The translations under genes and the position numbers were made by a program. The notes beneath the pieces were generated by a model. The model was not told where the DNA came from. It did not search any database and was given only the letters and a program-made list of their open reading frames with translations. From NCBI RefSeq assembly GCF_028281565.1, contig NZ_JANQJQ010000016.1, positions 186,001 through 250,000 on the forward strand: DNA of 64,000 nucleotides. Reading direction: 5' to 3'. The DNA is from Seonamhaeicola sp. GTDB lineage: Bacteria > Bacteroidota > Bacteroidia > Flavobacteriales > Flavobacteriaceae. This document shows positions 1-64,000 of this stretch, piece by piece; within the stretch, counting starts at the first letter, position 1; each line of letters opens with the position of its first letter.

Positions 1-1420
1 TATCCTGTTTAATGTTTTGAATAGTGTCAACTACTTCTTTTTCACTTTTCCACTTGGCATTGATCTCATTCCTGGCCTCTTTTAAATTGGCCAGATCGGC
101 TCTTAGTGATTTTAACTTGTTCTCATCTTTTTCACGCTTAATAGCTTCAATTTCAATCTCTAATTGCATGATCTTTCTATCCAGAACGTCTAACTCTTCG
201 GGTTTGGAATTGATCTCCATTCTAAGTTTGGAAGCGGCTTCGTCCATTAAATCGATAGCCTTATCCGGCAAAAAACGATTCGTTATATAGCGGGTAGATA
301 GCTCTACGGCTCCGATGATAGCTTCATCTTTTATACGTACTTTATGATGGGTCTCGTATTTTTCTTTAATACCCCGCAGGATAGAAATAGCACTCTCCGT
401 ATCCGGTTCGTCCACCATGACCTTTTGAAAACGACGTTCTAAGGCTTTATCCTTTTCAAAATATTTTTGATATTCATCAAGTGTAGTGGCTCCAATAGCT
501 CTTAATTCGCCTCTGGCCAAAGCCGGTTTCAATATATTGGCAGCATCCATGGCACCTTGTCCGCCACCGGCTCCTACAAGTGTGTGGATTTCATCAATAA
601 ACAGGACAATGTCCCCATCACTGGTTGTTACCTCTTTGATAACCGCTTTTAGACGTTCCTCAAATTCCCCTTTGTACTTGGCACCGGCAATTAAGGCCCC
701 CATATCTAGAGCAAAGATTTGCTTGTCTCTAAGATTTTCAGGGATGTCCCCATCAATAATTCTATGAGCCAAACCTTCGGCAATAGCTGTTTTACCGGTT
801 CCGGGCTCACCAACCAGTATCGGGTTATTCTTAGTTCTACGGGATAAGATCTGAAGTATTCTTCGAATCTCTTCATCACGGCCAATAACTGGGTCCAGTT
901 TGCCGTCCTTCGCTAATTGATTCAGGTTTTTGGCATATTTACTAAGTGCATTATAAGTATCTTCCTGGCTTTGAGAGGTGACCCTGTCTCCTTTGCGCAA
1001 TTCCTCTATACTGGCAGTTAACCCTTTTTCAGTAACCCCCTGGTCCTTCAGCATTTGGGCTATTTTGCTTTTCGATTTAAAAACAGCAATGATGAGGTGC
1101 TCTACAGATACGTAGTCATCTTTCATTTTTTTAGCAATGATTGCTGCTTCATTTAATGCTTTACCCGCTTCCCTGGACAACATTAATTCACTGCCGGAAA
1201 CTTTTGAAAAACTTTCCAGTTGTTTACCTAAAGCTTGCTGAAGTATGGAAACATTTACATTAAGTTTCTTTAAAATAAAGGGCAATACATTTTCATCAAC
1301 TTCAAAAATGCCTTTGAAAATATGTTCGTTCTCTATTTGTTGATGGCCATAACCTTGCGCTATTTGTTGCGCCTGTTGTATGGCCTCCTGTGATTTTATA
1401 GTATAATTATTAAAGTTCAT
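1..1420 (-). CDS. clpB: ATP-dependent disaggregase ClpB, N-terminal part (runs off window start)
   Basis: Read on the minus strand from an ATG at 1420, the protein begins MNFNNYTIKSQEAIQQAQQ and runs off the window edge, so about 473 residues are visible. They contain the Clp N-domain (about 1-150), the first AAA+ module with Walker A GEPGTGKT near residue 205 and a Walker B-type FIDEIH near 274, and the start of the charged middle coiled coil (LDRKIMQLEIEIEAIKRE, from about 400). The coiled coil after NBD1 distinguishes ClpB from ClpA. ClpB is a hexameric cytoplasmic chaperone that works with DnaK to dissolve heat-aggregated proteins. The second AAA+ module should lie before position 1. It is divergent from ytxJ. 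No heat-shock operator was recognised upstream. Confidence 0.97.
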   Translation of the reverse strand, partial: MNFNNYTIKSQEAIQQAQQIAQGYGHQQIENEHIFKGIFEVDENVLPFILKKLNVNVSILQQALGKQLESFSKVSGSELMLSREAGKALNEAAIIAKKMKDDYVSVEHLIIAVFKSKSKIAQMLKDQGVTEKGLTASIEELRKGDRVTSQSQEDTYNALSKYAKNLNQLAKDGKLDPVIGRDEEIRRILQILSRRTKNNPILVGEPGTGKTAIAEGLAHRIIDGDIPENLRDKQIFALDMGALIAGAKYKGEFEERLKAVIKEVTTSDGDIVLFIDEIHTLVGAGGGQGAMDAANILKPALARGELRAIGATTLDEYQKYFEKDKALERRFQKVMVDEPDTESAISILRGIKEKYETHHKVRIKDEAIIGAVELSTRYITNRFLPDKAIDLMDEAASKLRMEINSKPEELDVLDRKIMQLEIEIEAIKREKDENKLKSLRADLANLKEARNEINAKWKSEKEVVDTIQNIKQD

Positions 1421-1571
1421 AGCGTTAAATTTGTTTTCTTTACAACCACACTTGGTCAATAATCTTACCAATGGTTATAGTCGGACAAAATGTCGTCTAA
1501 ACCTTGTGTTTGTATGACTTTTCGTCAGTTTGTAAGATTTTAAAAAGTTAACGACTTATATGCTAAAAATG

Positions 1572-1618
1572 TGGATTCCTGCCAAAGTCTATCTTGAGCG
1601 AAGCCGAAAGGCAGGAAT
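1572..1618. repeat. Palindromic interspersed repeat (REP-like)
   Basis: ATTCCTGCC at 1575-1583 is the exact reverse complement of GGCAGGAAT at 1610-1618, giving a 9-bp stem with a 26-nt loop. TGGATTCCTGCC at 1572-1583 recurs inverted at 11631-11642 in this window. Both lie outside genes, as expected of the short dispersed palindromes common in Flavobacteriaceae. This copy sits just ahead of ytxJ, where an in-frame reading through it would create a false N-terminus. Confidence 0.6.
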
Positions 1619-1637
1619 GACAAAATTGTTATTGAAT

Positions 1638-2024
1638 ATGGGGTTATTAAACAGATTATTCGGAAGTAATGAACCAAAAGAAGAAAAAGTGCTTCCCTGG
1701 ATTCCTTTAAAGGAATTATCACAATTAGACTTTATAGAAAAAAAATCAGAACATAGGACACAAGTCATTTTTAAACATTCTACCCGTTGCGGTATTAGCG
1801 GAATGGTCATCAATCAATTTATTGATGCCTATAATTTTACTGAAAAAGATCTGGATTTATACTTATTAGATATTTTAAGTCATAGGGAAGTATCCAATGA
1901 AGTAGGTTATAAGTTCCAGGTTATGCATGAATCCCCGCAGCTCCTAGTCATTAAAAATGGGGAAGTAGTGGCGCATGCTTCACATGGACAGATCACTGCC
2001 ATAGATTTGGAAAGGTTTGTCTAG
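1638..2024 (+). CDS. ytxJ: Bacillithiol-system redox-active protein YtxJ
   Basis: This 128-residue protein belongs to the thioredoxin-fold YtxJ (DUF2847) family, which is associated with bacillithiol metabolism and is proposed to be a monothiol bacilliredoxin. The family motif is visible as HSTRCGISGMVINQF, with one Cys where thioredoxin has CxxC, followed by a segment with YLLDILSHREVSNEV and a C-terminal HASHGQITAIDLERF. I chose the ATG at 1638 (MGLLNRLFG). An in-frame ATG at 1560 would translate straight through the palindromic repeat at 1572-1618 and adds nothing conserved. It is a single gene on the plus strand. A cytoplasmic disulfide-reducing role is family knowledge, not something the sequence proves. 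Confidence 0.9.
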   Translation: MGLLNRLFGSNEPKEEKVLPWIPLKELSQLDFIEKKSEHRTQVIFKHSTRCGISGMVINQFIDAYNFTEKDLDLYLLDILSHREVSNEVGYKFQVMHESPQLLVIKNGEVVAHASHGQITAIDLERFV

Positions 2025-2160
2025 TTCGATTACTTCACGTTATTGATAAACCTTAATAATTAACGCGGTATTTTGGGTGGCGTTAAAGGGTTTCAGTATA
2101 TTTTTGTCTTAAATTTTGGTTAAGTGCAATAGAAATGAAGGAAAAGTAGTCTTTCCGTAC

Positions 2161-2168
2161 TATATTTG
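2161..2168 (+). promoter_or_regulatory. Bacteroidota -7 box for the sugar dehydrogenase gene
   Basis: TATATTTG matches TAnnTTTG, the -7 element recognised by the Bacteroidota housekeeping sigma factor. Transcription would begin near 2175, which places the TTG at 2174 outside the usable message and supports the ATG at 2195 as the start. No clear -33 box is seen. Confidence 0.5.
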
Positions 2169-2194
2169 CTAATTTGGTCAGATACAAAGATTAT

Positions 2195-3841
2195 ATGAAA
2201 CTTAAGGTATTTAAGCTACTTCTTTTTTCTTCATTCGTGCTGATTTGTTGTATTTGTGCATTCTTTTTTGGCTTTCTTGTGTCTGAGGATAATATGAGAG
2301 GTCATTCGAAGATCAGAAGTTTGCTAAAAGGTTCTGAGATAGATGATGATATAGTAATGACATCCATATTTACCGAATTAGAAGCTGTATCGGTTTCAAT
2401 TCCAATAAATAGAGCCGGAGAAGGAGGCGCCATGACTTCTTTTAAAAATGAGCTGGTTGTGATCACACATGAAGGCCGCATTTTTTTGGTAAATGAATCA
2501 GGCTTTAAAGAAACAGCAATTTTAGCTCCCGATAATGGCTTTGGGGCTTATAAAAAAGCCGCTTTATCTGATAAGTTTAAGGATCTAACTCATGTCTTTA
2601 CCTGGTTTAGGTATAATGATATTCTTTATTATTTTGAGAATGATCATGATTATCTAGTCTTATCCTATACGGAGTGGCTCGCTGATGACGAATGTTATGG
2701 AACTGCCATTGCCAGGCTTAAATTACCAGCAAACACGAATTCTTTACTGGACGTTAAAATAGAACCAACTGATTGGGACATTGTATACCGAACACAACCT
2801 TGTTTGAATCTTAAATCGGAATACAGGGCTATGGAAGGCCATATGGCAGGCGGAAGAATGGCACTCTATTCAGGCCATAAGATAGTACTTGGGAATGGCG
2901 ATTATCATTGGGATGGGGTGTATGCCCCGGAGTCTTATGCTCAGGTAAAAGATAATGATTATGGCAAAGTTTTAGAAATCGATTTAGATTCAGGAACCTC
3001 TAAACATTTGTCATTAGGAAATCGAAATATGCAAGGTGTTATGGTAGATGATTTAGGTCAAATTTGGGTGGCCGAACACGGTGTGCGGGGAGGAGATGAG
3101 CTTAACTTAATTGAAAACAACCAGAACTATGGATGGCCTAATGAGACTTTGGGTACAACTTATGACAACCAGCCCTGGCCAATGAGTAGTAGCTATGGCA
3201 GGCATGAGGAATATGTGGCTCCTGCGTATGCCTGGATTCCTTCGATAGCGGTTTCAGGCATAACTCAAATCAATGATTTTCATCCTGCCTGGGACGGTGA
3301 TTTGTTAGTGTCTACACTCAGGACCCAAAAAATATTTCGAATCCGTATCAAAGGTAAAAGAGTTTTGTTTGCTGAGCCAATCGATGTAGGTGAAAGGGTG
3401 CGATATGTTCATCAACACAATGATGGTAAAATCGTGTTATGGACAGATAGTAAAAAAGTACAATTTATCGCTCCTGCAGACAACCAAAATATTAAGGATG
3501 TGTTAGAAGATTTTTGTACGGAACAAAAATTGGATAATAGTCAGAAGCATAAGTTTTTGTCTTCTGTAAACAGATGTATGGAGTGTCATGAATTCAACAA
3601 TTATAATCACGAAAAAGCCCCGGGTTTGGAAGGTATTTATAATAGGGGCATTGCTACCACAGGATATAAAAATTATTCACAGGGCCTGCATTCTAAAGGG
3701 GGTAAATGGACCCGGGAGAACTTAAAAGCCTATTTGAAAGACCCGCAAGCTTTTGCTCCGGGAACTTCTATGCCAGATCAGGGGCTGGAAGATTCAGAAG
3801 CACTGAAAAGCCTAATAGACTTTCTGGAAAAGTTAAAATAA
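2195..3841 (+). CDS. PQQ-type sugar dehydrogenase fused to cytochrome c
   Basis: The 548-residue protein starts with a membrane-anchoring or signal segment (KLLLFSSFVLICCICAFFF). The middle (about 90-440) is a six-bladed beta-propeller of the glucose/sorbosone dehydrogenase type, with the typical VAEHGVRGGDELNLI and NYGWP motifs. The last 90 residues are a class I cytochrome c domain with heme motif CMECH and a likely distal methionine in GTSMP. Family members oxidise aldoses in the periplasm using PQQ and pass electrons to the heme. The sugar oxidised here cannot be told from sequence. I preferred the ATG at 2195 over a TTG seven codons upstream because of the -7 box at 2161-2168. It is followed on the same strand by a small cyclotransferase-like gene. 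Confidence 0.85.
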   Translation: MKLKVFKLLLFSSFVLICCICAFFFGFLVSEDNMRGHSKIRSLLKGSEIDDDIVMTSIFTELEAVSVSIPINRAGEGGAMTSFKNELVVITHEGRIFLVNESGFKETAILAPDNGFGAYKKAALSDKFKDLTHVFTWFRYNDILYYFENDHDYLVLSYTEWLADDECYGTAIARLKLPANTNSLLDVKIEPTDWDIVYRTQPCLNLKSEYRAMEGHMAGGRMALYSGHKIVLGNGDYHWDGVYAPESYAQVKDNDYGKVLEIDLDSGTSKHLSLGNRNMQGVMVDDLGQIWVAEHGVRGGDELNLIENNQNYGWPNETLGTTYDNQPWPMSSSYGRHEEYVAPAYAWIPSIAVSGITQINDFHPAWDGDLLVSTLRTQKIFRIRIKGKRVLFAEPIDVGERVRYVHQHNDGKIVLWTDSKKVQFIAPADNQNIKDVLEDFCTEQKLDNSQKHKFLSSVNRCMECHEFNNYNHEKAPGLEGIYNRGIATTGYKNYSQGLHSKGGKWTRENLKAYLKDPQAFAPGTSMPDQGLEDSEALKSLIDFLEKLK

Positions 3842-3859
3842 TCTACATTTATTCTACAA

Positions 3860-4255
3860 TTGAGCTCTAACTATCTTTTCGTTTACGGTACACTGCAGAA
3901 AGAATCGGATAATGAAATGTCCGGGTTTTTAACGCAATATGCAAAAAACATTGAGGAAGGGTATTTTTTAGGTCGGCTTTATCAAATTTCATGGTTTCCG
4001 GGAGCCGTTTTTACCGGTGTTGCTTCAGAAAAAGTATTTGGTACCGTCTTTCAGGTGCAGCATATGAGTTTAGTGCTAAAGACGCTGGATGCCTATGAAG
4101 GTTTTGATGAAAAACGTTTGGAGTCTAGTCTATTTGTGAGACAATTGATAACGGTTTATTTGGAAAATAACCGCCCATTAAAAGCCTGGGTGTATCTATA
4201 TAACCAAACTGTGAAAGGTAAAAGGCGTATTGATTCCGGATATTTTATAGAGTAG
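3860..4255 (+). CDS. Gamma-glutamylcyclotransferase-like (AIG2/GGCT) protein
   Basis: This 131-residue cytoplasmic protein opens with NYLFVYGTLQKESDNE; the YGTL loop is the signature of the GGCT/AIG2-like fold. A conserved acidic residue is expected in the LDAYEGFDE segment and is present there. Relatives remove pyroglutamate from gamma-glutamyl dipeptides or amines; the exact substrate is unknown. The only start that keeps the YGTL strand is a TTG at 3860, 18 bp after the upstream stop codon, so it may be co-transcribed with the dehydrogenase. Confidence 0.8.
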   Translation: MSSNYLFVYGTLQKESDNEMSGFLTQYAKNIEEGYFLGRLYQISWFPGAVFTGVASEKVFGTVFQVQHMSLVLKTLDAYEGFDEKRLESSLFVRQLITVYLENNRPLKAWVYLYNQTVKGKRRIDSGYFIE

Positions 4256-4347
4256 TTCAGGTTAAAGCTAAATACTTACTTAGATATTCTTCGCTATATA
4301 TTTATTGATTATTTAGTCGTATATTTCAAATATTATTAATTGTAAAT

Positions 4348-5178
4348 ATGCGTTTTTCAAAATATATCCTCTTACTGGTTGCTTCCGTTTTTCTTTCTCA
4401 ATGTGCTAAATCTAAAAAAAATCCTGAGAAAAAGTTTAATACATTAGTTTGGTCAGATGAATTTGATGGCTCAGGTATTATCGATACCACTAAATGGTTT
4501 CATCAGACCCAATTACCTGCTGGAGGCGATTGGTACGGCGGCTTAATAAATCATTATACCGATAGAATAGAAAACACCTTTCTAAAGGACGGGTTTTTAA
4601 ATATTGTAGCCAGAAAGGAGGTTTTTAGTGATCAGGGCGAAATTAAAGAATATACATCGGCCCGACTAAACTCTAAATTTGCATTTACTTACGGAAGGGT
4701 AGAAGTACGGGCAAAGCTGCCTATGGGTGTAGGTACATGGCCTGCTATATGGATGCTTAACAAGAATATAGACGAACCCGGAGCTTATTGGGAAAAGCAA
4801 GGGTACGGCACTACTTATTGGCCGGTTTGCGGTGAAATTGATATCCTGGAACATTGGGGAAAAAGACAAAATTATGTTCAAAGTGCCGTCCATACAGCAT
4901 CTAGTGCCGGAGATGATGTGATTAATTTAGGAGGCAAGGTTTTAGATAATGTCTCAAAACAATTTCATACCTATAGCCTGGAATGGGACGAAGACAAAAT
5001 GGTATTTAGCGTTGATGGCCTGGTTCACTATACATATAATCCTGAGGTGAAAAATTCTGATACCTGGCCATTTACTTCGGACCAATATTTATTGCTCAAC
5101 ATTGCAATTGAACCTGATATAGAGGCTTCTTTTAAAGAAAGCGCTATGATTGTAGATTATGTTAGAGTTTATCAGTAG
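4348..5178 (+). CDS. GH16 beta-glucanase (laminarinase-like) lipoprotein
   Basis: The 276-residue protein has a lipoprotein signal ending LLVASVFLSQC (lipid Cys19) and a single GH16 jelly-roll. The catalytic motif is GEIDILEHWG, giving nucleophile Glu163, Asp165 and acid/base Glu168 in the ExDxxE form of the GH16 beta-bulge. The flanking motifs (LVWSDEFDG near 33, YTSARLNSKFAFTYGRVEVRAK near 102, GTWPAIWMLN near 129) resemble laminarinase-type beta-1,3-glucanases more than agarases or carrageenases. It probably acts at the cell surface on beta-glucan. It stands alone without SusC/SusD and is only 6 bp from the mltF-like gene downstream, which suggests shared transcription. Confidence 0.88.
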   Translation: MRFSKYILLLVASVFLSQCAKSKKNPEKKFNTLVWSDEFDGSGIIDTTKWFHQTQLPAGGDWYGGLINHYTDRIENTFLKDGFLNIVARKEVFSDQGEIKEYTSARLNSKFAFTYGRVEVRAKLPMGVGTWPAIWMLNKNIDEPGAYWEKQGYGTTYWPVCGEIDILEHWGKRQNYVQSAVHTASSAGDDVINLGGKVLDNVSKQFHTYSLEWDEDKMVFSVDGLVHYTYNPEVKNSDTWPFTSDQYLLLNIAIEPDIEASFKESAMIVDYVRVYQ

Positions 5179-5184
5179 GGTTTA

Positions 5185-6630
5185 ATGAAAACAGGGGCTG
5201 TTTCCAATACATATTCAAAGCTGTTTTACATAGTTTTAATTCTTTTTTTTGCATGTGAAAAGGAATTGGAGCAAAGTGAGGAAGTAGTTCTTTTTGAAGA
5301 AACGCGGGATTTAAATCAGATCAAGGCTTCCGGAACATTAAAAGCACTTACCGTTTATAGCGGCACCACGTATTACTTATACAAAGGACGTCCGATGGGT
5401 TATGAATTTGAGTTACTTGAAAGATTTGCCAGGTATCTGGAGGTTGATTTAAAAATGATCGTTGTCAATAACCTAGATGAACTCTTTGAAAAATTGAATA
5501 GTGGTGAAGGCGATATTATAGCACATGGGTTAACTGTTACATCCAATAGAAAAGAAGCCGTTTCTTTCACGGATCATTTGTATTTAACCAAACAAGTTTT
5601 AGTACAAAAAAAGCCTGATAACTGGAGAAGCTTAAGTTGGGGTAAACTAAAAAAGTCACTTGTTCACGATCCAATTGATTTATTGGGAGATACCATTTCA
5701 GTCCGGAATATGACTTCTTATAAAGAACGGGTAAATAATTTATCCGAAGAATTGGGAGGCACCATACATATTGACGTCCTGCCCGGAGAGTTATCTACGG
5801 ACGAGATCATAGAAAAAGTTGTGAATGGTGACATTAAATACACTATTGCAGATAATAATATTGCAAATATCATGTCTACATATTATCCGGTTTTAGATGT
5901 AAAAGTTCCCGTAAGCTTTTCTCAGCGAATTGCCTGGGCTACCAGACATGATTCCGAAGATCTATTAAATGCCGTAAACGATTGGTTAAATCAAATAAAA
6001 AGAAAGGCAGATTTTAACGTTATCTATAACAAGTATTTTAAGAATAAAAAATATTTCAGAAGGCGTGTAAAAAGCAATTTCTATAGTTTAAACAAGCAGC
6101 AAATCAGCCCTTATGACGATTTGATCAAGACATATTCAAAATCTATAAATTGGGATTGGCGGCTTGTAGCATCCCAGGTTTATCAGGAATCCAAATTTGA
6201 TCCCAGGGTAAGTTCCTGGGCCAAAGCTTCGGGATTAATGCAATTAATGCCCAATACTGCCAAAGAACTTGGGGTAACCAATAGATCAGACCCCGAACAA
6301 AGTATACGGGGAGGAACAAAATACTTAAAGCAAATATGGAAGAATTTTGAGTCTGTTACTGATTCTATTCAACGCATTAAATTTACTATGGCCTCTTATA
6401 ACTGTGGGCAGTACCATGTTTTTGATGCTCAAAAATTAGCAGCTATTGAGGGACTGGACAAAAATGTATGGGATGATAATGTGGAAAACATCATATTAAA
6501 ATTAAGTCAACCGGAATATTATAACCACCCCGGCGTTAAGTACGGGTATGTGAGAGGTCTGGAACCTTATAATTATGTGAAGCAAATTTTTGAAAGATAT
6601 CAACACTATATTCAATTTGTCAGCGAATAG
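5185..6630 (+). CDS. mltF: Membrane-bound lytic murein transglycosylase F-like lipoprotein
   Basis: The 481-residue protein has a lipoprotein-type N-terminus (FYIVLILFFAC, Cys24). Residues about 45-290 form a periplasmic solute-binding-protein-like domain (SGTLKALTVYSGTTYYLYKG, then GYEFELLERFA), and residues about 305-470 form a GH23 lytic transglycosylase domain. The catalytic glutamate is in SQVYQESKFDP (near residue 335), followed by the family motifs ASGLMQLMP and MASYNCGQ. MltF enzymes cleave peptidoglycan glycan strands to 1,6-anhydro-muropeptides, with the N-terminal domain as regulator. It follows the GH16 gene by 6 bp and precedes a small NTF2-like lipoprotein by 18 bp. Confidence 0.92.
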   Translation: MKTGAVSNTYSKLFYIVLILFFACEKELEQSEEVVLFEETRDLNQIKASGTLKALTVYSGTTYYLYKGRPMGYEFELLERFARYLEVDLKMIVVNNLDELFEKLNSGEGDIIAHGLTVTSNRKEAVSFTDHLYLTKQVLVQKKPDNWRSLSWGKLKKSLVHDPIDLLGDTISVRNMTSYKERVNNLSEELGGTIHIDVLPGELSTDEIIEKVVNGDIKYTIADNNIANIMSTYYPVLDVKVPVSFSQRIAWATRHDSEDLLNAVNDWLNQIKRKADFNVIYNKYFKNKKYFRRRVKSNFYSLNKQQISPYDDLIKTYSKSINWDWRLVASQVYQESKFDPRVSSWAKASGLMQLMPNTAKELGVTNRSDPEQSIRGGTKYLKQIWKNFESVTDSIQRIKFTMASYNCGQYHVFDAQKLAAIEGLDKNVWDDNVENIILKLSQPEYYNHPGVKYGYVRGLEPYNYVKQIFERYQHYIQFVSE

Positions 6631-6648
6631 TTTTAAAAAACATTTAAA

Positions 6649-7134
6649 ATGAAGCGGTTTATAATTAGTAAAGTTTGTATTTGTATGCTTTTTATTTCGG
6701 CAAACGGATGTCTTGACAGTGTTTCGAATAAAGAGGCGCGGTTGATGAAAGAAAAAATGGCCCTGGTATTTAGGGTATCAGAATTCAATGAGGCTTTTAA
6801 GCATTGTGATATTGCAACATTAGAATCCATGTTGACAGAGCATTATAAACATACCAATGGCACGTCAAAACCGATAAATAAATCGGATTGGCTGGGTTAT
6901 TTAGAGCACAGGAAAGAAAGTATTGATAAAGGAGAACTGGTTGTTACTTCTTATGAGATGAAAGAACCTAGCTATGAATTATTTGGCGATACCGCTATAT
7001 TAACGGCAAGAATCGTTGTTTCTTCAGTCCTTAACGGTGAAACTCAAAATAATGAATACAGAGTCACTAACATTTGGGTGAAGGAAGACGGCTTATGGAA
7101 ACGTGCCGGTTTTCACGACGGAAAAATTAAGTAA
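6649..7134 (+). CDS. NTF2-like (SnoaL/DUF4440-type) secreted protein
   Basis: The 161-residue protein has a signal-like N-terminus with a possible lipobox at SANGC. The body is a single NTF2-fold domain, shown by the pattern FNEAFKHCDIATLESMLTEHYKHTNG, the central TAILTARIVVSS strand and the C-terminal RVTNIWVKEDGLWKRAGFH. Such domains bind small molecules or act as orphan enzymes, and no function can be assigned. It is the last gene of the plus-strand run and ends at a strong bidirectional terminator. Confidence 0.75.
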   Translation: MKRFIISKVCICMLFISANGCLDSVSNKEARLMKEKMALVFRVSEFNEAFKHCDIATLESMLTEHYKHTNGTSKPINKSDWLGYLEHRKESIDKGELVVTSYEMKEPSYELFGDTAILTARIVVSSVLNGETQNNEYRVTNIWVKEDGLWKRAGFHDGKIK

Positions 7135-7140
7135 ACAAAA

Positions 7141-7165
7141 AAAACGCCCAACCGGGCGTTTTCAA
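7141..7165. terminator. Bidirectional rho-independent terminator
   Basis: AAAACGCCC (7141-7149) and GGGCGTTTT (7154-7162) form a perfect 9-bp stem with an AACC loop, with A and T tracts on either side. It lies between the convergent genes ending at 7134 and 7168 and can serve both. Confidence 0.9.
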
Positions 7166-7167
7166 TT

Positions 7168-8355
7168 TTACATTCCCGCTATAGAAGTAGAATAGGAATT
7201 AATAATCTGTTTTAACTGCATCTTTAAATCCTCACCCGTATCATAGATCATTTGTTCTTCAGTCGGAAAAGGAACAGATCGACGTTCTAAAAAAGGTATT
7301 AAATCGCTTTCCAACGCTCTTCTATCACCTCTGTAAGTAGCATAAATATGTTCAAATATAAATTCGCTACTTAAAGGAAACGCATCAATTAATTGATTGT
7401 TTCTTAAATCAATATATTCTACATTTCCAGTTATTTGAGAAGCTTTAAATTGTGTGAATTCATAATAGGCACAGCGTACTGTTTTCATTTTGTCAACTTG
7501 AATGGCATTTCCCAAACTGTCCTTTACTACTTTTCCATTTTCAACTAAATCTTTTTTACCATCCACAATTTGTTTTTCCTTAATGATTTGACGTTCCTTA
7601 ATTTGCTCTGGAGAAATATTAATGCCTCTAAAGTTAACTTTCATGTTGAAATCATAATTCAAGTTCTCCTCGGCAATACTATGAAATTGCAGCCAAAAGC
7701 TGTTTATGCCATAACTACTAAAGTTTAGTAGGTCGTTTTCTAAACGTGTTGGTATAATTTTGCCAGAATCGTTAATCATATCTACAAGTACGAAATCGGT
7801 ACCTTTTTGATGAGCAACGGCCATTAGAGTTCTGGTGTCCCTATAATTAGGGTTTATGTTTTCAATTTCTTGCAGCTGATTGTAGGCCGTCCTAATATCC
7901 AATTTATTGGTTGAGTTCAAAAGGGCTTGGGCATTCTTATACAATTGTAAGGATGCTCCATTTTTATAGTGGATCAACTCATCTGAATAATCATTAAAAT
8001 TGAAGTTGATATTCCTTCCTTTGATTTGTAAAGGTAATAAGGGCTTAATGGCTTCCTGACGATTATCTAAACTAACATATCCATTGAAAATTCTTAAATA
8101 ATTTTCAGGATTGTTATCCTTTTTTAGCAGGTTGATATCATTTAGGTCTCTATCTACAGCTTTGTAATAAGCCTCTTCCAGTAGCATGATAATATCGGCT
8201 TTCCCTTTTCGGTCTTTATTAATACTTAATTTCCCAATAGCATCATTAATGGCGCGATCGTAATTGCCATAGCTTATGGTTTTTTCCATTTGTCTTCTCG
8301 TACTGCAAGACAACAGAAACACAAAAAGTAATGAAGTAAGTAGTATTTTTTTCAT
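7168..8355 (-). CDS. Hypothetical lipoprotein with helical-repeat character
   Basis: This 395-residue protein has a clear lipobox (LLFVFLLSC). The first half is helical and TPR-like in spacing (SYGNYDRAINDAIGKL, then LYKNAQALLNSTNKLDIRTAYNQLQEIENINPNYRDTR split over two helices). A charged middle segment rich in Lys, Glu and Gln (about 250-280) follows, then a C-terminal region with HIYATYRGDRRALESD. It is probably periplasm-facing and envelope-associated. I do not recognise a named family beyond the general class of Flavobacteriia TPR-like lipoproteins. It is a single gene, converging with the NTF2-like gene. Confidence 0.7.
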   Translation of the reverse strand: MKKILLTSLLFVFLLSCSTRRQMEKTISYGNYDRAINDAIGKLSINKDRKGKADIIMLLEEAYYKAVDRDLNDINLLKKDNNPENYLRIFNGYVSLDNRQEAIKPLLPLQIKGRNINFNFNDYSDELIHYKNGASLQLYKNAQALLNSTNKLDIRTAYNQLQEIENINPNYRDTRTLMAVAHQKGTDFVLVDMINDSGKIIPTRLENDLLNFSSYGINSFWLQFHSIAEENLNYDFNMKVNFRGINISPEQIKERQIIKEKQIVDGKKDLVENGKVVKDSLGNAIQVDKMKTVRCAYYEFTQFKASQITGNVEYIDLRNNQLIDAFPLSSEFIFEHIYATYRGDRRALESDLIPFLERRSVPFPTEEQMIYDTGEDLKMQLKQIINSYSTSIAGM

Positions 8356-8707
8356 GGGTAAATGTTTTGGTTTATAAAGGGCACTAATTCAATAGTGGTG
8401 CCAAAATAATCAAAACTTAGATAAAATACCAATAAATCCGATGAAATGAAAAAATAAAATGCTATTTGAAAGTTTTATATTACTTTTTGGTGTAGATTGG
8501 AAGTAACCCCTTCCAAGAAGGAGCAAGGAAAGGACTAATTAATAAACTCCTCCATAGAGCTACGCTCGATATCTTAAGTGAAACTTAAGGGGTAATGACA
8601 CCCCTATGATCCCCTCAAAGGAATATTGGAGTGGTCACAGCTTTGCAATTTTGCGTCTTTGCTCCTTGGCGAGAAAGAAAAAAACCTCGAAGGAGAAATT
8701 TTAATAC
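8356..8707. repeat. Gene-free spacer with decayed repeat sequence
   Basis: No coding capacity is seen in these 350 bases. The spacer holds a small inverted repeat, AGGGGT (8588-8593) with ACCCCT (8600-8605), and a tract around 8645-8685 reading GCGTCTTTGCTCCTTGGCGA. That tract resembles a dispersed sequence widespread in Bacteroidota genomes. The segment from 8390 towards 8356 probably carries the promoter of the lipoprotein gene, but no clean -7 box was found. Confidence 0.4.
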
Positions 8708-9991
8708 TTATTTCTTTGAAAAAACAGGAAGCAACTTCGTTTTTACTTCACCAAAACCAATGCGGGTACCGTCGTTTTCACAATAGCCTCTCATGATAAC
8801 CGTATCGTGGTCGTTAATGAATTTACGTTCAGAACCGTCTTTCATTTTGATTGGCTTTTCACCTTTCCAGGTCAATTCCAGCATAGAGCCGTAACTGTCT
8901 TCGGTAGGGCCTGAAATAGTACCGCTTCCCATCATATCACCGGAATTAACCGGACAACCGTTAACCGTATGATGTGCTAATTGTTGCGACATATTCCAGT
9001 ACATGTGTTTGAAATTGGATTTGCTAACCACCGTTTCTTTGGCACCTTTGGGTTGAATAGCGACTTCCAAATTGATGTCAAAGCTCTTTTTGCCTTTATA
9101 TTGAAGGTATTCCAACTGAGGTTTAACAGGTTTTGGACCTTCAACGCGATAAGGTTCTAAAGCATCGAGGGTCACGATCCATGGTGAAATGGAAGACGCA
9201 AAATTCTTAGATAAAAACGGGCCTAAAGGCACGTATTCCCATTTCTGAATATCGCGGGCACTCCAGTCGTTAAATAATACCAGGCCAAAGATGTACTCTT
9301 CAGCTTCATCGACCGGGATCGGCTCTCCCAAATCGTTCGCATCCGTGGTAATAAATGCCATTTCCAATTCAAAATCTACCAGTTTACTTGGTCCGTAAAC
9401 AGGATCCGCTGCTCCGTTGGGAAGGGTTTGTCCTTGCGGCCTGTGCACCGGAATTCCCGATGGAATAATGGACGAACTTCTACCGTGATACCCCACCGGA
9501 ATATGTAACCAGTTTGGTAACAAGGCATTGTCCGGATCCCTGAACATGGTCCCTACATTGGTAGCGTGTTCAATACTGGAGTAAAAATCGGTATAGTCAC
9601 CGATCTGCACCGGTAATTGCATTTCAATCTCATCTAAACGGAACAACACAATTTCCTTGTGCTTTACATTGTTTTTTAAAGCATCGTTCTCAGCATCAAA
9701 TATCTCTGCTATGCGGTTCCTAACGGCACGCCATGTCTTTCTGCCGTCAGCAATAAAATCGTTTAAGGTGTCCTGTAGAAAAATATCATCGGTCAATGCA
9801 ATCCCATCAAAATAGCCTAGTTGATGTAATGCTCCCAGGTCAACGGCCGTATCGCCAATACGCGTCCCAATGGTAATGATATCATCACGCGTCAGGAAGA
9901 CGCCAAACGGAATGTTCTGAATGGGGAAATCTGAATTTTTATCTACGTGTAACCACGATTTTCTATCTGGATTGTTAGCTGATAACGGCAT
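8708..9991 (-). CDS. fahA: Fumarylacetoacetase
   Basis: The 427-residue protein matches fumarylacetoacetate hydrolase over its full length. It has an N-terminal SH3-like domain (SWLHVDKNSDFPIQNIPFG) and a C-terminal FAH fold. Metal-site and active-site landmarks are visible: HIPVGYHGRSSSI, VDFELEMAFI, LFNDWSARDIQKWEY and the late GSGTISGP. The enzyme hydrolyses fumarylacetoacetate to fumarate and acetoacetate, the last step of tyrosine catabolism, in the cytoplasm. The other pathway genes are not next to it. It diverges from glyA across a 214-bp spacer. Confidence 0.97.
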   Translation of the reverse strand: MPLSANNPDRKSWLHVDKNSDFPIQNIPFGVFLTRDDIITIGTRIGDTAVDLGALHQLGYFDGIALTDDIFLQDTLNDFIADGRKTWRAVRNRIAEIFDAENDALKNNVKHKEIVLFRLDEIEMQLPVQIGDYTDFYSSIEHATNVGTMFRDPDNALLPNWLHIPVGYHGRSSSIIPSGIPVHRPQGQTLPNGAADPVYGPSKLVDFELEMAFITTDANDLGEPIPVDEAEEYIFGLVLFNDWSARDIQKWEYVPLGPFLSKNFASSISPWIVTLDALEPYRVEGPKPVKPQLEYLQYKGKKSFDINLEVAIQPKGAKETVVSKSNFKHMYWNMSQQLAHHTVNGCPVNSGDMMGSGTISGPTEDSYGSMLELTWKGEKPIKMKDGSERKFINDHDTVIMRGYCENDGTRIGFGEVKTKLLPVFSKK

Positions 9992-10143
9992 AACGTTTTT
10001 CTTGTTTTATGATTATAGAATTCTTTTCAAACGTACACATTTTTTTTGATTTTCATATAAAAAATGCTCTAAAACCAATAAAATTTAAAAATTGATAAAA
10101 TGGTTAATAAAATGGTTTAAAACTTACGCTTAATTATATGTTT

Positions 10144-10178
10144 TTTGATGCTAAAAACTATTCTATTTCCTATTTTTG
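10144..10178 (+). promoter_or_regulatory. Bacteroidota-type promoter of glyA
   Basis: TTTG at 10144-10147 and TATTTTTG at 10171-10178 match the -33 TTTG and -7 TAnnTTTG elements with a 23-bp gap. The expected transcription start is near 10185, giving a leader of about 20 nt before the ATG at 10206. Confidence 0.6.
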
Positions 10179-10205
10179 CCGGATAATTAACCATAATTTA
10201 ATCTT

Positions 10206-11480
10206 ATGCAACGCGACGAACAAATTTTTGAACTTATTGAAGCTGAAAAAGAGCGTCAATTACACGGTATAGAACTTATCGCATCAGAGAATTTTGTAAG
10301 CGACCAGGTGATGGAAGCTGCAGGTTCTGTATTAACCAATAAATATGCGGAAGGCTATCCCGGAAAACGTTATTATGGCGGGTGCGAAGTGGTTGATGAG
10401 ATTGAGCAAATTGCCATCGACAGAGCCAAAGAATTGTTCGGAGCAGCATACGTAAACGTACAACCACACTCAGGAAGTCAGGCTAATACGGCCGTTTTTG
10501 CAGCCTGCTTAAAGCCGGGTGATAAGATCCTGGGATTCGACCTGTCTCATGGTGGCCATTTAACACACGGATCGCCGGTAAACTTCTCGGGTAAATTATA
10601 CAATCCGGTATTTTACGGGGTAGAAGAGGAAACAGGCGTATTAAATTATGATAAAATTCAGGAGATTGCTACAGCGGAGGAGCCAAAATTAATCATTGCA
10701 GGCGCTTCTGCTTATTCCCGGGATATCGATTTTAAACGTTTCAGAGAGATCGCTGATAGCGTAGGCGCAATTTTAATGGCGGATATCTCACATCCTGCCG
10801 GATTGATTGCCAAAGGTATTTTAAACGATCCGCTTCCGCATTGTCATATCGTAACCACTACGACGCATAAGACCTTAAGAGGGCCAAGAGGTGGTCTGAT
10901 CATGATGGGGCAGGATTTTGACAATCCATTCGGTTTAAAACTGAAAAGTGGTAAGCTTCGTAAAATGTCCGGCTTATTAAATTCTGCGGTATTCCCCGGA
11001 AATCAAGGGGGGCCTTTAGAGCATATTATTGCTGCCAAAGCTATTGCTTTTGGTGAGGCTTTAACAGATGCGTTTTTACAGTACCAGTTACAGGTTAAAA
11101 AGAATGCTGCTGCCTTGGCACAGGCTTTGGTGGATAAAAATTATAACATTATTTCCGGTGGTACGGATAACCACTGCATGCTCATAGATTTACGCAACAA
11201 GAACGTATCCGGTAAAGAGGCGGAAGAAGCCCTTGTAAAAGCCGATATCACGGTTAACAAGAACATGGTACCGTTTGATGATAAATCACCGTTTGTGACC
11301 TCCGGTATTCGTTTAGGGGTGGCTGCCGTAACCACTCGCGGATTAAAAGAGGCAGATGTGGTTGCTATTGCTGATTTAATAGATGAAGTGGTAACAAACC
11401 ATGAAGACGAAGGGCTTATTCAGGGTGTTCGGGACAAAGTAAATGCTATGATGGCAGACAAGCCTTTGTTTGTAGCCTAA
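10206..11480 (+). CDS. glyA: Serine hydroxymethyltransferase
   Basis: The 424-residue PLP enzyme interconverts serine plus tetrahydrofolate with glycine plus methylene-tetrahydrofolate, the main entry of one-carbon units, in the cytoplasm. Full-length family motifs are present: [40 protein letters not shown], and the PLP lysine in [14 protein letters not shown] near residue 222, then FPGNQGGP and the C-terminal [12 protein letters not shown]. Length and start agree with the family. It is monocistronic, with a recognisable promoter upstream and a terminator downstream at 11541. Confidence 0.98.
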
Positions 11481-11535
11481 TGTCATTCTGAACGAGTGTA
11501 ACGAAGTGAAGAATCTCTTCTTTAGAAGATTCATA
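11481..11535. repeat. Dispersed 'GTCATTCTGAAC' type intergenic repeat
   Basis: The sequence after the glyA stop contains GTCATTCTGAACGAG, GAAGTGAAGAATCTCTTC and GAAGATTC. This arrangement recurs between genes in many Flavobacteriia genomes (general knowledge). The GAATCTCTTCTTTAGAAGATTC part is a small imperfect palindrome. Only one copy was seen in this window. Confidence 0.4.
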
Positions 11536-11540
11536 AAACC

Positions 11541-11570
11541 AAGCCTGAAACTAATTTTCAGGCTTTTTCG
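11541..11570 (+). terminator. Rho-independent terminator after glyA
   Basis: AAGCCTGAAA (11541-11550) pairs perfectly with TTTCAGGCTT across a short loop and is followed by a T run. It lies 60 bp after the glyA stop. Confidence 0.85.
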
Positions 11571-11630
11571 TTTTGGGTATATCCTAATTTTATCACCCCT
11601 GTCTTTCTGCTGTATTTCAATATAAACTTA

Positions 11631-11642
11631 GGCAGGAATCCA
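11631..11642. repeat. Partial copy of the palindromic repeat seen at 1572
   Basis: GGCAGGAATCCA is the exact reverse complement of 1572-1583. It sits between two convergent genes and appears to be one arm of the dispersed palindrome. Confidence 0.45.
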
Positions 11643-11659
11643 TAGTAATAAGAGAGCGC

Positions 11660-13225
11660 CTAATCCTCCTCAGGAAACACAATATGCTGATAAGCTCCCA
11701 GGTCAGGAGCCGTAGTTCTGTTAACGTTTAAAATATCCGTAGGTACCTGGGCGGCAAAGGTTGCTAAGCCTTTATTTATAGTGGCTGAGGCCTCACCAAT
11801 AATAAGCATATTCAGATCCGGATCTTTAAAGTCCGGCTCCTCATTAAAGATATTGCCTTCGTAGTGGTTGGTATCGTTTAAGTCGTAATTCGGACCGGTA
11901 AAATTGTTGCTATTGTCCTGGAACCTGATCAGGCAGTTGGTAAACTTAAAATTAAAGGCAACGGTTTCCTCTTCAACTTCATCCAGCAAAATTTCTGGAT
12001 TATCATTTCCGTAAATGATACAATTGTTAAAGTTGGCTTCGGTTAGATCGGTTATAATGGCGTTATTGTCTTCATCCAACACAAAGTTATTAAGTAATAC
12101 CGACGGAAATTGCCTGAAGCCGTTCCTCCAGTAATTGGCAATGGTACAATGTGTAAAATTGTATTTACCACCCAAAGTACCGGCAAATGATGATAATCCC
12201 GAATTGTTTATCACTACATTGTCGCCTTTAATAGAGGTGTTTCTGCCTAAAATCCCAAAGTTGCTGGAGTTATAAACTTGTGAATTGGTTATGGTGAGTT
12301 TGTCAGAAGCACCATCCGGATTGCCATCGCATAGAATACCTACCAGGGCATTCTTTATGGTAGCGTAATTAATGGTGTTATCCACACTACCGTCTAAAAA
12401 CCAAATAGTACCCCATTGTCCGGGCCTTTCAGAGAAATTAGGCTCTAAACGATCACCTTCAAATATAACTTCATTTTCCAGGACTTCCTGATCGGTGCTT
12501 AAACCACCATTTACGTGCAGTGAGGCGCCATCATTAATGATAAGCCCCGAATTCTCATGAAAATGCAATCGTGCGCCGGCTTCAATGGTTAAGGTTTCTC
12601 CGTTGGGGACAGCGGCAAATCCATAAATAACATAAGGCTTTTCGTTGGTCAATGTTAATTCCGATGGTAACAATTCCCTGCCTTGTAACTCGGTTTCAAC
12701 CTGCTCGCCACCAATATCTAAAGTGAGTGTTTCAACCACTTTGGTGGTGTTATCCCTGTTCGGATAAATAAAAACAGCATCTTTAACTAAAGTCACCAAT
12801 TCTACTTTTTGCAGATTAGCTCCGGCGTCAAATTCTATCTGATCGGTATATAAATATTCGCCATTCGGGTTCGGGAAATTATTGATATCAATTGTAGATT
12901 CCACAAAAATATAAAGGCTGTCTTTGGCCAATAGCTCCACATTTTCAAACACCTTACCTGCCATGCCATCCACACTTAAACGGTAGTTTGATGCTTCACC
13001 CAAAGCCAATCGTAACGACGGAATTGAAATATCATTATCACTTTTATTATAGACCTTTAGGCTATAGGTACTGGAACCGATATTGGTAAAAACCGTGTCT
13101 AAGTACACGGTATCTTTTGAGAACTCCAGGTTTCCGGTACTTGGCGAAAATTCAAAATCTTTACGGCAAGAGCTCCAAAGGGTTAAAAACAGAATGGTTA
13201 AGATAAAGAAAAGGTAGCGGCTCAT
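11660..13225 (-). CDS. Surface lipoprotein with right-handed beta-helix
   Basis: The 521-residue protein has a lipoprotein signal (ILFLTLWSSC). Residues about 25-150 look like an Ig-like beta-sandwich of the kind that begins with SPSTGNLEFSKDTVYLDTVF. From about 200 onward the Asn- and Gly-rich repeat pattern (NNCIIYGNDNPEI, NFKFTNCLIRF, SQVYNSSNFGIL) is that of a right-handed parallel beta-helix (PbH1/choice-of-anchor type), ending at DLGAYQHI. Such proteins are common on the flavobacterial surface; some bind or cleave polysaccharides, but no catalytic residues can be claimed. It is a single gene, converging with glyA. Confidence 0.75.
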   Translation of the reverse strand: MSRYLFFILTILFLTLWSSCRKDFEFSPSTGNLEFSKDTVYLDTVFTNIGSSTYSLKVYNKSDNDISIPSLRLALGEASNYRLSVDGMAGKVFENVELLAKDSLYIFVESTIDINNFPNPNGEYLYTDQIEFDAGANLQKVELVTLVKDAVFIYPNRDNTTKVVETLTLDIGGEQVETELQGRELLPSELTLTNEKPYVIYGFAAVPNGETLTIEAGARLHFHENSGLIINDGASLHVNGGLSTDQEVLENEVIFEGDRLEPNFSERPGQWGTIWFLDGSVDNTINYATIKNALVGILCDGNPDGASDKLTITNSQVYNSSNFGILGRNTSIKGDNVVINNSGLSSFAGTLGGKYNFTHCTIANYWRNGFRQFPSVLLNNFVLDEDNNAIITDLTEANFNNCIIYGNDNPEILLDEVEEETVAFNFKFTNCLIRFQDNSNNFTGPNYDLNDTNHYEGNIFNEEPDFKDPDLNMLIIGEASATINKGLATFAAQVPTDILNVNRTTAPDLGAYQHIVFPEED

Positions 13226-13438
13226 TCAATTATTGTTTGTGCTAAAATATAACTTTTGAAATTATGAATTATTATCTCCCGGATACTATTTATTACTTAA
13301 ATGCTTTAGGGTATCTAACGTTTTAAAAGTTTTAAAGGTATGGTACTATTTCTAAACCGGGAATTAATGGAAAAATAAGTGTATTTTTAATAGCACTGAG
13401 AGCACTGGTTGTTTATAAACACAAATACGAATGAACAC

Positions 13439-14362
13439 ATGGGCGCAAATACCCCAACCTTAGTTATAATGGCCGCAGGTATGGGCTCACGTTACGGAGG
13501 CCTTAAACAAATGGATACCTTTACACCTGAAGGCGATACCATCATCGATTTCTCAATTTATGATGCGTTAAGGGCCGGTTTTGGAAAAATAGTCTTTATT
13601 ATCAGAAGGCATTTTGCAAAGGCATTTAAAGACACTATTAGTGATAAAGTGGGCGGGAGGATAGCCGTTGAATTTGTTTATCAGGATGTTGCAGACGTTC
13701 CGCAAACATATATTAATACGGAAAGGATAAAGCCCTGGGGCACAGGACATGCCCTTTTAATGGCTAAACATGTTGTTAAAGAGAACTTCGCTATTATTAA
13801 TGCCGATGACTTTTACGGCAGGGAAGCCTTTAAAATTATGGCAAAGGTATTATCTGAAAATGATGAAAATTCTTTTAGTTTTTATTCCATGTCGTATTAC
13901 CTGAAAAATACCATTTCGGATTATGGAGCTGTTTCAAGAGGTGAATGTACCATTGATGATCATGATTTTTTGCTTAAGGTTAAGGAACGTCCAAACATCG
14001 AATACGTGAATGGTAAATTACTAAGTAAAGAAGAAGATGGAAGGCTTATCCCCATTAGCGGAAATACCGTTGTATCCATGAACTTTTGGGGATTTACACC
14101 CAGGTGTTTTGAACTTGCAGAACAGGCATTTGTAACCTTTTTGGAGGCAAAAAAAGATGATTTAAAAGCCGAGTTTTATATTCCGTCTTTAGTGAATAAG
14201 ATTATTAACTCTAAAATGGCGAAAGTAAAAGTGCTTAAATCCGGTGCCAGGTGGTTTGGCGTTACCTATAAGGAAGATAAGGCGAAAGTTGAAAAAGCTA
14301 TTAAAACATTAAGAAAACAGGGTGTTTACCCCATTAACCTTTGGTCTGATGATGTTGCATAA
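13439..14362 (+). CDS. Sugar-1-phosphate nucleotidyltransferase-like protein
   Basis: The protein (307 residues from ATG 13439) opens with LVIMAAGMGSRYGGLKQMD, a nucleotide-binding loop of the sugar-phosphate nucleotidyltransferase (Rossmann-like) family, followed by the metal-binding FAIINADDFYGREA. A TTG 30 bp upstream would extend the frame, but the ATG lies immediately before the conserved core. It should transfer NMP from an NTP to a sugar 1-phosphate; neither nucleotide nor sugar is predictable. The downstream kinase gene begins inside its last codons, so the two are translationally coupled and probably act in sequence. Confidence 0.85.
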   Translation: MGANTPTLVIMAAGMGSRYGGLKQMDTFTPEGDTIIDFSIYDALRAGFGKIVFIIRRHFAKAFKDTISDKVGGRIAVEFVYQDVADVPQTYINTERIKPWGTGHALLMAKHVVKENFAIINADDFYGREAFKIMAKVLSENDENSFSFYSMSYYLKNTISDYGAVSRGECTIDDHDFLLKVKERPNIEYVNGKLLSKEEDGRLIPISGNTVVSMNFWGFTPRCFELAEQAFVTFLEAKKDDLKAEFYIPSLVNKIINSKMAKVKVLKSGARWFGVTYKEDKAKVEKAIKTLRKQGVYPINLWSDDVA

Positions 14363-15413
14363 GTTAAAACATATATTTGATCAATTTGACCATCATGCTG
14401 TTTTTGAAACCTCTGAAGAACTGGCATCAGGTCATATTAATGATACGTTTTTAATAAAGACCAGGGAAAAACCATTTTTTGTACTGCAACGCATTAATCA
14501 CGACGTTTTTAAAGATGTACCGGGGTTAATGCAAAATAAAGTAAGTATAAGTCAGCATATCCGAAAGAAATTATCCGATAGGGCGTACAGGCTTGTTTTA
14601 ACGTTTGTTAAAAGCAAACAGGGAAACTCCTTTTATTTTAAAGAACACAAGGACTTTTGGTGCCTGTCCTATTTTATTGAGAATTGTATAACTCATGACA
14701 TTGTACAAACCAGCGAGGTGGCTTATGAAGGTGGGCAATTGGTAGGTGAGTTTCTAAGACTAACCGATGATTTTGATAGTTCCAAATTAGTTGAGGTCAT
14801 TTCAAAGTTTCATGATATGTCCTACAGGTTTTCACAATTTGAAGCAGCACTTAAGGGCGCTTCAGAAGAACGTCTGGATAATGCTGAAAGGCAGATAAAA
14901 ACAATTCAAAGTCTAAAGGCTGAAATGCATATTCTGCAAAATTTAAAAGAAGCGGGTAAAATTAAAATACGCGTCACGCATAACGATACCAAAATATCGA
15001 ACATACTCTTTACAAAAGAGAATAAGGGCTTGTGTGTCATTGACACAGATACCGTAATGCCCGGTATTGTACATTATGATTTTGGTGATGCCATTAGAAC
15101 CATTTGTAATACGGCGGCTGAAGACGAAACCAATTTAGACCTGGTAAGGTTTAATATAGATTTTTACAAAGCTTATGCAGAAGGGTTTTTAAAAGAAATG
15201 AGGCCTAGTTTGTCGCCTTTAGAATTAAAATACCTGCCTCTGGGAGCTAAAACCATGATATTTATAATGGCCTTACGTTTTTTGACGGATTATTTAAATA
15301 ACGATGTATATTATAAGACCGCATATGCCGAGCATAACCTGGACAGATCTAAAAACCAATTAAAATTAATTGAGAGTTTTGATAACATGGGGGAATCACT
15401 TAATCTGGCCTAA
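14349..15413 (+). CDS. Sugar kinase of the aminoglycoside phosphotransferase fold (NahK-like)
   Basis: The protein (354 residues from ATG 14349; a second ATG follows directly at 14352) has a bilobal kinase fold. The catalytic loop is THNDTKISNILF, and the metal-binding IDTDTVMPGIVHYDFGDA closely resembles anomeric N-acetylhexosamine 1-kinases. The N-lobe contains ELASGHINDTFLI and FFVLQRIN. It probably phosphorylates a free sugar at C1. Its start overlaps the end of the nucleotidyltransferase gene by 14 bp, so the pair could make a sugar nucleotide directly from a free hexose or hexosamine by salvage. The substrate is inference. Confidence 0.82.
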   Translation: MMLHKLKHIFDQFDHHAVFETSEELASGHINDTFLIKTREKPFFVLQRINHDVFKDVPGLMQNKVSISQHIRKKLSDRAYRLVLTFVKSKQGNSFYFKEHKDFWCLSYFIENCITHDIVQTSEVAYEGGQLVGEFLRLTDDFDSSKLVEVISKFHDMSYRFSQFEAALKGASEERLDNAERQIKTIQSLKAEMHILQNLKEAGKIKIRVTHNDTKISNILFTKENKGLCVIDTDTVMPGIVHYDFGDAIRTICNTAAEDETNLDLVRFNIDFYKAYAEGFLKEMRPSLSPLELKYLPLGAKTMIFIMALRFLTDYLNNDVYYKTAYAEHNLDRSKNQLKLIESFDNMGESLNLA

Positions 15414-15509
15414 AATCTCTTTTGAAACATGACAAAAATCATTGGATATTTCTATGTAATTAGATACATTTTTTAGATGAAATTTTGTTTAACCCAAAAA
15501 GATTATATC

Positions 15510-16040
15510 ATGACTTCATTGACCAAACGCAAAAGAAGACATCGCGCTTTAACTCCGTGGAGTAACCGCTTGTTCACCCCCTGGAGACATGACCTTTTAT
15601 CACCTTTGAGTGATCGTTTATTTGCACCAAACTTCAATGATTTTAATACCTTAATGAGGTTTGATGATGCCTTTGAAACAGACTTCTTTAATGAAACCAG
15701 TTTAATGCCTGCTATGAATGTGATTGAACATGAAAACGATTTTGAAGTTGAATTTGCCGTTCCGGGATTTAAAAAAGACGATTTTGAGGTTTCTATTGAG
15801 GAAGACATTCTTCACGTAAGTGCCCGAAAGGAATTGGAAGAAACCAAAGAAGAGGACAACTATTCCAGAAAAGAATTCAGTTATAAATCGTTCAGACGTT
15901 CCTGCGCTTTACCTGAGTCGGTTGATCTTGATCAGGAGATCAAAGCGTCTTATAAGGATGGTATTTTAAAAATTAAACTTCTAAAAACCGAACCCGGTAT
16001 TGAAGAAGCACCTGCGAAAAAGGTAATTGATATTGAGTAG
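15510..16040 (+). CDS. hsp20: Hsp20/alpha-crystallin small heat shock protein
   Basis: The protein (176 residues from ATG 15510) has a variable N-terminus rich in Arg, Trp and Leu (RLFTPWRHDLLSPLSDRLF) and an alpha-crystallin domain from about 70 to 160. The domain shows NVIEHENDFEVEFAVPGFKKDDFEVSI, split over two strands, and the conserved late SYKDGILKIKL. A short C-terminal tail carries KVIDIE, the IxI-type anchoring motif. Small Hsps hold unfolded proteins for the DnaK/ClpB system. An in-frame ATG at 15477 exists, but its 11 added residues look non-coding. It ends at a bidirectional terminator. Confidence 0.93.
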   Translation: MTSLTKRKRRHRALTPWSNRLFTPWRHDLLSPLSDRLFAPNFNDFNTLMRFDDAFETDFFNETSLMPAMNVIEHENDFEVEFAVPGFKKDDFEVSIEEDILHVSARKELEETKEEDNYSRKEFSYKSFRRSCALPESVDLDQEIKASYKDGILKIKLLKTEPGIEEAPAKKVIDIE

Positions 16041-16092
16041 AAGCATTAGTTATTTCTACTTTGGTTTTATGCCGACTCTAACATAAACCGAA

Positions 16093-16126
16093 AAAAAAGC
16101 CCTTGCTATCATACAAGGGCTTTTTA
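16093..16126. terminator. Bidirectional rho-independent terminator
   Basis: AAAAAAGCCCTTG pairs with CAAGGGCTTTTT across a short loop, with A and T tracts on either side. It separates convergent hsp20 and galT. Confidence 0.9.
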
Positions 16127-16148
16127 AGTTGCTATTAATACTTAGAGA

Positions 16149-17168
16149 TTAGACTAAATCTCTGATCATTTGAGCTGCTTTTTCAGCTGTAATATCACGT
16201 TGTGGCGATCCGAACATCTCGTAACCCACCATAAACTTTTTGACGGTGGCACTTCTTAATAATGGTGGATAAAAACTCATGTGCCAGTGCCAATGGCCGT
16301 TATCTTCACCATTGGTTGGTGCCTGGTGAATACCACTGGAATAAGGGAATGAGGTATTGAATATCTTATCATAAGCTTTGGTTAGTACCGAAATGGCTTC
16401 GGCATAAAGGAAAGCTTCCTCATCATTCAATTCTAAAATATTAGATTGATGTGCTTTGGGAACTATCATGGCTTCAAACGGCCATATCGCCCAAAACGGA
16501 ATTAAAACCACAAAGGCATCATTTTCAAAAATGATACGCTCGCTTTTTTCTAATTCCTGAGCCAGATAATCACCTAATAAGCTACTGCCATTCTTTTTAA
16601 AATAGTTTAGCTGTTGGGTGTTCTTTTTATCAACCTCATTTGGTAGCGTGGATTGGCTCCAAATTTGTCCGTGTGGATGTGGATTACTACATCCCATAAC
16701 GGCTCCTTTGTTTTCAAAGATCTGTACATAGTTGATCAAATCGTTATCACCCAGTTCTTTATATTCTTTTTGCCAGGCAAAAACTACTTTTTGAATCTCT
16801 TCGGGTGTCATATCTGCCAAACTTTTGGAGTGGTCCGGGCTAAAGCAAATCACTTTACAGATTCCTTTTTCACTTTTAGCAATTAATAAACCATCGTTAA
16901 CCTCAAAGTCAGGGGAATCACTTTGAAGTGCAGCAAAGTCGTTAGTGAAAATGAAAACATCTTCATATTCCGGGTTTACTTCACCATTAACTCTTGTGTT
17001 GCCAGGGCATAAATAGCAGTTTTCATCATAAGTTGGACGGTTCTCATTAGAAACCGCTTCATTTTGTCCTTGCCATGGCCTTTTTGCTCTGTGAGGCGAT
17101 ACTAAAACCCATTCACCCGTTAAAATATTAAGGCGTTTATGCGAATAATCTTGTAAATCAGTATTCAT
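16149..17168 (-). CDS. galT: UDP-glucose--hexose-1-phosphate uridylyltransferase
   Basis: The 339-residue enzyme of the Leloir pathway transfers UMP from UDP-glucose to galactose 1-phosphate. The catalytic HxH is in CSNPHPHGQIWS (nucleophilic histidine near residue 160), the zinc-site residues CYLCPGN are near 50, and the second histidine cluster is HWHWHMSFYPP near the C-terminus. It is the last gene of the minus-strand galactose operon, 23 bp after galK, and is probably controlled with it by the GntR regulator at 19248. Confidence 0.97.
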   Translation of the reverse strand: MNTDLQDYSHKRLNILTGEWVLVSPHRAKRPWQGQNEAVSNENRPTYDENCYLCPGNTRVNGEVNPEYEDVFIFTNDFAALQSDSPDFEVNDGLLIAKSEKGICKVICFSPDHSKSLADMTPEEIQKVVFAWQKEYKELGDNDLINYVQIFENKGAVMGCSNPHPHGQIWSQSTLPNEVDKKNTQQLNYFKKNGSSLLGDYLAQELEKSERIIFENDAFVVLIPFWAIWPFEAMIVPKAHQSNILELNDEEAFLYAEAISVLTKAYDKIFNTSFPYSSGIHQAPTNGEDNGHWHWHMSFYPPLLRSATVKKFMVGYEMFGSPQRDITAEKAAQMIRDLV

Positions 17169-17191
17169 TTTATAGTTGTTGTTAATGTTGA

Positions 17192-18340
17192 TTATTTTAC
17201 TACGTGTGTACCATCAGACAGTTCTACGGAATAGACTGAGCAATCTTTACCAAATTTTTCTCTGTAAGGACCGGATACCAAAGCTTCAAAGTCTTCAGCT
17301 TTACCTTTTTCAATTAAGTTGATGGTGCAGCCACCAAAACCACCACCCATCATTCTGGCTCCGATAACGTAACCGCTTTCTTTTGCCTTCCCGACAAGGA
17401 AATCAAGTTCTTCACAACTTACCTTGTATTGTTTGGAAAGTCCTTCGTGTGAGCCGTATATTAAATTGCCGAGTGTTTGCAAATCATCTTCTTCCATAGC
17501 TTTGGAAGCTTGTCTGGCCCTGTTGTTTTCCTGGATAACGTATAATGCTTTCTGATAATTTTCCGGAGTAACCTCATCTTTAATGGTTTTCAGGTCATCT
17601 TCAGTAGCGTCACGTAACGCCTTTACATGTAACAGTTTAGAAATATGCTCACAAGCTGAACGACGGTCGTTATAGGCACTATCGGATAAACTGTGCTTTA
17701 CATTGGTGTTTATTAAGAGTAATTGGTGATTCTCAAAATCAATCTTAAAAGGTTTGGCCTTAATAGTTCTGCAGTCCAATAGTAGTGCATGGTCTTTAAT
17801 CCCGAACATACTGGCGTATTGGTCCATAATGCCACAGTTTACACCAACATAGTTATGCTCTGCTTTTTGGGAGATAAATATCATGTCTTCCTTTGTAAAA
17901 CCTAGATCAAACAATTCATTTAGTCCGTAAACCACACTGTTTTCCAGTGCGGCAGACGAAGACATACCGGCACCTCCGGGAATATCGCCCTTAAAAACAA
18001 TATTAAAGTTGCCAACGACCTTATTTCTGTTTTGAATTTCGGCAATCACCCCAAATACATAATTTTCCCAACTACCTTCCTTTAAAGGTTTGAGTTTATC
18101 CAGTTCAAATTCAACTTTGCTATCCATATCTAAAGCATAGGCGGTTGACACCCCGGAATCACTTTTTTGAATGGCCGCTGCGATGCCTTTATTAACGGCG
18201 GCAGGGAATACAAACCCATCGTTGTAATCGGTATGTTCCCCAATGATATTAATTCTCCCCGGAGAAAAGATCAAAATGGGTTCCTTATTAAATTCTTTGA
18301 CGAAAACGTCTTTGACATCATTAATTAATCGTGCACTCAT
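17192..18340 (-). CDS. galK: Galactokinase
   Basis: The 382-residue GHMP kinase phosphorylates galactose at C1 using ATP in the cytoplasm. All signatures are visible: SPGRINIIGEHTDYNDGFV at the N-terminus (galactokinase signature), the GHMP ATP-binding loop GGAGMSSSAALE near 125, NCGIMDQYASMFG near 170 and the C-terminal GARMMGGGFGGC. The length is as expected. It lies between the mutarotase (12-bp gap) and galT (23-bp gap) in one operon. Confidence 0.98.
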   Translation of the reverse strand: MSARLINDVKDVFVKEFNKEPILIFSPGRINIIGEHTDYNDGFVFPAAVNKGIAAAIQKSDSGVSTAYALDMDSKVEFELDKLKPLKEGSWENYVFGVIAEIQNRNKVVGNFNIVFKGDIPGGAGMSSSAALENSVVYGLNELFDLGFTKEDMIFISQKAEHNYVGVNCGIMDQYASMFGIKDHALLLDCRTIKAKPFKIDFENHQLLLINTNVKHSLSDSAYNDRRSACEHISKLLHVKALRDATEDDLKTIKDEVTPENYQKALYVIQENNRARQASKAMEEDDLQTLGNLIYGSHEGLSKQYKVSCEELDFLVGKAKESGYVIGARMMGGGFGGCTINLIEKGKAEDFEALVSGPYREKFGKDCSVYSVELSDGTHVVK

Positions 18341-18352
18341 TTTATATTTTGT

Positions 18353-19243
18353 TTAGTTGTTTTTAATATGTAAACTCCAGGTAATACCATACGTATCGTT
18401 TGCATTTAAAACCTGTAAGCCTATGTTGTTATTAAAGCTGTCTGATACCCCTGTTGTAGGCTCAATAGCAATGGTATTGTCTTTTGGTGGGGTATAAACC
18501 TGCAAAAAGTTATTGTCACCGGTAGCGTTAAATTTTAAATCGTATTTAGGAGTTCTAAAAACGACTTCATCAGAATTTAAAATCCAACAGTCATCTAATT
18601 GCTGTCCCCTAATTTTAATGGCTTCAGTCGTATCCGTCTCTGAGATACCTGTAGTGATATTTCGGTCTCCTAACACTACTTTTTGAGTGCTATCCAGTTG
18701 CAGCATACTGTCATACAGATGATCACTTAAAAAATACGGATGCCATCCCAGAGTGAATGGAAACGCTTTGGAGTCGGTATTTTTAACAGTCACTTTTAAC
18801 TCAAAATCTTCTTTACTGAAACTATACTCTAACCGGATAGCGTAGGTGTATGGAAATCCTATGGATTCGTTAGTTTCGTTATATTCCAGGGTGACGGAAG
18901 CTGAACCTGCATCTGCTTTACTGTTAATCACCTCAAAAGTTTTATTATAAACCAACCCGTGTAAGGCATTGTTTTCTTCTTTTTGATTGGCTTCGAACTG
19001 AAATTCCTTGCCATTAAAAGCATATTTACCATCCTTAATTCTATTCGCAAACGGAAATAAAATGGAAGACGCATAAGTGTCAGCATAGCTTAAGGGCGAT
19101 AAATCTTTAATGATCTCATGTCCGTTAAGGGTTAGTTCTTGTAAACTGGCACCGTCATCCAGGTAAATTTTAGCAAAAACGTTGTTTTCTGCGTTAGTTA
19201 TTTCTAAATAGCTTAATGTTTTGTGGTGGTTTATGTGATACAT
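18353..19243 (-). CDS. Aldose 1-epimerase (galactose mutarotase family)
   Basis: The 296-residue protein is a galactose-mutarotase-like beta-sandwich with no signal peptide. Family landmarks are SSILFPFANRIKDGKYAFNG near 62, NNALHGLVYN with the catalytic histidine near 95, TLGWHPYFLSD near 176 with the second histidine, and the acidic AIEPTTGVSDSFNN near 260. It converts beta- to alpha-D-galactose, the galactokinase substrate. It is the second gene of the operon, 4 bp after the regulator, and is more like the YeaD/GalM-related group than long GalM proteins. Confidence 0.88.
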   Translation of the reverse strand: MYHINHHKTLSYLEITNAENNVFAKIYLDDGASLQELTLNGHEIIKDLSPLSYADTYASSILFPFANRIKDGKYAFNGKEFQFEANQKEENNALHGLVYNKTFEVINSKADAGSASVTLEYNETNESIGFPYTYAIRLEYSFSKEDFELKVTVKNTDSKAFPFTLGWHPYFLSDHLYDSMLQLDSTQKVVLGDRNITTGISETDTTEAIKIRGQQLDDCWILNSDEVVFRTPKYDLKFNATGDNNFLQVYTPPKDNTIAIEPTTGVSDSFNNNIGLQVLNANDTYGITWSLHIKNN

Positions 19244-19247
19244 TTAG

Positions 19248-20240
19248 TTATAAAGAGTTTCTTAGTATTAAGTTATTAGGATTTTCAATTTGTGTTTGCT
19301 CTTTGTTTAAGATCATTTCCGCCAGACGTTTCCCCATGGCATTAAAATCGGTTGAAATGGTAGTGATGCCCCCTTCAACAATTTCTTTGAGTAAAGTGTC
19401 ATTGTATGATATCACACCAATATCTTTGGCCAGTGTCAACTGAGATTCTTTCATTTTTTTGATGACTCTCAGTAAATTTTTATCATCTGGGATAATGTAC
19501 AGGTCGCCTGTTTCGGGTGTTTTATCTTTTAATGAACTAACAATCGAGTAATTCAACCCGTTCTTTTCGCAAAATTTAGAAAAGCCGTCTAACATCCCTA
19601 GCGGTTGTTTGCTTTCGGAATTAACCAAAATTAAATTTTGATACTTTTTTATAAGCGGTTTTACACTATTTAAATTATTAAAAAGTGCTTTTTCAAAATT
19701 TTGATAGATCCCGGGATATTCCGATAAATCATCGTGGATCTGGTCTAAAATATAAACTTTGTCACCCGGAAGGATTTGAATATCATCATTGGTATTTCCC
19801 AAATTAGCCGGCATAATAACATAGTAATTATAATCACCGGCATTGTCCTGAACGAGCTTACTGAAAATAGTTCTGTTGAAATGGTGAAAATAAATATCAA
19901 CCTGAATATCACTTCCCAGGTGTTCCAAAAACGAATTGTACAGATCCTCTTTAAAAGAATTCAACTCATCAAACAGTAAAAATATCTTTTGGGTAACGCT
20001 TACATTTTCGCTGGATACATAATACCCTTTACCAACAACAGATTGAATGATGCCCCTGTTCTTTAGTTCGTTAAAGGCCATTAATACAGTATCTCTGGAA
20101 AGGTTGTGGTCATTTTTTATCTGATTGATCGATGGGATCTGATCGCCTTTTTGAAGCACGCCGGAAACTATCATTTCTTCAATAGAATGAATTATTTGCT
20201 TATACTTCGGGATACCTATTTTGCTTTTGACCTTTATCAT
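19248..20240 (-). CDS. GntR-family regulator with periplasmic-binding-like sensor domain
   Basis: The 330-residue protein has an N-terminal winged helix of the GntR type (IPKYKQIIHSIEEMIVSG, SRDTVLMAFNELKNRGII) at about 8-75. The remainder is a LacI/periplasmic-binding-protein-like effector domain ending TTISTDFNAMGKRLAEMIL, the architecture of AraR. It probably senses galactose or a derivative, and is first in the operon with mutarotase, galK and galT while diverging from the symporter gene. The inverted repeat at 20282-20297 in the divergent spacer is a reasonable operator for both directions. Whether it represses or activates is inference. Confidence 0.88.
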   Translation of the reverse strand: MIKVKSKIGIPKYKQIIHSIEEMIVSGVLQKGDQIPSINQIKNDHNLSRDTVLMAFNELKNRGIIQSVVGKGYYVSSENVSVTQKIFLLFDELNSFKEDLYNSFLEHLGSDIQVDIYFHHFNRTIFSKLVQDNAGDYNYYVIMPANLGNTNDDIQILPGDKVYILDQIHDDLSEYPGIYQNFEKALFNNLNSVKPLIKKYQNLILVNSESKQPLGMLDGFSKFCEKNGLNYSIVSSLKDKTPETGDLYIIPDDKNLLRVIKKMKESQLTLAKDIGVISYNDTLLKEIVEGGITTISTDFNAMGKRLAEMILNKEQTQIENPNNLILRNSL

Positions 20241-20281
20241 AATTTATGACTACAAATATAAAAAAAATTATTAAAAAACCT

Positions 20282-20297
20282 ACTAGACCCTACTAGT
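20282..20297. promoter_or_regulatory. Candidate operator of the GntR regulator
   Basis: ACTAG (20282-20286) and CTAGT (20293-20297) form a perfect inverted repeat with a 6-bp spacer, and CTACTAG is also directly repeated across it. It is the only clear dyad in the divergent spacer, placed between the regulator start (20240) and the symporter promoter. Confidence 0.55.
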
Positions 20298-20316
20298 TTG
20301 GTTTTTTTATTTAAAA

Positions 20317-20350
20317 TTGTCATTTTTTTAAAATTTAATTTCTATATTTG
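20317..20350 (+). promoter_or_regulatory. Promoter of the sugar symporter gene
   Basis: TTG at 20317-20319 and TATATTTG at 20343-20350 fit the Bacteroidota -33 and -7 elements at a 23-bp spacing. The ATG follows at 20387, and the candidate operator lies 20 bp upstream of the -33 box. Confidence 0.55.
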
Positions 20351-20386
20351 GAACTTATTAATACTAACTGAACTAAATATTTTACT

Positions 20387-22048
20387 ATGACAGCAGGATT
20401 TGATACATGGGACTATGTAGTCTTCGTTGCTTACGCCATTTTGATATTAGGTGTAGGATTGTGGGTGTCCAGAGACAAGGAAGGACACCAAAAAAATGCT
20501 GAAGATTATTTCTTAGCGAGTAAGTCGTTACCGTGGTGGGCCATTGGAGCCTCATTAATTGCGGCTAACATTTCAGCAGAGCAATTTATTGGAATGTCCG
20601 GCTCCGGATTTGCATTGGGACTAGCTATTGCATCCTATGAATGGATGGCGGCATTGACATTAATCATCGTAGGGAAGTACTTTTTACCAATCTTTATTGA
20701 AAAAGGACTTTATACGATACCGGAATTTGTTGAAAAACGATTCTCTACCAACTTAAAAACCATTCTGGCTGTTTTCTGGTTAGGACTTTATGTATTTGTT
20801 AACCTGACCTCTGTATTGTATTTAGGAGGGCTGGCTATTGAAACCATTATGGGCGTGGATATGATGTACGCCATTGTTGGTCTGGCATTATTTGCGGCTG
20901 CCTATTCATTATACGGTGGTTTATCGGCTGTAGCATGGACCGATGTAATTCAGGTAGTGTTCCTGGTCTTAGGTGGTTTAGTGACCACGTATTTAGCATT
21001 AAATACGGTTTCCGGAGGTGAAGGTATTATGGCCGGATTCCATAAAGTATGGGACGCTGCTCCTGAGAAATTCCATATGGTATTGGAAGAATTCAATAGC
21101 GATGGCAGTACCAATAACAATTATCTTGATTTACCCGGTATTTGGGTATTAATAGGGGGGTTATGGGTAGCTAACTTATACTATTGGGGATTCAACCAGT
21201 ATATCATCCAAAGGACATTGGCTGCTAAATCGTTAAAAGAATCTCAAAAAGGGATCTTATTGGCAGCATTCTTAAAATTACTTATTCCTTTAATTGTGGT
21301 TGTTCCCGGAATTGCTGCTTACGTTATGGTTAATGATCCTGAGATCATGGCCGGATTAGGAGAAGTAGGGCAGTTAAATAAACCGTCTTTAGAGCAAGCA
21401 GATAAAGCGTATCCCTGGTTATTACAGTTTTTGCCAACAGGACTTAAAGGCGTGGCATTTGCCGCATTAGCAGCAGCTATCGTATCGTCTTTGGCATCTA
21501 TGTTGAATTCTACATCAACGATATTCACCATGGATATTTACAAGCAATACTTTAATAAAGATGCCGGTGATAAAAAGACCGTAAACGTAGGACGAATTAC
21601 TGCCGCTATAGCTTTGGTAATAGCTGTATTGGTTGCACCACTATTAGACGGGTTAGATCAGGCGTTCCAGTACATCCAGGAATACACAGGATTAGTAAGT
21701 CCGGGTATTTTAGCAGTATTCTTATTGGGACTTTTCTGGAAGAAAACAACAAACAAAGCTGCTATTTGGGGTGCTATTTTATCGATCCCGGTGGCATTGG
21801 CATTAAAGGTTTTACCGTTGAATGTTGAAGCTTTCGATTGGTTAGCACCATGGATGCATCAGATGGGTATCGCCACATTATTGTCTATGGCTATTATTGT
21901 AGTCTTGAGTAATGCAGAGGCTAAAGGAGCCGATGATCCGAAAGGTATTCCACTGACTAAAGAATTATTCAAAACAACGCCATTGTTTAACGTTGGTTCG
22001 TTTGTTGTAATGATCATTTTAGCTGTGTTATACGCTATTTTCTGGTAA
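20387..22048 (+). CDS. Sodium/sugar symporter (SSS family, SglT-like)
   Basis: The 553-residue protein is a polytopic inner-membrane transporter of the sodium:solute symporter family with about 14 hydrophobic segments. The N-terminal helix WDYVVFVAYAILILGVGLWV, the sodium-site region LIAANISAEQFIGMSGSG near 60, and SSLASMLNSTSTIFTMDIY near 365 match sodium/galactose or glucose symporters. Divergence from a regulator, mutarotase, galK and galT makes galactose the likely substrate. It would import monosaccharide released by the periplasmic beta-galactosidase of the distant PUL. It ends at a strong terminator. Confidence 0.92.
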   Translation: MTAGFDTWDYVVFVAYAILILGVGLWVSRDKEGHQKNAEDYFLASKSLPWWAIGASLIAANISAEQFIGMSGSGFALGLAIASYEWMAALTLIIVGKYFLPIFIEKGLYTIPEFVEKRFSTNLKTILAVFWLGLYVFVNLTSVLYLGGLAIETIMGVDMMYAIVGLALFAAAYSLYGGLSAVAWTDVIQVVFLVLGGLVTTYLALNTVSGGEGIMAGFHKVWDAAPEKFHMVLEEFNSDGSTNNNYLDLPGIWVLIGGLWVANLYYWGFNQYIIQRTLAAKSLKESQKGILLAAFLKLLIPLIVVVPGIAAYVMVNDPEIMAGLGEVGQLNKPSLEQADKAYPWLLQFLPTGLKGVAFAALAAAIVSSLASMLNSTSTIFTMDIYKQYFNKDAGDKKTVNVGRITAAIALVIAVLVAPLLDGLDQAFQYIQEYTGLVSPGILAVFLLGLFWKKTTNKAAIWGAILSIPVALALKVLPLNVEAFDWLAPWMHQMGIATLLSMAIIVVLSNAEAKGADDPKGIPLTKELFKTTPLFNVGSFVVMIILAVLYAIFW

Positions 22049-22070
22049 GATAATTTATTTAGATATATTT

Positions 22071-22108
22071 AAAACGCCTTACTTTTTAGTACGGCGTTTT
22101 ATTTTTTT
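22071..22108 (+). terminator. Rho-independent terminator after the symporter
   Basis: AAAACGCCTTAC (22071-22082) pairs with GTACGGCGTTTT (22089-22100), with one bulge and a T-rich tail. Confidence 0.88.
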
Positions 22109-22167
22109 ATAATGATAGCTCCATGATAACTCCATAATAAATCTCTGTAAAAAATATGACCATTTAT

Positions 22168-22199
22168 TTTGGTTAGATATAGGTTTAATTTTATATTTG
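22168..22199 (+). promoter_or_regulatory. Promoter of tRNA-Arg
   Basis: TTTG at 22168-22171 and TATATTTG at 22192-22199 match -33/-7 elements with a 20-bp gap. The mature tRNA begins 13 bp after the -7 box. Confidence 0.65.
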
Positions 22200-22211
22200 C
22201 ACCGCTTTAAT

Positions 22212-22285
22212 GGTCGCGTAGCTCAGCTGGATAGAGCATCTGCCTTCTAAGCAGACGGTCACAGGTTCGAATCCTGTCGCGATCA
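22212..22285 (+). tRNA. tRNA-Arg (anticodon TCT)
   Basis: The 74-nt cloverleaf is complete. The acceptor stem is GGTCGCG/CGCGATC with one G-T pair, and the D-arm carries AGCTCAGCTGGATAGAGC. The anticodon loop is CTTCTAA (anticodon TCT, reading AGA), and the T-arm is ACAGG-TTCGAAT-CCTGT. The discriminator is A and CCA is not encoded. The last 17 bases of this locus (22270-22286) recur four more times in the next 4 kb, so the gene appears to be an integration target. Confidence 0.97.
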
Positions 22286-22286
22286 C

Positions 22287-22392
22287 GGATAAATAGTTCA
22301 ATAAGAAAAAACGCCAAGTTTACTTGAGCGTTTTTTTGTTTGTACTATTTTCAGCACGGAGTGCTAAGGATATTTAATCCTGTCGCGATCAC
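22287..22392 (+). repeat. First tRNA-tail unit (106 bp), ending in a copy of the tRNA-Arg 3' end
   Basis: The unit begins after the tRNA, contains its terminator and a hairpin AGCAC-GGA-GTGCT with AAGGATATT behind it, and ends with an exact 17-base copy of the tRNA end (AATCCTGTCGCGATCAC, 22376-22392). The hairpin followed by AAGGAT and then the tRNA tail is the same arrangement seen at the right ends of the 22376 and 26076 units, though the first part is unrelated to them. Confidence 0.75.
22305..22338 (+). terminator. Terminator of the tRNA-Arg transcript
   Basis: AAAAAACGCC-AAGT pairs with ACTT-GAGCGTTTTTT around a small loop, with a two-base asymmetry, followed by seven T. It lies 20 bp after the tRNA. 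Confidence 0.8.
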
Positions 22393-22553
22393 AAGAGAAG
22401 CCTGACACTTTGTGTTGGGCTTTTTTTGTGGAACAGCTCAAGTAACATTTAATGTATGGAACACGAAAAAGAACAATAAAGTACGGCTTTAGGGCTTTAC
22501 GTTTGTACGGTAAAGCACTAAGGGATCATTGAAAATAATCCTGTCGCGATCAC
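22376..22553 (+). repeat. Left copy of the 178-bp tRNA-tail repeat
   Basis: It begins and ends with AATCCTGTCGCGATCAC (22376-22392 and 22537-22553). After the first copy comes a strong terminator hairpin (stem AAGCCTGACAC/GTGTTGGGCTT from 22398) with a T run. The first 56 bases are identical to 26076-26131, and the last 31 bases match 26224-26254 with one change. The middle has diverged but keeps ACAATAAAG and a hairpin with CTTTAC/GTAAAG arms. Together with its partner it encloses the 3.5 kb islet. Confidence 0.85.
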
Positions 22554-22663
22554 TAGGCTTGAAACCCAGCCAATAGAGGGGGTGAATTTATACTCTTGTT
22601 TGCTTTGACATATTAGACATCACCTTTTTATGTCAAAATGTATGATTTTTATTGTTGTTTGTT

Positions 22664-23497
22664 TTAGTGTACATTGCCTGCAAATGGATGTTCTGAATCC
22701 TTCGTTTTCTTTTTTTTAATTTGCTCACGTTCCCAAACAGTTGGACTACCAAATAATATCTTCCAAATCATAGCGGGACGTTTCCAAATATCCATGAATA
22801 AATCGCCCCATGCGTGGAATACTAAGTATATTGGATTAAACGAATTAACAGGTTTGGTTATACCATAAACAGCCTGCTCATTTTCCTCTTTAAAAGTACC
22901 GAAGATACGATCCCAAATAATTAGAGTAGAACCATAGTTTTTATCAATGTAATTGGCATTTACGGAATGGTGTACACGATGGTGAGAGGGTGTTACAAAA
23001 ATATATTCAATAGGTTTTGGTAACTTACGTATCAACTCGGTATGTATCCAAAATTGATATAATATTTCGAGTTGATGTACGATAATAAAAACTGTTGGAT
23101 CAAAACTTAGCATAAATACGGGTATAAAAAATACTAGTTTTAAGTTTTGTACCCAAGACAACCTAAATGAGGTAGACAAATTAAAGAAAGAAGAACTGTG
23201 ATGCACAATATGTGTGGACCACCAAAAACGCTGTTCATGAGAAATTTTATGAGACCAATATCTAACAAAATCTAGTGAAAGAAAACATAGCAAATATGAC
23301 CACCATGTATGAGGAATACTCCATGGAGTAAGATTGTAACAAACCACAACAATATAAAAAGTTCCAACTTTTGTAAATGCATTGACAAATAAATTACCAA
23401 AGCCTATTGCAGAAGATGCCAAGAAATCCTTTCCATGATATAATTTCTTTTGTTGTTTAATTGAAAGGTAGTATTCAAGAGCCACTAATGCAAACAT
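22664..23497 (-). CDS. Fatty acid hydroxylase / sterol desaturase superfamily membrane protein
   Basis: The 277-residue protein has several membrane helices and the di-iron histidine clusters of the superfamily: HKISHE near 103, HIVHHSS near 116 and a late HHRVHH near 192. Enzymes of this group hydroxylate or desaturate lipids using oxygen; the substrate is unknown. The first ATG is at 23497. The 31 codons upstream stay open and read like the missing first helix (LLQLDFNTIIWIAAPI), but contain no ATG, GTG or TTG and are preceded by a run of nine A. The gene may therefore have lost its start or be frameshifted. It is the last gene of the islet operon, 132 bp after the sigma gene. Confidence 0.82.
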   Translation of the reverse strand: MFALVALEYYLSIKQQKKLYHGKDFLASSAIGFGNLFVNAFTKVGTFYIVVVCYNLTPWSIPHTWWSYLLCFLSLDFVRYWSHKISHEQRFWWSTHIVHHSSSFFNLSTSFRLSWVQNLKLVFFIPVFMLSFDPTVFIIVHQLEILYQFWIHTELIRKLPKPIEYIFVTPSHHRVHHSVNANYIDKNYGSTLIIWDRIFGTFKEENEQAVYGITKPVNSFNPIYLVFHAWGDLFMDIWKRPAMIWKILFGSPTVWEREQIKKKKTKDSEHPFAGNVH

Positions 23498-23629
23498 AAT
23501 GGGTGCTGCAATCCAAATAATAGTGTTGAAATCTAGTTGGAGAAGTGTTTCTAATGAAAGCTCTTTTTTTTTGATAAAGTATATTGGTTTTTTAAATAAA
23601 CTTATTATTAAATTGACATATGATTTGTG

Positions 23630-24490
23630 TTATAAATACTTTAATAATAGATTAGATCCTTTAGATTTTTTTAGCTTATTGATAGCTTGTTCTTTAATTT
23701 GTCTAACGCGTTCTCTGGTAATTTCGAGCGTTTTGCCTATGTCACTTAATGTCATTGGCGAAACACCTCCAATACCGTAATGAAGCTTGATTATTTCTGA
23801 CTCTCGTTCAGAAAGTGAATTTATAACAGTTCCTAAATCTGTTTGCAATGAGTTGATTAATAAGGTTTTATCCGGTGTATCAAACTCATTGGTTTTAACA
23901 CGATTGTGTAAATTCAAATCGGTATCTTCGGAAAGTGGTGCATCCATAGAGACAGAATACTTGGCATTTTTTAAACAAAGCTCTATTTCTAAAACAGAAA
24001 CTTCAATAATATCAGCAATTTCATCTGCAGATGGAGCCCGGTTGTGTTTTTGTTCAAAAAAAGATGTAGATTCTTTTATTTTATTTATAACACCTATCTT
24101 ATTCAATGGTAACCTAACTATTCTAGAATTTTGGGCTAAAGCCTGTATTATGCTTTGTCTAATCCACCATACGGCGTAGGAAATAAATTTAAACCCTCGT
24201 GTTTCGTCAAACCTTCTGGCGGCTGTAAGTAAACCTAAATTACCTTCATTTATTAAATCGGATAATGCTAATCCTTGGTTTTGATATTGTTTTGCCACCG
24301 AGACAACAAATCTTAGATTGGCCTTAGTAAGTTCATTTAGAGCCTCTTGATTTCCACTTCTTATCAAAGCGGCTAATTCTACTTCTCGTTCAGCATTTAT
24401 TAAACTAAATTTACTAATCTCAGCTAAATATTTAGCTATTGATTCGGTACTTCTAAGTGTAATTTGCTTACTTATATAAAGAGATTTCAT
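23630..24490 (-). CDS. RpoD-like sigma-70 factor (paralogue of the primary sigma)
   Basis: The 286-residue protein has the same length and order of regions as the Bacteroidota primary sigma factor. Region 1.2 (KYLAEISKFSLINAEREVEL), region 2 (ELTKANLRFVVSVAKQYQNQ, then FDETRGFKFISYAVWWIRQS), region 3 (RLPLNKIGVINKI) and region 4 HTH (MTLSDIGKTLEITRERVRQI) are all intact. The conserved DNA-contacting parts are kept, while linkers and region 3 (SFFEQKHNRAP, EIELCLKNAKYSVSMDAPLSED) are diverged, so I read it as an accessory group 2-type copy rather than rpoD itself. It is co-directional with and 16 bp from the NYN gene. It could recognise the usual TAnnTTTG boxes. Confidence 0.88.
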   Translation of the reverse strand: MKSLYISKQITLRSTESIAKYLAEISKFSLINAEREVELAALIRSGNQEALNELTKANLRFVVSVAKQYQNQGLALSDLINEGNLGLLTAARRFDETRGFKFISYAVWWIRQSIIQALAQNSRIVRLPLNKIGVINKIKESTSFFEQKHNRAPSADEIADIIEVSVLEIELCLKNAKYSVSMDAPLSEDTDLNLHNRVKTNEFDTPDKTLLINSLQTDLGTVINSLSERESEIIKLHYGIGGVSPMTLSDIGKTLEITRERVRQIKEQAINKLKKSKGSNLLLKYL

Positions 24491-24506
24491 ATAATACGTT
24501 TAGCGT

Positions 24507-25250
24507 TTATGCAATTATTCTAACATAAATAAGCTTTTGATTAGTTTTTGGATGTTTTCTTGGTTCTATTTCGAATTTACTTATGGAGTTAATTAATGGA
24601 GTTAATTTTTGAAAGCCATAATTTCTAGGGTCAAAATTGGGCTGTTTTTTTTGAAGTAAAGTCCCTACCTCGCCTAAAAACGCCCAACCTTCATCATCTT
24701 CCACATCAGAAATTGTTGTTCTAATTAAATTTACAACTGTTGGTGTGATTTTATCAACTTTAGGTTTGGGTACTTTGGTTTTTGACGTATTATTAATTCC
24801 TTGCTCAGTTTCCTTTTTTAGTATTTCCAAATAAATGAATTTATCACAGGCAACAATAAAGGGGTTAGGTGTTTTCTTTTCACCAATACCATATACAGTC
24901 ATTCCTGCCTCTCTTAGTCTTATAGCCAGTTTTGTGAAGTCGCTGTCACTCGAAACTAAGCAAAAACCATTCACTTTTTTGGAATATAAAATATCCATAG
25001 CATCAATAATCATAGCAGAATCTGTAGCATTCTTACCTATGGTGTAACTGTATTGCTGAATAGGAGTTATGGCGTTTTCAAGTAGAACTTTTTTCCATTT
25101 AGTCAAACTGGGTTTTGTCCAATCCCCATAGATTCTTTTTAAAGTTGGATTACCATATTTAGCGATTTCTTCGAGCAATTCCTTGACATACTTGGAAGGA
25201 ACATTATCGCCATCAATTAAAACTGCTAAATGCTGATTGCTATCCATCAT
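24507..25250 (-). CDS. NYN-domain RNase-like protein with OST-HTH/LOTUS domain
   Basis: The protein (247 residues from ATG 25250) has an N-terminal NYN/LabA-like PIN-fold domain. Its acidic metal-site residues are visible in AVLIDGDNV, NATDSAMIIDAMDIL and LVSSDSDFTKLA. A Lys- and Thr-rich linker leads to a C-terminal OST-HTH/LOTUS RNA-binding domain (about 175-247, GWAFLGEVGTLLQKKQPNFDPRNYG). Proteins of this architecture are thought to bind or cleave RNA; the target is unknown. The ATG lies 2 bp past the bS21 stop codon, so translation is probably coupled. A TTG two codons earlier would overlap that stop. Confidence 0.87.
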   Translation of the reverse strand: MMDSNQHLAVLIDGDNVPSKYVKELLEEIAKYGNPTLKRIYGDWTKPSLTKWKKVLLENAITPIQQYSYTIGKNATDSAMIIDAMDILYSKKVNGFCLVSSDSDFTKLAIRLREAGMTVYGIGEKKTPNPFIVACDKFIYLEILKKETEQGINNTSKTKVPKPKVDKITPTVVNLIRTTISDVEDDEGWAFLGEVGTLLQKKQPNFDPRNYGFQKLTPLINSISKFEIEPRKHPKTNQKLIYVRIIA

Positions 25251-25252
25251 AT

Positions 25253-25447
25253 TCAAATTTCTTGTGAACGCCGATAATCTTCTTTGTATTTCGCTTTTGC
25301 GATTTCTTCTCTTCTTTTGGTAGACTTTTTTGTAAAAGTTTTTTTACTCTTTAATTGCTGTAATTGCTTAGTATTCCTAAACTTTCGTTTGTATCGTTTT
25401 AAGGCTCGATCAATTTTTTCATCCGACTTTATCTTTATAATAAGCAT
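25253..25447 (-). CDS. rpsU: Small ribosomal subunit protein bS21 paralogue
   Basis: The 64-residue basic protein has the bS21 pattern of this phylum (MLIIKIK, IDRALKRYKRKF, then a Lys/Arg-rich helix and a C-terminal segment RREEIAKAKYKEDYRRSQEI). In Bacteroidota, bS21 sits with bS18 and bS6 on the 30S platform and helps to hide the anti-Shine-Dalgarno sequence of 16S rRNA. Here it lies in an accessory operon between a cold-shock gene (59 bp upstream) and the NYN gene (2 bp downstream), so it is probably a second, conditional copy. A tyrosine is kept at position 54, in the part that contacts the rRNA tail as I recall. No Shine-Dalgarno sequence precedes it. Confidence 0.88.
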   Translation of the reverse strand: MLIIKIKSDEKIDRALKRYKRKFRNTKQLQQLKSKKTFTKKSTKRREEIAKAKYKEDYRRSQEI

Positions 25448-25506
25448 AGTTCTTTTGTCTTTTTAAAAAGGTTCATTGACTAAAATGTAACTGCCTCTGT
25501 GTAAAA

Positions 25507-25701
25507 TTAGTTGACGAGTTCAACGTTAACAGCGTTCAAACCCTTTTTACCGTGTTCAACTTCGAATTTAACTTTGTCATTTTCGTTAATTCGATCGATT
25601 AATCCTGATTCGTGTACAAAAATATCTTCTCCATTGTCTGTAGACGTGATAAACCCGAACCCTTTAGTTCTGTTAAAGAACTTTACTTTTCCTTCTTTCA
25701 T
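25507..25701 (-). CDS. CspA-family cold-shock protein
   Basis: The 64-residue single cold-shock domain has both RNA-binding motifs intact (KGFGFIT at about 13-19 and EDIFVHES near 25-32) and ends KGLNAVNVELVN. Csp proteins bind single-stranded RNA and melt structure, acting as RNA chaperones. It is the first gene of the islet operon, ahead of the bS21 paralogue. A gene-free stretch of 370 bases lies upstream before the right repeat, long enough for the extended leader often found on cold-induced csp mRNAs. Several paralogues are usual in this phylum. Confidence 0.94.
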   Translation of the reverse strand: MKEGKVKFFNRTKGFGFITSTDNGEDIFVHESGLIDRINENDKVKFEVEHGKKGLNAVNVELVN

Positions 25702-26075
25702 AATTTTAAAATTTGATTTGTATTATTATTATCTATACGAGTCAAAAAATAAGAGTGATTAAGTGTGAATGATCAACCTAATATTGAAACCTCTTAGTAA
25801 CTGTATAATATTGGCTAGCAATAAAAATTAAAATAGAAAGGAGTTAAATGGAAGTATAAAAATCTTTGCTAAAGAAACAGTTTCGCTAATCACTACAAAG
25901 AACAACATTTAAACTGGAATAATCTAATTCCTATCATTATAATTAAAGAATTTTTCAAATTTGTATTTGCCGAAAATCAGAAACATATCTAAATCGGTTA
26001 ACAAATCGGTCAGCAGTTGCAAGAATAAACATTAAAAGTGTAGTAAATATATGGGATGAGAGAGAGATTAGTTCT
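25702..26075. other. Gene-free leader region upstream of the csp operon
   Basis: This AT-rich stretch between the csp start and the right repeat has no convincing coding sequence. It must contain the operon promoter on the minus strand, but no clean CAAAnnTA (reverse of TAnnTTTG) was found. The nearest is CAAATTTG at 25956-25963. A long structured 5' leader is plausible for a cold-shock mRNA but cannot be shown by eye. Confidence 0.4.
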
Positions 26076-26254
26076 AATCCTGTCGCGATCACAAGAGAAG
26101 CCTGACACTTTGTGTTGGGCTTTTTTTGTGGCATAAGCCCAATATCCTTTGAGGTTTGTGGCACAAAAAAAGTACAATAAAGCACAGCTTTCAGGCTTTA
26201 TGCTCGTACTGTAAAGTACCGAAGGATCATTGAAAATAATCCTGCCGCGATCAC
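26076..26254 (+). repeat. Right copy of the tRNA-tail repeat (179 bp)
   Basis: It is the partner of 22376-22553, starting with an exact 17-base tRNA-Arg 3' end (26076-26092) and ending with a one-mismatch copy, AATCCTGCCGCGATCAC (26238-26254). The same terminator hairpin lies at 26098-26127. The middle (26132-26223) is recognisably related to the left copy, including ACAATAAAG and a CTTTA/TAAAG hairpin, but carries many substitutions. Both conserved ends face the flanking tRNA tails. Confidence 0.85.
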
Positions 26255-26560
26255 TAAGTAAAATTCAATTTAATTCATTACCCCACAGTTTATAGGAAGT
26301 ACGGGGTTTTTGTTTTCGGTTCGTTTCGAAACAATTCGTTTAATGTCACTTTTTTGTTCACTATTGCTTTACCTAATTTACTTTATAGTTCAATAAACTA
26401 ATATATAAGGGATTACATTTTAAGTTCAAACCCCGTCTCGATTAACCTTTTAACTAAAATCTTAACATAATAAATACCAACCAAGCTCTTTTTAATATCA
26501 GCGCTAATATCAAATCCAGTCTACAAGCATTTTATTGATAACAATTGTTTTACTATTCGA
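26255..26560. other. Gene-free spacer between the islet and the HTCS gene
   Basis: No gene is seen. ACCCC (26279 region) and GGGGT followed by T5 (near 26310) could form a weak terminator. GTTCAAACCCCGTCTCGATT (26424-26443) resembles a tRNA 3' end and matches the tRNA-Arg tail at roughly 16 of 23 positions, perhaps an older, decayed integration scar. The spacer also holds the 3' flank of the minus-strand HTCS gene. Confidence 0.4.
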
Positions 26561-29500
26561 TTATTCGCTTCTTTCAATTAGCTCTTTAAGTTTTAGGGAA
26601 TTTTCATCAATAGCCCTACTAAACTGTTGGGCATAATCACTTGGGCTAACACCAAATTCTTTTGAGAAAACCTTGCTAAAGTGCTTTTGGTTTTTAAAAC
26701 CGCACATATAAGCGACCTCAGAAACGTACAAACTCGTTTCTTCAAGCAATTGAGCTGCACGTTTTAATCTTATTTTTTTTATAAAGTTAGATGGAGAATC
26801 ATTTATAATAGTTTTCAACTTCCTATAAAGATTTGCTCTACTTGTTCCTACTTCCGAAGCTAAAAATTCAACGGTTAACAAGTCATCATCAATTGAGTTT
26901 TCAATAATCCTTATTAATTTTCTAATAAACTTTTCATCATGAGATTCAATGTCTAAATTTGACGGTTCTGCAGAAATGACTTTAGAGAACTTTTCCTGCA
27001 TATGTCTACGGGATAAAAGCATATTTTTTACCTTCCATTTAATATATTCTAGACTAAATGGTTTTTCAATATAGTCATCCGCTCCCAATGCTAAACATTC
27101 AATTTTAACTTCTAACAAGTCCTTTGCTGTTAACATAATAATTGGGATATGACAAATTTTTGGATTTTTCTTTATGTCTTTAAGCATAGTAATTCCATCT
27201 TGAATGGGCATTAAAATATCACTGATTATTAACTGAGGCTCTTCTTTAACAATTACCTCATAACCTTCTTTACCATTTGACGCTTCAAGAATATTAAAAT
27301 CAGTTTTCAAATAGTCTTTAACCATTGCTCTGATTTCACGTTTATCTTCTATTAAAAGTACTTTTGGTTTATTCCCATCTAATGGACCTTCCTCAAAGGA
27401 CTCCATAATTGCGGTTTGCTGTCTGATTAATGGTCTAATCGTATTCTTTGGTTTTTCTTTTCTGAACTCATTTTTTTTATAATGTTCTTTTTCTATGGGA
27501 ATATAAAATGTAAAAGTAGTATATACATTCTCTTCACTATCAACTTTTATTGCACCATTGTGACATTCGATTAGCTTTTGTACCAATTCCATACCAATAC
27601 CTGTTCCGGGGATTTGGTGGGTAGGGACCTTATTTGCTTGATAAAACCTATCAAAAATAAAGTTTAAATCTTCTTTTGGAATTCCAACACCAGTATCTTT
27701 AATACTACATTTAATATGCTTTCCTTCTTTTTTAAGTTCTATTTCTTGATTTGAAATATTGTCTGAGTGTACTTTTTCTATTATTATTTCAATTGTGCCC
27801 TTTTCGGGTGTATATTTAAAGGCATTTGATAGTAAGTTGTAGAGTATTTTATCTAAAATCTCAATATCATAATATGCTTTTAAATGATCTTGTTTACTTC
27901 GAAAGTAAAAATTGATATCATAAATATCAGCAAAATCATCAAAGGCATTTTTAATGTTTTTAAAATCCTCAATAATGTCATTTTTGGAGACTTTAATTCT
28001 AAATTCACCTGCTTCAAACTTTCTTATATCCATTATTTGGTTAATAAGTCTTCCCATTTTATTAACGTTTGCCCTAATTCTAGATACTGTTGAAGGGCTA
28101 ATATTATATTGCCTTTCGGTTTGAACTTTTTCTATGACACCAGAGATAAGACTTAAGGGAGTTCTTAACTCGTGCGAGATATCTGTGAAAAATATCATTT
28201 TCATTCTATTGTGTTGGTTGTCTTTTTGATGGCTTATTGTTTCCTTAATAATATTTTGTTTTAAATCATACCATTTTTTTATAAGATAGTAGGCTATATA
28301 TAATGAAATTAAGGCCAAGAGGGTATAGATTAATATGGCTACATTGCTTAACCAAAAAGGCGGTTTAACAGTAAACATAAATACGGCCGGGTTTTCATTC
28401 CAAGTGCCATTACTATTTGAACTTTTTACTTTGAAAACATAGTCTTTAGGGGTTAAATCGTTAAAAATGGCGGTCTTGTTAGAATTGTTTGTATAAACCC
28501 AAAAATCATTTAAGCCTTCTAATTTATATGCATATTTATTTCTATATGGTGCAGTGAAATCTGAAGACGAGAAATTTATCATAACATTGTTTTTATCATA
28601 TGTTAGCACAGTTTTTTTATCATCTCGAATGTTATAATTTGTAATTCTATTACTTTTTATTTTAGCGTTTTTTTCAACACCTATTGTTGAAAATTTGGTA
28701 ATGAAAGTGTTAGGTTTTTTTTCGTTAAGTCTGAATTCTTCAGTATTGACAATATAAAACCCTCCTTTACAACCAAAATAAATATAAGCTTTATCTCTAC
28801 TGGCGGCAGAAGAATTAAATACGAAAGAGACTTCCTCAATGTCATCTCTATAGCCTAAGGACAAGAATTTATCCGCTTCTTTATCGTATCTGGCAATGCC
28901 ACTTCCCGTACTAAACCAAAGAGTTCCTTTACTATCTTGTTGAACTGCAGTTACAGTTAATGAGTTTAAGCCATCATTTCTATTGTAAGGAAAAAAGGTA
29001 TCACTTGAATAATTATACCTCATAATACCACCTCCCCTTGTAGTTATCCAAAAGTTGTCCTTTGTGTCGTAAAAGCTTAAAATTGCATTTGAAGTTATTC
29101 CTAAACTGCTATCAGGAAGATACTCCTTTATTTCTTCTTTTTCAGTATTAATACGGAATAAGCCTGTTCCTCTGGTTCCGATCCATATGTTGCCAAACTT
29201 GTCCTGCCTAAGTGCGAATACATTTTTACCTTTAAATTGCTTTATAAATGATTTTTTAAAGTTTGAAAGGCCTTCTTTCGAATTTAAGATATCCACGCCT
29301 CCCTGACCCCATAAACCAACCAAAATTTCACCATTATTTAATGGAAGGACCGTTTCAATTCTTTTCTTATACGATTTAATCAGGCTTGTTTCAATACTCC
29401 TTGTTGTAGACTGTATTTGTTTCGTATAAAAAACATTTCTTCTGTTAAACAGAATCCATTGTTTTCCGTCATAAGTAGGAACAATACCTCTTATATTATT

Positions 29501-30745
29501 AATGTTTGTTTTAATGGCTTGATAGGATTCTTCCTCTACATTGCACTTAAATAGTTGCCCTCCAATAGGTAGCCAAAGATTATCTTGCTTATCGGTAAAT
29601 AAGGTTTGCGCAAATACATTTTCTAAATTCTGGTTTTGAATGGGCTTTACATATTTGAAAAGCTTGGAACGCTTTACAACTTTATTTACTCCATTTAAAC
29701 TCCCCACCCATAAGTTGTTAAAATCATCATAGCAAAGAGAGGTAATATGATTGGCGTTCAAAGTGTTTGAGGCATCTTCATCTGAAAAAAAACCAGTATA
29801 CTTTTTGTCCTCGCCATTTACATTAATTTTGAACAAACCTAAGTTAGTTCCAACCCATAAGTCATCAGAATTGGAATCCTTTACAGCATCAGTAATATTT
29901 CTTGGGCGAGGTGTATTATGATTTAAGAAATCACTAAACTTGTTCAATACCCTTAATGAAGCATCTGAATAATTGTACTCCAAAATATAAATACCATCTC
30001 TGCAAACAGCTAATAAAGTATTCTCTTTATATGGTTTTAATTGTAATACCTGTAAATTAAAGCCCGAAGATTGAACCAGTTTATCCTCAGTATGCAAAAA
30101 AATACCTTTAGAAGTTGCGATCCAGATTCTTTGAAACTTATCTTCTATTAAGGCATTAATTCTTCCAGATGTAGTTTGGCCAAATTTTTCAAAAAAATTA
30201 TTTCCAATATTGGCTTTTGTTTTGTCTTTGTTGGTTGTTACATTAAACAACCCATGATTCAACTTTTCAACCCAAATGTTTCCATTTGAGGTAACTTGGA
30301 GGGGAAGAAAAGTATAAGACTTTTTAAAACCTAAGAATTGATCTTTTTTGCGGTTATACATAACCAAGTAGCTACTGGTTCCCAACCAAAGATCACGGTT
30401 ATGATCCTCTAATATATTCTTGTTAATTGTATTATTTGGTAAGGAGTACTCATTAAAAACATCATACAAGAAAGCCTTTATTTCGCTCCCATTATATTGA
30501 TATAAACCATCATTCGTGCCAATCCATAAAAGCCCGTAACTATCTTTAAAAATAGTTCTAACATTATAATTAAATGATATGCCGTCAACTTCTAACTTTT
30601 TAAAATAATAATCATTTTGTCCATAAACATGGAACATCTGATTTAATAATAAAACTATTAAAATAGAATATTTTATGTGTAATAGTTTTTTAGTTTTCAA
30701 TTTTGACAGGCTTTTTTTGATGACACTTCTATTCAAATATACCAC
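26561..30745 (-). CDS. Hybrid two-component system sensor/regulator (HTCS)
   Basis: The 1394-residue one-protein phosphorelay has a signal/anchor segment (SILIVLLLNQMFHVYG), then periplasmic two-blade propeller repeats (LLWIGTNDGLYQYNG, NLWVGSLNGVNKV, NIWIGTRGTGLFRI) and a Y_Y_Y domain. A membrane helix (VAILIYTLLALISLYIAYY) leads to HisKA (DISHELRTPLSLISG, His near 858), HATPase (DTGVGIPKEDL, GTGIGMELV), a receiver (ISDILMP, Asp near 1177) and an AraC-type HTH at the C-terminus. HTCS proteins sense oligosaccharides and activate their PUL. A GTG at 30745 opens the frame; a TTG 14 codons later is an alternative. Its likely target is the motif found at 38939, 47359, 47508 and 54388. Confidence 0.95.
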   Translation of the reverse strand: MVYLNRSVIKKSLSKLKTKKLLHIKYSILIVLLLNQMFHVYGQNDYYFKKLEVDGISFNYNVRTIFKDSYGLLWIGTNDGLYQYNGSEIKAFLYDVFNEYSLPNNTINKNILEDHNRDLWLGTSSYLVMYNRKKDQFLGFKKSYTFLPLQVTSNGNIWVEKLNHGLFNVTTNKDKTKANIGNNFFEKFGQTTSGRINALIEDKFQRIWIATSKGIFLHTEDKLVQSSGFNLQVLQLKPYKENTLLAVCRDGIYILEYNYSDASLRVLNKFSDFLNHNTPRPRNITDAVKDSNSDDLWVGTNLGLFKINVNGEDKKYTGFFSDEDASNTLNANHITSLCYDDFNNLWVGSLNGVNKVVKRSKLFKYVKPIQNQNLENVFAQTLFTDKQDNLWLPIGGQLFKCNVEEESYQAIKTNINNIRGIVPTYDGKQWILFNRRNVFYTKQIQSTTRSIETSLIKSYKKRIETVLPLNNGEILVGLWGQGGVDILNSKEGLSNFKKSFIKQFKGKNVFALRQDKFGNIWIGTRGTGLFRINTEKEEIKEYLPDSSLGITSNAILSFYDTKDNFWITTRGGGIMRYNYSSDTFFPYNRNDGLNSLTVTAVQQDSKGTLWFSTGSGIARYDKEADKFLSLGYRDDIEEVSFVFNSSAASRDKAYIYFGCKGGFYIVNTEEFRLNEKKPNTFITKFSTIGVEKNAKIKSNRITNYNIRDDKKTVLTYDKNNVMINFSSSDFTAPYRNKYAYKLEGLNDFWVYTNNSNKTAIFNDLTPKDYVFKVKSSNSNGTWNENPAVFMFTVKPPFWLSNVAILIYTLLALISLYIAYYLIKKWYDLKQNIIKETISHQKDNQHNRMKMIFFTDISHELRTPLSLISGVIEKVQTERQYNISPSTVSRIRANVNKMGRLINQIMDIRKFEAGEFRIKVSKNDIIEDFKNIKNAFDDFADIYDINFYFRSKQDHLKAYYDIEILDKILYNLLSNAFKYTPEKGTIEIIIEKVHSDNISNQEIELKKEGKHIKCSIKDTGVGIPKEDLNFIFDRFYQANKVPTHQIPGTGIGMELVQKLIECHNGAIKVDSEENVYTTFTFYIPIEKEHYKKNEFRKEKPKNTIRPLIRQQTAIMESFEEGPLDGNKPKVLLIEDKREIRAMVKDYLKTDFNILEASNGKEGYEVIVKEEPQLIISDILMPIQDGITMLKDIKKNPKICHIPIIMLTAKDLLEVKIECLALGADDYIEKPFSLEYIKWKVKNMLLSRRHMQEKFSKVISAEPSNLDIESHDEKFIRKLIRIIENSIDDDLLTVEFLASEVGTSRANLYRKLKTIINDSPSNFIKKIRLKRAAQLLEETSLYVSEVAYMCGFKNQKHFSKVFSKEFGVSPSDYAQQFSRAIDENSLKLKELIERSE

Positions 30746-30850
30746 TTTATTGCAATTTTTAATAAAACGAATATGTACATATAATCCTTTGAAAAATGAG
30801 ATTTTTCAGGGTTACTAGCCAACAATTTTTGATAAAGAGGGAGTCATTAT

Positions 30851-31110
30851 TTAGCTGGACTTCAAAATAGAAATATTCTTTTTGTGGTGTTATTTGATAC
30901 GCTTGACGAGCCATTCTAATCCAGCAAGTATTACCACATACTGCCATTTGCACAATATTGATATTCACAAAATCACGTTTCATTATATTCAATGGTAGAT
31001 TGTTGGTTTTGTTAATTGTTTTATAAAATAAATTTGGTTGTAACGCTTGGTAAAACAGGTAACTCCTTTTCTGTAACCCTTAAATCAATTTCTATTTCAA
31101 TAGACCTTTT
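30851..31110 (-). pseudogene. Decayed C-terminal remnant of a GH2 beta-galactosidase
   Basis: A minus-strand reading of 30851-30992 gives KRDFVNINI, then QMAVCGNTCWIRMARQAYQI. This aligns with the C-terminal end of the intact GH2 enzyme at 39017 ([18 protein letters not shown], then [12 protein letters not shown]). Further upstream, about 31024-31105 reads SIEIEIDLRVTEKELPVLPS, which matches the intact enzyme's [15 protein letters not shown] region. The two pieces are separated by a stop codon and a deletion, and the remaining thousand or so residues are absent. It is therefore the relic of a second beta-galactosidase gene next to the HTCS. Confidence 0.72.
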
Positions 31111-31570
31111 AAGAAGTAATCATTTAAATAAGATTTATTTTATGGTTTACTTCAACTAATTGGCAAGTCGCCACTTGAATAGTACTTTCAAATAATTTAA
31201 CATTTTTATTTTTTACAATTAAAAAATCTGTGGGAACGTAAATGCTTATGTCGACCAAAGCTGTATAACCTGTTCTTCCTGAAACTATGTTCTCCAGATC
31301 AATAGCAGGTATAGTTATGAAATGAAAAACTGCCAATGTAATTGTTGCAATGCACGTCATCTGAATAAGTTCATTCTCTAGATTTAAAATTTGCATGTTT
31401 TTTTAACATTTCATTCTAAAAATAGAAGTAATGAGTGAATAAGCAATAATGGAGAATATTTTATCATTTTCTAAAACATTTTTTACGTAAAAAAAGAACC
31501 TGCTTTTGGAGGCTCTTTTTTATTAAGACGCTATCATCAGTTTTATAATACGGAAAATTAGTATTAATTT
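31111..31570. other. Gene-poor spacer, possibly more of the GH2 relic
   Basis: A 90-codon minus-strand frame at 31124-31396 ends KNVKLFESTIQVATCQLVEV. This could be the eroded segment preceding the SIEIEIDL stretch, but the match to GH2 enzymes is too weak to claim. The rest shows no coding sequence up to the terminator at 31488. Confidence 0.3.
31488..31522 (-). terminator. Terminator of the SusC/SusD operon
   Basis: AGAACCT (31495-31501) pairs with AGGCTCT (31510-31516) apart from one A-C mismatch. An A tract on the left forms the U run on the minus strand. It lies about 50 bp after the last gene of the operon. Confidence 0.65.
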
Positions 31571-32257
31571 TTATTGGATATGATATTCGACATAGCCTGT
31601 GTAAAAAGTGTCTATAGCATTACCATCTGGTAAATATTCCGACCTGTATGATATGTTTTTTGTAATATCAATATCGGTCAATGCAATTGTAATACTGTCT
31701 AAATTATCTTCCGTCAGGCTTACTGTTTGCAGTTCTCCAGCAAGGTTGTAGTAAGTAAAACTATTAGTAATATAATCATCAAATATGGCAGTGCTCATAT
31801 TAAATGTAATATCATTTGCTGTTTGTACATGTGATAAGATTCTTCTATTGTTTAAGGAAGTTATGAAATTAGAACCTAAAGATCTTCCAGTTTGCGCAAC
31901 TGGAACAGATCTGTTTCCCTTGGAATCCATAGAAAATACTTCGAAAATATAACTTCCCTCTTCTAAATTTGGGATTATAATGGATACTTCATCTCTAACA
32001 ATAGGAGTAATATTAATGTCAATGTCTATAGAATCTGCTCTATTATTCCAATAAACACGTCCTTTTTTTATACTTAAATCTGAATATTGATACCATTGTA
32101 CTTTGACTCTATTATTTCCTTTAAACACTACTAAGGAATCCGGTTTTTCTGTATAAATGGTTTCTCCTCGGTCTAAGTATTTTTGGTGCAGTTCATTGGT
32201 GTCCGTGCAGTTAACAAATAGTAATAGTACTGTGGGTAATATAAATATGTATTTCAT
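31571..32257 (-). CDS. SusD-associated surface lipoprotein (DUF4998-type)
   Basis: The 228-residue protein has a lipobox (VLLLFVNC). The N-terminal half resembles the DUF4998 family found in PULs: QKYLDRGETIYTEKPDSLVV, then NNRVKVQWYQYSDLSIKKGRVYWNN and a fibronectin-like strand pattern ending SYIFEVFSMDSKGNRS. The C-terminal part is a second beta-rich domain. Such proteins are presumed glycan-binding or structural partners of SusD on the cell surface; no enzymatic role is known. It is the last gene of the operon, 11 bp after the preceding lipoprotein gene. Confidence 0.8.
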   Translation of the reverse strand: MKYIFILPTVLLLFVNCTDTNELHQKYLDRGETIYTEKPDSLVVFKGNNRVKVQWYQYSDLSIKKGRVYWNNRADSIDIDINITPIVRDEVSIIIPNLEEGSYIFEVFSMDSKGNRSVPVAQTGRSLGSNFITSLNNRRILSHVQTANDITFNMSTAIFDDYITNSFTYYNLAGELQTVSLTEDNLDSITIALTDIDITKNISYRSEYLPDGNAIDTFYTGYVEYHIQ

Positions 32258-32268
32258 GTTTTTTTGAT

Positions 32269-33549
32269 TTAGTCAGTAGGTGCTCCAAATAAGGTCATTT
32301 CGGCCCAAGCCGAGTACAAAGTGTTATCCCAAACTTCTTTCGATCTCCATCTTACCCACCTCACGGGAGGTGTATTTGGGGGGAAATTAAATTCAAATCC
32401 TAGTTCGCCAAATTCATTATCACCAGCAGCTACTTGTGTGCCCGGTAAGCCTGATGGTTTAGTAGTTTCGAATGTTCCTAGAAGTGTCCATCCATCCATA
32501 CCTTCTTCTCTCCAATTATTTGTTACATTAGGATCATCCCCATCCGGCCAAACGTAAGCTCCATTAAATTCTCTGTCTATAAGGGATTGGTCATTTGTAC
32601 CCCATACTTCCAAAACTTTTATTCCACCCTGTTTGTAACTCCAGTTATCTATTGGTGTATAAATAAAGCGGCTTAATAAATTAGTTTCTCCTAAATCGTA
32701 AGTTAAATGGTGTGGTAGGTATAATTTATAAGATGAAGATGCATTTTGTTGCGATACATATCCTGTATTGAATCTTTGAAAAGTAATACCGTCAAAGCCT
32801 TTTTCATAACTTACTCCTGAATTTCTTGTGGAAAAGGGAACATCTGTATCTAAATTCGCTACCTTCCAATCTGATTTATCAAGTTCTATTTCAAATAAGG
32901 GCGTATATAGTCCTACAAGAGTGTCACTAACATTTCCATATTCATCTCTTACAAAAACGCCCAATTCGGTTTCAATTGGCTCTAACCCTCTTGAATTGGC
33001 GTTAAAGGTTGTAAAATCATCGTAAATTACTTCATAAGGTATAAAATCACCAAATTCATCATATTTTAAAACGGTAAAACCCATAAATTTATTCAATTCA
33101 TTCTCCCATTCTAAGAATATACCCGCAAAATCTGCTCTAACTCGAAGCGATTCAAAGACATTTATATAAGGAGGCGTTAATGGCATGATTTCCGTTTCAA
33201 CGGGGGTAGATTTATTGCCATTATAATCAACCGCATATAGAGTTACTTTTTGCGGGTTCGTATTAGGGAAACCATCAACTGTTATACTTTGAGTAAATTT
33301 TGATGATTTAGCAACTCTACTTAATTGGTCATTTACTTTATACACCGCCTCAACATGGGAAAAATCGGTGTTTGTTGGAGGAGTATAAGAAATATTCGCT
33401 CCACCAGGAATGCTTTTTGATGTAACATTTGATATGGGTTCAGGAGGGTAACTTTCGGTAGGGGTTTGCCCTATAGGTTCTTCTTCACCACAACCAATTA
33501 CGACAATAGAAATTAGTAAAGGATAAATTAAAGTTAAATAAGTTTTCAT
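32269..33549 (-). CDS. SusD-associated surface lipoprotein (DUF4959/DUF5126/DUF5000-type)
   Basis: The 426-residue protein has a lipobox (LISIVVIGC). It is built of an N-terminal Ig-like domain (EPISNVTSKSIPGGANISY), a second similar domain (AGIFLEWENELNKFMGF) and a C-terminal discoidin-like beta-sandwich containing WGTNDQSLIDREFNGAYVW and RWVRWRSKEVW. This order is characteristic of the DUF4959-DUF5126-DUF5000 lipoproteins encoded after susD in many HTCS-controlled PULs. A role as surface glycan-binding protein is inferred from context. It lies 33 bp after susD. Confidence 0.85.
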   Translation of the reverse strand: MKTYLTLIYPLLISIVVIGCGEEEPIGQTPTESYPPEPISNVTSKSIPGGANISYTPPTNTDFSHVEAVYKVNDQLSRVAKSSKFTQSITVDGFPNTNPQKVTLYAVDYNGNKSTPVETEIMPLTPPYINVFESLRVRADFAGIFLEWENELNKFMGFTVLKYDEFGDFIPYEVIYDDFTTFNANSRGLEPIETELGVFVRDEYGNVSDTLVGLYTPLFEIELDKSDWKVANLDTDVPFSTRNSGVSYEKGFDGITFQRFNTGYVSQQNASSSYKLYLPHHLTYDLGETNLLSRFIYTPIDNWSYKQGGIKVLEVWGTNDQSLIDREFNGAYVWPDGDDPNVTNNWREEGMDGWTLLGTFETTKPSGLPGTQVAAGDNEFGELGFEFNFPPNTPPVRWVRWRSKEVWDNTLYSAWAEMTLFGAPTD

Positions 33550-33582
33550 AATCTATTTATTTAATTTTTATAATATTTAAAA

Positions 33583-35604
33583 TTACCATCCAACATTTTG
33601 AATAAGGTTTGGGTTTGTTAAAATTTCATTAGTTCGTATCGGCCATAAATACTCTTTAAATGAAAAAGAACGTACCAATCCAGTTACTGGAATGTAATAA
33701 TCTTCAGGAGTTTCCGCCTCAATGTTCCAACCTTTGTAGGGTTGATTATAATATTGTTCTGCCAGTTTCCAACGCCTTAAATCCCAGAACCGCTGTCCTT
33801 CAAATGCTAATTCAATCATACGTTCTTGTTGAATAATATCTCTTAACCCAACTTTGTTTGAAGGTTTATCGGGTTGACTAGAAAAATTAGCCCATGAAGC
33901 GGCAACACCATCTAATCCGGCTCTTTCTCTTACTATGTCAATATTTATTTGAGCCGCAGTTATGTCTCCGACTTCATTTAAACATTCTGCATATAATAAA
34001 TACAAATCGGCTAAACGTATCTCAGGAAATGGGTAATCTCTTACAGATGTTCCATTGCCATCATGCCTAATAGTATTGTTGAAGTTAGTTACTTTTTTTG
34101 CATAATAACCTGTACTTGAGCGTCTTCCTGCTCCTTGGTTAGTTCCAGAGTATTCTGAAGCTCCTCTGCCTTCCAGATAATGGTCTTCGTAACCTGCATT
34201 AGTTGAACCATTATATACCGCTGGGTTTCCATACCAAATTCCTCTATCAAAGCCTAAACTACCATAAAAGCGAACTTCTCTATCAAAATGTAAGTTAATA
34301 GTGGTTTCGCCATTTTTGACATAATACTGATTATCAGGAACTCCATTGCCATTGGTGTCAGTATCGGTTGCAGTTGTATAGTTACGTAATTGATATCTGT
34401 TTTCATAATCCCAAGTTGTATCTTCATCAATAGGCACACCATTTTTAGTATAGAACATTTCAGCTATACGCAATGGCGGTGAAAAGTTGCATCCCACATT
34501 TATGTTATTTGAAAACCTAGTATGGGTTCTAGCTTGTGCTTGGTTTTGTAAACCGCCGCCTGCGCGACCTTCTGTTGAAACAAAAAGTTTCTCTTCGGTC
34601 CATCGTTCGGATAAGGATTGTTGAATGGTTAGAACATTAATAATTTCTTCTGGTACATCTGCAACTGATTGACCTGATGGTAATGCTATTTCATTTGGGT
34701 CAAACCTGAATAATGTTGCTCCAGATGCTTCAGCTGTATCTATAGCTTGCTTACAAGCTTCTGCTGCTACTTGCCATTTTGTTTCATCGAAAGTTTGAGG
34801 AAACAGTGATATACCTCTTTTATCAACTAGCGAAGAGTAATCACCATTACCGTTAAACAATGGACTTGCTGCATAAGTAAGTACTCTGGCTCTCATGGCA
34901 TATGCTGCAGGTTTTGTTGCGCGTCCTAATTCTAATTCTCTGTCGGTAATTATATTTGGTAAATCATCTGCTGCTTCTCTAAATAAATCAGCAATGAAAG
35001 TCACACATTCATCAACTGTAGATCTAAATTGTTGAAATTCATTGGTTGGCGCATCAATACTTATATTTTCGTCCACCAATATTATTGGGCCGTACATTCT
35101 AAATAAATAAAAATGGTAGTAAGCTTTTAAAAATTTGGCTTCAGCTTTCCAACGGAGTCTTTCACTTAGCTCTATAGAGATAACATTGTCTATGTTTTCT
35201 ATAAAAATATTACAATCTCTAATGCCATTATACATGTTTTTACCTCCACCATTACCTGTCCAATAATCGGCAAGAGGGGTGTCCACATTTTGTTCCCCGA
35301 GAGCAATGTTCCATAAGTTAATGTTTGTTAAGTTACTTATGGCAGCTAAATTTGTGGGATCTATTAACACTTCGTCACCACCATAAAACGTTGGATTATT
35401 AGATTGGTTACCTAAGTTTGGCATCCAACTGTAACAGGTATAAAGATAGCTTTTTGCCGAGTTTTGATCATCAAAAGCATCTTCTATAGTTGCAATATCA
35501 TCTGGAACGACATCTAAAAAATCACTACATGATGTCGCTAAAATAATTGCCAAAATAATTAAAAACGATTTATTAATATTTATTTTAGTTTTCATAGTTT
35601 TCAT
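33583..35604 (-). CDS. susD: SusD/RagB family nutrient-binding lipoprotein (PUL pair 1)
   Basis: The 673-residue protein has a lipoprotein signal (ILAIILATSC, Cys26 from the first ATG). An N-terminal SusD-like TPR region contains NGIRDCNIFIENID and KAEAKFLKAYYHFYLFRMYG near 155. The C-terminal RagB domain carries the family signature RLADLYLLYAECLNEVGD and ERMIELAFEGQRFWDLRRW, ending with LWPIRTNEILTNPNL. SusD lids the SusC barrel and captures oligosaccharides at the surface. It is longer than usual (500-600), with extra loops in the middle. Its ATG directly follows the susC stop. Confidence 0.95.
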   Translation of the reverse strand: MKTMKTKININKSFLIILAIILATSCSDFLDVVPDDIATIEDAFDDQNSAKSYLYTCYSWMPNLGNQSNNPTFYGGDEVLIDPTNLAAISNLTNINLWNIALGEQNVDTPLADYWTGNGGGKNMYNGIRDCNIFIENIDNVISIELSERLRWKAEAKFLKAYYHFYLFRMYGPIILVDENISIDAPTNEFQQFRSTVDECVTFIADLFREAADDLPNIITDRELELGRATKPAAYAMRARVLTYAASPLFNGNGDYSSLVDKRGISLFPQTFDETKWQVAAEACKQAIDTAEASGATLFRFDPNEIALPSGQSVADVPEEIINVLTIQQSLSERWTEEKLFVSTEGRAGGGLQNQAQARTHTRFSNNINVGCNFSPPLRIAEMFYTKNGVPIDEDTTWDYENRYQLRNYTTATDTDTNGNGVPDNQYYVKNGETTINLHFDREVRFYGSLGFDRGIWYGNPAVYNGSTNAGYEDHYLEGRGASEYSGTNQGAGRRSSTGYYAKKVTNFNNTIRHDGNGTSVRDYPFPEIRLADLYLLYAECLNEVGDITAAQINIDIVRERAGLDGVAASWANFSSQPDKPSNKVGLRDIIQQERMIELAFEGQRFWDLRRWKLAEQYYNQPYKGWNIEAETPEDYYIPVTGLVRSFSFKEYLWPIRTNEILTNPNLIQNVGW

Positions 35605-38600
35605 TTAAAAGTTTATTCTAGCACCTAGGTTAATTACTCTTTGGTTTGGATAATTAAAAGCATTACCTCCTAATTCAGGATCCCACAAATCAAATTTGCT
35701 CCATGTGTATAAATTGTTTCCAGAAGCATATAGTCTTGCTCTAGATACATTAAACTTTCTTGTGAAAGCCTTAGGTATTGTATACCCAATTTCTAAAGAA
35801 CGTAGCCTTAAAAGTGCTCCGTCTCTTAGAAACCAAGTACTCCTAACTCTATTATTTTGTACTGGTTCTGATGTTAATTTTGGCCAAAGGGCATACAAAT
35901 CCCTATTTTCTCTAGACCAGTGATTATCTGCGTAAACCTTTAATAAGTTGTTTGTTGCTAGGCGTTGATTTGCACCTGAGCCAGTTGTATATTGGTTGAA
36001 AGGAGAAGTTTCTGCTGCATTAATAAAAAAAGAAGTTAAGCCTATACCATTGAAAAACATATTTAAGTCCCAATTTTTATATCCTATTGAAAACCCAAAA
36101 CCATAATTAATTTCAGGAGATGTAGGATTTCCAATAGGTACTTCATCAGCCTCATTTATCTTACCATCACCATTGATATCTTTATATTTGATATCTCCTT
36201 CTCCATATTGTATATTTGGTGTTCTACCAAATTGTTGTGGCGAATTAGCCGCATCTTCGGCATCTATAAATAATCGTTCTGCGACATATCCATAGGATTG
36301 GCGAATTGGATTACCTACTCGCGATCTCCATGGAGTAGCAGAATAATCAGGTTCGTCAAATTTTAGAAACTCACTTGTAGCATATGTAAAATTAGCATTA
36401 GCTTGAATGTATAAATCTTTATTAATTTGGTTTTTGTAATTGAACCTACCTTCAAATCCATGGCTTCGGGCCTCACCAGAATTTGCAAAAATTTGAGCTG
36501 TTAAACCTAAGGATGCCGGTATTTCGTTTCTGGGTAAGAAAATATCATGGCGTCTATCTGAGAAGTAATGAAACTCCATATCAAACATATTATTAAAAAG
36601 ACCAATTTGCAGCCCTAAATCAAATTTTTCAGCCGTTTCCCAAGTAATATCGGCATTGGCATATCTTTGTACATCGACGCCATTTAGGGTTACATAAGTT
36701 TCTTCACCAAAGCTGGCATTTCTACTGTTATCGTTTAAGTTGATTTCTGAGAGATAAAAGAAGCGATCACTTGAATTACCAATATTGTCATTACCTACTA
36801 AGCCATAGGTGGCTGTAATTCTAAATTTGTTTACCACATCTCTATAGGGTTCCCAGAAATTTTCCTTGGATACCGTCCACCCAGCACCTACTGAAGGAAA
36901 AAATCCAAAACGATTTTCTTTAGAGAAACGTTCAGAACCATTATATCCAAAGTTAAACTCGGCAAAGTATTTAGAATCATATCCATAAGTAAATCGACCT
37001 GCATAACCAATATTCCTAGATGGTAAAGAGGCTTGTAAATTGGAACCAGAATCATTTGTGTTTTCAGTAGAAGTTGTAATTAAAGTAGCTGAAACATTAT
37101 GAGTTTCATTAAAGGTTTTGTCATACATAGCTGCAAATTCCATATATAATCTAGAGCTAACGGTGGAATTATCTGCGGCTTCAAAACCAATAGCATCTTC
37201 GGGGTTGTCATCTTCGTTTAACCAATTAAGAATATAGGTGTCATTAAATTTGTCATAACTTTGAACTTCATAATAAAAAGGATCGTAGCCTCTTCTTATT
37301 TCAAAATATGAGTTTCTGTCGTACCCTCCTTTAAATCGGACTTTTAAATCTGCAGTAATCTTTTGATCTAAATTAATTTGTAAACTCATTTTAGATCTGG
37401 TATACTCTCTGTATCCACTAACAGCATCTGCGTAAGGATTAATATAATTTAAATTGCCACCATCATCATTACCAAATAATACTTGAGTGGCAAATTGGTT
37501 TGCTTCATCAGGTTCAAAAAAAGCAGGAAATTGGACAGGGCTTGTTCTGCGAATTTTATCAAATAGACTAGAGGCACCATCTCTAGGACCCTGATAATCA
37601 TCGTAGGCTACATAAACTTGAACCTTGCCATTTGTGGTTGGTGTAATTTTTATATTGTTATTAGAGCGTACCTGAATTCTGTTTAGCGATATACCACTGT
37701 TAACACCTCTAGAATCGTCTGAGTTTAATATACCATTATCATGTGAATAAGTTGTGGATAGATAATATCTTGCAACCTTGCCTCCTCCGGAAACATTAAG
37801 GTTTAAACGTTTGTTAACTGCTGTTTCCTTGAATAATAAACCCAACCAATCAGTTGCTGGAAACACATAGGGGTTTACTTTATTTCTAACACCATCTATT
37901 TGATTTTGGGTAAAAGGCAGGACCCCACCTTCGTTTACTCTCGCTTCATTGAATAAATTCATATAGGTGATGGGGTCGGCATATTCAATATCTCTTGTGT
38001 TTGAAGAAAATGAAGTTTCGTATTTTAGAGATAATTTTACTTTACCTTCTTCACCTTCTTTGGTATTAACCAAAATAACACCATTTGCACCTCTAGATCC
38101 ATATAATGCGGCAGCAGTTGCATCTTTCATTACAGAGAAACTATCAATGTCTTCTACTTCAATTCTTGCTAGGTCATTGGTTGTTGACTCAATGCCATCT
38201 ATTAATATCAGTGGAGAAGTGGCAAAACCAAACGTTGAAACACCTCTTATAAAGAATTCGGCATTATCGGCACCTGGTTCGCCGGATCTTTGGAAGGCAA
38301 TAACACCGGGAATCTTTCCGGAAAATGATGTGGTTAAATTGCTTGCTGGAATTTTTAATTCTTCTGGTTTAACCGTTGTAATGGCGGCAACAACACTTTC
38401 TTTTTTTTGTGTTCCAAACGCAACTACTGTTACTTCATCTAGTTGTGATGTGTCGGTTTCCAAAGCAATATTTAACTTGGTTTTATTTGTTATTGTAATT
38501 TCTTTTGTTTTATACCCCACATAAGAAAATACTAGTATGTCACCAATTTGTACTTTGATAAGAAAATTACCATCAAAATCCGTAATGGTTCCACCTTGTT

Positions 38601-38808
38601 TTCCTTTAACTTTAACGTTAACATCAGGAATTGGCAATCCGTCAGCCGATGCTATGACAGTACCTTCTATGATATTATCTTGAAGAGGTATAGAAACAAA
38701 ACTTTTAGTACTTATATCTGTTTTGTTGGCATAACCCATAAGTGAAATGGATATAAAAAAACAAATTAAGAACCGGTTTGTAATTAATTTAGTTGGATAG
38801 TTTTTCAT
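35605..38808 (-). CDS. susC: SusC/RagA family TonB-dependent transporter (PUL pair 1)
   Basis: The 1067-residue outer-membrane protein has a signal peptide and a carboxypeptidase-like regulatory domain (GTVIASADGLPIPDVNVKVKG). A TonB-box-like region follows (LDEVTVVAFGTQKKE near 125), then the plug with the SusC signature SVMKDATAAALYGSRGANGV near 230, and a long beta-barrel ending RVINLGARINF. With SusD it imports oligosaccharides using TonB energy. It is the first gene of a four-gene minus-strand operon, preceded by one of the proposed HTCS sites (38939-38966). Confidence 0.96.
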   Translation of the reverse strand: MKNYPTKLITNRFLICFFISISLMGYANKTDISTKSFVSIPLQDNIIEGTVIASADGLPIPDVNVKVKGKQGGTITDFDGNFLIKVQIGDILVFSYVGYKTKEITITNKTKLNIALETDTSQLDEVTVVAFGTQKKESVVAAITTVKPEELKIPASNLTTSFSGKIPGVIAFQRSGEPGADNAEFFIRGVSTFGFATSPLILIDGIESTTNDLARIEVEDIDSFSVMKDATAAALYGSRGANGVILVNTKEGEEGKVKLSLKYETSFSSNTRDIEYADPITYMNLFNEARVNEGGVLPFTQNQIDGVRNKVNPYVFPATDWLGLLFKETAVNKRLNLNVSGGGKVARYYLSTTYSHDNGILNSDDSRGVNSGISLNRIQVRSNNNIKITPTTNGKVQVYVAYDDYQGPRDGASSLFDKIRRTSPVQFPAFFEPDEANQFATQVLFGNDDGGNLNYINPYADAVSGYREYTRSKMSLQINLDQKITADLKVRFKGGYDRNSYFEIRRGYDPFYYEVQSYDKFNDTYILNWLNEDDNPEDAIGFEAADNSTVSSRLYMEFAAMYDKTFNETHNVSATLITTSTENTNDSGSNLQASLPSRNIGYAGRFTYGYDSKYFAEFNFGYNGSERFSKENRFGFFPSVGAGWTVSKENFWEPYRDVVNKFRITATYGLVGNDNIGNSSDRFFYLSEINLNDNSRNASFGEETYVTLNGVDVQRYANADITWETAEKFDLGLQIGLFNNMFDMEFHYFSDRRHDIFLPRNEIPASLGLTAQIFANSGEARSHGFEGRFNYKNQINKDLYIQANANFTYATSEFLKFDEPDYSATPWRSRVGNPIRQSYGYVAERLFIDAEDAANSPQQFGRTPNIQYGEGDIKYKDINGDGKINEADEVPIGNPTSPEINYGFGFSIGYKNWDLNMFFNGIGLTSFFINAAETSPFNQYTTGSGANQRLATNNLLKVYADNHWSRENRDLYALWPKLTSEPVQNNRVRSTWFLRDGALLRLRSLEIGYTIPKAFTRKFNVSRARLYASGNNLYTWSKFDLWDPELGGNAFNYPNQRVINLGARINF

Positions 38809-38902
38809 TATTTAGCTGAAATTTTTGGAATAAATTTTTAATTAATGGTCATTTTTAGTTTAATTAATGCTGGCCTTAATAGTTAAATTAAAGTTAAAGT
38901 GA

Positions 38903-38910
38903 CAAGGTTG
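38903..38910 (-). promoter_or_regulatory. Degenerate -7 box for susC pair 1
   Basis: On the minus strand this reads CAACCTTG, two mismatches from TAnnTTTG. It is proposed only because it lies 28 bp from the HTCS-type motif, the same spacing as at the two better promoters, and activator-dependent promoters often have weak boxes. Confidence 0.35.
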
Positions 38911-38938
38911 TGAAAATCTAATTTTAGAGAAACCTGAA

Positions 38939-38966
38939 ACGTCTCAAAATGGTTTCTATATGATTC
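38939..38966 (-). promoter_or_regulatory. HTCS-type operator upstream of susC pair 1
   Basis: The minus strand reads ACCATTTTGAGAC preceded, six bases earlier, by GAATCAT. The 3' half matches the ACCWTWTTGAGAC consensus of the other three sites at all but one position; the GCAACCT half is degenerate (4 of 7). It points towards susC. Confidence 0.55.
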
Positions 38967-39016
38967 AAACAGTAATGATTGTACAGCAGTATTATTAAAA
39001 CACGGGGTAGTTTTAA

Positions 39017-44523
<5,507 letters not shown>

Positions 44524-44527
44524 TTTT

Positions 44528-47173
44528 CTATTTTTTTAAAAACTTAAGTGATAGTTTTTTATTCAACCTTAAAAAGTATAGCCCTGATTCTAAATCGCTA
44601 ACATCAATACTTCTGTTGGTTAATGTTGCATTGAATTTAACACCCAAAACATTATAAATTTCGGCTGAAGTAACATGCTCGGATCCTTTAATATTTAATA
44701 AGCCTTCATTTACAGGGTTGGGATAAATATTGATTAATTTATGTAAGTTGACATCTTCAACACTCAAGCTTGCTGCTTTACCATAAACCTCGATTTCATA
44801 CAATCTTACACGGCCTAGATCTGGCTCTTTAGTAATATTAAGCTTTACTTTAGTTGTGGTTACTGGAGTAAATGAAAGGGCATATTCACTTGAAGCATTA
44901 CCAGTTTCATTAATGGTATTTGTCCAATTAGCACCATCCCAGTATTGAAATTGAAAGTCTTCTAAAGGTTTGTTGTATCCTTGATAACCCGTAAATAATC
45001 GCAGCCCGTTTATTTCATATTCGCCCGCTAAATCAATTTCAATCCAGTGAGGATAAGAATTATCTTCAGAGGTCAAAGTGACCCATCTTGAGTTGTCATC
45101 TAACAAATTACCATCTACAGCTTTAATTCCTGTGTAACCTGCACCAGCATTTTCAGAACTAACTATTAGATTTGCCGTTTTGTTTAAAGCCACATTTTCA
45201 TGGTCTGGATTAATAACGGTTGTTGATGCATTATCACTGTAAGGAGAGCTGTTTCCGCCTACTACCAATTGCTTGACCCGGTATGTGTAACTTCCAAAAC
45301 TTACATCTGTGTCTTTATAATAATTGATATCTGCAGTTTCGATACGGGCAATTTCAGTCCATGACCCGCCATTTTCTTTTCGCTCTATTATAACCGCATT
45401 TTCTATGTCGGATACATCATCCCAAGTTAATTCAACAGAATAATCTGAGTCGTTAAAGGATGCATTTAGATTAGTAGGTAATGCTAAAGGGTTAAAAGAA
45501 TTGGCAAACTCCTTTTCTGGATTGAAAGCCATGGGTGATTTGTTGTCCCTGTAAACAATTCCGGTAGCTGTTAAGTTTCCATTATTTAGTGTGTTCCAGT
45601 TCCCTCCTAAATATGGGAAAATGCAGTAGCGCTCAACATAAGGTAGATCATCCATCATTTGTATAAAACTATCGACTTTGTTTGCGTTTTCTTGATTTGT
45701 TTGTGGCTTGCAGTTTGTCCAGTTTGCACCATTGTTCCATTCCGTTATCCATATAGGTCTGCCAGTTCTTTGATGAACTGCTTGAATAAAATTTTTGAAG
45801 TCGTTTGCAGATGCACAACCCCTGTAATAGTGAATAGCAACAAAATCTACGCGATAGTTTCGTTTATCACACTCATCAATAAAATTGTATAACCTGTTTA
45901 ACCCACCATCGGATGGGGCAGGAGACCCAAGGCGTAAACCAGACTCTAAAAGTCTAGGCCATTGTTCAATCATTTCATCAACAGTAGCATCTGCTTGGTC
46001 CGGACGATCGGGCTCATTGTAGCCAAGCATTTGAGTAGAGCCTTCTATTGAAGTGAATTTTCCAAAACTAGGCCAACTTAAATTATGCTTTATGGGGATA
46101 TATTCTGCATTTAAGCCAGAGGTTTTATTCGCGTTCCAATTATAAGTCCAAGCGCTATTTGTGCTAGACGCATTCCCTGGGTGTCCTTTTTTATGTGGCC
46201 ATCGCCAAGGAATTACTCTTGCAAACGAGACTTTTCCAACTAAACCATCTGGCATTGTATTTACTACCAAATCGTTATCATGCGCTATAAACACTTTACT
46301 GTATCCGGTACCATTTTCATTTTGAGCCATTGTAACATAGTAACCTCTTTTCACTTTAAAAGAACTTACAGCATCATTAAAAGTACCCAGTTCGGCAACT
46401 TTGTTGTAAGTATATGGGGTTAACTTCATTGAGTTACCGGTAAGATTTGGACCATCAAAAATTTCAACTGCTTCATAGGTAGGGCTATGAGGTATAATGA
46501 CACAGCCATTTACATATTGAACAATTCTAACATTTTGGTTTAGAACTGCCGGATGCCCATAAGCTTTTATAAGTGGTAAATAATTGTCTCTAGCGTTAAT
46601 TGGTGAAATATTGTCAAGCCTTAACCAGGCATTTTCAGAGTTTATATTTACAGAACTAAATTTTAAAGGTATATCAGCTTCTTGAGCTGTTACAATTAAT
46701 TCTGAAGCATCATTTAAAGTAATATTAAGATAATTTAATTGGTATTTTACACGACTATGATTACTTGTATACGTTTCATTTGTTATAGTTGGACCGTTCA
46801 GAACTATAGCATAGATTCTAACTGAAGCATCAGGAGCCGTTACCCGTACTTGATGTGATGATGTAACAACTGTGTCATTGTTTGAAATAACACCTGTATC
46901 GTCGGTAATATGAAAGTTAGAACCAGCTTCAACAGTTATAGCTTTACTTAATTGAATTACTGTTGAAGGATGCGGTATACCTTCAATAGTTGATGTTGTT
47001 TCATTAACCGTCCCGACTGTCAATGAAATAATGCTAGAAAAATTCGAAAATGAATTGCTCTTAATAATATTCTTCAAAACAGCATTTGAAAACGTTTTAT
47101 TCGAGTTTAAATTTTTAGGAAAGCTCCAGTTAATGGTTAAGGTAATTAATAAGAGGAGTAGTTTTAGTTTCAT
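44528..47173 (-). CDS. Secreted GH128-like (Glyco_hydro_cc) hydrolase with accessory domains and T9SS tail
   Basis: The 881-residue protein has a signal peptide. Its N-terminal beta-rich region (about 50-225) is followed by a segment that looks like a beta/gamma-crystallin Greek-key domain (AVEIFDGPNLTGNSMKL, YYVTMAQNENGTGYSKV; about 233-300). The catalytic region (about 315-560) has LGYNEPDRPDQA (acid/base Glu387) and RPIWITEWNNGANW (nucleophile Glu478), the pattern of the Asl1/GH128 group of beta-1,3-glucanase-like proteins. A fibronectin III domain, an F5/8C domain (NVALNKTANLIVSS) and a T9SS tail (INIYPNPVNEGLLNI) follow. Family placement is likely but its galactan or glucan specificity is open. 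It lies 4 bp upstream of the previous gene in the same operon. Confidence 0.82.
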   Translation of the reverse strand: MKLKLLLLLITLTINWSFPKNLNSNKTFSNAVLKNIIKSNSFSNFSSIISLTVGTVNETTSTIEGIPHPSTVIQLSKAITVEAGSNFHITDDTGVISNNDTVVTSSHQVRVTAPDASVRIYAIVLNGPTITNETYTSNHSRVKYQLNYLNITLNDASELIVTAQEADIPLKFSSVNINSENAWLRLDNISPINARDNYLPLIKAYGHPAVLNQNVRIVQYVNGCVIIPHSPTYEAVEIFDGPNLTGNSMKLTPYTYNKVAELGTFNDAVSSFKVKRGYYVTMAQNENGTGYSKVFIAHDNDLVVNTMPDGLVGKVSFARVIPWRWPHKKGHPGNASSTNSAWTYNWNANKTSGLNAEYIPIKHNLSWPSFGKFTSIEGSTQMLGYNEPDRPDQADATVDEMIEQWPRLLESGLRLGSPAPSDGGLNRLYNFIDECDKRNYRVDFVAIHYYRGCASANDFKNFIQAVHQRTGRPIWITEWNNGANWTNCKPQTNQENANKVDSFIQMMDDLPYVERYCIFPYLGGNWNTLNNGNLTATGIVYRDNKSPMAFNPEKEFANSFNPLALPTNLNASFNDSDYSVELTWDDVSDIENAVIIERKENGGSWTEIARIETADINYYKDTDVSFGSYTYRVKQLVVGGNSSPYSDNASTTVINPDHENVALNKTANLIVSSENAGAGYTGIKAVDGNLLDDNSRWVTLTSEDNSYPHWIEIDLAGEYEINGLRLFTGYQGYNKPLEDFQFQYWDGANWTNTINETGNASSEYALSFTPVTTTKVKLNITKEPDLGRVRLYEIEVYGKAASLSVEDVNLHKLINIYPNPVNEGLLNIKGSEHVTSAEIYNVLGVKFNATLTNRSIDVSDLESGLYFLRLNKKLSLKFLKK

Positions 47174-47358
47174 AATTTAATTTTTAACAATTCTAGAAGG
47201 TATTTAAAGAATATCTTAACCGAATGAGGTAACGTTTTTAGAATGTCCGGTTAATAATCAAACTGAGTATTATCCTGATATTTATTGTGCCTTGATAAAT
47301 CAATCCAAAAGCAAATATCTTATTATCTTCCAAGGGACCAAATTAACAAGACTTAATT

Positions 47359-47386
47359 GCAACCTAGTGACACCATATTGAGACAT
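47359..47386 (+). promoter_or_regulatory. HTCS-type operator, copy 2
   Basis: GCAACCT, six variable bases, then ACCATATTGAGAC and AT: a full match to the consensus shared with 47508 and 54388. No -7 box lies at the usual 28-29 bp, so it may serve the leftward hydrolase operon or act with copy 3. Confidence 0.6.
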
Positions 47387-47507
47387 CTATGCAAATGCGT
47401 AAGCAGGAATTCGGTGAAAGGTGGTGTTGACGGGGTATAATGTTCTTTGTCAGACCCTTAGGGCTAATGAAATTACTGACTTAATTTTCTTAGATTATTT
47501 TATGTCT

Positions 47508-47535
47508 GCAACCTATAGGTACCTTTTTGAGACGG
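47508..47535 (+). promoter_or_regulatory. HTCS-type operator, copy 3
   Basis: GCAACCT-N6-ACCTTTTTGAGAC-GG. It ends 29 bp before the -7 box at 47565. Confidence 0.65.
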
Positions 47536-47564
47536 AGGAGCCAATTATAATAATAAACATTTTT

Positions 47565-47572
47565 CAAATTTG
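47565..47572 (+). promoter_or_regulatory. -7 box for the LamG-like gene
   Basis: CAAATTTG, one mismatch from TAnnTTTG, lies 29 bp after operator copy 3 and about 100 bp before the ATG. No -33 box is evident, which suits an activator-dependent promoter. Confidence 0.45.
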
Positions 47573-47670
47573 TTATCACTAGCGCATAAGGACGTTAACA
47601 ATGCAGGGTGAAAGCATAATGGCGTTAGTAATGCGGGACTAAATAAGGTATTAACTAAAATTTGATAAGA

Positions 47671-48747
47671 ATGAAAACAAAAATTACATTTTTTAAAACA
47701 GTTTTTTTAATTACAGCGCTGTTTGCATTAACAATTTTACAGGCTCAAACACTTGTTGCTCATTATGAGTTTAATGGAGATTTAACTAGTTCCGGAGGAA
47801 CCTATTCTGACGACTTAACACCACATTCCGCTAATGATGGTGTAACAACTTTTTCTCCTTTTTTCACCTACACAAATGACAACAATTCTAACTCTAATGC
47901 TGCGGTTAATATAGCTTTAACAGGTGCTACCAGTGGAGGTAATCCAACCGAAGATAGACCATTGCATTTGAGAGGAACTAATAATTTCTCTATAAGTGGC
48001 GGAAGTAGTCGTACTTATGCCATGTGGATAAAAGTTCCTGCAATTGGGGATAATAATAATGGTATAGGGCTTATTGATAATGGCATAACATCAGCTGGAG
48101 AAAGATTTACAATGCTTTTGAATAGAGTAGATGGAAATGGAGGTGTTACTCCAAGAGCGGTAAATGTGGGCGTTAATGGCTGGGGGACATCAGGAACAAC
48201 GGCCGTTGCTGAAGATGTTTGGACTTTTATAGCCATGACTTATTTAAATAATACAGATGGTTCGCCTGATGCTAATGGAACAATCTCTGTCTATTTAACT
48301 GATGGAGCAGATGTAACTACCTCAGATTTTTCGGCAGAACCAGGTCAAGTAATTAATACAGCTTCCACTCCATTATATATAGGAATGTCAATTAATAATT
48401 TTGTTAAAAGAGGGTTTATTGGAGATATGGCTGATGTAAGAGTTTATGAGGGAGCACTTTCTGTAGCACAGATAAACCAGGTTAAAAATGGGAGCACCCT
48501 AGGCGTTGAAGATGAAGGCTTTGCTGAAAATGAATTAAAAGTTTTTCCCAATACTGTAACTGATTATTTAAATATAAAAACCTCAGTTTCTGGTAGACCG
48601 CATATAACAGTTTACGATTTAGTAGGTAAAGTAGTTAAAAAAGATTTTTCTGAGAAAATTGATATGAGAGACTTGCCTTCTGGTTTATATATTATTAATG
48701 TAAGAGCTGGTAATAAAGCAGGTAGCTTAAAAATTATCAAAGAATAG
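47671..48747 (+). CDS. Secreted LamG/concanavalin-like protein with T9SS tail
   Basis: The protein (358 residues from ATG 47671) has a signal peptide (FLITALFALTILQAQ) and one LamG/concanavalin A-like jelly-roll over about 25-265 (LVAHYEFNGDLTSSGG, SRTYAMWIKVPA, FIGDMADVRVYEGALS). A T9SS C-terminal sorting domain follows (LKVFPNTVTDYLNI, with PNT instead of the usual PNP, ending SLKIIKE). It is most likely a secreted or surface carbohydrate-binding protein with no obvious catalytic residues. A TTG three codons upstream is an alternative start but ATG fits the signal peptide. It is preceded by a proposed HTCS site and followed by a terminator. Confidence 0.8.
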   Translation: MKTKITFFKTVFLITALFALTILQAQTLVAHYEFNGDLTSSGGTYSDDLTPHSANDGVTTFSPFFTYTNDNNSNSNAAVNIALTGATSGGNPTEDRPLHLRGTNNFSISGGSSRTYAMWIKVPAIGDNNNGIGLIDNGITSAGERFTMLLNRVDGNGGVTPRAVNVGVNGWGTSGTTAVAEDVWTFIAMTYLNNTDGSPDANGTISVYLTDGADVTTSDFSAEPGQVINTASTPLYIGMSINNFVKRGFIGDMADVRVYEGALSVAQINQVKNGSTLGVEDEGFAENELKVFPNTVTDYLNIKTSVSGRPHITVYDLVGKVVKKDFSEKIDMRDLPSGLYIINVRAGNKAGSLKIIKE

Positions 48748-48778
48748 TTTGTTTTTTTGATGTTTTAGTGTTTTAAAA

Positions 48779-48803
48779 GGGTGCTAAATAGCACCTTTTT
48801 TTA
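48779..48803 (+). terminator. Rho-independent terminator after the LamG-like gene
   Basis: GGTGCTA and TAGCACC form a perfect 7-bp stem with a 2-nt loop followed by seven T. It lies 45 bp before the next sulfatase gene and would limit read-through into it. Confidence 0.85.
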
Positions 48804-48846
48804 ATAATGGCTAATAATTGTTAGATATAGATTAAGAAAAATTATT

Positions 48847-50748
48847 ATGATGAAAGGAATTATGTTAATACGGGGTCTAATACCTGTGTTTTGGATATTG
48901 GGAGTCTCTGTATTTGCACAAGGCCCTCCCAAACCTAATATTATATTGATTATAGCAGACGACCAAGGGTGGTCTCAAGTTAGCACTGGAAAAACAAACT
49001 TAAATAACCCAAGCGATTTTTACGAAACCCCTGTATTGGACAGATTGGCAAATGAAGGTATAACGTTTCCGCATGCATATGCTAATGGTGCTAATTGTGC
49101 GCCAACCCGTGCTGCCATATTAAGTGGGCAATATGCAGTAAGATCTACTAATGATGTATATGCTGTAGATAATTTAAATAGAAAAAATGGTAAAACAACA
49201 ACACTATGCGGACCAACAATGGGTATATCAAATGGACAGGATGAACTACCAGAAGGAGCCATAACCATTGCCGAAACTTTGAAAACAGCTGGGTATATAA
49301 CAGCACATTTTGGTAAGTATCATGTTGGAGGGTCTATAAACTCTAATAGACCCCAGGATCAGGGGTTCGATTTCAACTACGGAGGAGGTTCAGCTGGCAA
49401 TCCGGGCACTTACTTCGCTTCAAATTCTGGTGGATGGAAGTTTAGTGGTAATATAGGCGTGGAGTTAGATCCTTTTGCGCAACCATATACAGAAACGGAA
49501 TCTCAATTACTAGCCAAAAACAGTTCACTTACTGGTACTAAAAAACATGTTACAGATGCTTTAGCTGAAGCAGGTTTGGAGTTTATTAATAATAATAAGG
49601 AAGCGCCTTTTTTTATGTATTTTAGTCAATATGCAATACATGGCCCTTATAATACAGCTAATGCCAGACCTGACTTAGTATTAAAATATCAAACAAAAAA
49701 AGCAAATAATCCTAGTCAGATAGGGCATCATAATGTTGGCCAAGGAGCTATTTTGGAAGGGATGGATCAAACTATTGGAAGAATTATAAATTATTTAGAA
49801 AATACCGACGACCCCAGAAACGAAGGGCATAAACTATCAGAGAACACTTTGGTATATTATGTGTCTGACAATGGGGGTACGGTAAGTACGGATGATAATG
49901 GTCCATTAAAAGGAAAGAAAGGCGAACTAGATGAAGGTGGTATTCGTTCCGTTACGTTGGTCTGGTCTCCTGGTTTGGTGGCCAATCCTGGCACCATAAT
50001 AGATACGCCGGTTTTAACTTTTGATACTTATCCTACATTTGCCGAACTTGCGGGAGCTTCTTTGCCCAGTAATTATGCTATTGATGGTGTTAGTCTCTTG
50101 CCTATTATTAATGGAACGGATATTAATATGGATAGGGGTTCCTTATTTTGGCATTTCCCTGGGTATTTATTAACAAACGGAAGAAATGCAAGACCAGAAA
50201 CCTGCATTAGAAAAGGCGATTATAAGCTCAGATATACTTATGAAGATCAAAACTATCGTTTATATAACTTAATTAGTGATATGAGTGAAAGTACCAATTT
50301 GATTGATGAAACTAATAGTCCTACTCAAGCAGATAGGTTAAAGGCAAAAGAACTAAGTACGGAATTAAGAAATTATTTAATAGATACTAATGCTAAGCTA
50401 CCATTATTGCAAAATGCAAATGGAAGTTGTTCTTCAACTGAGGTAGAATTACCAGAAATTTATACTCAAGGTATTTTGTCGTTTAAAGATTTTGAAATGA
50501 AATCTAGTGTAAAAGTTTTTCCAAACCCCTTTAATTCGGAACTAAAATTTGATTTAACAAGCTTAAATATAAATTCAGACGATATTCATATACTGCTAAC
50601 AGATATTACCGGTAAGAAGGTATATTCTAGAACTGAAAAATTTAATAAAAATATTATTTTACATGATATAAATATTACCAAAGGGTTATACTTTGTTGAA
50701 TTAAGAATTGGAACAAACAAAATCGTTAGAAAATTATTGAAAAACTGA
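48847..50748 (+). CDS. Secreted sulfatase with T9SS tail
   Basis: The 633-residue protein has a signal peptide (VFWILGVSVFAQ) and a type I sulfatase domain from about 30 to 520. The formylglycine motif is NCAPTRAAILSGQ (Cys84, matured by a separate enzyme). The metal ligands are in ILIIADDQGWSQV near 35 and YVSDNGGTVSTDDNG near 340. A T9SS sorting domain (VKVFPNPFNSELKF) closes the protein. It removes sulfate esters from a glycan outside the cell or on its surface; the position attacked is unknown. Two ATGs start the frame, and I keep the first. It converges with the next sulfatase gene. Confidence 0.93.
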   Translation: MMKGIMLIRGLIPVFWILGVSVFAQGPPKPNIILIIADDQGWSQVSTGKTNLNNPSDFYETPVLDRLANEGITFPHAYANGANCAPTRAAILSGQYAVRSTNDVYAVDNLNRKNGKTTTLCGPTMGISNGQDELPEGAITIAETLKTAGYITAHFGKYHVGGSINSNRPQDQGFDFNYGGGSAGNPGTYFASNSGGWKFSGNIGVELDPFAQPYTETESQLLAKNSSLTGTKKHVTDALAEAGLEFINNNKEAPFFMYFSQYAIHGPYNTANARPDLVLKYQTKKANNPSQIGHHNVGQGAILEGMDQTIGRIINYLENTDDPRNEGHKLSENTLVYYVSDNGGTVSTDDNGPLKGKKGELDEGGIRSVTLVWSPGLVANPGTIIDTPVLTFDTYPTFAELAGASLPSNYAIDGVSLLPIINGTDINMDRGSLFWHFPGYLLTNGRNARPETCIRKGDYKLRYTYEDQNYRLYNLISDMSESTNLIDETNSPTQADRLKAKELSTELRNYLIDTNAKLPLLQNANGSCSSTEVELPEIYTQGILSFKDFEMKSSVKVFPNPFNSELKFDLTSLNINSDDIHILLTDITGKKVYSRTEKFNKNIILHDINITKGLYFVELRIGTNKIVRKLLKN

Positions 50749-50877
50749 TGAATAAGTATAGTTGAGCAAGTTAAAAGTTTACCTGCACTTGTTTTGCTTA
50801 CAAAGGTCTATAATTGCAAATGAGTTTATTGATTTATGTAGTTGGCAAATTATTGAGCCTGAATTGAATTGTGATTA

Positions 50878-50913
50878 TCATCATCATCATCATCATAATA
50901 ATAATAATAATAA
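50878..50913. repeat. Trinucleotide microsatellite (TCA)6(TAA)6
   Basis: Six TCA units (50878-50895) run directly into six TAA units (50896-50913) in the 189-bp spacer between two convergent sulfatase genes, just before the stop codon of the minus-strand gene. There is no gene here, and no clear terminator was seen. Confidence 0.85.
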
Positions 50914-50937
50914 AATTATTGTTAGTAGATAATATTT

Positions 50938-53820
50938 TTACTTCTTAATGAATTTTTTAATCAAGACTTCATTGTTTATATCAAATTTCAACAATAAAAA
51001 GTAATAACCAGAATTCAATTTCGATACCGATATATTTACATTATTCATGCCAGCATTAACATTAGTGCCTGCTTCATTTGTATATACTTTTTGTCCAGAA
51101 ATATTATATATATTGGCAGTATATGTAGCTTTTTCTAAACTGGTAATAGAACCCATTAGTGTGTCTTTGACTGGATTTGGATAGATTTTTAAGTTAAACT
51201 TTAATGGTTTTACATTTTGAATGGATAATGTATTTTTTTTAAAATACATACTGTTTGGAATACTGGTTTTTGAAATCTCTGAACTAGAAATTTTTAAGTC
51301 TAAAGCAGGCGTTATATTGTCGTTTTGTTGGTAGTAAATTCTAATTGGATGCTTGCCAGCTTTGAGGTGTAATGTTGTTGATACCTCTGAAGGAGTAAAC
51401 TCAAAATCATTATCAAGGGCATGAATGTCATGGATCATAACATGGCACTTTGAGGCAGATTTTAAATAAAACGTATAGGTTCCATCTACTGGAATGTCAA
51501 GGAATCCAGAATGCGATATGCCAAAATTTGATGTCAAACCACCTGTTGATAAGTCTATTCCCAATGTCTCTTCATTGCTAATAGGTGTTAAAAACTCAAA
51601 ATTTGGTACCCAATCTGCTTCACCTATAAATACGCTTTTGGCTAGCCCACTTGAAAGTCCGGATATTGGAATACTTGGTATTAATTCATTATCATAAGGA
51701 CGACTTGCAGTACTTTCATTCGTTCTAACCTGAAGTACTCTATCTAGCATTTTTTGTTGTAACTCAGTCATAGTAGATGCCAAATTGGTTGTCTCCCTTT
51801 CATCATTTACAACATCATAGATTTCAAAGTAATCCGAATGTCTCTGAATGTTATATCTAACACCTTTATAATCTCCCATTCTTATTACTTGCATTTGGTT
51901 TCTACGTCTAAGTCTCTTAGAGGCTTCGAAATCTGAATAATTTGGCGTAGAGCCATTATTTTGATATTCAAGATAAATGTAACCCTTGTCCTTTTGGTTA
52001 GTATTATCTTGTTTTAAAGAAGGTACAAGAGACGTTCCGTCAGTATAAATGGGGATTGAAACTTGAGCTAATTCAGCAAATGTTGCAAACCAATCCCATT
52101 GGCCAGAGGGAAAAGTAACTGTTGAATTAGCAGGAATCACACCAGGATATCTTGCAATGGTTGGCATTTTAATACCGCCTTCCCACATATCTCGTTTTAT
52201 TCCATTTAAATTAGCATAAGACTGAAAAGCTTGTCCTACGCCATTACTTGAGTGAGGTCCATTATCTGATGAAAATACAATTAAAGTTTCATTGTCAATA
52301 TTTAAATCTTTTAGTAATTGAATGATGTCTTCAACGGCATTATCAACACGACGAATCATAGTTGCAAACTTCTTTTCATTATCCGTCCAGCTTGTTGTTG
52401 CATAATCAGGATGAATATAGGAGTTTGGTATTCCAGAAGCAGTATTTACCCATGGTGTTGGCGATGTTGAGCTTGTCCATTGCAAACCTCCATTTAAACC
52501 TCTTCCGCTAGGGTAGACTTGTGTAGGGGTTTCCAAAGCTGTGTGAGGGACATCATAGGCTAGATATAAGAAAAAGGGTTGCTCAGGTCTTTTACTTTCA
52601 TGCTCTACAATCCATTGTTTTGATTTTGCTGTAAAAACATCAGTAGTATAGGTTAAGTCGGTTCCCTCTAGTATTTTGGTATAGCCATCAGTAAAGAATG
52701 ATTCTTTACCTGTAGTTCCATTTTGAGGATAATGAATATGCCCTTGGTTGTGATATAAAAACCCATAAAATTGTTCAAAACCTCTTTTTAATGGATGAGC
52801 TGGAAGTCCTGAATTACGTGGGCCAGCAGTTCCGTTTTTACCAACATGCATGGTTCTGTAACCTGATTTAGATAACATTTGCGCTAAGGTCAAGCTATTT
52901 TTAGAAGCCTTATCAAATTGATTATTTCGAACGCTTGAATGTCCCTGACTGAGGCCTTCTAAAAATGATGCTCTTGATGGCGCACAAACAGGAGCGGCTG
53001 TATAATGATGGGTAAGCATAGCACCTTCGTTAGCCATTTTATCTAACTGGGGGGTTGCCATTTTTTTATTTCCAGTTCTTAGATTTTGCCAAAAATTACC
53101 TAAATCACCATAACCTAAATCGTCCAATAATATATATATGATATTTGGGCCATTGTTTGGTTTTGGAGTATCTGCATAACTTTTATTGCCGTTACCTGGA
53201 AAAAGTTTTATAAGTGTTTCTTCTCCAGTTTCTGAAATAAAAATATTATCATCTTCAACTGCTGGAGAACTACCCACAGTTATATTGGATAAATAGTTAT
53301 TGCGAACAAAATCAGCGGATATATTTTTTAAAAACAGTATTCCTGAATAATCAGGATCAATGCTGATAGTTGAACCTTGTAAAGGATCTGTAGCACTGTT
53401 AAGAGTAATGTGGGTGTCATTTTTTAAATCAATATTTAGATCCACAAGTTTATTAGTTGTAATTGTGCCTCCAAATGCTTCTAAAGTACTTTTTTGCCCG
53501 GTACTTGGAGTAAAAGACTCAATCCTATCTCCAATAAGGCTACCTCCGTGGATAGTTAGTGTATTTCCCCCTAAAAGCAAACTGCCGTTGAAACCACTAG
53601 AACCACCTACAGTACCATTATTAATTAACAAATTAAATGTTATTGGTGTATTCTTATCTATTTGAGGTGGAGGGTTTTCATTATCACTCCAATTTCCAAT
53701 GTTAAAAAGTGAAACACCATCCGCATTTCCTGTCCAAGTATAAGTTTGAGCAGTTAAGTTAGTTGTTATTATTATTCCAATAATGAGTACGTATAATTTC
53801 ATTGAAATGATTTTTTTCAA
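50938..53820 (-). CDS. Large secreted sulfatase with PA14-like domain and T9SS tail
   Basis: The 960-residue protein has a signal peptide. A beta-helical or autotransporter-like N-terminal domain (about 25-200; TYTWTGNADGVSLFNIGNWSD is typical of such starts) is followed by a type I sulfatase domain at about 225-700. The formylglycine motif is PVCAPSRASFLEG (Cys near 278) and the metal ligands are in YILLDDLGYGDLGNF and VFSSDNGPHSSNG. A PA14-like module (VDGTYTFYLKSASKCHVMI, LHLKAGKHPIRIYYQQN; about 770-860) and a T9SS tail (FNLKIYPNPVKDTLMG) follow. The extra domains probably bind glycan. It is a single minus-strand gene whose upstream spacer also holds the promoter of the second SusC gene. 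Confidence 0.9.
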   Translation of the reverse strand: MKKIISMKLYVLIIGIIITTNLTAQTYTWTGNADGVSLFNIGNWSDNENPPPQIDKNTPITFNLLINNGTVGGSSGFNGSLLLGGNTLTIHGGSLIGDRIESFTPSTGQKSTLEAFGGTITTNKLVDLNIDLKNDTHITLNSATDPLQGSTISIDPDYSGILFLKNISADFVRNNYLSNITVGSSPAVEDDNIFISETGEETLIKLFPGNGNKSYADTPKPNNGPNIIYILLDDLGYGDLGNFWQNLRTGNKKMATPQLDKMANEGAMLTHHYTAAPVCAPSRASFLEGLSQGHSSVRNNQFDKASKNSLTLAQMLSKSGYRTMHVGKNGTAGPRNSGLPAHPLKRGFEQFYGFLYHNQGHIHYPQNGTTGKESFFTDGYTKILEGTDLTYTTDVFTAKSKQWIVEHESKRPEQPFFLYLAYDVPHTALETPTQVYPSGRGLNGGLQWTSSTSPTPWVNTASGIPNSYIHPDYATTSWTDNEKKFATMIRRVDNAVEDIIQLLKDLNIDNETLIVFSSDNGPHSSNGVGQAFQSYANLNGIKRDMWEGGIKMPTIARYPGVIPANSTVTFPSGQWDWFATFAELAQVSIPIYTDGTSLVPSLKQDNTNQKDKGYIYLEYQNNGSTPNYSDFEASKRLRRRNQMQVIRMGDYKGVRYNIQRHSDYFEIYDVVNDERETTNLASTMTELQQKMLDRVLQVRTNESTASRPYDNELIPSIPISGLSSGLAKSVFIGEADWVPNFEFLTPISNEETLGIDLSTGGLTSNFGISHSGFLDIPVDGTYTFYLKSASKCHVMIHDIHALDNDFEFTPSEVSTTLHLKAGKHPIRIYYQQNDNITPALDLKISSSEISKTSIPNSMYFKKNTLSIQNVKPLKFNLKIYPNPVKDTLMGSITSLEKATYTANIYNISGQKVYTNEAGTNVNAGMNNVNISVSKLNSGYYFLLLKFDINNEVLIKKFIKK

Positions 53821-54387
53821 AATTAATTGCTTATAGATTAAAATATGTCTCTTATATGTTATTCACATGTTGCATATTTTAATGAAATGATATAAACTTG
53901 ATGTTTTTAAGTATATGGAAGAGAGTTGATAGGAGCTAAAATGTTTTATGTATTATTTGCTAATTGCAATTCTAAAATACCGATTTCGACTTTTGAAGGG
54001 ACTAGGTTTTTTCCCAAGGAACATATCGCTGTTCATGAGCCTATTGCAGAAACTATAATTGTTTGAATTTTAAATAGACTATATTCCTAATTAGCTTTAT
54101 TTCGAGTTTTTATTTTGGTGTGTAATCAGCTTGTTTTCGTTTCAATCTCCAATTTTACTATCTTTTTGAAACTTTAGGCTTTCATCTATTTCTCTTTTGT
54201 CTTTAATAAGTAGGGCACTACCTTTTCAGTTTGTGTTATTTTGTTGGTGTCATGGTAATTTATTATTCCTTACAAAACCTTTTTAGGTTTTGAAAATCTG
54301 GTTGATTATTAGAGTTTTAACAACTATAGACTATTCACAAAAAAGCAGAGTAGAAGATCAAGTCTAACTTTTCAATTATACAATTTG
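53821..54387. other. Gene-free divergent spacer upstream of SusC pair 2
   Basis: This AT-rich spacer of about 570 bases has no coding sequence. The rightward operator and promoter lie at its end. No GTCTCAA-type motif for the leftward sulfatase gene was found in it, and no strong dyads were noticed. Confidence 0.5.
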
Positions 54388-54415
54388 CAACCTGGCGATA
54401 CCTTATTGAGACATA
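54388..54415 (+). promoter_or_regulatory. HTCS-type operator, copy 4, upstream of susC pair 2
   Basis: GCAACCT-N6-ACCTTATTGAGAC-AT, a full consensus match. It ends 28 bp before the -7 box at 54444. Confidence 0.65.
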
Positions 54416-54443
54416 GAAAGTCATATACATGGTTAATTAAATA

Positions 54444-54451
54444 TAGATTTG
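54444..54451 (+). promoter_or_regulatory. -7 box of susC pair 2
   Basis: TAGATTTG is a full match to TAnnTTTG. Transcription would begin near 54458, 20 nt before the ATG at 54478. No -33 box is present at the usual distance; the operator takes that position. Confidence 0.6.
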
Positions 54452-54477
54452 CCGGTAAACTAAATCTAAATAGAATT

Positions 54478-57400
54478 ATGAAGAAAAAACAGGTCATGTT
54501 TTTATTGCTGCTACTGAGTTCTATATCAGTTATAGCGCAAACAACATTAACGGGTAAGGTAACAGATGCTTCTAATGTTCCTCTTCCTGGGGTTAATGTT
54601 ATTATTAAGGGAACAACACAAGGAACAACAACAGATTTTGATGGGAATTATTCAGTTCTAACATCGACAGGAGATATTTTGGAATTTTCTTATCTGGGAT
54701 TTGTAAGCCAAAGTATTAGTGTTGGAGATCAAACTCAAATTAATGTTATATTAAATGAAGATGTTGCTAAACTAGATGAAGTAGTGGTAGTAGGTTATGG
54801 GACACAGAAAAAAATTAGTGTTACAGGTTCTGTAGCTACTCTAAAAGTAGAAAATATTGTTGAGCAGCCTGCTAGTAACGTTAAAAATTTACTTGTGGGT
54901 CAAGTACCTGGTTTGGTTACAAATCAAAATCCCGGACTACCTGGAGCGGACAATGTAGATTTAAGTGTAAGGGGTTTTGGTAATCCGCTAGTGATAGTAG
55001 ACGGTGTAGAATCAACACTTGATAGATTAGATCCTAATGATATTGAAAATATTTCCGTTTTAAAAGACGCCTCGGCTGCAATTTATGGAGCTAGAGCAGG
55101 TAATGGAGTTATTTTGGTAACTACAAAAAGGGGAACTAAGGGTAAGATGACTGTTAACTATCATGGATGGACCGGTACTCAAGCTCCGGTTGCGTATAAT
55201 AAAAAATCTAATGCAGTAAACTACATCTTACGTGGAAGAGAAGCCCTTTTTAATGAGCAATATGACCCTAATAACCCTAATGCAACAATTGACTATGGTA
55301 CGGGAAATTTCACTGATGAAAATTTACAGAAATTCATCGATTCGGGAGAGAGTTATGATTGGGTTGATGCAACCCTTCGTAGTTCTGGAGCTTCAATAGC
55401 TCAACATAATTTTAATTTTAATGGAGGAAGTGATAAAGTAAGATATTATACCTCACTGGGAACCCTTTCACAAACTGGTATATTTAGAGGAGATTACGAT
55501 TATAAAAAACTCAATGTAACAAACAATCTTGATGTGGAGCTTACTAATAACTTAAGTCTAAAATTTAACAGTTCCTATATATATGAAGAACAAGATTATG
55601 CTTTTACTCCAATAAATAGAATTTGGAATGATTTAGATACGGCACAACCTGTATTTAGAACATCCCTTCCTAATCCAGATTTAGCTCCTTATTCGGGGTT
55701 TAGCGAGCGTTCTCCGGTAGCTAGAACGTTTAAAAAATGGGCAGGTTATAACTATACCGAAAAAAACACATTAGCGGCCGCTATAGATTTAAATTATAAA
55801 ACACCTTTTATAGAAGGTTTAAGCTTAGGTCTTAGAGTTAATTTTAGACATAGGGCTTTTTATAATGAAACATTTGAAAAACCTTATACAGTTTGGTCTT
55901 ATGATCCTGATGATAATGATATAGAAAGAGTTGATGGTTATAAAAACGAAGGTGAGTTATTGCCTAATAATTTTTCTAAAAGATATTTCTCTGGAACAAC
56001 AAATGGCAGACCGGATGCGAGATTTAGATTGTTGTACAGGGGAACCGCTAACTACAGCAAAAATTTCAATAAACATGCATTTGGAGTTTTAACCTTTCTT
56101 GAAAAAGAAGATAATACGTATAGAACAATATTTTCCACGACAAGGGACAATTTATCTTTACAAAATCCGGATATTGACGCCACAGATGATGCTTTGACTA
56201 CTGTGGGAGGAACAGGTATAGATACGGAGTATACTCGAATAAGTGCTGCAGGAAGAATAAATTATGCTTATGATAACAAGTATTTATTAGAAGCCACCCT
56301 TCGTGCAGATGCAAGTTCTAAGTTTGGGTCTAATAACAGATGGGGGTTCTTTCCATCAGTTTCTATGGGATGGAATATTGCTAAGGAAAACTTTTTATTG
56401 GACAACAATACCATAAATCAATTAAAGCTCAGGCTGTCTTATAGTCAAACGGGTATTGATAGTAATGTTGGTAATACACAGTTCGACTATTTAACCGGAT
56501 TTACGATACAAGATGGTTCGTATATTTTAAATGGAAATGCAGTTCCACTTATCGGAACAGCTGGAGTGGTAAATGAAGATATAACATGGGAAACAACGAC
56601 CTTATACAATATTGGGTTGGATGTGACCCTTTTTAGTGGCAAAGTTAATGCTAGTATAGATGGTTTTTACCGGGCGAGAAAAGATATTTTGGCAGAAGCT
56701 ATAGAATCTTTTCCAACTACATTTGGTGCTAATTTGCCAGATTCAAATATCAATTCAGATAATACAAGAGGTTTAGATGTTGCATTGGGTTATAAAGGAC
56801 ATATAGGTGAGGAGTTTAAATTTTCATTAAATGGAGTGTTTGGTATTCACAAAAAAAGATGGGACCATTTTGAAGAAGATATTGATGAAAATGATCCAAT
56901 TCAAGTAAAATATGACCAACGATCAGGGAGAAATAAAAATATAACCTGGGGCTATCAAACAGCTGGTCTTTTTAATACTCAAGAAGCTGTAGATGAATAT
57001 ATTGCGGCCTATGATTTATCAAATTTTGACGGTGGTGATTTACCAAGACCTGGAGATTTTATATATGTAGATACCAATAATGATGGAGTGCTTGACACTT
57101 CAGATAGAGTAAATATTGGTTATGGAACATCTGCGGAGGTCACATATTCATTAAATACAAATTTTGAATATAAAGGGGTTTCATTGAACATGCTTTGGCA
57201 GGGAGCAAGTAATGTGAAAGTAACCGCCGGAGGTATATTAAGAGCGCCTTTTGGAAATGAACAATCATCCTTAGAGCTACATGATAAATATTCTTGGAGA
57301 CAAGATCCAGCAAATCCTGGTGTTAATATAAACCCTAACGCTATTTTGCCGGCATTTGAAACAGGTTCTAGACAGTGGAATAGCCAACTTAATGATTTTT

Positions 57401-57645
57401 GGGTACTGGATGGTACTTATGTTAGGTTAAAAGCAGCAACATTGAGTTATAGTCTTGATAGTAGTTTATTAGATAAAATAGGGTTCAATAGGTTTGAATT
57501 ATATGTGTCCGGAGATAATTTATTCACGTTGTCCAAATTAGGAATTTTCAAAGATGGTATTGACCCAGAACAGGCGAATAATCCAAGTGCTAATAGTTTA
57601 CCTGTGCTAAGAACATATACTCTAGGATTAAGATTAAGTATTTAA
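54478..57645 (+). CDS. susC: SusC/RagA family TonB-dependent transporter (PUL pair 2)
   Basis: The 1055-residue protein starts at ATG 54478 (KKKQVMFLLLLLSSISVIAQ, signal peptide). The frame stays open upstream to 54385, but that stretch contains the operator and promoter. It has a carboxypeptidase-like domain (GKVTDASNVPLPGVNVIIKG), a TonB-box region (LDEVVVVGYGTQKKI near 97), the plug signature SVLKDASAAIYGARAGNGV near 197 and a beta-barrel ending RTYTLGLRLSI. It imports oligosaccharides across the outer membrane together with its SusD partner encoded 10 bp downstream. It is quite different from pair 1, so a second glycan fragment or linkage is probably taken up. Confidence 0.96.
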   Translation: MKKKQVMFLLLLLSSISVIAQTTLTGKVTDASNVPLPGVNVIIKGTTQGTTTDFDGNYSVLTSTGDILEFSYLGFVSQSISVGDQTQINVILNEDVAKLDEVVVVGYGTQKKISVTGSVATLKVENIVEQPASNVKNLLVGQVPGLVTNQNPGLPGADNVDLSVRGFGNPLVIVDGVESTLDRLDPNDIENISVLKDASAAIYGARAGNGVILVTTKRGTKGKMTVNYHGWTGTQAPVAYNKKSNAVNYILRGREALFNEQYDPNNPNATIDYGTGNFTDENLQKFIDSGESYDWVDATLRSSGASIAQHNFNFNGGSDKVRYYTSLGTLSQTGIFRGDYDYKKLNVTNNLDVELTNNLSLKFNSSYIYEEQDYAFTPINRIWNDLDTAQPVFRTSLPNPDLAPYSGFSERSPVARTFKKWAGYNYTEKNTLAAAIDLNYKTPFIEGLSLGLRVNFRHRAFYNETFEKPYTVWSYDPDDNDIERVDGYKNEGELLPNNFSKRYFSGTTNGRPDARFRLLYRGTANYSKNFNKHAFGVLTFLEKEDNTYRTIFSTTRDNLSLQNPDIDATDDALTTVGGTGIDTEYTRISAAGRINYAYDNKYLLEATLRADASSKFGSNNRWGFFPSVSMGWNIAKENFLLDNNTINQLKLRLSYSQTGIDSNVGNTQFDYLTGFTIQDGSYILNGNAVPLIGTAGVVNEDITWETTTLYNIGLDVTLFSGKVNASIDGFYRARKDILAEAIESFPTTFGANLPDSNINSDNTRGLDVALGYKGHIGEEFKFSLNGVFGIHKKRWDHFEEDIDENDPIQVKYDQRSGRNKNITWGYQTAGLFNTQEAVDEYIAAYDLSNFDGGDLPRPGDFIYVDTNNDGVLDTSDRVNIGYGTSAEVTYSLNTNFEYKGVSLNMLWQGASNVKVTAGGILRAPFGNEQSSLELHDKYSWRQDPANPGVNINPNAILPAFETGSRQWNSQLNDFWVLDGTYVRLKAATLSYSLDSSLLDKIGFNRFELYVSGDNLFTLSKLGIFKDGIDPEQANNPSANSLPVLRTYTLGLRLSI

Positions 57646-57655
57646 AAAAATAGTT

Positions 57656-59389
57656 ATGAAAAAAATATTTTATTTATTGGTAATCACAACTTTTACTTTT
57701 AGTTGTGAGTCGGAGTTGGAAAAAGTGGCTCCGTTTATTTCTGAAGATTCCGTTTTCGAGGAAGCCAGACTTACAGAAGCTTATATTGCAGAACTTTATG
57801 ATGATTTAAGGTTCTTTGATACACGTCAGTCTCACTCTATCGGCATAATTTCTTGTATGGGAGGCGAATATACGGCTTTAGCCAATTGGCAATCGCCAAA
57901 TCAAGCAGTTAGAAGAAACTATAGTCCCGAAAATGGTTCTGCAAATATGGATTTTTGGGCATATGAAACACTAAGGGAATTGAATACCTTTATTGAAGGT
58001 ATTGTTACAAGTAGTTCTTTTTCCCAAGAATATATTAATACAAAATTGGCCGAAGCAAAATTTTTAAGAGCCTATTTATTTTTTGATATGGTAAGACGAT
58101 ATGGGGGTGTGCCTATTATAACTACTCCTCAAACCGAAGATGATCCCATAGAAGAATTATATCCGGCTAGAAATTCAGAACAGGAAGTATATGACTTTAT
58201 TTATAATGAACTTGAAGAAACAAAGTCTTTGTTTACAAATACTAAAACAGGGGCTGTTGGTCAGGCGGATAAGTATGCCGCAATGGCTTTACAGAGTAGA
58301 GCCATGTTATATGCCGGGAGTATAGCTACTTTTGGTGATGTTCAATTGAATGGCTTGTTAGGTATACCGGCCTCGGAAGCCGAAGCTTATTACCAAAAAA
58401 GTTATAATGCTTCCAAAGAACTAATAGATTCAGGAATGTTTTCACTTTATAACGTGTCTTCTGACCCCGTAAAAAACTTCTCGGATATGTTTTTAGTAGA
58501 AGGTAATGATGAAGTTATTTTTGCCGAAGTTTTTGAACCTATAACTCATGGTCATTCTCTAGATTTGTTAGGTACACCAGAAGGATTTCCTGGAACATGG
58601 AACTCCAATTGGCAGGTTAATTATGACATTGTAGAAAGGTTTGAGTTTATGGATGGAAGACCGGATATTGATCGAGCAGATTTGAATTCTACTAACCTCT
58701 GGGATGTTGATGACTTTTTTGGCAATAGGGATCCAAGGTTAAGAGCTTCTGTTTTTTATCCGGAATCTGTTTACGAAGGTTTAACCCTTTATTTTCATTC
58801 GGCGTCTATAGTTAATGGTAACGAGGTAACGTCAGGTACAGTAATAAATGTCAATAATGAAGCTATACCTGCAGCCGGAGGTTCTAGAATGACAAGAAGA
58901 TCTTCTATGCTTTTGCGTAAAAAATTAAATCTCTCAGCTTATGCTGCCATTGCTGATAATTCGGGACAAGACATGTATGTATTTAGATATGGCGAAATTT
59001 TGTTAAACTATGCGGAAGCTTCTCACTATCTTGGAAAGTTTGATGAATCCAAAGAGGCTGTTAATCAAATAAGAACAAGGGCAGGAATGTTTCTTAAGGA
59101 TGTTGTTGGGGAAGAAGAAATTAGAAGAGAAAGAGAGGTTGAACTTGCTTTTGAAGAACATAGATACTGGGACATGAAGCGCTGGAGGCTCGCAGATACT
59201 GATTTGAACCAAAATAAAAAGGGTTGTACATTCAAATATTATCCAGATCAGGACCTTTATACTATTGAGTTAAGAAATGACGTAATTGGTAATAATAGAA
59301 GGAGGTTTGGAGAGGAACGTTATTATTTGCCTTTAAGAAGTGAATGGATAGCTGATAATCCAAAACTTTTACAAAACCCGGGATACTAA
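57656..59389 (+). CDS. susD: SusD/RagB family nutrient-binding lipoprotein (PUL pair 2)
   Basis: The 577-residue protein has a lipobox (LVITTFTFSC). The SusD N-terminal region contains LRELNTFIEGIV and KLAEAKFLRAYLFFDMVRRYGGVP near 125. The RagB C-terminal domain has VFRYGEILLNYAEASHYLG near 440 and REREVELAFEEHRYWDMKRW, ending YYLPLRSEWIADNPKL. It forms the lid of the SusC pair 2 transporter at the cell surface. A 17-bp perfect inverted repeat follows 27 bp after its stop and separates it from the sulfatase genes. Confidence 0.95.
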   Translation: MKKIFYLLVITTFTFSCESELEKVAPFISEDSVFEEARLTEAYIAELYDDLRFFDTRQSHSIGIISCMGGEYTALANWQSPNQAVRRNYSPENGSANMDFWAYETLRELNTFIEGIVTSSSFSQEYINTKLAEAKFLRAYLFFDMVRRYGGVPIITTPQTEDDPIEELYPARNSEQEVYDFIYNELEETKSLFTNTKTGAVGQADKYAAMALQSRAMLYAGSIATFGDVQLNGLLGIPASEAEAYYQKSYNASKELIDSGMFSLYNVSSDPVKNFSDMFLVEGNDEVIFAEVFEPITHGHSLDLLGTPEGFPGTWNSNWQVNYDIVERFEFMDGRPDIDRADLNSTNLWDVDDFFGNRDPRLRASVFYPESVYEGLTLYFHSASIVNGNEVTSGTVINVNNEAIPAAGGSRMTRRSSMLLRKKLNLSAYAAIADNSGQDMYVFRYGEILLNYAEASHYLGKFDESKEAVNQIRTRAGMFLKDVVGEEEIRREREVELAFEEHRYWDMKRWRLADTDLNQNKKGCTFKYYPDQDLYTIELRNDVIGNNRRRFGEERYYLPLRSEWIADNPKLLQNPGY

Positions 59390-59416
59390 TAAAAGGTCAT
59401 AAAATTAATATTAAAT

Positions 59417-59452
59417 AATTATGGATGAAGATTGTAATCTTCATCCATAATT
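59417..59452 (+). promoter_or_regulatory. Perfect 17-bp inverted repeat between susD and the sulfatase genes
   Basis: AATTATGGATGAAGATT (59417-59433), a GT loop, then AATCTTCATCCATAATT (59436-59452) form an uninterrupted 17-bp stem. No T run follows, so it is not a standard terminator. It could stabilise or process the susCD part of the mRNA, or bind a protein as DNA. Confidence 0.6.
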
Positions 59453-59466
59453 GTAAGATTCAAAAA

Positions 59467-60921
59467 ATGCTTAACAAAATAGTTAATTTTATCACCATAG
59501 GTTTCTTGCTTATAGGGCTTATGTCATGTAGTTCAAAAACTTCGACAAAAAAACCTTTAGTACTAAACTCTGCAGAGAAAAGCGAACGATTACCAAATAT
59601 CATTTACATAATGGCAGATGATTTAGGTTATGGCGATTTAGGGGTGTATGGACAAGAAAAAATAAAAACGCCAAACCTCGATAAAATGTCATCAGAAGGT
59701 ATGTTGTTTACACAGCATTATTCAGGCTCTACTGTATGCATGCCATCAAGAGCATCACTTTTAACAGGCAAACACATGGGGCATTCTACTGTACGAGGTA
59801 ACCCTAGGTGGACGTCTACCGGTAAGCCCGTGGATATTAAAGATGAAGATATTACTGTTGCGGAAGAACTAAAGAGAGTAGGCTATAAAACTGGTATTAT
59901 TGGTAAATGGGGACTCGCAGAAGGAGATGAAACAGGCATGCCATTAAAACAGGGTTTCGATTATTTCTACGGCTATAGAAGACATGGGCCAGCACATCAT
60001 TACTATCCAAAGGAATTATGGGAAAACAATGAATCATTTGATACTGGTAATAATACCAAAGAAAAACGAGGCACTTACTCACATGATACATTTGCTGAAA
60101 AGGCAAAACAGTTCGTGACAGAAAACAAGGAAAATCCATTCTTTTTGTATTTAGCATTTACAATTCCGCATTATGAATTGACCGTGCCAGAGGAATCAAA
60201 AATGCCGTATCAGACGTTAAACTGGGAAGAACGGGACTTAACAAAAAAAAGAAGTAATTACTATCACGATAAGGATGGGCATGTGTCTTATGCAGGTATG
60301 ATTTCTAGGATGGATAGGGATATTGGAGACCTCTTAAAATTGTTGGATCAACTTAATTTGTCAGATAATACATTAATTGTTTTCACAAGCGACAATGGGC
60401 ATGAATTCGATAAAGATTTTTTTAATAGTAACGGTGCTCTTAAAGGTAAAAAGAGAGACCTTTATGAAGGAGGCATTCGAATTCCTTTTATAGTTAAATG
60501 GCCCAATAAAGTTAAACCTAACACAAAAACAGATCATATTTCCGCATTTTGGGATTTTTTGCCAACAGTTTGTGATATTGTAAATATTGAACCAACGGAT
60601 AAATCTATTGATGGAATTTCTTATTTGCCAACGCTTATTGGAGAAACCCAGAAACAACATGATTACCTTTATTGGGAATTTAATGAAAGTAAAGGCCCTG
60701 TTCAAGCTATCAGGAAGGATAATTGGAAAGCTGTTAAGTATCTCGATAAAGATTTAGAATTGTACGATTTATCGATTGATTTAGGCGAAGAGAATAACCT
60801 GGCAAAAGAGAATCCTGAAATGGTTAAGGAAATGGAAAACCTCTTGATAGAGGCAAGAACGGAGGATGCAAATTTTCCATTGGATTACCATGAAAGAGTT
60901 AAAAACAAAATGGCAAAATAA
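59467..60921 (+). CDS. Sulfatase, lipoprotein form (first of three in tandem)
   Basis: The protein (484 residues from ATG 59467) has a lipobox (FLLIGLMSC). A single type I sulfatase domain carries the formylglycine motif TVCMPSRASLLTGK (Cys91), metal ligands in IIYIMADDLGYGDLGVYG near 46 and VFTSDNGHEFDKDF near 310, and the catalytic-region motif GIIGKWGL near 145. An in-frame ATG at 59425 lies inside the inverted repeat and would put extra residues before the signal, so I rejected it. It removes sulfate from oligosaccharides in the periplasm or at the outer membrane. It is the first gene after susCD pair 2 and probably in the same operon. Confidence 0.94.
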   Translation: MLNKIVNFITIGFLLIGLMSCSSKTSTKKPLVLNSAEKSERLPNIIYIMADDLGYGDLGVYGQEKIKTPNLDKMSSEGMLFTQHYSGSTVCMPSRASLLTGKHMGHSTVRGNPRWTSTGKPVDIKDEDITVAEELKRVGYKTGIIGKWGLAEGDETGMPLKQGFDYFYGYRRHGPAHHYYPKELWENNESFDTGNNTKEKRGTYSHDTFAEKAKQFVTENKENPFFLYLAFTIPHYELTVPEESKMPYQTLNWEERDLTKKRSNYYHDKDGHVSYAGMISRMDRDIGDLLKLLDQLNLSDNTLIVFTSDNGHEFDKDFFNSNGALKGKKRDLYEGGIRIPFIVKWPNKVKPNTKTDHISAFWDFLPTVCDIVNIEPTDKSIDGISYLPTLIGETQKQHDYLYWEFNESKGPVQAIRKDNWKAVKYLDKDLELYDLSIDLGEENNLAKENPEMVKEMENLLIEARTEDANFPLDYHERVKNKMAK

Positions 60922-60931
60922 GAATAAAAAC

Positions 60932-62386
60932 ATGAAAAATTATGTGCTAATAATATGGATTTTGTTTTTAACAAATTGTGGGTCGCAAGAAAAAGAAGTT
61001 GCAGAAGAAAAGTTAAACGATTATAATATTTTATGGATTGTAGCAGACGATTTAGGTATAGATTTAGGTTGTTATGGTAATAAATTAATACGTACCCCAA
61101 ATTTAGATAAGTTTGCTTCAGAGTCTGTGAGATATGAGAATTTGCATACTACTACAGCAGTTTGCTCACCAAGTAGATCAGGACTTATCACTGGTATGTA
61201 CCCTGTAACTATTGGGGTACATCAACACCGAACCCGTTTTAAAAGGAAATTACCAGATAGTATAAAACCTATAACAGAATACTTTAAAGAAGCTGGTTAT
61301 TTTGTGACAAATGGAAGAGGAAATAAAAATGATAAAGGTGGTAAAACAGATTATAATTTTGATACTAAAGGAATAAAAATGTATCAAGCAGGTCATTGGA
61401 GCAAACGAGCAGAAGGACAAAAATTCTTCTCGCAAGCACAAATATTTTTCCCTCACAGACCCTTTCATGAAGATTCTTTGCACCCTGTAAATCCTGACCT
61501 GGTAACATTACCACCCTATTATCCTAACCACCCTCTAGCAAAGAAAGATTGGGCTTTGTATTTAGAAACTGTTCAGCATGTTGACGAAAGTTTTGGGAAG
61601 ATAATAAAACAGTTAGAAGAAGAAGATTTATTAGATAAGACAATTATTTTCTTTTTTGGAGATCAGGGGAGACCACATTTGCGTGCAAAACAGTTTATGT
61701 ACGACTCAGGTACTAATACCCCATTAATGATTAGGTATCCAGATGGTTATGGAGCAGGTACCGTTTCAGAAGAATTGGTAAGCAATATAGATATTCCAGC
61801 GGCAACTTTAGCTTTGGCGGGCATAGAGAAACCAAGCTATATGCAGGGACAGGATTTTTTATCAGAGGATATAGAAAGAAAATATACCTATAGTATGCGT
61901 GACAGACGTGACGAAACTGTAGACAGAATACGTTCAGTGCGTTCCAGCAAGTTTAAGTATATAAAGAATTATTATACAGACAGACCTTATACACAGTTTA
62001 ATGCTTATAAAGAAATGCGTTATCCAATGCTGCCTTTAATGAGTCAAATGCTCAAAGAGGGTAAACTAAATGATGTTCAAAAACGCTTTATGAGCAACTA
62101 TAGACCCGCCGAAGAATTATATGATCTGGAAAACGATCCTTTTGAAACTATAAATCTAACAGAGAATGAAGTTTATAAAGAGGAATTGGAAAAAATGAGA
62201 AGTGTTCTAAGTGAATGGATATCAAAGAATGATTTAGGTGAGTATCCCGAACCACAGGAAGAAATCGATGCTGCATCAAAAGAGGCCGCAAGAAGGTATC
62301 GTAAAACCTCTAAAGAACGGGGGTTAGAAAATGCAACACATAAACAATGGGTGGAGTATTGGGAAGAAAGGTATAACATAAAATAG
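60932..62386 (+). CDS. Sulfatase, lipoprotein form (second in tandem)
   Basis: The protein (484 residues from ATG 60932, 10 bp after the preceding stop) has a lipobox (IIWILFLTNC) and a sulfatase domain. The formylglycine motif is TAVCSPSRSGLITG (Cys78), and metal-site residues are in LWIVADDLGIDLGCYG and IFFFGDQGRPHLRAK, where DQG replaces the more usual DNG. It keeps the shorter architecture with HQHRTRFKRKLPDSI and YSMRDRRDETVDRIRSVRS, resembling heparan/galactan-type sulfatases of Bacteroidota PULs more than the neighbouring enzymes. It probably attacks a different sulfate position. Confidence 0.93.
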   Translation: MKNYVLIIWILFLTNCGSQEKEVAEEKLNDYNILWIVADDLGIDLGCYGNKLIRTPNLDKFASESVRYENLHTTTAVCSPSRSGLITGMYPVTIGVHQHRTRFKRKLPDSIKPITEYFKEAGYFVTNGRGNKNDKGGKTDYNFDTKGIKMYQAGHWSKRAEGQKFFSQAQIFFPHRPFHEDSLHPVNPDLVTLPPYYPNHPLAKKDWALYLETVQHVDESFGKIIKQLEEEDLLDKTIIFFFGDQGRPHLRAKQFMYDSGTNTPLMIRYPDGYGAGTVSEELVSNIDIPAATLALAGIEKPSYMQGQDFLSEDIERKYTYSMRDRRDETVDRIRSVRSSKFKYIKNYYTDRPYTQFNAYKEMRYPMLPLMSQMLKEGKLNDVQKRFMSNYRPAEELYDLENDPFETINLTENEVYKEELEKMRSVLSEWISKNDLGEYPEPQEEIDAASKEAARRYRKTSKERGLENATHKQWVEYWEERYNIK

Positions 62387-62502
62387 AAATAGTCTTTTAA
62401 TAACTATTTCTTATCAATCCATTATATACATATACTGCTCAATTATTCTACTATTTTATGATTCCGGAGTTTATGATCAAATACTTAACGATTAAATATA
62501 GA

Positions 62503-64000
62503 ATGGTAAGATTAAGTCATTTATTTATAACAATTACTTGCTGTTTTGTAATAATTTCCTGTGCCGGAAAAAAACAAGCTGAACCAAATAACCCGAACGT
62601 CCTATTCATTATAGCCGATGACTTGGGGTATACAGACATTGAAGCTTACGGAAGTAGTTTTTACGATACACCAAACATTAATTCAGTAATTGACAATAGT
62701 GTAAAATTTAATAGTGGTTATGCCAATAGTCCTGTTTGTTCACCATCCAGAGCCAGTTTTCAAACAGGAAAATACCCAGTAAAAACAGGAGTTACCGATT
62801 GGATAAAAGGGCGAAAAGCCTTTCAGGGTACTACAGTAACTGATAGGTGGATAGTACCGGATACAGATTACGAGCTTAAACTTGAAGAAACTACTATAGC
62901 AGAAGTGTTAAGGAAAAACAATTATGTAACAGCTTTTATAGGAAAGTGGCATTTAGGAGAAGAAGAAAAATACTTTCCAGAATACCAAGGCTATGATATT
63001 AATATAGCTGGTTGGAAAATGGGAAGACCAAATACGGGTAAGGGCAAAAAAGGATACTTTTCACCTTACGGAAACCCGCGATTAAAAGATGGTCCAATCG
63101 GTGAATATCTTCCGGATAGACTCACAGAGGAAGCTATTAAAATTTTAAAGGATAATATAGGCAAACCTACATTTATATGTTTATCCTATTACTTGGTTCA
63201 CGGTCCATTTCAAGCAAAAAAAAACGAAATTGAAATTTATAACAAAAAACGAATTCATAAAGGTATTAATAAAGAAGAAGAGTTTTTAGAAAATCAATCA
63301 TGGATGCAATTCGCCACAGGAAACAATCCGAAAAAATATAAAGAACGTATTAAACAAGGGCATCCAATCTATGCGGCTATGGTAAAATCGTTAGATGATA
63401 ACATAGGAAAACTTGTTAACTACTTAAAAACATCAGGACAGTATGATAATACCTTAATTATTTTTGTATCCGATAATGGAGGCCTGTCAACAAAAGAGGG
63501 CTCGCCAACGTCAAACCTGCCTTTAGCTAAAGGAAAAGGATGGATGCATGAAGGTGGTATTCGTGTGCCGTTTTTTATTAAACCACCAAGGTTTAAAAGC
63601 TCCAAAATTTCAGACATTCCTGTTACTGGTATAGATATATTTCCAACCATTTTGAGTTATACAGATAATCATTCTATTGTAAAAGACATTGATGGTGTAG
63701 ACCTTAAACCTCTTATTGAAGCAAATAAACCCTTAAAAAAACGCCCCATTTATTGGCATTATCCGCATTATGGTAACCAAGGTGCTAATCCATCTAGTGC
63801 AGTTCGTTTTGGGGATTATAAACTAATTCAGGATTTAGAAACAGGTGGTTATGAACTTTATAATTTAAAAGAAGATATTGGAGAAACTACGAATCTGTTT
63901 AATTCTAAAACAGATATAGCTGAAAAACTAAAAAAAATGCTTACAGCATGGGTGTCTGAGAATTATAATAGGCCCTTAATTGAAAATCCGGAGTGGAATA
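62503..64000 (+). CDS. Sulfatase, lipoprotein form (third in tandem; runs off window end)
   Basis: The frame from ATG 62503 (LSHLFITITCCFVIISC, lipid Cys20) is open to the last base, so about 499 residues are visible and the stop lies beyond the window. The formylglycine motif is SPVCSPSRASFQTGK (Cys79), metal sites are in VLFIIADDLGYTDIEAYG and IFVSDNGGLSTKEG, and the catalytic-region motif is FIGKWHLGEEE near 146. Two in-frame ATGs (62458, 62473) lie upstream and lack signal features. The end visible (NYNRPLIENPEWN) looks close to the C-terminus. It is 116 bp from the previous sulfatase, probably in the same operon. Confidence 0.92.
   Translation, partial: MVRLSHLFITITCCFVIISCAGKKQAEPNNPNVLFIIADDLGYTDIEAYGSSFYDTPNINSVIDNSVKFNSGYANSPVCSPSRASFQTGKYPVKTGVTDWIKGRKAFQGTTVTDRWIVPDTDYELKLEETTIAEVLRKNNYVTAFIGKWHLGEEEKYFPEYQGYDINIAGWKMGRPNTGKGKKGYFSPYGNPRLKDGPIGEYLPDRLTEEAIKILKDNIGKPTFICLSYYLVHGPFQAKKNEIEIYNKKRIHKGINKEEEFLENQSWMQFATGNNPKKYKERIKQGHPIYAAMVKSLDDNIGKLVNYLKTSGQYDNTLIIFVSDNGGLSTKEGSPTSNLPLAKGKGWMHEGGIRVPFFIKPPRFKSSKISDIPVTGIDIFPTILSYTDNHSIVKDIDGVDLKPLIEANKPLKKRPIYWHYPHYGNQGANPSSAVRFGDYKLIQDLETGGYELYNLKEDIGETTNLFNSKTDIAEKLKKMLTAWVSENYNRPLIENPEWN

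Follow-up and report, generated by a model that had tools for sequence, protein, structure and literature searches.

Why does a compact group of paralogues of the expression machinery lie beside a tRNA-Arg gene whose 3' end is repeated several times? We analyzed this locus in a window of 64,000 nucleotides, the term denoting the whole stretch of DNA under study. The best overall explanation, which we favor with moderate confidence, is a mobile islet in a tRNA-Arg(UCU) accretion array with an expression-machinery module as its cargo. Similar arrays have been described: a CIME (cis-mobilizable element) is att-flanked cargo at the 3' end of a target gene, without an integrase of its own, and microCIMEs are gene-less att-flanked scraps of 130-220 bp in tandem (PMC7563491, PMC5704250). 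In the window, the 17-nt tail of tRNA-Arg(UCU), AATCCTGTCGCGATCAC, occurs in five copies across 22270-26254 (four exact and one with one mismatch), with start-to-start spacings of 106, 161, 3539, and 162 bp. The array consists of the following elements.

22212..22286, plus strand: intact tRNA-Arg(UCU/TCT) gene (ARAGORN; Rfam tRNA, 72 bits)
22270-22286, plus strand: tail copy 1, the tRNA's own 3' 17 nt; attachment core or proximal att site
22287..22375: 106-bp unit (measured start to start) separating tails 1 and 2; by eye, a hairpin resembling a terminator; microCIME-like, under the published size range
22376..22392, plus strand: tail copy 2, exact 17-nt match
22393..22536: 161-bp unit (measured start to start) separating tails 2 and 3; microCIME-like and paralogous to the 162-bp unit
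22537..22553, plus strand: tail copy 3, exact match; left boundary of the islet
22554..26075: islet proper between tails 3 and 4 (cargo segment, CIME-like); homologue in another species of the genus (G005), empty site in the sister of the latter (G004)
26076..26092, plus strand: tail copy 4, exact match; right boundary of the islet, where the G005 homology stops (blastn end 26093)
26093..26237: 162-bp unit (measured start to start) separating tails 4 and 5; microCIME-like
26238..26254, plus strand: tail copy 5, one mismatch

A chance origin of the tail repeats was rejected, as dinucleotide shuffling of the window, repeated 100 times, gave no match. Paralogy of the 161- and 162-bp units (84% over 182 bp) confirms the two related repeats of the initial annotation, each with the tRNA-Arg 3' end at both ends. 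The 106-bp unit beside tRNA-Arg was absent from that description. The only known RNA found in the islet by Rfam is the tRNA; one other listed match is far below the gathering score.

The cargo comprises a leader and five genes.

25800..25950 (approximate limits), minus strand: conserved noncoding leader ahead of the first module gene
25507..25701, minus strand: cold-shock protein, 64 aa (Pfam CSD 3e-18, profile positions 2-65 of 66)
25253..25447, minus strand: bS21 paralogue, 64 aa, with tyrosine 54 (Pfam Ribosomal_S21 1e-10; NCBIfam above cut-off)
24507..25250, minus strand: NYN and OST-HTH/LOTUS protein (Pfam NYN 7e-40, OST-HTH 1e-19; ATG start)
23630..24490, minus strand: RpoD-like (group-2 type) sigma factor, 286 aa (Pfam sigma-70 regions 1.2, 2, 3, and 4)
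22664..23497, minus strand: fatty acid hydroxylase superfamily protein, accessory, start uncertain (Pfam FA_hydroxylase 4e-28)

The products of all five minus-strand genes match named Pfam families, as had been proposed, and the short spacing also stands, with gaps of 59, 2, 16, and 132 bp when NYN is counted from the ATG at 25250. An alternative TTG start of this gene at 25256 is also open. The csp, rpsU, NYN, and sigma genes are open frames with near full-length Pfam profile matches, and the islet bS21 exceeds the curated cut-offs (Pfam, 41.3 bits vs. 27; TIGR00030, 32.4 vs. 28.95). Judged by its family, the NYN/OST-HTH protein is a probable ribonuclease. The hydroxylase start is uncertain because 44 open codons upstream of the first ATG contain no ATG, GTG, or TTG; by eye, this upstream frame still resembles the N-terminus of the relatives. 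The hydroxylase was rejected as a core islet gene: in the eight neighborhoods examined, those of its five close relatives (79-85%; G155, G211, G186, G394, and G135) and of three at 63% (G285, G377, and G203), the gene is not part of an islet, and the 17 kb read contained no tRNA (the more distant matches G331, G111, and G132 were left out). Thus, this gene, initially counted as part of the set, is optional, and it has intact length in two of nine related modules.

These modules were collected by their sigma factor, and since it served as the search query, every listed relative has it. The islet sigma is 59% identical to the housekeeping RpoD (G000:C30) and falls in a separate clade, which unites the nine modules with support 100/99. 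It fits the group-2 type, being an RpoD paralogue with sigma-70 regions 1.2-4 and recognition regions that almost match those of RpoD; NCBIfam models of the RpoD type and of RpoS give it similar scores, 234-245 bits, all under their cut-offs. Group-2 (RpoS-like) sigmas are dispensable for growth and stress-regulated. The occurrence of the clade in 7 of 397 sampled genomes, the window's own included, fits dispensability; sampling covered 397 genomes from the family and 326 from the order. The G189/G368 sigma (60-61%) was not counted, as it is a lone gene with no module and no tRNA. Scans of genome contigs and viral contigs with the sigma gave top identities of 60% and 51%, with no member of the islet clade among the best 80 matches in each. 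All 504 records from the plasmid search with the sigma were below 60% identity; with NYN, 7 of 370 plasmid records were at 60-80% and 363 lower.

All nine sigma-clade modules have the leader ahead of their first gene (weakly matched in G023 and G274), as do the G172 and G407 operons; the sigma-rpsU pairs found in G004 and G005 gave no match to it. Near the G407 operon, a tRNA-Ala-like 15-mer with one mismatch was seen as a single match. No conserved fold was detected in the leader, RNAalifold yielding zero pairs on either strand, and single-sequence folds of 8 of 11 leaders have no common fold by eye. A CUUURY/RYAAAG stem with seeming covariation by eye in the window, G391, and G405 breaks in the others and is not claimed. 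Similarly, an ASD-like element, CTCCTTTCTA, was set aside, as it is exact only in the window, G005, and G247 and degraded elsewhere; its other strand reads as an extended SD, TAGAAAGGAG, with a three-codon frame.

Other expression signals were compared with those of the housekeeping rpsU, which in the genome of the window has an extended Shine-Dalgarno, GGGAGGTTAAG. By eye, this signal is absent before all five module rpsU genes and all four other accessory ones. All five module bS21s have tyrosine 54, the position having been assigned by hand. The Bacteroidetes consensus promoter was found for 1 of 20 genes, the housekeeping rpsU, and thus for none of the 19 islet or module genes (0.47 expected by shuffling).

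The islet at tRNA-Arg(UCU) is present in two and absent from five of the seven genomes of the genus, and the sisters G002 and G004 do not have it. In G005, the module comes after tRNA-Arg and is succeeded by another tail copy, at 3352 bp from the tRNA's own tail, and by a terminator; in its sister G004, the site is empty and the same terminator comes directly after tRNA-Arg. Over 2451 bp, the islet of the window shares 82.9% identity with that of G005, the similarity stopping at the tail. Their silent-site identity is 100/186, compared to 181/540 for seven core genes, all from one locus (p=1.4e-6). Codon bias of csp and rpsU could inflate their silent identity; sigma and NYN alone yield 79/156 (p=1.6e-4). 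Because the islet is more alike at silent sites than the core, it has probably been transferred between these two species. Among the flanks of the window copy, only the upstream side matches relatives (G001, G002, and G006), and the downstream DNA differs in each. The initial proposal of a mobile islet at the tRNA 3' end largely holds, given the presence/absence pattern, the G004 empty site, and the silent sites, and we consider the segment very probably mobile.

The same proposal described the islet as integrase-less. This holds for the window copy, as no tyrosine recombinase (PF00589) turned up on the contig containing the window (C42) or on C3 (ten occur elsewhere); however, it is not an intrinsic feature, since one relative carries an integrase within its boundaries and another a split one. 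It looks as if the integrase is missing from the window islet through decay. Alternatively, the whole islet could be left over from a larger mobile element and stranded here, its genes having no present role in the host. The contig without a tyrosine recombinase, the microCIME-like scraps on the flanks, the missing start of the hydroxylase, and partial gene loss in sister islets (a hydroxylase remnant in G005 and a NYN remnant in G247) would all fit such a passenger. But csp, rpsU, NYN, and sigma have kept open, near full-length frames, the leader is conserved, and NYN and sigma are under purifying constraint, as their amino-acid identity (89% and 86%, respectively) is far above their silent-site identity (53% and 49%). 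We therefore regard wholesale decay as improbable and retain the interpretation of a mobile islet with a module as cargo.

Modules of the sigma clade occupy other sites as well. Five of the nine are bounded by tail copies, and these reside at three different tRNA genes (Arg, Leu, and Pro); no tail-copy boundary was detectable in G127, G391, G405, and G274, and at G405 no convincing duplication of the mnmE end was found. The nearest islet of another genus, in G247, is bounded by tRNA-Leu(UAA) and a tail copy; its gene order is csp-rpsU-(NYN remnant)-sigma-hydroxylase, and an integrase lies within the boundaries. Another related islet has a split integrase. Apart from its integrase and module genes, the G247 islet contains a peptidase-like gene and small frames, with no relaxase and no phage structural family among the genes and families tested. 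Its congeners provide no clean empty site, their downstream flanks being different. In G023 and G001, from two genera, an element is 89-94% identical in DNA, with homology stopping at a tRNA-Pro tail copy; its silent-site identity is 347/465, compared to 15/58 in one outside gene, and sigma is the sole module gene carried. To judge from these sequence comparisons, related islets with varying gene sets appear to have moved between genera. Among the nine modules, csp is present in six, rpsU in five, intact NYN in four, and intact-length hydroxylase in two. The full intact set of csp, rpsU, NYN, and sigma is found in only three (the window, G005, and G127), so that a fixed kit is not the rule; the five-gene set reported initially is real in the window but not constant across its relatives.

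Might the module serve the element and not the host, as a kit that redirects transcription and translation to element or phage genes? Phages encode bS21, which has been proposed to redirect host ribosomes (PMC9976891), and the integrase inside the G247 islet is in line with this. However, the extra genes of that islet do not match the phage structural families tested, and NYN relatives make up 7 of 50,697 records in the phage collection, all below 60% identity. This alternative is, in our view, unlikely, and slightly less probable than that of a decaying passenger.

One relative, G172, also has the order csp-rpsU-NYN-sigma, there in a chromosomal operon; the 17 kb read contained no tRNA. It had been suggested at the outset that such an order at one fixed locus in all relatives, without tRNA tails or empty sites, would indicate an ancestral operon; this is the situation at G172, but not in the islet clade. 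The corresponding chromosomal place is occupied in G004 and G005 by sigma and rpsU as a pair, in reversed gene order; we do not claim these pairs as relics of the G172 operon, as the order is reversed and the sigmas do not group. Vertical inheritance of an ancestral operon and its loss from most relatives, with the tRNA tails as a separate and later event, would agree with the order in G172 and with the place of the pairs, but it is very unlikely given that G005 has both a pair and an islet with sigmas of different clades, that tail-bounded modules occupy three different tRNA genes, that silent-site identity is higher than in the core, and that the sisters of both carriers are without the islet.

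For the mobile islet with an expression-machinery cargo, the following scenario can be proposed. A tyrosine-recombinase element, of the anatomy seen in relatives, would have inserted at the tRNA 3' end, its integrase being lost subsequently; tandem integrations and deletions, which we infer from the repeats, would have left gene-less att-flanked scraps on either side. The observed cargo order is leader, cold-shock protein, bS21 paralogue, NYN/LOTUS, group-2-type sigma, and hydroxylase, the last being presumably a late addition. Judging from the sequences, these genes likely form a co-regulated functional module. A signal acting via the leader would switch the module on, and the islet sigma would compete with RpoD for core polymerase at RpoD-like promoters. 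The bS21 paralogue, translated from an mRNA without a Shine-Dalgarno, would fill ribosomes, while the cold-shock and NYN proteins would reshape RNA structure and turnover. A stress-type switch of sigma and ribosome of this kind, close to the coordinated cold or stress switch proposed initially, is a realistic possibility, slightly short of even. In paralogue-filled ribosomes, the housekeeping rpsU would be turned down and ribosomal bS21 swapped, since ribosomes of F. johnsoniae lacking bS21 boost translation of the housekeeping rpsU via its extended Shine-Dalgarno (PMC9976891). This takeover step is doubtful. Marginally more doubtful is the complete version, a transferable takeover kit in which a signal read by the leader replaces both polymerase sigma and ribosomal bS21, with the islet bS21 escaping the Bacteroidia-specific extended-SD feedback and silencing the housekeeping rpsU through it. 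If it is true, the whole decoding population of the cell would switch.

Both the ribosome heterogeneity caused by bS21 paralogues and the rewiring of core expression by mobile cargo are open topics. Through this islet, a naturally occurring transferable unit, a sigma factor is linked to a ribosomal protein, an RNA chaperone, and a probable RNase, all downstream of a single conserved leader. The lineage concerned is one where translation initiation is described as dependent on bS21 hiding the anti-Shine-Dalgarno (PMC9976891).

CIMEs are among the closest known systems. The window islet is likewise flanked by tails (22537 and 26076) at tRNA-Arg, with an occupied and an empty site in G005 and G004, and has cargo families only, with no tyrosine recombinase on C42 or C3. 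The arrays described in PMC7563491 and PMC5704250 are those of streptococcal ICEs and IMEs, whereas the cargo here is expression machinery. CIMEs derive from an ICE or IME by deletion; in this respect, the G247 relative, with an integrase and no relaxase among the genes tested, resembles a mobile genomic island. The 161- and 162-bp units correspond to microCIMEs in being gene-less, att-flanked, in tandem, and within the size range, and the 106-bp unit is below it. An integron gene cassette array, which would have attC sites and an IntI integrase, was rejected, as the contig has no tyrosine recombinase and the repeats are tRNA tails. Bacteroidota IMEs with a tyrosine integrase include NBU1 at tRNA-Leu and Tn6031 at tRNA-Pro (PMC5704250). 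They share with the islets a tyrosine recombinase, a tRNA 3' end as the target, tail duplication, and an intact target gene; unlike them, the window copy has no integrase, and the relatives tested showed no match to mobilization genes.

Homologs of bS21 are also described in Francisella (PMC9578407). As in F. johnsoniae and Francisella, the islet paralogue, with its tyrosine 54, can plausibly enter ribosomes and alter mRNA choice; in contrast to those systems, it shares a mobile islet with a sigma factor, and its gene has no extended Shine-Dalgarno. The macromolecular synthesis operon of E. coli, rpsU-dnaG-rpoD, similarly combines bS21 and a sigma-70 gene, but the islet has no primase, its paralogues are not the housekeeping genes, and it is mobile. 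Finally, the islet resembles group-2 (RpoS-like) systems in providing a second sigma with RpoD-like recognition regions, and differs from them in that its sigma forms a clade of its own in this family.

The window is positions 186001-250000 of contig C42 in a 5.27-Mb draft genome (G000), probably from a member of the Flavobacteriaceae. At its tRNA-Arg gene, this genome carries an array of units separated by copies of the tRNA's 17-nt 3' end (the tail), for which 100 shuffles gave no match.

22212-22286, tRNA-Arg(TCT), called by ARAGORN, the sole tRNA in the window
22376, tail copy, exact
22537, tail copy, exact
26076, tail copy, exact
26238, tail copy, one mismatch

The units between tails measure 106, 161, 3539, and 162 bp, and the 161- and 162-bp units, 84% identical, are paralogous. 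The 3539-bp unit, here called the islet, contains five minus-strand genes, and the families given in the initial annotation (cold-shock protein Csp, bS21, NYN/OST-HTH protein, sigma factor, and fatty acid hydroxylase) were all confirmed within it. The same annotation proposed testing for presence or absence among close strains; at tRNA-Arg the islet is present in two of seven genomes of the genus (the window's genome G000 and G005) and absent from five (G001, G002, G003, G004, and G006).

Reading away from the tRNA, G005 carries a gene for a 149-aa cold-shock-domain protein, then a hydroxylase remnant, sigma, NYN, rpsU, and csp; the series ends at a tail copy (two mismatches) that lies 3352 bp from the tail of the tRNA itself. 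Past this distal copy comes the terminator-like sequence ATCAACCCTCACTAG..., which in G004 lies directly 3' of tRNA-Arg; the flanking genes are common to both genomes. The window and G005 islets are 82.9% identical over 2451 bp (23645-26093), where the alignment stops at the tail; an additional 177-bp piece aligns within the hydroxylase gene, and the left ends are unlike. Upstream, the window copy is flanked by galactose genes and a symporter that G001, G002, and G006 also have; there is no clean empty site for this copy because the downstream DNA is not common to these genomes. In G002, which the one-locus tree described below places nearest to the window's genome, a tyrosine integrase gene (arm-binding, SAM-like, and catalytic domains; L076 7498-8706) begins 190 bp downstream of this tRNA-Arg and is a candidate helper for the site. 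On another contig of the window's genome (G000:C3:8536; L081 8536-8552), a tRNA-Arg tail stands without its tRNA, which is on C42; after the tail comes the terminator-like sequence native to the position behind the tRNA, and 1.7 kb further on lies the gene that follows tRNA-Arg in G004 and G005, presumably a methyltransferase. The C42/C3 split may reflect either a large island of more than 70 kb, reaching from the end of C42 to the start of C3, or a chromosome rearranged at the tails.

A tree of the rpoD locus (3.8 kb, one locus) pairs G000 with G002 and G005 with G004 (support 1.0 each), and both partners lack the islet. At four-fold degenerate sites, G000 and G005 agree in 15/19 for csp, 6/11 for rpsU, 38/72 for NYN, and 41/84 for sigma, vs. 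181/540 pooled over core genes, a yardstick of seven genes from a single locus (Fisher p=1.4e-6; NYN plus sigma alone, p=1.6e-4). On these sequence comparisons, the islet was probably transferred rather than inherited vertically. The islet proteins share 84-89% of amino acids; set against the silent-site identity, at least NYN and sigma are therefore constrained.

Two different sigma queries retrieved the same 7 of 397 genomes of the family, the window's own included, and a genus-level search added G005 and G001. These nine sigmas form one clade (support 100/99), separate from RpoD and other paralogues, within which the window, G005, and G247 group together (99/95). In an order-wide sample, 3 of 326 genomes gave a sigma match: the window's genome, and two in which the sigma (61%) stands alone, in no module. 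Gene content is variable: besides sigma, present in all nine modules as the search query, we found csp in six, rpsU in five, intact NYN in four, and the hydroxylase in two plus one remnant; the modules of the window, G005, and G127 are the only ones in which csp, rpsU, NYN, and sigma are all intact. Open reading frames in relatives came from a simple script, and the genomes are mostly drafts. RpoD-like sequence is kept in YAVWWIRQ and TRERVRQI, which we take to be regions 2.4 and 4.2 of the islet sigma, so it probably recognizes promoters similar to those of RpoD. In four of the nine modules, a 186-aa AraC-type regulator and a small protein lie alongside sigma.

L251 10206-12104, AraC-type regulator (Pfam HTH_18) and small proteins
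L254 11384-12804, the same
L253 10426-11935, the same
L080 5113-7385, the same

The adjacent small protein, without a Pfam match, is presumably cupin-like; one or two more have no family match. All these are possible members of the sigma's regulon.

A tRNA-tail copy bounds five of the nine modules: those of the window, G005, G247, G023, and G001. In G247, csp, rpsU, an NYN remnant, sigma, and hydroxylase lie between tRNA-Leu(UAA) and a distal tail copy, whose final 13 nt are identical and which is adjoined by an integrase (Phage_integrase, Phage_int_SAM_5). Three congeners lack the islet at tRNA-Leu(UAA), with no clean empty site because their downstream flanks differ. In G023, three other genes, sigma, the AraC-type regulator, and small proteins lie between tRNA-Pro, adjoined by an integrase in two pieces, and a tail copy. 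The G001 and G023 elements match at 88.6% over 6.0 kb and 94.3% over 1.19 kb, and homology stops at the tRNA-Pro tail that both have, beyond which the DNA differs; the G001 tRNA is unseen because the contig starts within the element. Silent-site identity is 347/465 in the element vs. 15/58 in one outside gene, orthology assumed. Elsewhere, the module adjoins tRNA-Pro without a second tail (G127), sits between two tRNA-Lys genes (G391), or is close to a contig end (G274). The G405 module (L255 4473-10002) has rpsU, NYN, and sigma with a Fic-family gene (Pfam); we take the gene upstream to be mnmE and a further one nearby to be HipA-like. No duplicated mnmE end was found in G405, and this site is possibly another integration hot spot.

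The csp-rpsU-NYN-sigma order also occurs in G172, next to what are presumably clpX and neighbouring genes, and the 17 kb examined there contain no tRNA. The corresponding place in G004 and G005 is occupied by a sigma-rpsU pair in which sigma comes first; these sigmas do not group with that of G172. Similar pairs, matched irrespective of genomic place, occur in Psychroserpens, Yeosuana, and Algicola records, and G407 has csp-rpsU-NYN without sigma. The islet cargo may derive from a chromosomal operon of the G172 kind.

About 130 nt before the first module gene are conserved (the leader): identity to the window is 91% over 157 nt in G005, 88% over 120 nt in G247, and 69% over 139 nt in G127, and noncoding DNA on both sides is unalike in G247 and G127. 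Position and orientation of the leader are constant across all nine modules, G172, and G407, whether csp, rpsU, or sigma comes first. At least one of three queries matched it at E-value <=5e-5 in G005, G247, G127, G405, G001, G391, G172, and G407; matches were weak in G023 (3e-4) and G274 (8e-4, level with the first unrelated loci), and absent at the sigma-rpsU pairs of G004 and G005. A search for a conserved RNA fold in the leader was negative, and we interpret the leader as a common promoter/operator region. Inside it, the plus strand reads TAGAAAGGAG-TTAA-ATG-GAA-GTA-TAA (25834-25860), identical in G005 and G247. Here TAGAAAGGAG is a strong extended Shine-Dalgarno ahead of a three-codon frame, so that the other strand resembles the 16S 3' end; this is unusual, as most mRNAs of the lineage have no Shine-Dalgarno sequence.

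By eye, all five module rpsU genes lack the extended Shine-Dalgarno that precedes the housekeeping rpsU of the same genome (GGGAGGTTAAG), and all five bS21s have tyrosine at position 54. In the F. johnsoniae study, ribosomes lacking bS21 autoregulate bS21 via an extended Shine-Dalgarno, deletion of the bS21 C-terminus or change of Tyr54 increases translation of strong-Shine-Dalgarno reporters, and one bS21 paralogue is hypothesized to be able to replace another (PMC9976891).

Among the listed matches of our literature searches, we found no paper on this gene set, and none that pairs the NYN domain with ribosomal protein S21. PMC7563491 and PMC5704250 describe CIMEs, att-flanked cargo without an integrase, and microCIMEs, gene-less att-flanked units of 130-220 bp. 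Past tRNA-Leu(UAA), the tRNA type that hosts the G247 islet, G425 has a short unit with two tail copies 158 bp apart, start to start (L313, reverse strand); microCIME-like scraps therefore occur beyond the window. By its anatomy, the window array fits the descriptions of both CIMEs and microCIMEs, irrespective of an ICE or IME origin.
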